DNA of 42,742 nt from Gammaproteobacteria bacterium (GTDB lineage Bacteria > Pseudomonadota > Gammaproteobacteria > Steroidobacterales > Rariloculaceae), in assembly GCA_029243585.1 (NCBI GenBank), contig JAQWRR010000035.1, positions 1-42,742 on the forward strand, in the 5' to 3' direction. The translations under genes and the position numbers were made by a program. Below, piece after piece: positions 1-42,742 of the stretch. Position 1 is the stretch's first letter; each line of letters begins with the position of its first letter. The notes beneath the pieces are model-generated. The model ran no database searches and was not told the origin of the DNA. It saw nothing but the letters and a program-made list of their open reading frames with translations.

Positions 1-108
1 GGAAAAGTAGGGAAACTTGCTAAGCGTGTAGGAATGGAGAGGACTCATCTTTATCGTAAATTACGTTCTTTGGGTATCGATTTCCGTCAAACAGGATCAG
101 AAAAATAA
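1..108 (+). CDS. C-terminal fragment of a Fis-type HTH / sigma54-dependent (NtrC-like) response regulator, 5' truncated by window edge
   Basis: Frame 1 reads GKVGKLAKRVGMERTHLYRKLRSLGIDFRQTGSEK-stop; typical C-terminal Fis-family HTH of NtrC-type regulators. Confidence 0.75.
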   Translation, partial: GKVGKLAKRVGMERTHLYRKLRSLGIDFRQTGSEK

Positions 109-129
109 ATTATATTTCGCTTTAGGTGA

Positions 130-705
130 TTAATCAGAAACTGTTCGCATATAAACATCTATATTCGCGCCACTTAGTTGTTCACGTAAACTATTCAGTT
201 CATTAATTCCCTCAATAGGACCGATAATCACACGATGGTATTCATTCAAATCAATTGTGACTTCTTCAATCCTAGATTCTATATTCAGTATCATTAGGTT
301 TGTTCTCATTCGCTCGGCGTCTGCGGATGCTATAAAAGAACCCACTTGTAGGATATATAGATCGTTAGTCTCTGTATTTGTTTGGGCCACCACACTAATA
401 GGATTTATTCCTGATTCTAATTGCGGGTTTTCTTTGGGCAGCATTTCGTAGAATGTATACCCATCTGCGGGATGCTCTATTATTGCAACCTCTGGGGCTG
501 CCGGAGTTTCTGGTGCGGATTCTAGACGAGCTTCAACAGGCATTTGGTTGGGGATTTGTGCTCTGATTTTGTCAATTTCGTGTCTATTATTTATATAGAT
601 TAGTACTGCAACAATTAATCCAAGACTCAGTCCAGAAAGCATCCATGGCCAGCCGGACGTGTTCTGAGAAGCTTTGGTTGTAGGATGTTTTACGTCAGAC
701 TTCAT
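130..705 (-). CDS. SPOR-domain membrane protein (FtsN-like)
   Basis: N-terminal single TM, Pro/Ala/Glu-rich linker, C-terminal LYILQVGSFIASADAERMRTNL...YHRVIIGPI SPOR motif; directly downstream of argS. Confidence 0.8.
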   Translation of the reverse strand: MKSDVKHPTTKASQNTSGWPWMLSGLSLGLIVAVLIYINNRHEIDKIRAQIPNQMPVEARLESAPETPAAPEVAIIEHPADGYTFYEMLPKENPQLESGINPISVVAQTNTETNDLYILQVGSFIASADAERMRTNLMILNIESRIEEVTIDLNEYHRVIIGPIEGINELNSLREQLSGANIDVYMRTVSD

Positions 706-714
706 ATTGATTTT

Positions 715-2460
715 TTACATCCTATCAGGAGCATTCACGCCTAATAGTGTCAGTCCATTATAGAGTACCTGTCTTATGCCTAACGCAAGACTGATACGCA
801 CATTACGAAGCTTTTCATCATCGACTAGCATTTTGTGTGCGTTATAGTATGAATGAAAATCAGCTGACAGGCTGCGCAGATAATGCACTATGTTTTGTGG
901 CGCACGGTTAACAGAAGCAAGTTCAACTATTTCAGGATACCGACTTAAAAGCACTAATAAGGCTTTTTCATTGTCTTCCTTTAATAGTGATAAGTCAGAG
1001 ATGGTACTCATCTTATGCTTAAGATCTTCTTCATCCATTTTTTTAATGAGACTACTTATTCTTGCATGGGCATATTGAATGTAATAAACAGGATTATCAT
1101 TAGACTCTGCTTTCGCAAGTTCTAAATCAAAGTCTAAATGTTGTTCATTAGAGCGAGATACATAATAAAAACGAGCTGCATCATTACCGACTTCATTACG
1201 AAGGTCCCTTAAAGTGACATATTTGCCAGATCTGGTCGACATTTGAACTTTTTCACGTCCACGATAAAGGCTTACGAACTGTACTAATCTGACTTCTAGG
1301 GATTCAGCTGGTTCTCCCATGGCTTCAAGACCAGCACGTACTCTTGCAATGTAGCCATGGTGGTCTGCACCTAAAACATCTAGAAGGACGTCAAACCCGC
1401 GCCTTCTTTTCTCCAGATGATATGCAATATCAGACGCAAAATAGGTGGTGGCGCCATTTTCACGGACAACCACACGATCTTTCTCATCACCAAATTTTGT
1501 TGCCTTAAACCAGGTAGCTCCATCGCGTATATCTAACAGATTTTTTTTATTCAAAAGAGTTAAAGCACGCTCTATTGAGCCTTTTTCATCTAGGCTTGCC
1601 TCTGAATACCAAATATCAGGTTTGACCCCGAACTCCAATAAGTCAGCTTTGATATCAGTTAGAACATTATCTAATGCTTTTTTTAAAAGCTTATTGAATT
1701 TTGCTATGCCAAGAATATCTTTTGTTTGAGAAATAAGTTTATCTAGCAATATTTCTCCGTCATTTTCTAAATCACTAAGTATTTCGTTTAGGGCAGCCTT
1801 ATTTTCAGCGGAGAATTTTTTGCTTAGCTTGGTTTGTATTTGTTTCGCGATATCTATGACGTAATCGCCCTGATATGCATTTTTTGGGAAGCTTACTTCT
1901 ATACCGTTTAGCTGAAGATGTCTTAGCCACACACTGACAGCGAGTATATTCATCTGGCGCCCTGCGTCATTCACATAATATTCTTCTTGTACATCATGGC
2001 CAGTTGCTCGAAGTAGATTGGCTAGGGACGCGCCATAGGCGGCATGGCGCCCATGGCCAACATGTAGTGGTCCTGTTGGATTAGCTGACACATATTCCAC
2101 AAGGACGCGTTGATTGTTACCAAGACTAGAACAGCCATAGCCTGACCCTAACTTGAGTATATCGATGAGCTCTTTATAGTAAGTGCTAGTCGAAACACTA
2201 ATATTAATAAATCCAGGGCCAGCGACTTGTATTTCTTCTATGAGCTCTGATTGAGGGATATATTTTATTAAAGTTTCAGCTAATTCTTGGGGTGGCCTCC
2301 CAAGTTCTTTAGCTAGTCTCATTGCGATATTAGTTGTGAAATCCCCATGTTTAGGGTCGCGAGTTCTTTCTAGTTGCAGATCATAGTTAGAGTCTAATTT
2401 ATGCGAAGCATAAAAATCTGCCATAGTTTCTTTGAAAAAGTTTTTAATTTGAGAGCGCAA
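715..2460 (-). CDS. argS: Arginyl-tRNA synthetase
   Basis: 581 aa; VEYVSANPTGPLHVGHGRHAAYG (HIGH motif), VQMSTRSGKYVTLRDL (KMSKS-like region). Confidence 0.95.
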   Translation of the reverse strand: MRSQIKNFFKETMADFYASHKLDSNYDLQLERTRDPKHGDFTTNIAMRLAKELGRPPQELAETLIKYIPQSELIEEIQVAGPGFINISVSTSTYYKELIDILKLGSGYGCSSLGNNQRVLVEYVSANPTGPLHVGHGRHAAYGASLANLLRATGHDVQEEYYVNDAGRQMNILAVSVWLRHLQLNGIEVSFPKNAYQGDYVIDIAKQIQTKLSKKFSAENKAALNEILSDLENDGEILLDKLISQTKDILGIAKFNKLLKKALDNVLTDIKADLLEFGVKPDIWYSEASLDEKGSIERALTLLNKKNLLDIRDGATWFKATKFGDEKDRVVVRENGATTYFASDIAYHLEKRRRGFDVLLDVLGADHHGYIARVRAGLEAMGEPAESLEVRLVQFVSLYRGREKVQMSTRSGKYVTLRDLRNEVGNDAARFYYVSRSNEQHLDFDLELAKAESNDNPVYYIQYAHARISSLIKKMDEEDLKHKMSTISDLSLLKEDNEKALLVLLSRYPEIVELASVNRAPQNIVHYLRSLSADFHSYYNAHKMLVDDEKLRNVRISLALGIRQVLYNGLTLLGVNAPDRM

Positions 2461-2502
2461 AACGTCAGCCAGATAGTTATGATTAATGGATTCTACCTGA
2501 AG

Positions 2503-4686
2503 CTATAACTCAGCTGGGTCAACATCAATCGACCACCGAATACGTCTAGCCTGAGGCCAATCACGAACGAGTAGTAACATATTACTTGTTAGATCATGAA
2601 GAGTCTTCCGAGAATTATGCTGGAAAAGAAGCTGCGCTCTAAAACGGTTCCCACGTTTCTCCATGCTTGGAGCCGCTGGGCCTAGTATTTTTATACTATC
2701 GGTCATATTTCTAGCAGTAGAAGCAATGCGCTCAAGAAATGCATGGGCTGTCTTTTTATTTATTGCCTCTGCACGCCAAACAATTAAATACGAAAAAGGC
2801 GGCCAGGCAGCAGCCTTACGTTCTTTTAAAGCAAGCTGTCCGAATGCATCATAGTCTTGTTGCACAAGCGTTGTTAAAAGGGGGTGAGATGGATAATGGC
2901 TTTGGATAAAAACCTCACCTGGCTGATCTCGTCGGCCAGCTCTACCTGCTACTTGTAGCAACGTTTGCCCTAGCTTTTCGTTGCATCGGAAGTCAGTTCC
3001 AAAGAGGCCTTGATCTGCGCTTAGTACACCCACGAGTGTTACGTTGGGAAAATCATGTCCCTTTGCTAGCATTTGGGTGCCTACTATAATTTGAGTGTCG
3101 CCGTGCGTAACATCTGCAAGAATAGATTCAAGACTTCCTTTATTAGAGGCAATATCTTTATCTAGACGAGCGATTTTTATTTCGGGAAATAAGGCCTGTA
3201 ACTCATCAGTAATTCTCTGAGTTCCAGCTCCAACGGCAATTCGTTCGGTAGCACAAATGCTACAGCCCCATGTTAATGAACGAGTTAGACCACAGTGATG
3301 ACACCAAAGTTGACCAATTCTAGCGTGCAATGTCATACGTGCATCACATTGATCACATTCTTCCACGGTACCGCATTCAGTACATAATAGTACGGGAGCA
3401 AATCCACGCCGGTTAATAAACAAAAGAACTTGTTGATCTAAAGATAGATGGCGTTCTATTGCTGTTATTAGAGGTGTGGATAGCCCATGCCGCTCTGCAT
3501 GAACATTCATATCGATTATCTGAATTGTTGGTTTTCCAGCTAATCCTATTTGATCGTCCATGCGTAGCTCTTGGTAGCGCCCGTGTGTGACGTTATGGAT
3601 GCTTTCAAGCGACGGTGTAGCTGAGGCCAAAAGTACGGGAATATTAAGTCCACGCGCTCTAAGAACAGCGAGATCTCTTGCGGAATATTTAAACCCATCC
3701 TGTTGTTTATATGAAGCGTCATGCTCTTCATCAACAATGATTAGACCGGCATTGACGAGAGGAGCAAATATTGCTGACCTTGTGCCAAGGATAATTTTAG
3801 CTTCCCCAGAGCGTGTTGCTCTCCAAGCTTCAAGACGTTCCGCTGTGGTGAGACCGGAGTGCATAACGGCGAGACAGGTTCCAAAACGATTTTCCAATCT
3901 TTTTAAAAGCTGTGGAGTTAATCCAATCTCTGGAACTAATAATAAGCTTTGTCGACCAAAGTGAAGTTGGTTCGAAATGAGATGCATATATACTTCGGTT
4001 TTCCCGCTGCCTGTAACTCCTTGAAGTAAGTAAGCCGCATAACTTTCAGCTGCATCTGTAATTGCACTAACACAGTTTTGTTGTTCAACATTTAATTTTA
4101 AAGGGGATTCAGTTGGTTTATTGACTGATTTCATCTGGCAAGGTTTTTCTAAATATTGGACCCACCCACGAGCAGTCATACGATTTAAAACGCTACCTTT
4201 GATGCCAGCATCTAGTAGTTCCTGTGCACTGATTTGATCAGAGCGCCGCAGCAATTCAATGACCCGTATTTGTAATTTACCCAAATTATCTTCGCTAGAT
4301 AATGCTCTCCCGGTTTTAGTTAGTTCCCAAAACTTCTCGCTGGATTGCGCAGGGCGACCTTGACGAAGCAGTGTTGGCAGAGCGTGGGTTAGTACCTCAC
4401 CAAGTGGATGGTGGTAATAATTTGCGCACCAACACAGCAAATCAAATAGTTCTGTATTAAGGACAGGTTCTGTATCTAGTGTTTCCAGAATTTCCCTAAT
4501 GCGACTTGGGTCCAAGCTGGGTTTATCGATATGGCAAGTTACAATCCCAATTTTCTCTCTTCTTCCAAGTGGTACACGCACCCTGCAGCCAAGAGATGGT
4601 GGCGGCCCAGATTTTGTCCATTGGTAGTCTAATTGGCCCACAAGAGGAACAGGAATCGCAACCTGTACAAATGAACTTTTGGTCAT
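2503..4686 (-). CDS. priA: Primosomal protein N' (replication restart helicase PriA)
   Basis: 727 aa; GVTGSGKTEVY Walker A, DEEHD, paired-Cys zinc-binding region CTECGTVEECDQC...CHHCG, QVAGRAGR. Confidence 0.95.
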   Translation of the reverse strand: MTKSSFVQVAIPVPLVGQLDYQWTKSGPPPSLGCRVRVPLGRREKIGIVTCHIDKPSLDPSRIREILETLDTEPVLNTELFDLLCWCANYYHHPLGEVLTHALPTLLRQGRPAQSSEKFWELTKTGRALSSEDNLGKLQIRVIELLRRSDQISAQELLDAGIKGSVLNRMTARGWVQYLEKPCQMKSVNKPTESPLKLNVEQQNCVSAITDAAESYAAYLLQGVTGSGKTEVYMHLISNQLHFGRQSLLLVPEIGLTPQLLKRLENRFGTCLAVMHSGLTTAERLEAWRATRSGEAKIILGTRSAIFAPLVNAGLIIVDEEHDASYKQQDGFKYSARDLAVLRARGLNIPVLLASATPSLESIHNVTHGRYQELRMDDQIGLAGKPTIQIIDMNVHAERHGLSTPLITAIERHLSLDQQVLLFINRRGFAPVLLCTECGTVEECDQCDARMTLHARIGQLWCHHCGLTRSLTWGCSICATERIAVGAGTQRITDELQALFPEIKIARLDKDIASNKGSLESILADVTHGDTQIIVGTQMLAKGHDFPNVTLVGVLSADQGLFGTDFRCNEKLGQTLLQVAGRAGRRDQPGEVFIQSHYPSHPLLTTLVQQDYDAFGQLALKERKAAAWPPFSYLIVWRAEAINKKTAHAFLERIASTARNMTDSIKILGPAAPSMEKRGNRFRAQLLFQHNSRKTLHDLTSNMLLLVRDWPQARRIRWSIDVDPAEL

Positions 4687-4883
4687 CTAGTCATCCCATG
4701 CAATGGGGTTATGATGTCGATAAGGCAAATCTTTAGTTGCATGGTCATCGTCTAAGTTTACAATCTCTGTCTAAGATAACCACTTAGCCAAGAATAACTT
4801 ACATAGAAGCTTGGATTACCAGCTTTTACGTAATATTTGGTTACTAATATATTTGATGGGCATGGTGTGGTCGGAGAACGATT

Positions 4884-6425
4884 ATGAAAATAGGAATACC
4901 TAGAGAAATTCGGCATGGCGAAAAGCGCGTTGCAGCAACACCTGAGGTGGCCTTAGAAATACAAAAGCTAGGTTTTTCAATTGCTATGGAAGCTGGGGCA
5001 GGAGACGCGGCTAGCTTTGAAGATTCAGCTTTCCATGCGGTAGGTGTTGATGTTCTCAATGATCCTGTTTCTATTTGGTCCAATAGCGACATTATTATCA
5101 AGGTGCGACCCCCCGAAGACGAAGAAATAGAGTTGATGAGTTCGGGCCAGGCGCTAATTTGCTTTCTATGGCCTGCGCAGAATCGTGAGTTACTTGAGAC
5201 CTTAGCTGCTAAGGGTGTGACGACTCTTGCTATGGATAGCATACCGCGTATTTCCAGAGCCCAAAAGATGGATGCGCTAAGTTCGATGGCTAATATAGCA
5301 GGGTACCGAGCAGTTATAGAGGCGGCTCAGCACTTTGGGCGATTTTTTACTGGTCAGATCACAGCTGCTGGCAAGATTCCACCAGCGAAGGTCTTGGTTA
5401 TTGGTGCCGGTGTTGCAGGACTCGCTGCTATCGGTGCAGCGAAAGCAATGGGTGCCATTGTACGTGCTTTTGACACGCGCCCGGAGGTGAAAGAGCAGGT
5501 TGAAAGTATGGATGGAGAGTTTTTACTGCTAGATTTTAAAGAAGATGCATCTGGTGAGGGCGGGTACGCCAAAACCATGAGCGAGGAGTTTATCAAAGCA
5601 GAAATGGCTTTATTTGCTGATCAAGCAAAAGATGTAGATATCATAATTACTACCGCTTTGATTCCAGGTATGCCCGCTCCCGAACTGATTACTTCTGAAA
5701 TGGTTCATTCTATGAGGCCAGGTAGTGTCATCGTAGACTTGGCGGCAGAGCAGGGAGGTAATTGCGCTCTAACAGAAGCCGATAAGGTAGTAAAAAAAGA
5801 GGGTGTTTCAATTATAGGGTATACAGATTTGCCCAGTCGATTAGCTTCACAGTCCAGTCAGCTTTATGGCACTAATTTGAGACATTTGCTTACGGACATG
5901 TGTCCTGACAAAAATGGACAACTCATTGTCGACATGGATGATGAAGTTATAAGAGGTGCAACGGTTGTTAAGAATCAGGAAATCACATGGCCGCCCCCAG
6001 CGCCTAAACTATCAGTAGAAAAAAAGAAGGCACCAGAAAAACCTAGTATTTCCGAATCATCATCAATCGCTAAGCCTAGGCAATCTCGTCTAATGCCCAT
6101 TTTATCTTTGAGTGTGGCAGTTTTAGCCCTATTGGGGGTTGGGGCAGTAGCACCGGCATCTTTTCTAGAGCATTTTACAGTTTTCGTGCTCGCCTGTTTC
6201 ATAGGTTATATGGTGATCTGGAATGTAACTCCGGCTCTTCATACGCCACTAATGAGCGTAACAAACTCCATTTCTAGCATCATAATAATAGGAGCGCTGC
6301 TGCAAGTTAGTTCAGCGGAGAGTCCAATTATGTGGATTGCTGGACTCACAATATTGATTACAAGCATAAACATTGCTGGCGGGTTTGCGGTGACACGTCG
6401 TATGCTAGAAATGTTCCGAAAATAG
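4884..6425 (+). CDS. pntA: NAD(P) transhydrogenase subunit alpha
   Basis: 513 aa; MKIGIPREIRHGEKRVAATP, VIGAGVAGLAAIGAAKAMGAIVRAFDTRPEVKEQVES, C-terminal TM helices. Confidence 0.96.
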   Translation: MKIGIPREIRHGEKRVAATPEVALEIQKLGFSIAMEAGAGDAASFEDSAFHAVGVDVLNDPVSIWSNSDIIIKVRPPEDEEIELMSSGQALICFLWPAQNRELLETLAAKGVTTLAMDSIPRISRAQKMDALSSMANIAGYRAVIEAAQHFGRFFTGQITAAGKIPPAKVLVIGAGVAGLAAIGAAKAMGAIVRAFDTRPEVKEQVESMDGEFLLLDFKEDASGEGGYAKTMSEEFIKAEMALFADQAKDVDIIITTALIPGMPAPELITSEMVHSMRPGSVIVDLAAEQGGNCALTEADKVVKKEGVSIIGYTDLPSRLASQSSQLYGTNLRHLLTDMCPDKNGQLIVDMDDEVIRGATVVKNQEITWPPPAPKLSVEKKKAPEKPSISESSSIAKPRQSRLMPILSLSVAVLALLGVGAVAPASFLEHFTVFVLACFIGYMVIWNVTPALHTPLMSVTNSISSIIIIGALLQVSSAESPIMWIAGLTILITSINIAGGFAVTRRMLEMFRK

Positions 6426-6434
6426 GGAGCTGAA

Positions 6435-7838
6435 ATGTCAGGAGTCGTTACAGTAGCTTATATAGGAGCTACGATATTGTTTATCCTTGCGCTCGGTGGG
6501 TTGAGCCACCCCGAGACAGCTCGAAGAGGAAACCTCTACGGTATGGTTGGCATGAGTATTGCACTCTTAGCCACTGTATTGGGTGTGGTTACAGATCATT
6601 ACCTATTATTAGTTTTAGGCCTTATAGTTGGTGGCGCTATCGGCATTATTCTTGCGCGGCGCGTTCAGATGACGCAGATGCCAGAGTTGGTAGCAATTCT
6701 TCATAGTCTAGTTGGGTTAGCTGCTGTGTTAGTAGGGTTTGCAAATTTTATGGACCCAGAGGTTCATTTTGAAGGTGTTGAACAAACCATCCACGATATA
6801 GAGGTTTATCTAAGTATTTTAATTGGGGCGGTTACATTTTCCGGCTCGGTGATTGCATTCGGGAAACTGAGTGGGAAAATAAGCGGAGCACCTCTTGCAC
6901 TTCCTGGGCGTCACTGGTTAAACCTTGGACTCCTCATTATAACTATTGTGGTGGGCTGGCAATTTGTCAATGAGTCAGCTAATGCAGGTATCGGAATAAC
7001 TTCCGGGCTAAACCCATTGATAATAATGACTGCTGTGGCGCTATTATTTGGAATTCACATGGTCATGGCAATCGGTGGTGCTGATATGCCAGTCGTGGTG
7101 TCAATGCTTAACAGTTATTCTGGCTGGGCAGCTGCGGCTACTGGGTTTATGTTGAGTAATAATCTTCTTATCGTAACAGGTGCTTTGGTAGGCAGCAGTG
7201 GGGCAATACTAAGTTATATTATGTGCCGAGCAATGAACAGAAAGTTCCTTGCAGTTATAGCTGGCGGTTTTGGAACTTCTGATAGTGCATCAATAGGTGA
7301 TAATGCTGTTCAAGGAGAAGCCGTTGCTATTGAATCTATTGAGGTAGCCAACCTACTTTCTGGCGCTAAAGAAATAATGATTATCCCAGGTTACGGTATG
7401 GCTGTGGCTCAGGCTCAGCATACTGTCTGTGAAATCACAAAGGTTCTCCGTAGCAAAGGCATTAATGTGCGTTTTGGTATCCACCCTGTTGCGGGCCGTA
7501 TGCCTGGCCATATGAATGTGTTGCTTGCTGAAGCAAGGGTTCCATATGACATAGTGTTTGAGATGGATGAAATAAACCAGGATTTTCCGAATGTGGATGT
7601 TTCCATCATTATTGGTGCAAACGACATAGTTAATCCTTCAGCTCAGGATGAGCCAGATAGTCCTATAGCAGGAATGCCGGTTCTTGAGGCATGGAAAGGT
7701 AAAGCAACAGTAGTGTTAAAACGTAGTATGGCAACAGGCTATGCGGGCGTTCAGAACCCACTATTTTTCAAAGAAAATACACGTATGTTGTTTGGCGATG
7801 CTCGGGAAAGTTTGGACGCTGTCCTAAGGGAGCTCTAG
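6435..7838 (+). CDS. pntB: NAD(P) transhydrogenase subunit beta
   Basis: 467 aa; polytopic N-terminus and NADP-binding domain [14 protein letters not shown]...[20 protein letters not shown]; immediately downstream of pntA. Confidence 0.96.
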
Positions 7839-7855
7839 GTCAATCGGAGATAAAA

Positions 7856-8659
7856 ATGACCATTTACCGTGAAAGGCTAGTATTAGTTTGCTCAAGCGTT
7901 TTGCTGATGTTTATGGGAGCCTGTACTTCAGATGTAGCATCTCAGGCTACATCCGAGGAGGGTGATTTTCCTGCCTTACCATCGTCTGACCTTTACGCCG
8001 GATCCCCTTACCTTGGCAGTCTTCGTAATTCATTAGTTTATGGGGAGATTTGGGAGCGCCCACAACTTTCTAAACGCGATAGAAGCCTTATAACTATCGC
8101 AGTGCTACAAGCATTGACGCGAGAAGAGCTGGCAATTCACATTCCGAGAGGATTGGATAATGGTTTATCGCCTGAAGAAATCTCGGAGATTATTTTGCAT
8201 GTGACTTTCTATGCAGGTTGGCCAACTGGTGTGCAGGCATCGTTAACAGCTTCTGAAGTATTTGAAAGGCGCGGCTTATCGTTAGGCGTGCTTCCCGAGT
8301 CACCGGCTGGATTAGATATTGTGACTCCCAATACTTTGAGTGGCTCTTACGCAGCGGTACCTAGATTAGGTGAGTTACGTAATAGTCTTTTGTATGGAGA
8401 TATTTGGGAGAGGCCATTGCTTTCCAAGCGGGATCGCAGTCTCATCACTGTCGCAGTTAATCAGTCGCTTTATGCGACTAATCAACTTAGAACTCATATT
8501 AATCGAGCTCTTGATGAAAATGGTGTAACGCCCCAAGAAATCTCGGAGATTATTTTGCATGTGACTTTCTATGCAGGTTGGCCTGCCGCCGTCAATGCTG
8601 GAACTCTTGCAACTGAGGCATTTGAAGCACGAGGAATCGATTTTTCTGAGTTACAGTAG
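7856..8659 (+). CDS. Lipoprotein with two tandem carboxymuconolactone decarboxylase (CMD/AhpD-like) domains
   Basis: MTIYRERLVLVCSSVLLMFMGAC lipobox-like signal; two copies of GxLRNSLxYGxIWERPxLSKRDRSLITxAV...EISEIILHVTFYAGWP. Confidence 0.85.
   Translation: MTIYRERLVLVCSSVLLMFMGACTSDVASQATSEEGDFPALPSSDLYAGSPYLGSLRNSLVYGEIWERPQLSKRDRSLITIAVLQALTREELAIHIPRGLDNGLSPEEISEIILHVTFYAGWPTGVQASLTASEVFERRGLSLGVLPESPAGLDIVTPNTLSGSYAAVPRLGELRNSLLYGDIWERPLLSKRDRSLITVAVNQSLYATNQLRTHINRALDENGVTPQEISEIILHVTFYAGWPAAVNAGTLATEAFEARGIDFSELQ
8175..8223 (+). repeat. 49-bp perfect direct repeat, copy 1 (within CMD domain 1)
   Basis: aagaaatctcggagattattttgcatgtgactttctatgcaggttggcc, identical to 8535-8583, offset exactly 360 bp. 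Confidence 0.97.
8535..8583 (+). repeat. 49-bp perfect direct repeat, copy 2 (within CMD domain 2)
   Basis: Identical to 8175-8223. Confidence 0.97.
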
Positions 8660-8759
8660 AAACTATCAGCTCACCTATTAGCTTTAATCAAAACTTAAGA
8701 GATGTGAGGGGTTTTACATTGCTTTCATCTAGCCTTATTAATTAACTGGGGCACTCGTA

Positions 8760-9557
8760 GTGAAGATATTCATAATTAGCCTCAAGTCCGCAACTAATCG
8801 GCGTGAAATTGCAAAAACACAGTTAAGTAAAACGAATCTATCATACGAGTTCTTTGATGCTGTACAGGGGGTTTCAGATGCAATTAATGCATTTAGTGAG
8901 ATTAACTCTTGGAAATTTCGTTTGAATTCCCTACGAGAACCTTTGCCTGAGGAAATCGGATGTTATGCAAGTCATCGGGCTCTTTGGAGGAAGTCGGTAA
9001 TTCTTAATCAGCCGATTGTTATTTTAGAAGATGACTTTAAGCTCAACCCGTTATTTGCTCAAACAATAAATGAAGTTGGTGAGCACATAAATACATTTGG
9101 CTTTATTCGTCTTGAGTCTTCAAAACGAAACTCATCTGTTCTAAAACGGTTACGGCCGAGAACTTATAATGTCCTGAATCTTCGCAATCACAGTTTACAG
9201 TATCTTTCCGATCCTCCTCAGTCCATGACAGCTTACGCAATTAGTCCAAAAGCCGCTAAGAAACTATTGACTGTCAGCAAAATATTCACAGCTCCTGTAG
9301 ATAAATTTGTACAAAGAACATGGGAGCATGCAACTCCAATATTTGTATTGGAGCCAGCAGTTGTCGAAGCCTCAGAAATACGAGCGAATAATAACTCAAC
9401 AATAAATATTGCTGGAGGTAGGTCGAGAAAAAGCCGTAACCCAATGCTTTTGCTGAGCCGGATGATTTATAAGGGTTTTGGTGAGGTACAACGAATCAGA
9501 TTTGATAGAAAGCAAATTCATCGTTTAGGTTTATCTTCTTTTAGCCAAACGAAATAA
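8760..9557 (+). CDS. Glycosyltransferase family 25 (LPS biosynthesis-type) protein
   Basis: MKIFIISLKSATNRREIAKTQLSKTNLSYEFFDAVQG...EIGCYASHRALWRK...PIVILEDDF, typical GT25 motifs. Confidence 0.88.
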   Translation: MKIFIISLKSATNRREIAKTQLSKTNLSYEFFDAVQGVSDAINAFSEINSWKFRLNSLREPLPEEIGCYASHRALWRKSVILNQPIVILEDDFKLNPLFAQTINEVGEHINTFGFIRLESSKRNSSVLKRLRPRTYNVLNLRNHSLQYLSDPPQSMTAYAISPKAAKKLLTVSKIFTAPVDKFVQRTWEHATPIFVLEPAVVEASEIRANNNSTINIAGGRSRKSRNPMLLLSRMIYKGFGEVQRIRFDRKQIHRLGLSSFSQTK

Positions 9558-9577
9558 ATTTTAATAAACAACATAAC

Positions 9578-9618
9578 GACTACTTATTTCTTATTACAAT
9601 ACTATAGGTAGTCTTTTT
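9578..9618. terminator. Candidate rho-independent terminator between convergent genes
   Basis: GACTACTTAT ... ATAGGTAGTC (10-bp stem with one G-U pair) followed by TTTTT. Confidence 0.5.
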
Positions 9619-9669
9619 ATAGGGCATTTGTAATTTTTGGATACGATTGAGGGGTTGAAAATCTATAAT

Positions 9670-11367
9670 TCACATAGAGCTCTGTTTTAGCTGCCCAGCT
9701 TTTAGTCGGTGAATATAATCGTGATAAGAACGCATGGCCTGGTTAACGAATAGCCACATAATGGGTACATTAGCCCATAACATTACGCCGGTGCCCACCC
9801 CAGTAAGATTATCAAGATCAGCGTCAGATTCTATGAACCCCCAGGTCGCAATAATTATGAGTGCACAATAGACAAATTTATACGTTAGGACCATACGATC
9901 TCCAAACAAGAAAACCACGCCCTGTTCGCCATAGTAACTCCAGGAAATCATCGTTGAGATTGCAAACAACCATACGGCGAGTGTTATTAGCCATTTACCG
10001 AGGCCTGGAATTACAGAATCAAATGCTTTAGCAGTTAGTGTCGCACCTATATAGGTTGCATAGATGCCAGTTTCATTAATGGTGGGGCGTGATTCGCTAC
10101 TTAGTTGATCCCATAAAATGAACAGCCCACTACTAAGGCTATCTTCATCTATCATTTCTACCACACGTCCCTCAAGGCGATGTGAATTATTGCCAGATTG
10201 CGGATTAGCATCTGCATTAACGATGATAAAAACTATATCGCCTTCGCTCCAATCATCGTTAATACGCTGTGGCGCAGTGACTGTTTCTAGAACCCAACTG
10301 TCTGAATCTATTAATGAGAAGGTAGGCAGCGTGTCGAGTTGTGCTTCAGGAGCTCGGTTCCATACACCTGTTGAGAGAATAACTAAAGCGGTGAATGTAC
10401 AAACGACAATTGTGTCAATAAATGGTTCCAGTCCTGCAACCATTGCCTCTCTAATAGGTTCATCTGTTTTTGCAGCAGAGTGTGCTATTGGGGATGTTCC
10501 TTGCCCCGCTTCATTTGAAAAAAGTGCTCGCTTCATTCCAAAAAGAAATGCATAGCCTGCTGTACCCCCTATGAAAGCACCAGTCATTTCCTGTGGTATA
10601 AATGCTGACCGTACAATTAAGGCCAGCATGGAAGGGATTTCCCCGGCATTGGAGATGAGAACAAATAACCCTGCAATTAAATAAAGCGATACCATAAATG
10701 GTACAAGGCGTCCTGCAACAGCGCCTATGCGTTTAATGCCCCCAATAATCACCATTCCAACGAGTATTGCCAGGGTAATTCCAGTCAAAATACTGGGAAT
10801 ACCAAAATATTCTTCCGTAATTTCTCCGACGTTCCAGGCTTGAAACATGTTCCCGCCAGTTGCAGTTGAAATTAGCAATGTGAAACAAAAAAAACCACCT
10901 ATAAGTTTTCCTAAAGGAGCGAGTTTAGGGTTTAGTTTGCTTAACCCTTTGCTGACTACCCACATGGGACCACCATGTGGATTATCTGGATCTTCTGTAT
11001 TTCGATAGAGCATAGATAAGCTTACTTCCGTTAGCTTTATAGCCATTCCAAATAATCCAACTATCCACATCCAGAAAATTGCTCCTGGCCCGCCCAGTGC
11101 AATAGCCAAAGCGACGCCGCCAATATTGCCAAGACCAACGGTAGCTGATAACGCAGCAGATAATGCCTGGAAATGATTTATTGCTCCTGGGTGATTCGGA
11201 TCATCGTAGGTGCCACGGAGCACTAGAACTCCATGCGTCAGAGCCCGATACTGACAAAATCCACTCCATATAGTGAAAATGACCCCGGTACCGAGGAGTA
11301 TTATTAAAACACTGTCATGCCAGATGATTCTGTTAAGAGCAATCAGTATTCCAAGTATGCTATCCAT
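9670..11367 (-). CDS. Alanine/glycine:cation symporter family (AGCS) protein
   Basis: 565 aa; LSATVGLGNIGGVALAIALGGPGAIFWMW, GMKRALFSNEAGQGTSPIAHSAAKT. Confidence 0.93.
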   Translation of the reverse strand: MDSILGILIALNRIIWHDSVLIILLGTGVIFTIWSGFCQYRALTHGVLVLRGTYDDPNHPGAINHFQALSAALSATVGLGNIGGVALAIALGGPGAIFWMWIVGLFGMAIKLTEVSLSMLYRNTEDPDNPHGGPMWVVSKGLSKLNPKLAPLGKLIGGFFCFTLLISTATGGNMFQAWNVGEITEEYFGIPSILTGITLAILVGMVIIGGIKRIGAVAGRLVPFMVSLYLIAGLFVLISNAGEIPSMLALIVRSAFIPQEMTGAFIGGTAGYAFLFGMKRALFSNEAGQGTSPIAHSAAKTDEPIREAMVAGLEPFIDTIVVCTFTALVILSTGVWNRAPEAQLDTLPTFSLIDSDSWVLETVTAPQRINDDWSEGDIVFIIVNADANPQSGNNSHRLEGRVVEMIDEDSLSSGLFILWDQLSSESRPTINETGIYATYIGATLTAKAFDSVIPGLGKWLITLAVWLFAISTMISWSYYGEQGVVFLFGDRMVLTYKFVYCALIIIATWGFIESDADLDNLTGVGTGVMLWANVPIMWLFVNQAMRSYHDYIHRLKAGQLKQSSM

Positions 11368-11387
11368 TTATTGCCTTTCTATAAGAA

Positions 11388-12671
11388 TTAACTTGCTTCT
11401 AGGATGGCAGTAACGCCCATTCCGCCAGCAGTGCATACGGATGCTAAGCCCCGCCCTGAGCCTTTTTGATTTAGTAATTTAGCTAGTGTTCCTAAGATAC
11501 GTGTACCAGTGGCTGCAAAAGGGTGGCCTATCGCCACGCTTCCACCTTTTACATTCAGCTTTTTATCATCAATCGTACCAAGGGGGGCATCTCTTCCTAA
11601 TCGCTCTGAGCAAAAATTTTCACATTTCCATGCTTTTAAAGTAGCTAAAACCTGAGCTGCGAATGCCTCATGGATTTCATAATAGTCAAAATCTTGTAGC
11701 GAGAGATCTGCTTCTTTAAGCATATCTGATACAGCGTAGGCAGGGGCCATTAAAAGCCCCTCTTGGCTGATAAAATCTACGGCTGTAGTTCGTGAGTGCG
11801 TTATATAGGCTAGTATTGGAAGACCTCTTTCTCTGGCCCATTCCTCTGTAGCTAAGAGAACAGCCGAAGCTCCGTCGGTCAATGGCGTACTATTTCCGGC
11901 GGTCATAATTCCATGTTTGCTCAAATCGAATACAGGATTAAGCATTGCAAGTTGCTCCAAGCTCGTATCTGCCCGGACATTATTGTCTTTAAGTAGGCCT
12001 TTATATCCAACAATGAGATCATCATAAAAGCCCTCTTCTTGGGCGGACGCAGCTTTTCTATGACTTTGATATGCAAAGGCATCTAGGTCTTTTCTGGATA
12101 GTTGCCACTGTTTAGCCGTTTGTTCCATGCTTTCACCCATAGATAGATTGGTCCGTGGTTCTATAACGCTGGGGTAAGTTGGTTTGAAATGGCGTGGACG
12201 CAAATTTAGCCAAGGTTTGATTTTTTGTGTAAGTGTTTTGCCACGAGCGCTTTCAATCAATATTGATCTGTATGCTTCTGGGTAAACAATTGGTAGATCG
12301 CTAATTGTGTCTGTACCGCCTGCTATTCCTGCATCTATTAAGCCGGTAGAAATTTTAGCGCTAATAATGATTGCAGCTGAGAGGCTAGTTCCGCATGCCC
12401 TCTGTATGCTAAAGGCTGGTGTTTCGGGGGATAATCCTGATGATAATGTTGATTCCCGGGCGAGATTCCAGTCTTTAGAATGGTTTATAACTGCACCAAG
12501 CGAGACTTCACCAATGCGTTGTCCTTTGAGATCAAACTGATCAACTATTGATGACAGCACTTTGCTCATCATGTCTTGGTTAGAGCATTGACGATAGGCT
12601 GTATGTGAGCGTGCAAAAGGTATTCTTCCACTTCCCACAATGGCAACGGGTCGCATAGATTGATTATGCAA
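11388..12671 (-). CDS. Thiolase family acetyl-CoA acyltransferase (FadI/FadA-like)
   Basis: 427 aa; IQRACGTSLSAAI, GIMTAGNSTPLTDGASAVLLA, YEIHEAFAAQVLA, NVKGGSVAIGHPFAATGTR, SVCTAGGMGVTAI. Confidence 0.92.
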   Translation of the reverse strand: MHNQSMRPVAIVGSGRIPFARSHTAYRQCSNQDMMSKVLSSIVDQFDLKGQRIGEVSLGAVINHSKDWNLARESTLSSGLSPETPAFSIQRACGTSLSAAIIISAKISTGLIDAGIAGGTDTISDLPIVYPEAYRSILIESARGKTLTQKIKPWLNLRPRHFKPTYPSVIEPRTNLSMGESMEQTAKQWQLSRKDLDAFAYQSHRKAASAQEEGFYDDLIVGYKGLLKDNNVRADTSLEQLAMLNPVFDLSKHGIMTAGNSTPLTDGASAVLLATEEWARERGLPILAYITHSRTTAVDFISQEGLLMAPAYAVSDMLKEADLSLQDFDYYEIHEAFAAQVLATLKAWKCENFCSERLGRDAPLGTIDDKKLNVKGGSVAIGHPFAATGTRILGTLAKLLNQKGSGRGLASVCTAGGMGVTAILEAS

Positions 12672-12930
12672 AGTCTGGCACCTTTTTTGGCATATTAGTC
12701 ATATATTCTTATTACATAGACTAGATTGCTCTACTAAATAAGCTTAAAGCACCATTGTACAGGCGGATTCCAGCGCGCTGCATTTCTCTTTATGGATTAC
12801 TTATAACTAGTCTGTATTTTAAATGGTGATAGCTCTAATAGCGTGGCAACTTCATGAAAAACATAATAAAAAACTTTTTCTCTAGACTCTTTTTTAATGA
12901 TTTGTTCATGGTACAGTTTTAAGGCGGTGC

Positions 12931-12936
12931 TATAAT
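12931..12936 (+). promoter_or_regulatory. Candidate extended -10 promoter element for gltBD
   Basis: TGC-TATAAT (TGnTATAAT) about 155 bp upstream of the probable gltB ATG; -35 weak. Confidence 0.55.
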
Positions 12937-12942
12937 CCGTTT

Positions 12943-13090
12943 AGTTATAGGCCCATAAGAGCCACCAAAGACGGCAAACTCAGGAATAACGGGGCCGTAT
13001 CGGGAACTTCGCGGCCAGCCATAATCAACGGCATTGGGCAGCCGATAAGCCCTGTAAACGAGGTGAGCATTGGCTTCGCCAAGGGATAGC
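12943..13090 (+). ncRNA. Candidate structured 5' leader RNA of gltB (unknown class)
   Basis: GC-rich stretch in an AT-rich intergenic region; inverted repeats GGCCG(12993-12997)/CGGCC(13012-13016), CGGC(13029-13032)/GCCG(13041-13044), GGGC(13036-13039)/GCCC(13049-13052), TTGGC(13070-13074)/GCCAA(13078-13082) abutting the RBS. Confidence 0.4.
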
Positions 13091-16000
13091 ATGACTCTAA
13101 GTCACAACATTAAGCCGGGGGATACGTTTCCGGCGGCGCGTGGTTTGTACTCCCCCGATCAGGAGAGGGACAGTTGTGGGGTTGGGTTTATTGCTCATGT
13201 GAAGGGACAACCCAGCCACCAGATTATTCGTGATGCTGAGCATCTTCTTTGCCGTATGGATCATCGTGGTGCCCGAGGCGCTGAGGAAAACTCTGGTGAT
13301 GGTGCTGGAATTTTAACAGCACTGCCTCATGCATTTTTAATTAGGGTGGCGCGAGATGAGTTAGGCATTGAACTTCCAGAAGCTGGAAGGTTTTCTGCAG
13401 GGGTCGTATTTTTGCCAACCATTGAGGCTGAAAGGGAGTGGTGTAAAAAAGAGTTTGCAAGGATCTGTGATGAAGAGGGCCAATCTTTAGTTGGTTGGCG
13501 CATGGTGCCTACTAATGCTAAGGATGCTGACCTAGGGCCAACAGCATTAGCCGCAGCGCCGCAAATAGAGCAGGTACTAATAGCGGCAGAAGATGGTCTA
13601 GGGGGTGATGCTTTTGAACGCAAACTTTATTTGATACGAAAGCGAGCTAGCCATCTCTTCCGTTCTAATCCAGACCTAGAACAAGCAAAAGCCTTCTATG
13701 TATGCAGTTTGTCAACAAAGGTCCTTATTTACAAAGGCATGTTGACGCCAAGTCAGCTGATAACATTCTTTTCTGACCTTCAAGAGGAAGATTATGAGAC
13801 CCATTTGGCCATGGTCCACTCGCGCTTTTCGACCAACACTTTTCCAAGTTGGGATCGCGCACAACCGAATCGCTTTATGTCTCACAATGGAGAAATCAAT
13901 ACTTTACGTGGCAATGTTAACTGGATGACAGCAAGAGAGGGTGTAGCTCAGAGCGATTTATTTGGTGAATCAATTGAAGGGTTATTTCCTGTAGTTGAAC
14001 CAGATTGCTCGGATTCTGGTGTTTTTGATAATGCACTTGAGTTTCTACTCATGACTGGTCGTACTCTTCAAGAGTCGGTCATGATGATGGTTCCCGAGGC
14101 GTGGCAAAAAAATGAGCTTATGCCTAAAGAGAAGAGGGATTTCTATGAATTTCACTCCTGTGCAATGGAGCCATGGGATGGTCCAGCGTCGATAGCCTTT
14201 ACTGATGGAAATTATATTGGGGCTGTTTTAGACCGTAATGGATTGCGACCTAGTCGCTATTATCTAACACATGATGATCGGGTCATCATGGCAAGCGAAG
14301 TTGGTGTCTTGCCGCTTGATAACGACATGGTGAAGTTCAAGGGACGATTAGAACCAGGAAGAATGTTTCTCATTGATTTTGTTGCTGGCAGGCTGGTGCC
14401 TGATGAGGAACTTAAACAAGAGTTTGCAAATCGAGAACCTTATGGTGAATGGCTAAATGATGAGCGACTATCCCTGCGTTCTCTTTTGCCAGAACCTAGG
14501 GCCCTAGGACTTGATCAAGAAAACCTTATGCATCGAATGCAAGCATTTGGTTACACAGCGGAAACTATGCAATTCATGCTAAAACCACTGGTTGAGCAGC
14601 TTCGCGATCCAGTTGGTTCTATGGGGAATGATTCCACACTTGCTTGCCTAAGCGATAAGCCGCGAATGCTATACGATTATTTCAAACAGTTGTTTGCACA
14701 AGTTACAAATCCCCCAATAGATTCGATCCGTGAAGAAATTATCATGTCCCTGGAGTGTTACATAGGGCCAGAACCTAATCTTTTAGAAATTACGAGAAAA
14801 CATGCTCACAGGCTACGTTTAAGACATCCAATACTTACAAATGAAGAGCTTGCAGCGATTAAATACATGGATCATCGTGGCTGGAGATCGAAAACCATTG
14901 ATATAACCTTTGATCGTTATGAGGGTGTAGGAGAAATGTCACGCGCGATCAACAGGGTATGTCTCGAGGCTGAAAAGGCTATTGATGAAGGTTATAGCTT
15001 AGTTGTCTTGTCAGACCGCATGATTGATAAAAACCATGTATCTATTAGTGCGCTTGCTGCATGTGGTGCTGTTCATCACCATCTTGTTAAGCGTGCTAAA
15101 AGAACACGTATCGGATTGGTTGTTGAGACTGGCGAAGCGCGAGAGGTTCATCATCACTGTCTGCTAATCGGTTATGGTGCAGATGCTATTAACCCCTATC
15201 TAGCCTTTGAGTCACTTTGGCAGGCAAGGCAAGATGGTCTCCTGGATGAGGACGCACATAAAAACGATAGTTTAGTTGTTTCTGCGTACCGTAAGGGTGT
15301 TGGCAAGGGAATGTTGAAAGTAATGGCAAAGATGGGGATTTCTACACTTCAATCTTACAAAGGCGCCCAGATTTTTGAGGCGGTCGGGCTTGCCGATGAA
15401 GTAATTGACCTCTGTTTCGTAGGGACGGCAAGCAGGTTGCAAGGTGTGGGTCTTAACGTGTTGGAACAGGAAGCGCTGAGAAGGCATGCGCTTGGATATC
15501 CTCATAAAAACCAAGATCAAATTAATGCTTTACCAAACCCAGGAGAGTTTCACTGGCGTAGTGCTGGTGAGCGTCATGGATGGGACCCGATCGTTATTTC
15601 TACACTTCAATCCGCAGCTCGTTCTGGCGATCAGGGTGTCTATGAAAAATTTGCGGAACAGGCTAATGATGAGGCACGGGCAAATTGCACGCTAAGGGGA
15701 TTGTTAAGGTTTAAGGTTGGAATTAACCCGGTTGTTCGTTTAGAGGATGTAGAGCCAGCAAAAGATATAGTGAAGCGGTTTTGTACTGGTGCAATGAGCT
15801 TTGGCTCTATTTCTGCTGAAGCGCATGAGTCTCTTGCTGTAGCCCTTAACCGTGTGGGCGGTAAAAGCAATACTGGTGAAGGGGGTGAGGACCCAGAGCG
15901 CTATAAGCAAATGCCCTCTGGTGATTCAAGACGTTCAGCCATAAAGCAAATCGCTTCTGGTCGTTTCGGTGTCACAATTTGGTACCTTGCAAATGCAGAT

Positions 16001-17716
16001 GAATTGCAGATAAAAATGGCTCAGGGTGCTAAACCCGGTGAAGGAGGGGAACTTCCAGGGCGTAAGGTAGATGAAGTTATTGCACGAATCAGATATTCAA
16101 CGCCAGGCGTGGGTTTAATTAGTCCGCCACCACACCATGATATCTATTCAATTGAGGATCTTGCTCAACTGATTCATGATCTAAAAAATGCTAATCCTTC
16201 AGCAAGAATAAGTGTAAAGCTGGTTTCTGAAGTTGGTGTTGGCACGATTGCTGCTGGTGTTGCTAAGGCCCATGCAGATCATATATTGATATCAGGCGAT
16301 TCTGGGGGAACTGGTGCATCTCCTCTAACAAGCATCAAACATGCCGGGCTACCTTGGGAGCTAGGTATTGCTGAAACTCATCAAACACTAGTTTTAAATG
16401 ATCTTAGAAGTCGGGTAGTTTTGCAGACTGATGGTGGTTTGAAAACTGGGCGTGACGTTGTTATTGCGGCCCTTCTTGGAGCCGAAGAGATGGGCTTTTC
16501 AACCGGACCACTCATTGCGCTTGGTTGTATCATGATGCGTAAATGCCATTTGAATACCTGTCCAGTTGGCATTGCCACCCAGGATCCAGTGCTAAGAAAA
16601 AAATTTGCTGGTACAGCTGAACATGTAGTCAATTATCTTTTCATGGTTGCCGAGGAAGCGCGCCAGCATATGGCAAGTCTTGGGTTTCGCCGTATGGACG
16701 ATATGATCGGGCGTGTGGATTTCCTTGAAAAAAGAGATGCTATAAATCACTGGAAATCAGATGGCATTGATTTAACGCCTGTTCTTACGGCAGCGGTTAA
16801 GCCTCATCAGAAAGTTGAAGTTCGTTGTACTCAGAAGCAAGACCATGGTCTTGAAAATGCTCTTGATAACAGATTAATCGAACTAGCCGCTGATGCGATA
16901 CATCACGGCAAAAAAATTAATCAAGAACTCCCAATTCTAAATATCAATCGCACAGTTGGCACAATGCTCAGTCATGAGGTTGTGAAAACCTGGGGTGAGC
17001 GGGCGCTTCCAATCGACACCATTCATTTTAAATTTAATGGTTCTGCAGGACAGAGTTTTGGAGCTTTTTTGGCTAGAGGGATTACTTTGGAGCTTGAGGG
17101 TGACAGTAATGATTATGTGGGTAAGGGCTTGTCGGGAGGCCGTTTAATTATTTACCCGCCTAAAGAAAGTTCCTTTGCTCCAGAAGAGAATGTAATTATT
17201 GGTAATGTTGCACTCTATGGCGCAACTGGTGGACGCGCATTTTTCCGTGGTCTTGCAGCTGAACGATTTTGTGTTCGTAATAGTGGAGCTAGGGCGGTTG
17301 TAGAAGGTGTTGGGGATCATGCATGTGAATATATGACGGGTGGCCGAGCAGTAATTTTAGGGCCGACTGGTTTAAATTTTGCCGCTGGCATGTCTGGAGG
17401 AATCGCTTATGTTTGGGATCCGAATAAGTCTTTTGAGGAGCGGTGCAATAAGGGTACGGTTGATCTAGAAGCAATAGATGCCGATGAGGACATAGTAGAA
17501 CTAAGGGAACTTATTGAGCTACATAAGCAGTACACTGATTCGACTGTTGCAGCTGAAATACTTGATGCCTGGCCTGATGTTTTAAGTGAATTTATAAAGG
17601 TTATGCCAACTGACTATAAGCGTGTTCTCGTGGAACGAAAAAAACATGATGAAGAAATGGAGCTAGCAATAATTGACGATGATGATGCTTCGCAGCACAT
17701 ACTGGAGAAGGAATAG
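13091..17716 (+). CDS. gltB: Glutamate synthase (NADPH) large subunit
   Basis: [14 protein letters not shown]-terminal glutaminase, FMN/3Fe-4S region [16 protein letters not shown]-terminal GXGXG repeats; ORF track starts at TTG 13070, but ATG 13091 has an AAGGGA RBS and is more likely. Confidence 0.95.
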
Positions 17717-17721
17717 TTGGT

Positions 17722-19215
17722 ATGGGTAAGCCTTCTGGTTTTTTAGAATATCCTAGAAAAGTTGTTCCCTATCGGGATGCAAATGCTCGTTTGGGTGATT
17801 TTAATGAAATTTACACTCAACCAATTGAAAAAAATCTTAAGAGGCAGGGTGCCCGTTGTATGGATTGTGGCGTCCCCTTTTGTCAGTCAGATAGTGGTTG
17901 TCCGATAGATAATCTGATTCCTGAATGGAATGACTTAGTTTATCAGGGGCGATGGCAGGAGGCTCTTGATAGCCTTCATAAGACAAATAATTTTCCAGAG
18001 TTTACGGGAAGAACCTGTCCGGCTCCATGTGAGGGCGCATGTGTGCTAGGCATCACTGACCCTGCTGTCACTATTAAGAATATAGAGAATGCGATTATTG
18101 ACCGAGGGTTTGAGGAAGGATGGGTAAATCATGAATCACCTCGAGAAAGGTCAGGCAAGAAAGTAGCAATTATTGGCTCTGGGCCTGCGGGTCTTGCTGC
18201 GGCAGATCAGCTAAACAAATCTGGGCATGAGGTAACAGTTTATGAGCGGGAGGATCGCATCGGGGGTTTGCTGATGTATGGCATTCCTAATATGAAGCTA
18301 GAAAAAAGCGTTGTAGACAGAAGAGTAGACTTGATGCGTTCATCAGGGATCAACTTCCATACTGGAATCGATGTAGGGAGGAATACGGATGCGGTTGAGC
18401 TAAAGACTGACCATGATGCACTTCTATTAGCAACCGGTGCTACTAATCCAAGGGATTTAGGCGTGCCTGGCAGAGACTTAACTGGTGTTTACTTCGCAAT
18501 GGAATTTCTTACTGCAAACACGCGCAGTCTATTAGAAAGTAATCTTGAGGATGGCCGTTTTATCAATGCTAAGGGCCTTGATGTGATAGTCATTGGCGGT
18601 GGAGATACTGGGGCAGACTGCATTGGTACGGCGCTCCGCCATGGATGTCGTAGTTTGGTAAATTTAGAGTTGTTAGATCAGCCTCCTCCGGAGCGCGCGG
18701 CAGATAATCCTTGGCCAGATTGGCCGCTCATTTTTCGTACTGATTACGCTCATGAAGAAACCATTGCACAGTTTGGCGATGATCCTAGAGCCTATAGCGT
18801 GCTATCCAAACGGCTGTCTGGTAACGATGGTGAAAGGGTTGATGCTCTTCATACCATAGGAATTGATTGGAGTAGAAAAAGCGGGGCTCCTGTTATGACG
18901 GAGATTGACGGCACGGACCAGATATTAAAAGCTGATTTAGTTTTGCTCGCGATGGGTTTTTTAGGTCCTGAGACTTATGTATCAGAGTCTTTGGGAGTCT
19001 CGTTAGACTCAAAATCTAATTATTTAGCTGAGCATGGAAAATTTGAGACCAGTGTGCCTGGTGTGTTTGCAGCTGGTGATTGTAGAAGAGGCCAATCATT
19101 GGTTGTCTGGGCAATTAATGAGGGACGTGGTGCGGCAAGATCAATTGACCAATACCTTATGGGAAGTAGCTCTCTTCCTGCGCCAGGGATGACCATGGGT
19201 TCAGCTGCAGGTTGA
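17722..19215 (+). CDS. gltD: Glutamate synthase small subunit
   Basis: 497 aa; [64 protein letters not shown]. Confidence 0.95.
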
Positions 19216-19216
19216 T

Positions 19217-19834
19217 ATGACTGGAAGTTTTCTAGCTGGACGTTCTCAACCTGTGGTCACCTCAGAACAGCACTTTGTACTTGGAAGTCGAATCAAAGCA
19301 CCTTTCCCAGAAAATACCGAGCAGGCTATATTAGCCATGGGCTGTTTCTGGGGCGCAGAGCGTTTATTTTGGGAATTAGATGGTGTTTATTCTACGGCGG
19401 TTGGTTATTCAGGGGGTGTTTCTGTAAACCCAACATATGAAGAGGTCTGTAGTGGTTTGACCGGACATGCGGAAGTTGTTTTGGTTGTCTACCAGCCCGA
19501 ACAAATTAGCTATAAAAAATTATTAAAGCTATTTTGGGAATCACATAATCCAACCCAAGGCCTGCGTCAGGGTGGAGATGTAGGAACTCAATACAGGTCT
19601 GCTATTTATGCGTTCACTGACTCGCAGTTAGGAATAGCCAACTCTAGCCAGCAAGAATATCAAACCTTACTGAATACTGCTGGTTATGGCGATATTACAA
19701 CAGAGATAGTTCCTGCAGCAGAGCTATATTATGCCGAGGAGTATCACCAACAGTATTTGGCTAAAAACCCTAATGGCTACTGTGGTATTGGTGGTACAGG
19801 AGTAGCCTGCAGTCTAGAAGCGTTATCAGGCTAG
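19217..19834 (+). CDS. msrA: Peptide-methionine (S)-S-oxide reductase
   Basis: [31 protein letters not shown]...[16 protein letters not shown]. Confidence 0.94.
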
Positions 19835-21934
19835 TTAACTTATGCTCACGGGCAATGCAATCTCAAATTTAACCCCTGTTCCATCTTTAAGGTCATTGGC
19901 TTCAACCTTTCCATTATGGTGTTCGGCTATAAGTCTCACGATATAGAGGCCATGACCTAGGTGTAGACTTTCACCACGTGTTTCACGCATGGACACTAAT
20001 GGATCGAAAAGTTGACCCCTTATTTTTTCAGGTAATAACGGCCCCTTGTTGGTCACAGATAATAAAATCTGTTCTTTTTTGCCGCTTAATAGAATATTAA
20101 TGGGACTGTTATCCTTGCTGAAACTGACAGCATTGTCGATGAGCTTGTCTAGCATTTGCTCTATGAGTTCACCAGATCCCTCAATATTTGTTCGTGGCGC
20201 AGTTTGTTCAAATCTGAAGCGATCTCCATAGATATCGCTATAGGCTTCTATACAACCAGGGAGTATTTCAAGCAGGTCAATAATCTCTAGTGTGGTATCG
20301 GATATTGTCTGTTTAGTTCGAGTAGCCACGCTCATTTTTTCTAGAGTAGTTTCTAGACGCTCTACACCTTTCCGCAGCCTTTCAAGATAAGGAACAAGTT
20401 TCTTATCTTTAGATTCATATTCTATGTGCTCCAGGGAGGAGGCAACTATGGAGAGAGGAGTACGAAGTTCATGAGAAAGTTTATCGTTTAGCGTGAATTG
20501 ATAATTTATATTTTTATCAGCTTGATCGAGCAGGCTAGTAAAACTTCGTGAAAGTTCACCTATTTCATCTCTTGCTTTGCTGTCTGGTAGATTAGGACGA
20601 ATCTCACCCTTTGGCCCAAGCGCACAGTCAGCCGCTTGAGCTAGTTTTTGCACTCTGATTGACAGCCATGTGGCATAGCTGAGCAGGGCAGCAAATACTA
20701 ACAAGGTGAGCACAAGGGTAGAGGTCATAAAACTTACCATTCTTGTATTATTCAGAGTTAGGATTGCTGAATTACTTTGTTCTAATATTACTGAGCCCAC
20801 CATTAATGCTGATCCGGATTCGGTGATGTTATAAATAGGAGAGGAGGCCATAACAATGGCACTTCCTTCAGTGCTATGCGAATACCATTCAGACTCTCCA
20901 TTTATCGCTGTGCGTAATGTTGTATCGGAAAGTTTGCCTCTGGCATGTGGCACTTCAAGCGTATCGTAACGAGGGTCGCTACGACGGATAATAAAGCTAT
21001 AAAAACTTTCACTAAAGCTTAAGGGTATATTATTAGCAGTATTTCCTAGAGTGTTAACAGACCCTCCATCAAATAATATCCAGCCCTCCGTATTTGCTAC
21101 ACGAAGGCGCCGATTTGGCTGATCTTGCTGGTCAAAGACCTGTCTAATAGCCGAAGCCAGCTGTATCTGTGGATAAAATAATTTTCCTGGTCGATCTTCG
21201 CCTTGCCATAATTCGAGCATCTGACTTGGTTCAATTAAGGTAGCCCAAGAATTTGCGTCATTTGCGATATCCTCTTCATTGGCATTGATAATGGCAACTC
21301 CGATACGTTTAATTGGCTGGCTACCTATTTGGAGGGGCATCAATGCTTCGATTGCATGTCCATTTTGGGTTTTTCGCCAAGAAAACTGAACTCGATCTTC
21401 GTAGTCACCTGATATAGCCCATTCTGGGGGTTCGCTACGCTGTGCCTGTTGTGATGCCGGATGAAGTAGTAGCGCAAGATTTTCACCACCCTCAATAAGA
21501 AGAATTATCTTATCCACGCTTGTTTCAACTGCGGTGAAGGGTTCAGAGGCCAGATTATTATCGCTAATGCTTAGAAATAAATTTAGATTGAATTCATATA
21601 AACCAAGCCAGAGCACTCCATTTTGGCCAACTTTAAAGTTGGCCATATTATCTGGTAGTTGCCAGTCCTGTCTGTTGCCATCTAATTCTGGCTGACTCTC
21701 CAATTTGTGTGCGTAAAGTGTAATACCAGAGTCAATATCGACATTGGTAGTCCAAGTTGTCTCTAGTATCTGACTGCCAAGAGTTTGAGCAATGGAAGTG
21801 GCTTCATTTCTAAGTAAAGTTTCTGTGGTGTCTCGCAAAGATCCTTCAGATCCTTGTACATATATATAGGTAACCCAAGGTAAAGATAGTGTTATTAATA
21901 TCCCTAAACCTAAAAGTTGGGTTCGAAGTGACAT
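19835..21934 (-). CDS. Membrane sensor histidine kinase, resembling the proteobacterial dedicated sortase system HK family
   Basis: 699 aa; N-terminal TM, large extracytoplasmic region, second TM, HAMP, LSHELRTPLSIVASSLEHIEYESK, HATPase motifs; operon with response regulator. Confidence 0.85.
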   Translation of the reverse strand: MSLRTQLLGLGILITLSLPWVTYIYVQGSEGSLRDTTETLLRNEATSIAQTLGSQILETTWTTNVDIDSGITLYAHKLESQPELDGNRQDWQLPDNMANFKVGQNGVLWLGLYEFNLNLFLSISDNNLASEPFTAVETSVDKIILLIEGGENLALLLHPASQQAQRSEPPEWAISGDYEDRVQFSWRKTQNGHAIEALMPLQIGSQPIKRIGVAIINANEEDIANDANSWATLIEPSQMLELWQGEDRPGKLFYPQIQLASAIRQVFDQQDQPNRRLRVANTEGWILFDGGSVNTLGNTANNIPLSFSESFYSFIIRRSDPRYDTLEVPHARGKLSDTTLRTAINGESEWYSHSTEGSAIVMASSPIYNITESGSALMVGSVILEQSNSAILTLNNTRMVSFMTSTLVLTLLVFAALLSYATWLSIRVQKLAQAADCALGPKGEIRPNLPDSKARDEIGELSRSFTSLLDQADKNINYQFTLNDKLSHELRTPLSIVASSLEHIEYESKDKKLVPYLERLRKGVERLETTLEKMSVATRTKQTISDTTLEIIDLLEILPGCIEAYSDIYGDRFRFEQTAPRTNIEGSGELIEQMLDKLIDNAVSFSKDNSPINILLSGKKEQILLSVTNKGPLLPEKIRGQLFDPLVSMRETRGESLHLGHGLYIVRLIAEHHNGKVEANDLKDGTGVKFEIALPVSIS

Positions 21935-21936
21935 GA

Positions 21937-22689
21937 TCAGTTTTCAGGTGTGGACTCTTCGCTGAGCCAGCGATAACCAGTACCATAGACAGTATTTATT
22001 GATTTAAAATTTGGGTCGATCTCGAGAAACTTTTTGCGAATTCGTTTGACTTGAGAAGTTACGCTATCTTCACTTATGTGTTCAGTTTGACGTGAGTCTT
22101 TAAGTAACTGAATCTTTTTCTTGACCCATCCAGGACGCTTAGCGAGAGCGTGCACTACCCAGAACTCGGTGACTGTGAAGGAAATAATACTGCCTTTCCA
22201 TGAAGCGATCATGCGGTCAAGATCAAGTCGTAAAAAACCAACCTCTATAAATTCAGCTTTTTCTGTATTATTTTGCAGAGCATCTACCATTCGTAATAGT
22301 GAGTAAACTCGGACAAGTAGATGATCAGCACTAATTGGCTTGACCAGGTAGTCATTAGCTCCTGAATCATATCCTCTTGCTTCGTCAAATTTACTATCTT
22401 TTGCCGTAAGGAAAATGATAGGTAGAGCAGGAAACATCACCCGTAAGTTGCGACAGAGATCAATACCGCCCCTAGGTTCATTGCCTAGGCCAATGTCGAT
22501 GATTACTAAATCTGGAAGTTGATTTTTAAAAGCCTCTTCTGCTTCCGTACGATAAGCATAGCCAACTGTTGAATAACCTTCTCTCGTCAGAGTGTCCAGG
22601 TAATTGTCTCTAAGTGAAGTCTCATCTTCGACTACTGCAATAAGTTTTCTCGGGCTCATATGATTCTCTGGCATCAATTGCAAAAGCAC
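21937..22689 (-). CDS. Response regulator with winged-helix DNA-binding domain (OmpR-like), partner of upstream HK
   Basis: LIAVVEDETSLRDNYLDTL...DLVIIDIGLG...PIIFLTAKDSKFDEARGYDSGANDYLVKPIS and C-terminal wHTH VTSQVKRIRKKF...VYGTGYRW; likely start M at 22659 (MSPRKLIAVV). Confidence 0.9.
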   Translation of the reverse strand: MLLQLMPENHMSPRKLIAVVEDETSLRDNYLDTLTREGYSTVGYAYRTEAEEAFKNQLPDLVIIDIGLGNEPRGGIDLCRNLRVMFPALPIIFLTAKDSKFDEARGYDSGANDYLVKPISADHLLVRVYSLLRMVDALQNNTEKAEFIEVGFLRLDLDRMIASWKGSIISFTVTEFWVVHALAKRPGWVKKKIQLLKDSRQTEHISEDSVTSQVKRIRKKFLEIDPNFKSINTVYGTGYRWLSEESTPEN

Positions 22690-22887
22690 TACGGAGATAG
22701 TGTGCCATTTTTTATTGCCGGACCCTAATACTAGCTTTCTCTTGTTTTTAGAGTAACGTTAAGAGAGATGTTTGATTGCTACAGCAGAAAACCTTATAGG
22801 TTTAGTAAGTACCGTATGCATTTCGCCTACCGGCAATATTAAAAGGAAAGTTCAGAACAAATTAGGAAAAGCTCTAAGGCTGAGTTG

Positions 22888-23760
22888 CTAGGAGACCATC
22901 AGGCCTTTTAGTTTTTTGATGGCATTGGATTCAATTTGTCGAATACGCTCAGCAGACACACCATACTCAGAGGCCAGTTCATGCAGTGTTGCCTTTTTTT
23001 CAGCTAGCCATCGTCGAGCAACAATATCTCGGCTGCGATCATCTAGTTCAGAAACTGCAGTTGTCAAACGATTATGGTTATTTGATTGCCAATCTACATT
23101 TTCGACCGTCTCGGCAGGATCGCTATTTGGGCTCGGCAGGTATGAGGCAGGAGAAAAATCAAAATCGTCGTCATCTGTAGAACTTGCATCATAGGATATA
23201 TCACGCCCTGAAAGGCGCTGCTCCATTCGACTTACTTCTTCAATACTGACGCTAAGATCTTTTGCGATTGCTTCTCTTTCAGTGCTTGATAGCCATCCTA
23301 GATTCTTTTTTGCTTTTCTGAGATTGAAAAAAAGTTTTCTTTGGGCTTTTGTAGTAGCAACCTTAACTAGTCGCCAGTTTTTTAAAACATAATCATGTAT
23401 TTCTGCGCGTATCCAATGCACAGCAAATGACACTAGCCTTACACCAACATTCGGATCAAATCGCTTAACCGCTTTCATAAGCCCAACATTGCCTTCCTGG
23501 ATCAGGTCACCGAGCGGAAGCCCATATCCTGAGTAGCCACGTGCAATATGAACAACGAACCGCAGGTGAGATAGAACGAGTTCCTGAGCGGCATTAAGAT
23601 CATCTTCTGAGTAAAGCCGCTTTGCTAACTCAATTTCTTCTTCTTTTGTGAGGACAGACACAGCACTAACAGCCTGAACGTAGTGGTCCAAGCTTCCAAT
23701 AGATCCGTTAAGGATCAGTGTACTATCCCTAAGAGCAACCTCAGTAGTCACAACATTCAA
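22888..23760 (-). CDS. rpoH: RNA polymerase heat-shock sigma factor (sigma32)
   Basis: 290 aa; LVLSHLRFVVHIARGYSGYGLPLGDLIQEGNVGLMKAVKRFDP, TTKAQRKLFFNLRK (RpoH box); adjacent to ftsX. Confidence 0.95.
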   Translation of the reverse strand: MNVVTTEVALRDSTLILNGSIGSLDHYVQAVSAVSVLTKEEEIELAKRLYSEDDLNAAQELVLSHLRFVVHIARGYSGYGLPLGDLIQEGNVGLMKAVKRFDPNVGVRLVSFAVHWIRAEIHDYVLKNWRLVKVATTKAQRKLFFNLRKAKKNLGWLSSTEREAIAKDLSVSIEEVSRMEQRLSGRDISYDASSTDDDDFDFSPASYLPSPNSDPAETVENVDWQSNNHNRLTTAVSELDDRSRDIVARRWLAEKKATLHELASEYGVSAERIRQIESNAIKKLKGLMVS

Positions 23761-23783
23761 CCTCTTTAGATTACGAGGTTATT

Positions 23784-23810
23784 TTAGCACTCTCTATACT
23801 AGAGTGCTAA
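23784..23810. promoter_or_regulatory. CIRCE element (HrcA operator) upstream of rpoH
   Basis: TTAGCACTC-TCTATACTA-GAGTGCTAA: perfect 9-bp inverted repeat with 9-nt spacer, exactly the CIRCE consensus; 24-50 bp upstream of the rpoH start. Confidence 0.92.
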
Positions 23811-23852
23811 AATATTGATTAATAATTAATAAAAACCATAAAAATCAATAGT

Positions 23853-24770
23853 TTATTCTGGATCTGCATCGCGAAGATGCCGTATGGTAGCGATTGCGGC
23901 CCCTGCCCAGCCAAGAAGAGCGCCTGTCCCAACCAGCATTAAAGTTTCCTTAAAATTAAGCCCAATGACCCGATAACTTGAATCGTAGAGTTGAGCTAGC
24001 GCTCTTGCTGGTGAATTTACAAGACCGAGAGCTCCCCAAATAGTCAGGATAGCGACAATACTGCCACCAAAGCCATACCAAAACCCAGAGTAAAGAAATG
24101 GTCGACGAACATAGCCATTACTTCCACCTACAAGCTTAATAATCTCTATCTCATCTTGCCGATTATTTATTTCTAGCCGTATTGTGTTGCCTATGACTAT
24201 GATTACTCCAAATCCGAGTAATACGGTTACTATATCAACGACTCTCAGTACGAGATCCAGGATAGAGCGTAAACGGTCAACCCAAGCAGTATCTAATTGC
24301 ACCAAAGCAGTTTCTTCCATCCCCTCAAGTGCCATTATGAGCTCTGATATATCACTAGTTGATCCGCCTGTTGGACTGATGATTAGAGCATGAGGCAAAG
24401 GATTTGCCTGTAGTGTTTCCAATGCTTCTCCAAAACCAGAGTAATTCTGAAACTCAATTAATGCTTGGGCGCGGTTGATTAAAATAGCGCGACGCACATC
24501 GGTTCTTTGTTGAATGTTTTGTGCTAGTTCATTAGCACTTGTTTCATCAACTGTCATTTCCAGGTATATAGTAAAATCTGCTGCAGCATCCCAAGAACCG
24601 CTCATGGTGGAAATATTATTGACCATAACTTTTAGTCCAGCAGGTAATGCTAAAGCTATACCTATAACTACTATAGTCATCAAATTCCCTAGAGGCTGCT
24701 CAGTAATACGCGCAAGTGCATCAAAAAAATTTTTATAGTGCAAAGCTAAGTATCGATAGATAAAACTCAT
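23853..24770 (-). CDS. ftsX: Cell division ABC transporter permease-like protein FtsX
   Basis: FtsX-like membrane protein overlapping the ftsE stop; IRLEINNRQDEIEIIKLVGGSNGYVRRPFLYSG. Confidence 0.94.
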   Translation of the reverse strand: MSFIYRYLALHYKNFFDALARITEQPLGNLMTIVVIGIALALPAGLKVMVNNISTMSGSWDAAADFTIYLEMTVDETSANELAQNIQQRTDVRRAILINRAQALIEFQNYSGFGEALETLQANPLPHALIISPTGGSTSDISELIMALEGMEETALVQLDTAWVDRLRSILDLVLRVVDIVTVLLGFGVIIVIGNTIRLEINNRQDEIEIIKLVGGSNGYVRRPFLYSGFWYGFGGSIVAILTIWGALGLVNSPARALAQLYDSSYRVIGLNFKETLMLVGTGALLGWAGAAIATIRHLRDADPE

Positions 24771-25453
24771 ACTAATAACTCAGAACTATTAGATTTAGGC
24801 ATTTCTACTACTCGTCCCTGTTCGAGTCGGAGTCGCCGACAATTAAATTTGTCTATTAACTCAATATCATGGGTTGCTATAAGAAGCGTCACACCAACCT
24901 GGTTAAAGCGTTCAAATAATCTCATGATTTCTAGAGAAAGATCTGGGTCAAGGTTCCCAGTTGGTTCATCGGCTATAACTAGGGCAGGCCTGCTTGCAAT
25001 TGCTCTTGCAATGCCAACACGTTGTTGTTCGCCAGTAGAAAGAGACAATGGGGAAAACTTTTCATGTTCTAGAAGACCTACTTGGTCTAGAGCGGCTCGC
25101 ACACGACGGCTCACCTCGCGATGCCTTAGTGAGCTTATAAGAAGTGGCAGCGCAACATTATCGAATATGCTTCTGTCAGCTAGAAGCTTATGGTCTTGGA
25201 AGATAATGCCAATTCGTCTTCGGAAATAAGGTATTCGTCGGCGAGGAATACGGGATGTGTTTTGATTATCTACAAGCACAGTTCCTCTTGTAGGACGCTC
25301 TATTAACGCAATGAGTTTTAGTAGGGTACTTTTGCCTGCCCCAGAGGGACCAGTGATAAATGCCATATCACCTTTTTCTAAGTTAAAGCTAACCCCAGAG
25401 AGTGCTTCTCTACCCGAAGCATAACGCTTTCCAACATTTTCGAAATGGATCAT
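24767..25453 (-). CDS. ftsE: Cell division ATP-binding protein FtsE
   Basis: GPSGAGKSTLLKLIALIERPT, LSTGEQQRVGIARAIASRPALVIADEPTGNLD. Confidence 0.95.
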   Translation of the reverse strand: MIHFENVGKRYASGREALSGVSFNLEKGDMAFITGPSGAGKSTLLKLIALIERPTRGTVLVDNQNTSRIPRRRIPYFRRRIGIIFQDHKLLADRSIFDNVALPLLISSLRHREVSRRVRAALDQVGLLEHEKFSPLSLSTGEQQRVGIARAIASRPALVIADEPTGNLDPDLSLEIMRLFERFNQVGVTLLIATHDIELIDKFNCRRLRLEQGRVVEMPKSNSSELLV

Positions 25454-25460
25454 ATGTCAG

Positions 25461-26396
25461 TTATTCTGCGAATAAAGCATTCGCAAAAGTCTCCGCTTCA
25501 AATGGGTGTATATCTGAAATACCTTCACCTGTCCCCAGAAACCGAACAGGCAAGCCCAATTCTCTAGCAATTGCTAAAAGTATCCCGCCTTTTGCTGTAC
25601 CGTCTAGTTTTGTTATCACAAGACTAGTTATGCCAATAGCTTTTTGGAAAGCTTTGGCTTGTGATAAGGCGTTCTGTCCTTGTGTAGCATCGAGCACTAG
25701 CATGATCTCGTGGGGAGCTGAGGAATCAACACGTGAAATCACTCGGCATATTTTTTCAAGCTGATCCATTAAACTTGATGTCGTATGGAGACGACCAGCA
25801 GTATCTGCTAAAACGACATCGATGTTACGTGCTTTAGCAGAGTCTAGAGCGTCGAAAACGACGGCAGCAGGATCAGCATTTTGATCCTGAGAAATGATAT
25901 TGGATTCTGTGCGATTTGCCCATTGTGTCAATTGCTCAACAGCGCCTGCTCGGAACGTATCACCTGCAGCTAGAAGTACAGAATACCCATGTTCCGAGAT
26001 GCTTGAGGCCAGTTTACCTATAGTAGTGGTTTTTCCTGATCCGTTAACACCAACCACAAGAATCACGTGAGGCTTGTGTGCCTGATCTATTACAAAGGGT
26101 TTTTCAATCGTTTCTAGTAACTCGCGTACCTTACCCTTGAGTAGGGTCGCAATATCTAATCCTTCTTCACGACTAGCTAAAGCCTCCTGCCTGACTTCGT
26201 TAAGTAGCCACATAGTGGTCTCTACACCAACGTCGGCTAGGAGAAGCTGTGTTTCTAGTTCTTCAAAGACTTTTTCTGCAGTTGTACCTCCGAATATTCC
26301 ACTAGAGTCGGAGGTTAGCGTACCTTTGCTAATTTTTATTACTGACTTAACCTTATTCAGGAATTCAGGAATTTTTAGGCTAAATAATGTCATCAT
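25461..26396 (-). CDS. ftsY: Signal recognition particle receptor FtsY
   Basis: VVGVNGSGKTTTIGKLA, AAGDTFRAGAVEQL, LADTAGRLHT, TKLDGTAKGG. Confidence 0.96.
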   Translation of the reverse strand: MMTLFSLKIPEFLNKVKSVIKISKGTLTSDSSGIFGGTTAEKVFEELETQLLLADVGVETTMWLLNEVRQEALASREEGLDIATLLKGKVRELLETIEKPFVIDQAHKPHVILVVGVNGSGKTTTIGKLASSISEHGYSVLLAAGDTFRAGAVEQLTQWANRTESNIISQDQNADPAAVVFDALDSAKARNIDVVLADTAGRLHTTSSLMDQLEKICRVISRVDSSAPHEIMLVLDATQGQNALSQAKAFQKAIGITSLVITKLDGTAKGGILLAIARELGLPVRFLGTGEGISDIHPFEAETFANALFAE

Positions 26397-26500
26397 AAGT
26401 TAAATATTAAATTTTATGTCTCTACACTCAGTTGTAAAGTCGCTCCCGGATTATACTGGGCCTTAACTCTTCCTCAACGCTAATTAAAAAGAGGCTATCC

Positions 26501-27085
26501 ATGCGAAAGAATCGTATACAGGTGTCCAATAGCGTGCGCATTATTGGGGGGCAATGGAGAGGGAGAAGGGTAGAGGTATGCCAAAATACATCTGTTCGAC
26601 CAACGCCTGATCGCGTACGTGAGACTTTATTTAACTGGCTATCAAACATAGTTCCTGGTGCTCGTTGTTTGGACTTGTTTGCTGGTACCGGCATATTAGG
26701 ACTTGAGGCCTTGTCTCGTGGAGCAGATGAAGCTTGGTTTATTGAAAGCAACCCTCTGTTAGTAAAATCTTTGAAGAAACAGGCGACAATCTTTGGTGCA
26801 AATGCTCAGGTAATAAAGGCTGATGTTTTAGAAATCATGTCTAAAGTACCAAGCAAGTTATTTGATATTGTCTTTATGGACCCGCCTTATATGATGGATT
26901 TGTCTGAGGTGATATTGCAATTACCCCCTTGGGTAAATTGCGACAATTTAGTTTATGTAGAGCGTCAGGCAAAGCCACAAATAAACCCAATTGATCAAAT
27001 GGTAGAGTCTAATCCTAGCTTAATAGTAAAGAAACAGGGGATGGCTGGCCAAGTTGTGTATGGACTTTTAGCCCTTAAGAAATGA
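26501..27085 (+). CDS. rsmD: 16S rRNA (guanine966-N2)-methyltransferase
   Basis: RIIGGQWRGRRV, RPTPDRVRETLFNWL, LDLFAGTGILGLEALSRGA, FMDPPY. Confidence 0.95.
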   Translation: MRKNRIQVSNSVRIIGGQWRGRRVEVCQNTSVRPTPDRVRETLFNWLSNIVPGARCLDLFAGTGILGLEALSRGADEAWFIESNPLLVKSLKKQATIFGANAQVIKADVLEIMSKVPSKLFDIVFMDPPYMMDLSEVILQLPPWVNCDNLVYVERQAKPQINPIDQMVESNPSLIVKKQGMAGQVVYGLLALKK

Positions 27086-27143
27086 CGATAGGACCCTGTC
27101 AAGCGTAGAATAGATCTAATATTGATTTAAAACGATATTGCTC

Positions 27144-27626
27144 ATGAGTGTAAGCGCCATTTATCCAGGGACTTTTGACCCTTTAACGCTAGGCCATGCA
27201 GATATAGTGCATAGGGCTTCTCTTCTTTTTGACAAGGTCGTCGTTGCTATATCAGCTAGTCCTGGCAAGACGCCGTTATTTACTCTTGATGAACGCATAT
27301 CACTTGCGCGAGAGGCGTTAAAACCAGTTTCGGGAGCTATTGTGACTGGCTATGATGGACTAACTGTAAATTTTGCCCGTAAAAATGACTTACAGGTGAT
27401 TGTTCGCGGGCTACGGGCGGTTTCTGATTTCGAATATGAGTCTCAGCTTGCAACTATGAACCGTAATTTAACTGACGAAGTTGAGACGGTATTTCTAACT
27501 CCTACAGAAAACTTTGCCTGCATATCATCTAGTCTTGTTCGCGAAGTTGCCAAGTTCGGTGGCGATGTTGAAAAATTTGTTCACCCTCGTGTGGCTGATG
27601 CGCTCAGGATTAAGTTTGGTAAGTGA
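27144..27626 (+). CDS. coaD: Phosphopantetheine adenylyltransferase
   Basis: MSVSAIYPGTFDPLTLGHADIVHRA, VRGLRAVSDFEYE; ORF-track start is TTG 27138, ATG 27144 preferred. Confidence 0.95.
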   Translation: MSVSAIYPGTFDPLTLGHADIVHRASLLFDKVVVAISASPGKTPLFTLDERISLAREALKPVSGAIVTGYDGLTVNFARKNDLQVIVRGLRAVSDFEYESQLATMNRNLTDEVETVFLTPTENFACISSSLVREVAKFGGDVEKFVHPRVADALRIKFGK

Positions 27627-27630
27627 ACGG

Positions 27631-29325
27631 ATGATGCGTAGGCTTTTTAGGAGCAGATTTTTCTTATTAGCATTGACGCTAAGCGCTCTTCTCTGCACAC
27701 GTACAAACGCGCTACCAAATAGAGCTGCCGTCGCTAGTGCACACCCATTGGCAAGTGAGGCGGGGGTAGAAATTCTTGCCCGTGGAGGAAATGCATTTGA
27801 TGCGGCGGTGGCAGTTAGTGCAGCGTTAGGAGTTGTAGAGCCCTATGGGTCAGGATTGGGTGGCGGCGGTTTTTTTCTCTTGCATCTTGCCTCTGATGAT
27901 AAAGACATCATGATAGATGGTCGTGAGGTGGCACCGGCAGCTGCCCGAGTGGATATGTATCTTGATGAAAATGGTGAACCTCTACCAGGTGCCTCGCGTG
28001 ATGGCCCTCTGGCTGCTGGAATTCCTGGTTTGCCAGCTGCGCTTGTACATCTAGCTGAGAACTATGGCCGTTTGCCGCTTAGTGAATCTTTGCAGCCAGC
28101 CATTCGGTTTGCGGAACAGGGATTTCCTGCTTATGACTGGCATGTTAGTAGATTAGAACGACTTGCAAGTGGTATGAATGATTCGGCAAAAAGCGTGTTT
28201 CTTCCGGACGGTAAAGTGCCCGCCGTTGGCAGCACTATTTACCAAATGGATCTTGCCAAAACACTACGTTCTCTGGCTCTTGAAGGACATGATGGTTTCT
28301 ATAAGGGAGAAGTAGCCAGAAAGTTGCTTGAAGGTGTGCAAAGAGACGGTGGCATTTGGAGTAAGGAGGATTTAGCTAGTTATGAAATTATTGAGCGTGA
28401 GCCTCTGGTTGGGTCATATAGAGACGTGACTATTGTGTCTGCGCCGCCTCCATCGGCAGGTGGAGTTGCGCTCATTAACATGTTTAATATGCTTTCTGGG
28501 TATGACATTAAAGTTGCTAGCACAGTCACAAGAGTTCACCTTTTAGTGGAAATTATGCGACGTGCGTACCGTGACCGTGGCCAATACCTAGGAGATCCAG
28601 ATTTTATTGATATGCCTTTGGAAATGCTCTTGCATCCATTTTACGCGGTGGGCCAACGCGCAAATTTACGTCTTGATCAGGCTACTCCAAGCACCAGTTT
28701 GCCAGGTGTTCAGCCAATTCAATTGGCTGGAGGAAACCAAACAAGCCACTTTTCAATTTTGGATATGGATGGAAATATCGTAGCGGCAACGCAATCAATA
28801 AACTTTTCCTATGGCAGTAAGTATATGGCGGCTGGTACAGGTGTTCTCTTGAATAATGAAATGGACGATTTTTCAAAAAAACCTGGTGAGCCAAACGGCT
28901 ATCAACTGTTAGGCTCAGATGCCAATAGCATCCAACCTGGCAAACGAATGTTATCAAGCATGACACCGACTATTTTAAGAAGTAGAGAGGGCGCAGCAAT
29001 TCTGGGTAGTCCCGGAGGCAGTCAAATAATTACAATGGTTTTCCTTTCAGGATTGTCCTGGATTGAAGGTTCAGACGCGAATGAAATGGCAGGCCAACCA
29101 AGGTTTCATCATCAGTATTTTCCAGACCGAATTTTTTTCGAAGATGCTTCTCTTACAAGCGCAGAGAGAGCGGCGCTGGAGTCAATGGGACATAGGCTTG
29201 AGTTGAACCAGCGAACAGTGGGTAATGGAAATCTCCAGATAGTCACATGGAACCGGGTGACGAATGCTGTTCAGGCAGCATCAGACCCGCGCGGTATTGG
29301 AGAACCTCGTTACTATGAGCCCTAA
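27631..29325 (+). CDS. ggt: Gamma-glutamyltransferase (Ntn hydrolase), exported
   Basis: Signal peptide MMRRLFRSRFFLLALTLSALL; ARGGNAFDAAVAVSAALGVVEPYGSGLGGGGFFLL; TSHFSILDMDGNIVAATQSINFSYGS autoprocessing Thr region; the ORF-track start lies inside coaD in another frame. Confidence 0.92.
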   Translation: MMRRLFRSRFFLLALTLSALLCTRTNALPNRAAVASAHPLASEAGVEILARGGNAFDAAVAVSAALGVVEPYGSGLGGGGFFLLHLASDDKDIMIDGREVAPAAARVDMYLDENGEPLPGASRDGPLAAGIPGLPAALVHLAENYGRLPLSESLQPAIRFAEQGFPAYDWHVSRLERLASGMNDSAKSVFLPDGKVPAVGSTIYQMDLAKTLRSLALEGHDGFYKGEVARKLLEGVQRDGGIWSKEDLASYEIIEREPLVGSYRDVTIVSAPPPSAGGVALINMFNMLSGYDIKVASTVTRVHLLVEIMRRAYRDRGQYLGDPDFIDMPLEMLLHPFYAVGQRANLRLDQATPSTSLPGVQPIQLAGGNQTSHFSILDMDGNIVAATQSINFSYGSKYMAAGTGVLLNNEMDDFSKKPGEPNGYQLLGSDANSIQPGKRMLSSMTPTILRSREGAAILGSPGGSQIITMVFLSGLSWIEGSDANEMAGQPRFHHQYFPDRIFFEDASLTSAERAALESMGHRLELNQRTVGNGNLQIVTWNRVTNAVQAASDPRGIGEPRYYEP

Positions 29326-29361
29326 AGGGTTTCTGCTGAGTATAGAACGAATTGCTTTTGA

Positions 29362-30174
29362 TTAACGTTGACAGTTACTACAGTAATAGGTTGCTCGTTG
29401 ACCGATAGAACGAAATTTGATGTGTTCATCACATCGGGGACAGGGTTGGCCCTCTTTGCCATAAACTGACAGAGATTGTTGAAAGTATCCGGGTCGACCA
29501 TCACTTCCAACGAAGTCCTGAAGTGTCGTACCACCTTCTTGAATTGCATCTTTAAGAACTTGTTGTGATTCCCCTACAAGTCGCGTTAGCCGTTCAAAAG
29601 AAATTCTTTTAGCCGCTCGAGTGGGATGGATCCCCGCTTTAAATAGCGATTCATTTGCATAAATGTTGCCAATTCCAGCAACGATATGGCTATTCATCAG
29701 AAGTTGCTTTATTCCCACACGCCGATCCCGAGAAATTTTCCATAGGTAGTCACCAGTGAAATCAGGACCAAGAGGTTCTGGCCCCATATTCTTCAATAGC
29801 CAGTGTTTTTCAGAGGATTTAAAGTAGTGAAGACTGCCAAATCGGCGTGGATCGTTGAACCGAAGAAGGTCATCAGATGAAAACAAAATATCGATATGAT
29901 CATGTTTTGAGGGTATTGAGGGGTTCTTGAGGTAACGTAAATTACCTGACATGCCTAAATGTAGAAGTAAGGTATCGTTGGTTGTTAATACTAATAGATA
30001 TTTAACCCGTCTTGTGATGTCAACTATTGACTGATATTGCATTCGATCGGAGATTATGGGGTCAACCGGCCATCGAAGACGGGATTCTCGAACTAATATT
30101 TTTTTTATTTTTTTCCCGATTATTAAAGGTGCTAATCCCCTTCGGGTCGTTTCAACTTCTGGTAATTCAGGCAT
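29362..30174 (-). CDS. mutM: Formamidopyrimidine-DNA glycosylase
   Basis: MPELPEVETTRRGL start and zinc finger CPRCDEHIKFRSIGQRATYYCSNCQR. Confidence 0.96.
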   Translation of the reverse strand: MPELPEVETTRRGLAPLIIGKKIKKILVRESRLRWPVDPIISDRMQYQSIVDITRRVKYLLVLTTNDTLLLHLGMSGNLRYLKNPSIPSKHDHIDILFSSDDLLRFNDPRRFGSLHYFKSSEKHWLLKNMGPEPLGPDFTGDYLWKISRDRRVGIKQLLMNSHIVAGIGNIYANESLFKAGIHPTRAAKRISFERLTRLVGESQQVLKDAIQEGGTTLQDFVGSDGRPGYFQQSLSVYGKEGQPCPRCDEHIKFRSIGQRATYYCSNCQR

Positions 30175-30257
30175 GATTAAAGCTTACGCGAGCAAATTAT
30201 ATGTCGCTAGAAACCGCTTTGAGTGACAGACATTAGGCGTTAGAGTGGACTTCACTC

Positions 30258-30413
30258 TTACTTGATTTTAGCCTCTTTATACAGGACATGCTTACGTACT
30301 TTGGGGTCATACTTCTTAGTCTCCATCTTCTCCGGATGAAGCCTTTTATTTTTTGTAGTGGTGTAATAGTGTCCAGTACCAGCAGAGGACGTGAGCCGAA
30401 TTTTTTCTCTCAT
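30258..30413 (-). CDS. rpmG: 50S ribosomal protein L33
   Basis: 51 aa read by eye on minus strand: [51 protein letters not shown]; absent from the supplied ORF track because of length. Confidence 0.95.
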
Positions 30414-30424
30414 TAATTGATCCT

Positions 30425-30661
30425 CTAAATTTTTTCGCCACGTTCGCGAAGATCTTTTACAACCTGCTCAATTCCAAGCTTATCAATAATTCTTAGGCCT
30501 TTGTGTGAAATCTTAAGTTTTATGAAGCGCTTTTCGTTTTCTAGCCAAAATCTCTGAGTATGCAGATTAGGCAAGAAACGTCGCCGCGTCTTGTTATGTG
30601 CATGTGAAACATTGTTGCCCGACATCGGTTGTTTCCCAGTGACTTGGCAAGTTCTTGACAT
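30425..30661 (-). CDS. rpmB: 50S ribosomal protein L28
   Basis: 78 aa [39 protein letters not shown]...; ORF-track start extended upstream to 30730 is unlikely. Confidence 0.95.
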
Positions 30662-30902
30662 GAGATCCGATTCCATAGTGGTATAACAATAAGGCCGGGG
30701 ACTATACCTGTTGATTGAGGCAGGTTCCACCCTTATATGGGGACTTTTTATCAGGCTATAACCCTAGCAGGCTTAATTTTGATGCTAATATTGTTGTGAA
30801 AACACAACAGCACATATCCAAATGCTTTGAAGCTAACCTCTACCAGCGTAGACTATTGGTGAGCCAAATATTATGTCTTGTTTCTTGGCTCGGTATTAAT
30901 CC

Positions 30903-32147
30903 ATGGAAAAAAATGAAAATCATAATGGACCGAGGATAATCCTCGGTGTCACCGGCGGCATAGCTGCATACAAGAGTCTTGATCTGGTAAGACGGCTTAG
31001 GGAGCGAGGTGCTGATATGCAGGTGGTGCTGACCCAATCCGCTAAGACATTCATATCGCCTTCGACCTTCCAAGCCGTTTCGGGTCGAAGGGTTAGAGAC
31101 GATCTCTGGGATGAGGCCGCTGAGGCAGCCATGGGACATATAGAGCTGGCTCGTTGGGCTGATTTAGTTTTAATAGCACCGGCAACTGCCCATGTTATGG
31201 GTTCGTTGGCGGCTGGTTTGGCTGGAGACTTGTTGACTACGCTAGCTTTGGCGACGAACGCTCCTGTTATTCTAGCTCCCGCAATGAATCAGGCCATGTG
31301 GTCTAACAAGGCTGTACAACAAAACCGAACTCTACTAGAAAGTCGTGGTATTCGTTTTTTAGGGCCAGCTGAGGGCGCACAGGCCTGTGGGGACCAAGGC
31401 TTAGGTCGTATGGTAGAGCCAACAGATATTGTTCAGGCGATTTTTGAAGCGCCAGTTCAGCTTGCTTCACAGTCCCTAAAGGGGCTTACAACGCTTATTA
31501 CGGCTGGGCCGACGCGGGAGCCTATAGACCCGGTGAGATACATTACGAATAGAAGCTCAGGAAAAATGGGTTTTGCTTTAGCCGCTGCCGCACAACAGGC
31601 TGGATCTCATGTAGTGCTTGTTAGCGGTCCAGTCTCAATAAATACGCCACCTGGCGTTGAGAGAATTGAAGTTGAAACAGCCGAAGAGATGTATAAGGCT
31701 GTGCATCAGCGAGTAAAAGAGGCTGATTTATTTATTGCCTGTGCAGCTGTTTCTGACTATAGGCCCGAAGCAGAAGCTAGCGAAAAATTAAAACGAAATG
31801 AAACAACTATGAGTCTTGAATTGGTTCGTTCATCGGATACATTGGCAAGTGTTGCTGAACTTCATGATGGTCCTTTTACAGTTGGTTTTGCTGCTGAGAC
31901 CCAGAATGTTGTAGAGAATGCTCGTGACAAATTGATTAAAAAAAGACTCGATATGATTGCAGCAAATCGTGTCGGGCCTGATTGTGGTTTCGATCAAGAA
32001 ACTAATGCACTCAAGGTTTTCTGGAAAGATGGGGACGTAGAATTGGAGCAGGCCTCAAAACCTGTAATAGCAAAAAAATTAATCCAATTAATTGCTGAGT
32101 GTTATTGCTCTGTATCCTCCAAAAAAAGTTCATCTCAAGCCGGGTAA
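30903..32147 (+). CDS. coaBC: Bifunctional phosphopantothenoylcysteine decarboxylase/phosphopantothenate-cysteine ligase
   Basis: RIILGVTGGIAAYKSLDLVRRL, APAMNQAMW, ITAGPTREPIDPVRYITNRSSGKMG. Confidence 0.95.
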   Translation: MEKNENHNGPRIILGVTGGIAAYKSLDLVRRLRERGADMQVVLTQSAKTFISPSTFQAVSGRRVRDDLWDEAAEAAMGHIELARWADLVLIAPATAHVMGSLAAGLAGDLLTTLALATNAPVILAPAMNQAMWSNKAVQQNRTLLESRGIRFLGPAEGAQACGDQGLGRMVEPTDIVQAIFEAPVQLASQSLKGLTTLITAGPTREPIDPVRYITNRSSGKMGFALAAAAQQAGSHVVLVSGPVSINTPPGVERIEVETAEEMYKAVHQRVKEADLFIACAAVSDYRPEAEASEKLKRNETTMSLELVRSSDTLASVAELHDGPFTVGFAAETQNVVENARDKLIKKRLDMIAANRVGPDCGFDQETNALKVFWKDGDVELEQASKPVIAKKLIQLIAECYCSVSSKKSSSQAG

Positions 32148-32166
32148 ATAAGCCTTGGAGTCGCTT

Positions 32167-32637
32167 ATGACAAATACAAATTTGCGACCTATACGTCTCA
32201 AGGTGCTTGATGAGCGGCTTGGGTCAGAGATTCCTTTGCCTGTGCGTGGCACGGACGGTTCAGCAGGAGTCGATCTGCGTGCATGCTTAGATGTGCCGCT
32301 GGAACTCAATCCGGGTGATTGTGAGTTGATTCATTCTGGCTTGGCTATCCATATAGAAGATCCGAATCTAGCAGCAATCATACTTCCTCGCTCAGGGCTT
32401 GGTCACAAGCACGGCATTGTACTTGGTAACTTAGTGGGCCTAATCGATTCGGACTACCAGGGTGAGTTATTGATCTCTTGTTGGAATCGTGGGTCTAAAA
32501 CATTTGTTATAGAGCCTGGAGAACGTATTGCCCAGCTTGTAATAGTCCCGGTCGTTCAACCAGAGTTTGAATTAGTAAAGTCTTTTGAAGAAAGCACCCG
32601 TGGCGTTGGTGGCTTTGGTCACACTGGGAGCAAGTGA
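32167..32637 (+). CDS. dut: dUTP diphosphatase
   Basis: [71 protein letters not shown] 32167 preferred over TTG 32155. Confidence 0.95.
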
Positions 32638-32653
32638 TAGGGCTTCATTACGT

Positions 32654-33310
32654 TTATTCATCTGAGAGTGCACCATAACGTTCTCTATACTCGCGTACCG
32701 CGGGAAGGAACTTTTCTAATTCGCTGCCGCTTTCCAAATGACTGATCAGGTCCGTAAGTGACACAATACTTCGAACAGGAACGCCAATTTTCTTTTGAAG
32801 TTCCTGTACTGCTGAAAGCTGGCTTTCACGTCCAACCTCTTCTCGGTCTAGTGCAACAACAATTCCTGCTAGTTCAGCGCCCTCAGAATGGATTATCTTA
32901 ATTGCTTGAGTTGCTGCTGTTCCGGCCGTAATAACATCATCTAAGATTAGCACTCGACCCTTGATGGTTGCACCGATGTTTGTACCACCCTCGCCATGAT
33001 CTTTTGCTTCTTTGCGGTTATAGGCAAAGGGATAATCAACGCCATGATTTTCAGCTAGCATAGCGGCGGTAAGGGCAACCAAACTGATTCCTTTATAAGC
33101 TGGTCCAAAAAGCATGTCGAAATTAATATCAATGTTATTTAGTGCAGATGCATAACATTGCCCTAAACCTGCTACTGCATAGCCAGTATTGAAAAGACCG
33201 GCATTAAAAAAATAGGGACTTATACGCCCTGACTTTAATTCAAACTTTCCAAATTTCAGTGCGCCATGTTTTAGCGCTAAATTTAGGAATTGCGTCTTAT
33301 AATTTTTCAT
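32654..33310 (-). CDS. pyrE: Orotate phosphoribosyltransferase
   Basis: FGKFELKSGRISPYFFNAGLF, FGPAYKGISL, YNRKEAKDHGEGG, VLILDDVITAGTA. Confidence 0.96.
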   Translation of the reverse strand: MKNYKTQFLNLALKHGALKFGKFELKSGRISPYFFNAGLFNTGYAVAGLGQCYASALNNIDINFDMLFGPAYKGISLVALTAAMLAENHGVDYPFAYNRKEAKDHGEGGTNIGATIKGRVLILDDVITAGTAATQAIKIIHSEGAELAGIVVALDREEVGRESQLSAVQELQKKIGVPVRSIVSLTDLISHLESGSELEKFLPAVREYRERYGALSDE

Positions 33311-33376
33311 GATTAAGAAGTGCCAACGCCCATATCATACAAGGCTTCAATAGAGCTAGGGAGATACGTTTGTGAT

Positions 33377-34651
33377 CTATCGGCTGGTTTGAATTGAATC
33401 ATTTGGATCCGACCATGGCGCGACCGCCAATAAGAGCAGCATTCCAGGTACTGCAAATAATGCGCAAAGAAGAAAAAAATTGAAATAGCCAATTGCTTCT
33501 ACGATGAAACCGGTTGTGGCATTAGCAAAGGTCCTTGGTACTGCCATCAGGCTTGTTAAAAGTGCAAATTGCGTTGCAGTAAAACGGCGACTAGTTTGTT
33601 TTGCCATAAAAGCTGTAAGTGCCACCGTTCCCAAACCAACACCAATATATTCGATACTCGCTGCCGCCACTAATGCGTAAAGGTTATTGCCAATTTTGGC
33701 AAGCGCCACATATCCGAAAATTGAAATTATTTGAATAAACCCAAAAATCCATAATGCACGATTTATAGATAACCGTAACATCAGTAATCCGCCAAGAAGG
33801 GCTCCGGTAATAGTAGAGCCAAGAATTACAAACTTTGCTATTACGCCTATCTCTGTCAGAGTAAATCCTATATCGATAAAGAAAGGGGTTTGTAGTGCGA
33901 CGGCCATATTGTCGCCAAGTTTGTAAAAAAACATAAAGCCAAGTATGAGTAGAGCAGATTTGATCCCATCCCGATGAAAAAACTCTGTGAAAGGTTCAAC
34001 AATAGCTTCTCGGACAGTACGCGGGGCTATTTGATCGTCAGAACTTTCTGGTATTAGCAATGTAGTGATGATTCCAATAATCATAAATATTCCTACCAAC
34101 CAGAAAACTGTTGTCCATGGTAGAAAATCTGCTAATACAAACCCAAGTGAACCTGGAACCAGCGATGAGACACGATAGGCATTTATAAAGATAGAGTTAC
34201 CTGTGCCCAACTCATCATCGGCAAGCATTTCTCTTCGGTAGGCATCAAGTACGATATCTTGTGTGGCACTAAATAAAGAAGTTAGAAAGACTAGCCAGAT
34301 TACTGCAACCAGGTTTTCATTCGGGTTAAAAGCCCCAAACTGAGTTATACATAACAGGAGAAGACATTGACTCGCTATCGCCCAACCTCGCCGACGACCC
34401 AGGAAGGGCAAGCTAAAGCGATCTAGAAACGGTGCCCACAGAAACTTCCAGGTATAAGGTAAAGTAACAATTGTAAAAAGGCCGATTGTAGCCAGATTGA
34501 CGCCTTCGGTACGCAACCATGCTGGTATAAGTTGTACCAATACATACAGAGGCATGCCCGAGGAGAAGCCTTGAAAGACACAGATGAGCATGTGGCGATT
34601 CAGAAGAATCTGCTGCCAGGGTCGACGCCCTGAGTTAGAGTGAGCAATCAA
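33377..34651 (-). CDS. MFS transporter, AmpG (muropeptide permease)-like
   Basis: 424 aa polytopic; QGFSSGMPLYVL, LPYTWKFLWAPFLDRF, LGRRRGW, TSLFSATQDIVLDAYRREML. Confidence 0.85.
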   Translation of the reverse strand: MIAHSNSGRRPWQQILLNRHMLICVFQGFSSGMPLYVLVQLIPAWLRTEGVNLATIGLFTIVTLPYTWKFLWAPFLDRFSLPFLGRRRGWAIASQCLLLLCITQFGAFNPNENLVAVIWLVFLTSLFSATQDIVLDAYRREMLADDELGTGNSIFINAYRVSSLVPGSLGFVLADFLPWTTVFWLVGIFMIIGIITTLLIPESSDDQIAPRTVREAIVEPFTEFFHRDGIKSALLILGFMFFYKLGDNMAVALQTPFFIDIGFTLTEIGVIAKFVILGSTITGALLGGLLMLRLSINRALWIFGFIQIISIFGYVALAKIGNNLYALVAAASIEYIGVGLGTVALTAFMAKQTSRRFTATQFALLTSLMAVPRTFANATTGFIVEAIGYFNFFLLCALFAVPGMLLLLAVAPWSDPNDSIQTSR

Positions 34652-34831
34652 GATATGGCCTTGTCATAGATAAGGTAGTTCTAAGTTGTATCCAGTAGAT
34701 AATATGTACTCCATACTAAGGTGCAATTTAAGTCATTATGAAGCCTATCTGGCCTGACTGGATACCAATGTAATTGAAACTAAGACGTTAACCAACCAGA
34801 TAAAAATAAGTTGGCAAGGTGAGAATGAGTC

Positions 34832-35188
34832 ATGAGCACAGTTCTATGTGATCTAGAGGAGATTGCTGATCCTGGTAGCCGACAGTTCACTTGGGGTGAT
34901 GGCTTATGGCCACTTGAGTTTTTTGTGGTCAGAAAAAATAATTGTGTTTACGGTTTTGTAAACCGATGTCCTCATGCCGGCCATGCTTTAAACTGGCAAA
35001 AGGATAGTTTTTTAACACAAGAAAACGATTTGATTATCTGTAATTCACATGGGGCGCGCTTTCGAATTATGGATGGGATTTGTGTAAGTGGACCTTGTCC
35101 AGGTGCGGGACTTAAAACGATAACAATTAAAATAAAAGGCGGGAAGATTTTGGTTGAAGCACAAGAACTAGATGCTTTGTTAAGCTAA
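34832..35188 (+). CDS. Small Rieske [2Fe-2S] protein
   Basis: CPHAGHALNW...IICNSHGARFRI...GPCPG Rieske ligand motifs (CxH...CxxH). Confidence 0.87.
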   Translation: MSTVLCDLEEIADPGSRQFTWGDGLWPLEFFVVRKNNCVYGFVNRCPHAGHALNWQKDSFLTQENDLIICNSHGARFRIMDGICVSGPCPGAGLKTITIKIKGGKILVEAQELDALLS

Positions 35189-35225
35189 CTGAATAAGCTT
35201 TGCTGCTTAATGCCTTAGTGATAAT

Positions 35226-35900
35226 TCACTTCAGGCAAAAGTAAAAATCTGTCACATTATGACCAAGCTTCTTGCCACGCCTCTCAAATTTGGTGGGTGG
35301 TCTGCACATCAGCGGAAGACTTTTATCCTCATTTATTAGAGAGAAGAGCCCATTTTTTTTGAGGGTTTCCCTTATGTGCTCAGCATAATTATCCCAGTCA
35401 GTTGTAATATGCAGTAATCCATTAGCTTTTAATATACGGCTTACATCATTAATAAATGCTGGCTGTATAAGCCGTCGTTTATGATGGCGTTTTTTAGGCC
35501 ACGGGTCTGGAAAAAATAGGTTAACTGCATCGAATTGACAGTCTAGAAGCATATCTGAAATAACCTCAACAGCATCGTGTTGAATAATTCGTACATTAGT
35601 AATACCTGCTTTTTCGAGCAGTAGCAGCAAGTGGCCAACTCCGGGTTCATGAACCTCTATACCTAGGTAATCTATGGTTGGATTATTTGCTGCTAAAGTT
35701 AGTAAGGCTTCGCCATCACCAAATCCAATATCTAGTACTCGAGTAGTTTCACGATTAAACAGGTCTCGCATATCAATTGGGGCTCCAAAGTCAATTCCCC
35801 AACGAGGGAACAATTGGTTTAGAGCTCTCCGTTGAGCGTTCGTTAATCGACCAGGGCGATTAACGAAGCTCCGTACTTTGCGATAAGGCCGTTTTGTCAT
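35226..35900 (-). CDS. trmB: tRNA (guanine46-N7)-methyltransferase
   Basis: VLDIGFGDGEALLTLA, IEVHEPGVGHLL, NLFFPDPWPKKRHHKRRL. Confidence 0.95.
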   Translation of the reverse strand: MTKRPYRKVRSFVNRPGRLTNAQRRALNQLFPRWGIDFGAPIDMRDLFNRETTRVLDIGFGDGEALLTLAANNPTIDYLGIEVHEPGVGHLLLLLEKAGITNVRIIQHDAVEVISDMLLDCQFDAVNLFFPDPWPKKRHHKRRLIQPAFINDVSRILKANGLLHITTDWDNYAEHIRETLKKNGLFSLINEDKSLPLMCRPPTKFERRGKKLGHNVTDFYFCLK

Positions 35901-35970
35901 AGTAGGGATTCTAGGCTTATAGAGGCGAACAGTCTTGCTTCGTACTGTAGAATTAATCCAGTTGTGTATG

Positions 35971-36044
35971 GCGGGTGTCGTCTAATGGTAGGGCCTCAGC
36001 TTCCCAAGCTGAAGACGGGGGTTCGATTCCCCTCACCCGCTCCA
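35971..36044 (+). tRNA. tRNA-Gly, anticodon CCC
   Basis: 74 nt cloverleaf, acceptor GCGGGTG/CACCCGC, anticodon loop TTCCCAA, GTTCGATTC T-loop, encoded CCA. Confidence 0.95.
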
Positions 36045-36070
36045 GTTACGAATATTCATTAGGTAAAAGC

Positions 36071-36643
36071 ATGGTCCGAATCGCATTAATACTTTTCGCC
36101 ATCTTAAGTAGTGCTGTACTTATGGCAGCAATTTTGCAATCTGTTGAGGTCAGGCATGAGGGAGGACGTTACCATTTGGTATCCGAGAGTTATTTGAGTG
36201 CGCCCATAGAAGAGGTATTCAAGGTATTAGTCGATTATGAACAGTTTGAAAAAATCTCAAGCATTTTTACAGATGCTGGATATATGGATCCAGATTCTAA
36301 TGGCGACCCGGTGGTTTATACGACCATAAGAGGTTGTGTTCTATTTTTTTGTAAAAGCTTTCATCGCATAGAGCGACTTGAATTAAGCCCACCTTTTTTT
36401 ATTCGTGCCACTGTTTTGCCAGAGCAAAGTGATTTCCTATATTCGGTTTCCGAGTGGGAACTGGAATCTAGAAATGGTGGAACCTTTATTAAATATTCTA
36501 TGGAAATGGAACCGGATTTTTGGGTACCTCCCGTCATTGGGCCCTGGGCAATTAAGATGCGTTTGGAGCGCGACGCCCGTCCGGCGTTAGATAGGCTTGA
36601 AAGTGCAGCCCAGGAGAACACTACAGTAAGCACAGCACCATAG
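36071..36643 (+). CDS. SRPBCC (START/cyclase-dehydrase-like) family protein
   Basis: N-terminal hydrophobic segment, SESYLSAPIEEVFKVLVDYEQFEKI, SRNGGTFIKYSMEMEPDFWVPPVIGPWAIK; ORF-track start overlaps the tRNA, ATG 36071 preferred. Confidence 0.78.
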   Translation: MVRIALILFAILSSAVLMAAILQSVEVRHEGGRYHLVSESYLSAPIEEVFKVLVDYEQFEKISSIFTDAGYMDPDSNGDPVVYTTIRGCVLFFCKSFHRIERLELSPPFFIRATVLPEQSDFLYSVSEWELESRNGGTFIKYSMEMEPDFWVPPVIGPWAIKMRLERDARPALDRLESAAQENTTVSTAP

Positions 36644-37704
36644 TGGACGACTTCTCAAGAAAACTAATCAATTGGTTTGGTCAGTCTGGTCGTCATGATT
36701 TGCCTTGGCAGGTAGATCCCACGCCCTATCGGGTATGGGTTTCCGAAATCATGTTGCAACAAACACAGGTTGTCACTGTTATCCCATACTTTAATCGGTT
36801 TATAAAAAAGCTACCGTCGGTGGAAGCCTTAGCTACTGCTACATTGGATGAGGTTCTCAAGCTTTGGGCAGGGCTTGGTTATTACGCAAGGGCCCACAAT
36901 TTACACAAATCCGCAAAACTTATAATAGATAATGAAAATGGCTCTTTCCCTAAGACATTAGAAGAGCTTATGAGCTTGCCAGGTATTGGCCGCTCAACGG
37001 CAGGCGCAATAGTAGCCATGGCTTATAAAAAGCATGCGCCAATACTGGATGGCAATGTAAAGCGGGTGTTGGCTCGCTATCATGCCGTGGAAGGTTGGCC
37101 CGAGCAGACAACAGTTAAAAAGCAACTTTGGGAGTTATCCGAAAAACACACACCAGTTCATAAGATAGCCGACTATACTCAAGCTGTAATGGATCTTGGT
37201 GCTACCCTTTGTACTCGAGCGCAGCCTCGTTGTGAAGAATGTCCTGTGAATGTGAAATGTGTATCAAGACAAAGGGGTTTACAAAAGATTATTCCTGGCC
37301 GTAAGCCTCGCAAAAAACGCGTCCACCGGGAGGTAAGAATGCTGCTTATTGAAGATTCTCAACAAAGGGTTCTTCTGGAAAAAAGAGAGGCGAATGGGAT
37401 CTGGGGAGGGCTTTATAGTTTACCTGAACTTGCCGCGAGCGAAGACCCTGAATTGTGGTGTTATCAGAATCTTGGGTTGCAGATTGACACGCAAATCCCC
37501 ATGAAAAAAATAGATCATTCATTTACCCATTTTGATCTAAGCATCTATCCTCTATTAACCCGAATTTCTGATACATCATGCGCAGCTCTCGTTAAAAAGG
37601 AACAGCTCTGGTATAACCCAGTTGAAGAGATCCGGGTTGGCGTCTCGACGCCCGTTGCGATCTTATTGAAGTCACTTTTAATAAAGAGGAATATTAAGAG
37701 ATGA
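36643..37704 (+). CDS. mutY: A/G-specific adenine glycosylase
   Basis: GTG start; [33 protein letters not shown], Cys cluster [18 protein letters not shown]-terminal NUDIX-like domain. Confidence 0.95.
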
Positions 37705-37970
37705 GTCGAACTGTTAAGTGTGTGTTGCTTGGTGTCGAATCAGAGGGTTTAGATAGACCTACTTATCCTGGCGACCTTGGTCAGCGGGTTTTTGATAATG
37801 TATCTAAAGTGGCTTGGCAACGGTGGCTAGGGCATCAGACCATGCTTATAAATGAGTACCGGTTGACTCCAATCGAGCCCAAGGCACGTCAGTTTCTTGA
37901 GCAGGAAATGGAAAAGTTTTTCTTTGGTGGAGGTTCTGAGAAACCACCGGATTTCTTAGCAGAATCATAA
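37701..37970 (+). CDS. yggX: Probable Fe(2+)-trafficking protein
   Basis: 89 aa; [30 protein letters not shown]...[10 protein letters not shown], overlaps mutY stop. Confidence 0.93.
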
Positions 37971-37998
37971 AACAAATTATTTTTTGTATGAATTAATA

Positions 37999-39945
37999 TT
38001 ATCGATTCATACGGTTTTCAATTAACTCATCTACAACGGCAGGTTCTGCTAAAGTTGATATGTCCCCGAGTTCATCATAAGCATTCTCGGCAATCTTACG
38101 AAGTATACGCCGCATGATTTTCCCTGACCTAGTTTTTGGAAGGCCTGGCGCCCATTGTAGATAGTCTGGGCTAGCAATCGGTCCAATTTCCTTTCTTACC
38201 CATAAAATGAGTTCCTTGCGGAGCGATTCATCAGGCACTTCTCCTGCGTTTAGCGTGACGTACGCATATATTCCCTGACCTTTTATATCATGAGGGAATC
38301 CCACAACAGCTGCTTCAGCAACCTTTGGGTGAGCTACTAAAGCACTTTCAACTTCAGCGGTACCCATGCGATGTCCTGAGACGTTGATAACATCGTCCAC
38401 ACGACCAGTAATCCAGTAGTACCCATCCGAATCCCTACGAGCACCATCACCTGTAAAATACTTGCCAGGAAATTGACTGAAATAGGTTTTAATAAAGCGT
38501 TCATGATCCCCATAGACGGTGCGCATCTGACCTGGCCAACTATCAAGTATGACTAGGTTGCCCTCTGTAGCACCATCTAAAAGGCTACCTTCATGATCTA
38601 CGATGGCTGGCTTAATACCAAAGAAAGGGAGTGTTGCGGAGCCAGGTTTCAGGGCTGTAGCACCAGGCAGAGGGCTCAACATGATGCCGCCAGTTTCCGT
38701 TTGCCACCAGGTATCAACAATGGGGCATCGTTCTTCACCCACCACCTTGTAATACCACTCCCAGGCTTCAGGGTTTATGGGTTCACCTACAGTTCCTAGC
38801 AATCGGAGTGTTGATCTAGAACATCGTTTTACAGGTTCTTCTCCATCTCTCATAAGCGCACGAATAGCGGTAGGAGCGGTATAGAAAATATTGACTTTGT
38901 GTTTGTCGACAACCTGCCAGAAGCGGCTGGTATCGGGATAATTTGGAACTCCCTCAAACATTAGTGTTGTTGCGCCATTAGCTAATGGCCCATAGATGAT
39001 GTAGGAGTGTCCAGTCACCCAACCAACATCGGCAGTGCACCAGTAAATATCGCCATCATGGTAATCAAAAACATGCTGATGGGTCATCGCCGCAAACATT
39101 AAATAGCCACCAGATGTGTGAAGCACTCCCTTTGGTTTTCCTGTCGAGCCAGAGGTATACAAAATAAAGAGAGGGTCTTCTGCATTCATTACCTCAACCG
39201 GGCAGTTTGCATCTGCTGAAGCTGTGATTTCGTGATACCAATGATCCCGGTCATTTTTCCAGAGTATTTCACCACCTGTTCGTCTTACCACGACCACTGT
39301 CTCTACATGATTTTTAGGTAGACCTACCAGAGCGGCATCTACATTTGCTTTGAGTGGTATCGACTTACCGCCCCGTAGCCCTTCGTCTGCTGTTATAACG
39401 ATGTTGGAAGAGCAGTCTTCTATTCTTCCCCTAAGAGCTTCCGGAGAAAAGCCTCCAAAGACAACAGAGTGCACCGCACCAATCCGCGCACAAGCTAACA
39501 TGGCGACTGCGGCTTCTGGGATCATGGGCATATAGATAGTAACTCGGTCACCTTTTTTGATTCCTAGGTTGCGCAATGCATTGCCAAATCGACACACTCG
39601 ATTATGTAGTTCCTTGTAAGTGATGTTCTCTTCTTCACTGGGATCATCACCCTCCCAGATAATGGCGGTCTGTTCTCCGCGCATTTCTAGATGTCGGTCT
39701 AGACAGTTAGCTGCAACATTTAGTTCACCATCACTAAACCAGCGTATATGTAAGTCTGATGTCTCATAAGAAACATCCTTAGTTTCCGTAAAGGCTTTTA
39801 TCCAATCCAATCGCATTGCCTGATCTCCCCAGAAGGCAACAGGATCTTCGACGGATGATTTGTAGAGGTTTTGATATGTTGATTTATCTGTCCAAGCTTC
39901 GGCAGCAACTCTGTGTGCTACCGGATAAATTTTTTCTTCACTCAT
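37999..39945 (-). CDS. acs: Acetyl-CoA synthetase
   Basis: 648 aa; [66 protein letters not shown]. Confidence 0.96.
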
Positions 39946-40045
39946 AGCTGTTTTTATCCTCTATTAACCCTCGGTTGGGGTGTTTCTGAGCTTTTAAATT
40001 CTGTACCTATGATTATAGCGAGTAAAAACGCTAGGCTGATGGGTC

Positions 40046-40077
40046 TTGACTCGCCGTAAGTCGTACCGGTCTAATAC
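40046..40077 (+). promoter_or_regulatory. Candidate sigma70 promoter for tRNA-Phe
   Basis: TTGACT (40046-40051), 18-nt spacer, TCTAAT (40070-40075), upstream of tRNA at 40091. Confidence 0.4.
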
Positions 40078-40090
40078 GGTCACCTTTTAA

Positions 40091-40166
<76 letters not shown>

Positions 40167-40212
40167 TTTTATTCAAAACGATCCTACCCTCGGTCATTTT
40201 TTTGGGGACGCT

Positions 40213-41715
40213 CTATGGCGTTGCACAGGCAAAATTGCCTGCCTCGTCGACGCTCCCGGTGCCGTCGTAACGCGCAACCTGCGGGTATGGGCACAATGGG
40301 CGTGTGCGCAAGACCTCTCCGTTCTCGCGCTGAGTCGCCAGCACGGCCGCTGGCGTTCTGCCTTCCTCACGCCACTGCTCGAGCACGCTGAGCATGTCGA
40401 ACTCGTTCGGCCCGTGCCCACCGCCGCAATGACCCATGCCTGGCACCATGTAAAGCGCCACGCCTTCTTCGGTGCGCTCCTTGCCGAGCGTTTAGACAAC
40501 CTGTTCGTAGTAGTCTATCGAGCCTGCCGGCGGAATGTTTTGATCCGCCCAGCCATGATAGATCAGTAGGCGCCCGCCACCGCTAATGAATGGCTCGAGA
40601 TCAGCAGACGTCGCTGCGTAAATTCCACCGTCAACTTCGCGTGCGTAATCGAGATGCTCAACAACACTGATGTCGCGGAAATCGAAACGCTCATCGGGGA
40701 ACAACACATGCTGGAACAAACTGATGTACATTTGGTGTGGCTCTCTTGCAGCGACACGTTCCCAGAGCAGCTCGCTGCCCGGCTCCATGCCCGTCGTCAG
40801 GATCTCGCCTGTTCGGGGGTCGGTGATCGTCGAGTAAATCTCGCGCGCGGCCGTAACCTGCGGCTCACTCAAGCAAGCGCTCGTTTCACCACTCTTGCAT
40901 TGGAGCTCACCCGGATCGAAATCGCAGCCGACCGGGTCGCTGATGAGCCGGTCTTCTAGGCCATCACGCGCATCGCACATTTGCATAGCCGCCTCGTGAA
41001 TCAGAGTGAAGTCCGCGCGCTCTAGATAACTTTCCGGTGTCTCATGCGTCGCCCGAATCATACCGAGCGTCTGGAAGGCTACGTCCGTTCGATCGTAACC
41101 CGGCGCGCCGGCTATGATTGCATCGAAGTCGTCCGGATAGCGCTGAGCTTCCATAAACGATTGCCGTCCTCCACCGGAGCAACCATTGAAGTACGAATAA
41201 TCCGGTGCTTTATTGTAGAACGCGCCAACCGTTGCCTTACTCTGAACGGCCATCTGATGCACCGCGCGAGAACCGAAGTCGATGAGTTTCTCCGGATGAC
41301 CGATCGCGAAACTCGCATCGCTCCCGGTATGCCCGGTGTCGGTCGAAGCGGCTGCATACCCGCGGCGTATACCGTTACCCAATGCGTTGTACTGTATCGA
41401 ACCGCCCCAGGCACCGTTGCCGACGGCAAGAAATCTGCCGTTCCAACCAGACATCGGTAGCCAAACCTCAGTCTTGATGTCGGAGTCCCCCGTCGGTGCG
41501 ATCGTAAGCTCGACACGGCAAAACGCCGGCAAGTTGGCCTGCAAAGGCTGGCCGTCCGGTGGCATGAACTGCCCGGACGTCACAGGAATCGACGAAGTCA
41601 CGGTTGTGACATTCAACTTTAACGATGAAGCAAGGCTTTCGCACATAGCCGGAGCGTCTTGCGTGTGCGCGGAAACGGCCCATAGTGCAGCACTGGCGAC
41701 GATGACACTTCTCAT
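40213..41715 (-). pseudogene. Tannase/feruloyl esterase family protein interrupted by an in-frame TAA at 40492-40494
   Basis: N-part: signal peptide, YFNGCSGGGRQSFMEAQRYPDDFDAIIAGAPG, LLIYHGWADQNIPPAGSIDYYEQVV-stop; same frame continues TLGKERTEEGVALYMVPGMGHCGGGHGPNEFDML...NFACATP-stop. Confidence 0.82.
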
Positions 41716-41824
41716 GGTGACTCTCCTTCGGCGACGTTCGGCCGCGCTCATTCTCCTAATGATAGTATGCCTAAGGTACCTTGCTCTGCCAGCAGCCAAC
41801 GCGCCGTCGCGGCCTAGCTTCACT

Positions 41825-42742
41825 TCAGACAGATATTCCCCAAAGCTCCAACGCGTTGCCACCGACAATCGCAATCTTCTCCGCATCGCTCAATCCCGGT
41901 GTTTCTAACACGTGATCTATGGGCCTATCGGCCCATGTGTACGGATAATCCGAGCCGACCACGATGTGATCCGCGCCGTACTGCGCAACCAGGTGCTGCA
42001 AATTCTCGCTCGTAAAGACGAGTGAGTCGAAATACATATCCCTTAGGTAGTCCGTCGGCCGGCGTTCGAGCATCTTGTTGCAGTTTTGCGGAGATCGCTG
42101 ACAGCCGTAGTCGGCACGATCCGCGTACGAGGCGATATAACCGCCACCGTGGGCTGATGCGACCTTGAGATTCGGGAACCGGTCGAGCACGCCTTCGAAA
42201 ATCATATGCGACAGTGCGAGTGTCGTGTCGAGAGGGTTGCCGATGACGTTGCTCAGGAAGCCGTTTCCCTGCAGCCTATCCAGTTCCGGCACGCCGAGCG
42301 GATGAACCCAGATCGGCACGTCGAACTCCTCGACTGCTGCCCAAAACGGATCAAAGCGATCCGCGCCAAGCTCCTCCTCGGCGACATGTCCGCCGAGCGA
42401 AACACCCTTCAGGCCGTACTCCCTGATTCCGGTCGCGAGCTGCTCGGCGGCGAGTTCGGGATGCTGCAAGGCAACGCTCGTCATCGCGACGAGCCGGTCA
42501 GGGTAACGCGAGCAGACCTCGGCGAGGTTGCGATTCTGATAGTCGATAACCCGACGCGCATCGTCAACGTCGAGGCTGTACCAGAATGGATTAACGCTCA
42601 AAATCTCGACGTCGATACCCCATTGGTCCATCAGTGCGATGCGGCTATCGCCGATGATGAGGTTGGCATTGTTGTTCGGCGTCGTCGTGCCGAGGAGCTC
42701 CATCGTGCCCGGGATGATCGTATGCGTGTGCACGTCGACGGT
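41825..42742 (-). CDS. Amidohydrolase-2 (ACMSD-like metal-dependent hydrolase) family protein, 5' end beyond window
   Basis: Frame open to window edge (TVDVHTHTIIPG); VPIWVHPLG, LKVASAHGGGYIASYADR, HIVVGSDYPYTW, metal-ligand His/Asp motifs. Confidence 0.88.
   Translation of the reverse strand, partial: TVDVHTHTIIPGTMELLGTTTPNNNANLIIGDSRIALMDQWGIDVEILSVNPFWYSLDVDDARRVIDYQNRNLAEVCSRYPDRLVAMTSVALQHPELAAEQLATGIREYGLKGVSLGGHVAEEELGADRFDPFWAAVEEFDVPIWVHPLGVPELDRLQGNGFLSNVIGNPLDTTLALSHMIFEGVLDRFPNLKVASAHGGGYIASYADRADYGCQRSPQNCNKMLERRPTDYLRDMYFDSLVFTSENLQHLVAQYGADHIVVGSDYPYTWADRPIDHVLETPGLSDAEKIAIVGGNALELWGISV

Follow-up and report, generated by a model that had tools for sequence, protein, structure and literature searches.

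The window analysed here is a stretch of 42,742 nucleotides that forms one contig of a metagenome assembly. On its minus strand the genes ftsY, ftsE and ftsX follow one another and are separated by a gap of approximately 100 nt from rpoH, the gene of the heat-shock sigma factor sigma-32. The identities of rpoH and ftsX were confirmed by the protein families TIGR02392 and TIGR00439. The gap contains a sequence of the form TTAGCACTC-N9-GAGTGCTAA, which the first-pass annotation of this DNA had described as a flawless CIRCE, and no mismatch to the consensus was found. The coordinates of this element and of the features around it are given in Table 1.

Table 1. Features of the rpoH upstream region, listed in the direction of rpoH transcription, and the second CIRCE of the genome
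Feature	Position	Strand	Remarks
ftsX	23853..24770	-	TIGR00439 above cut-off; upstream of rpoH, ends the ftsY-ftsE-ftsX run
Former place of the sigma-E -35 box	23820..23825	-	TTATTA here; GAACTT in relatives
-35-like hexamer TTAGCA	23805..23810	-	In the CIRCE left arm; weak, 4/6 matches to TTGACA; 18 nt from the -10
CIRCE operator, predicted HrcA binding site	23784..23810	.	TTAGCACTC-TAGTATAGA-GAGTGCTAA read on the rpoH strand; 0 mismatches; conserved in 52/55 relatives
Sigma-E -10 remnant	23799..23803	-	TCTAG here; TCTAA or TCnnA in relatives
Predicted extended -10 TGCTAAAAT, sigma-70 type	23781..23789	-	CIRCE right arm plus AAT; scan match
Shine-Dalgarno-like AAAGAGG	23761..23767	-	9 nt before GTG 23751
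rpoH, heat-shock sigma factor sigma-32	22888..23751	-	TIGR02392 rpoH_proteo 405.2 bits, cut-off 323.1; N-terminus shared with relatives
groESL CIRCE	C94:2316-2342		Directly after the sigma-32-like promoter CTTGAAA-N12-CCCCTATT

No other CIRCE with up to three mismatches occurs in the window. Dinucleotide shuffles gave an expectation of 0.01 for the window and the backwards controls gave 0, which excludes a chance origin of the site.

Two in-frame start codons were considered for rpoH, GTG at 23751 and TTG at 23760. The GTG coincides with the MTT... position at which the proteins of the relatives start, and is probably the start of the gene. The distance of 24-50 nt between CIRCE and start codon given by the first-pass annotation is correct if measured to the TTG but not for the GTG, upstream of which the CIRCE lies by 33-59 nt. 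With the GTG as the probable start, the operator ends 32 nt before rpoH.

hrcA and the distribution of the rpoH operator

The genome to which the window belongs is a 1.8-Mb metagenome assembly that is 77% complete. The first-pass annotation had proposed to look in it for hrcA and for further CIRCE sites, and both were found. The hrcA gene is present in two pieces: contig C6 ends with the N-terminal part, and the remainder starts the hrcA-grpE-dnaK run on contig C75, upstream of grpE and dnaK. This interruption is most likely an assembly gap; in the sister genome G002, which is 95% complete, hrcA is full-length. A genome-wide search allowing up to three mismatches identified exactly two CIRCEs: besides that at rpoH, there is one in the groESL promoter. 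The same search found no CIRCE at grpE or dnaK, which are preceded by the sigma-32-like promoters CTTGAAG-13-CCGCATAT and CTTGAAT-13-CCCCATTT, respectively. Autoregulation of rpoH by sigma-32 was considered and rejected, since no good sigma-32 match was found upstream of rpoH in the direction of the gene.

The conservation of the palindrome was analyzed in 58 related genomes, ranging from the same genus to the same order, which provided 55 rpoH loci with upstream DNA. These loci were picked by protein similarity, ignoring the motif. Across the order, 52 of the 55 have, ahead of rpoH, a CIRCE that departs from the consensus at no more than one position, within flanking DNA that has diverged. 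The remaining three loci belong to a single family, f12, which likewise contains neither hrcA nor any CIRCE; its members are the only three genomes with zero CIRCEs among the 58. In this family (G032, G045 and G056) sigma-E and RseB are missing too, and rpoH is kept. Exactly two CIRCEs with at most one mismatch were counted in 42 of the 58 relatives, and the location of one of them at groESL was confirmed for 16 genomes.

A sample of 370 genomes of the class was analyzed in the same respect. hrcA was detected in 113 of the 116 genomes with a CIRCE at rpoH versus 164 of the 254 others (Fisher p = 5e-14; Fisher p values ignore shared ancestry), and 116 is a lower bound because the strict pattern overlooks some sites. 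In the other 3 of these 116 genomes no hrcA was found, nor was it found in five draft genomes among the CIRCE-bearing relatives (G003, G010, G024, G033 and G039). These absences are likely to be assembly gaps.

Among named genomes, at least 119 loci combine a CIRCE with rpoH, many of them in beta- and gammaproteobacteria and some in Geobacteraceae and Desulfuromonadales. An RpoH box was present in the downstream frame in 105 among the 119 matches listed. By RpoH similarity, the named sequences nearest to that of the window include several Woeseiaceae assemblies, with approximately 64-65% identity; this makes the uncultured source a gammaproteobacterium that has no near relative among the named sequences compared. 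One of the relatives carries a perfect CIRCE (G021:C305:699-725) beside a second rpoH-like fragment of its assembly.

The first-pass annotation had suggested that rpoH is under HrcA repression, which would place the HrcA and sigma-32 heat-shock circuits in series. Given the presence of hrcA and the order-wide conservation of the palindrome, this proposal is well supported by the comparison of genomes.

Predicted promoter elements overlapping the operator

The three bases that follow the CIRCE read AAT, and because of them the right arm of the operator makes a predicted extended -10 element, TGCTAAAAT: its first six bases belong to the right arm and the AAT occupies positions +1 to +3. In a pool of 201 rpoH-CIRCE loci, used for all promoter analyses, the pattern TGnTAnnnT, with T at +3, is found in 190. 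The T at +3 occurs in 52/52 relatives and in none of the 16 groESL CIRCEs of the same relatives (p = 2e-17). In loci selected by the pattern, an invariant CIRCE core follows from the selection itself, and only the 52 relatives are free of this bias; for the flanks, every locus set is unbiased. Flank conservation was detected on the right side only, reaching 1.63 bits at +3 and no more than 0.08 bits at each of the positions -1 to -3. The invariance of the -35-like hexamer is not separable from HrcA binding.

A different promoter, TTAATC-18-TATAGA on the rpoH sense strand, had been put forward in the first-pass annotation. This candidate was discarded: its -10 reads TACAGA in the nearest sister, G002, and the conserved element is the extended -10.

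In the rpoH-CIRCE relatives a second promoter is predicted, of the sigma-E type, with the form GGAACTT-N16-TCnnA and its -10 inside the CIRCE. The boxes described for sigma-E promoters are GGAACTT and TCAAA (PMC4890791). Counted from the first CIRCE base, the start of GAAC was located at -15 in 98 of the 201 loci, at -16 in 20, at -14 in 11 and at -11 in 14; elsewhere it occurs in about one locus per position. TCnnA stands exactly 16 nt past GAACTT in 87 of the 98 loci with register -15 and in all 14 with register -11; none of those 98 has it at the shifted position. In the 14 loci, therefore, both sigma-E boxes are displaced by 4 nt with the 16-nt spacing unchanged; nine of them are burkholderial by record title (Variovorax, Acidovorax, Diaphorobacter, Rhodoferax, Ramlibacter and others). 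Since this spacing stays constant across a 4-nt shift versus the CIRCE, the pair of boxes is hard to explain other than as a promoter. The analysis of the 201 loci suggests that a sigma-E promoter and one of the extended -10 type, both predicted, are overlapped by the operator.

At four loci (L010, L100, L189 and L190) a GGAAC box was found at least 25 nt upstream of the CIRCE, so that the operator may be preceded, and not overlapped, by the sigma-E promoter there. The deltaproteobacterial loci of the pool (L040, L065 and L093) are without a GAAC box.

The AAT and TCnnA motifs stand next to the operator in almost every locus, as they would if they were extended HrcA contacts and not promoter elements. 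We find this scarcely credible: both motifs are one-sided, whereas HrcA recognises a palindrome, and both are absent from the groESL CIRCEs. Moreover, TCnnA shifts by 4 nt in step with the -35 box, and the sigma-E boxes decay where sigma-E has been lost.

Because TTATTA has replaced GAACTT, the sigma-E promoter is taken to be lost in this lineage. Neither rpoE nor rseB gave a match above cut-off in the window's genome or in G002; the E. coli control was positive in the RseB search and negative in the HrcA search. The absence of rpoE from an assembly that is 77% complete is weak evidence alone, but the 95% complete sister is also without it. Thus the sigma-E boxes, and apparently rpoE as well, were lost from the lineage; the CIRCE and the extended -10 stayed, and the latter is most likely the remaining rpoH promoter of the window.

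The same association was observed among the CIRCE-bearing relatives. GAAC is missing in 7 of 8 genomes without a detectable sigma-E system versus 3 of 44 with one (p = 7e-6), where the eight include the window's own genome and gene absence is uncertain in draft genomes. The exceptions to the correlation are G003, G009, G014 and G027. The losses fall at about four places on the RpoH tree, in which bootstrap support is not fully settled and row G012 is long. The CIRCE and the extended -10 (T at +3) are kept in all eight genomes without the system, and their survival after the loss of sigma-E indicates that the operator is under selection of its own. In G003 (L131), of a sister lineage, rpoE is present and both the GAAC box and the spacer TAA are already gone, as if promoter decay had run ahead of the loss of the sigma factor.

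Proposed control of sigma-32 by HrcA

In Bacillus subtilis and many other bacteria, the HrcA/CIRCE system classically controls the groESL and dnaK operons. In the unstressed cell GroEL keeps HrcA active; once unfolded protein titrates GroEL, HrcA leaves its operator. From the operator, the presence of hrcA, the conservation, and the promoter boxes with their registers, we infer that HrcA binds upstream of rpoH, occludes the promoter and is released under stress. We are confident that the best explanation of the palindrome, taken as a whole with occlusion and derepression, is that of an HrcA operator overlapping the rpoH core promoter.

HrcA probably represses rpoH through promoter blocking: because operator and core promoter overlap, HrcA bound to the CIRCE would exclude RNA polymerase. 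Transcription of rpoH would most likely start approximately 7 nt past TGCTAAAAT, with the weak -35 in the CIRCE left arm. Titration of GroEL by unfolded protein would release HrcA, and rpoH would be transcribed together with groESL. Sigma-32 would then switch on groESL, whose operator would also be free, and in addition grpE and dnaK via their own sigma-32 promoters. HrcA would repress groESL both directly and through sigma-32, in a coherent feed-forward loop, and its influence on grpE and dnaK, which have sigma-32-like promoters and no CIRCE, would be exerted only through sigma-32. In most relatives the operator also covers the sigma-E promoter, so that HrcA would set the limit to any rise of sigma-32 under envelope stress.

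The first-pass annotation had also considered a role of the palindrome in the rpoH transcript, as a hairpin in the 5' UTR. As a rival to a DNA operator, such a hairpin would be a stability element or thermosensor. A strong hairpin is predicted (121 nt, -38.4 kcal/mol, z = -4.9), and in Bacillus subtilis the CIRCE is reported to affect mRNA stability as well. For either type of promoter, transcription is predicted to begin within the CIRCE or past it, which would leave the full hairpin out of those transcripts, and the 52 unbiased relatives show no compensatory changes, with just five one-sided ones. Weakened by these two observations, the mRNA explanation appears very unlikely; in addition, the hairpin has no Rfam match, the conserved right flank is unpaired with the left flank, the palindrome fits the consensus of a protein-binding site, and hrcA is in the genome.

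HrcA might instead bind the CIRCE with little effect, if most rpoH mRNA came from an upstream promoter or from ftsX read-through, which the short ftsX-rpoH gap makes possible, and if sigma-32 were set post-transcriptionally. For the latter there is the precedent of E. coli, where translation and chaperone-dependent degradation largely determine how much sigma-32 is present. The near-perfect conservation of the fused operator and core promoter over many families implies selection on the effect of the operator, and we consider an operator of little consequence improbable.

Repression of rpoH by HrcA at the promoter may extend well beyond this lineage. We lean towards the view that in beta- and gammaproteobacteria that kept hrcA the rpoH promoter is a fused element, with one 27-bp HrcA operator laid over two promoters, one for sigma-E and one of the extended -10 sigma-70 type. 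Often having groESL and rpoH as its only targets, HrcA would gate the envelope-stress and the housekeeping input to the sigma-32 response, and the GroEL-sensing and DnaK-sensing heat-shock systems would form one hierarchical circuit.

Comparison with known systems

The textbook account of sigma-32 control comes from E. coli, a bacterium without HrcA. If the proposed arrangement is correct, many proteobacteria set sigma-32 transcription by a GroEL-responsive repressor on the rpoH promoter, and two heat-shock systems usually called parallel are linked, in a circuit absent from E. coli and other bacteria without HrcA. The architecture predicts both the feed-forward loop and the gate on the sigma-E input. 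It would also be a case of one operator sequence overlapped by elements for two sigma factors, within which a promoter slides by 4 nt.

The operator and its predicted repressor are those of the classical HrcA/CIRCE system, and groESL of this genome carries the operator too. The differences are that the target here is the sigma-32 gene itself and that hrcA-grpE-dnaK is without a CIRCE.

A CIRCE at rpoH is not unprecedented: one was predicted at -51 of rpoH in Geobacter sulfurreducens (Rodionov et al. 2004, PMC545781, Table 8). As in the window's genome, that site is a perfect match to the consensus, hrcA is present and a CIRCE also lies at groESL. Geobacter sulfurreducens differs in being a deltaproteobacterium whose hrcA-grpE-dnaKJ also has a CIRCE, and the paper describes no promoter overlap (PMC545781). 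In the open-access literature, a scope that leaves Permina and Gelfand 2003 outside, we found no description of a CIRCE at rpoH in beta- or gammaproteobacteria or of its fusion with sigma-E or extended -10 elements. The new part is the promoter-overlap architecture.

In Vibrio alginolyticus and Salmonella, rpoH is among the genes on which RpoE acts (PMC4890791, PMC4577112). The CIRCE-bearing relatives share the GGAACTT and TCAAA-type boxes of the enterobacterial and vibrio promoters but have the sigma-E -10 inside the CIRCE, and the lineage of the window has lost the boxes.

In Agrobacterium tumefaciens groESL is under RpoH and HrcA (Nakahigashi et al. 1999, as cited in PMC11764788), a dual control resembling that proposed here for groESL. 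The title, as cited there, speaks of independent roles, whereas an HrcA site on rpoH would link the two systems. In the groESL promoters of the relatives (L219-L234), a sigma-32-like CTTGAAA... CCCCTATTA ends at the first base of the CIRCE in nearly all 16, so that the groESL operator abuts the sigma-32 -10 box.

Two further observations were made next to rpoH. In its leader (23761-23781, minus strand) AACCUC can pair with GAGGUU and so cover the Shine-Dalgarno sequence; this hairpin is not kept in the sister G002, may therefore be due to chance, and was rejected as an element. Beside rpoH (19835-22689, minus strand) lie genes for a histidine kinase and a response regulator, scoring 399 bits with TIGR03785 and 282 bits with TIGR03787, below the curated cut-offs of 612 and 336, and resembling the proteobacterial dedicated sortase two-component pair.
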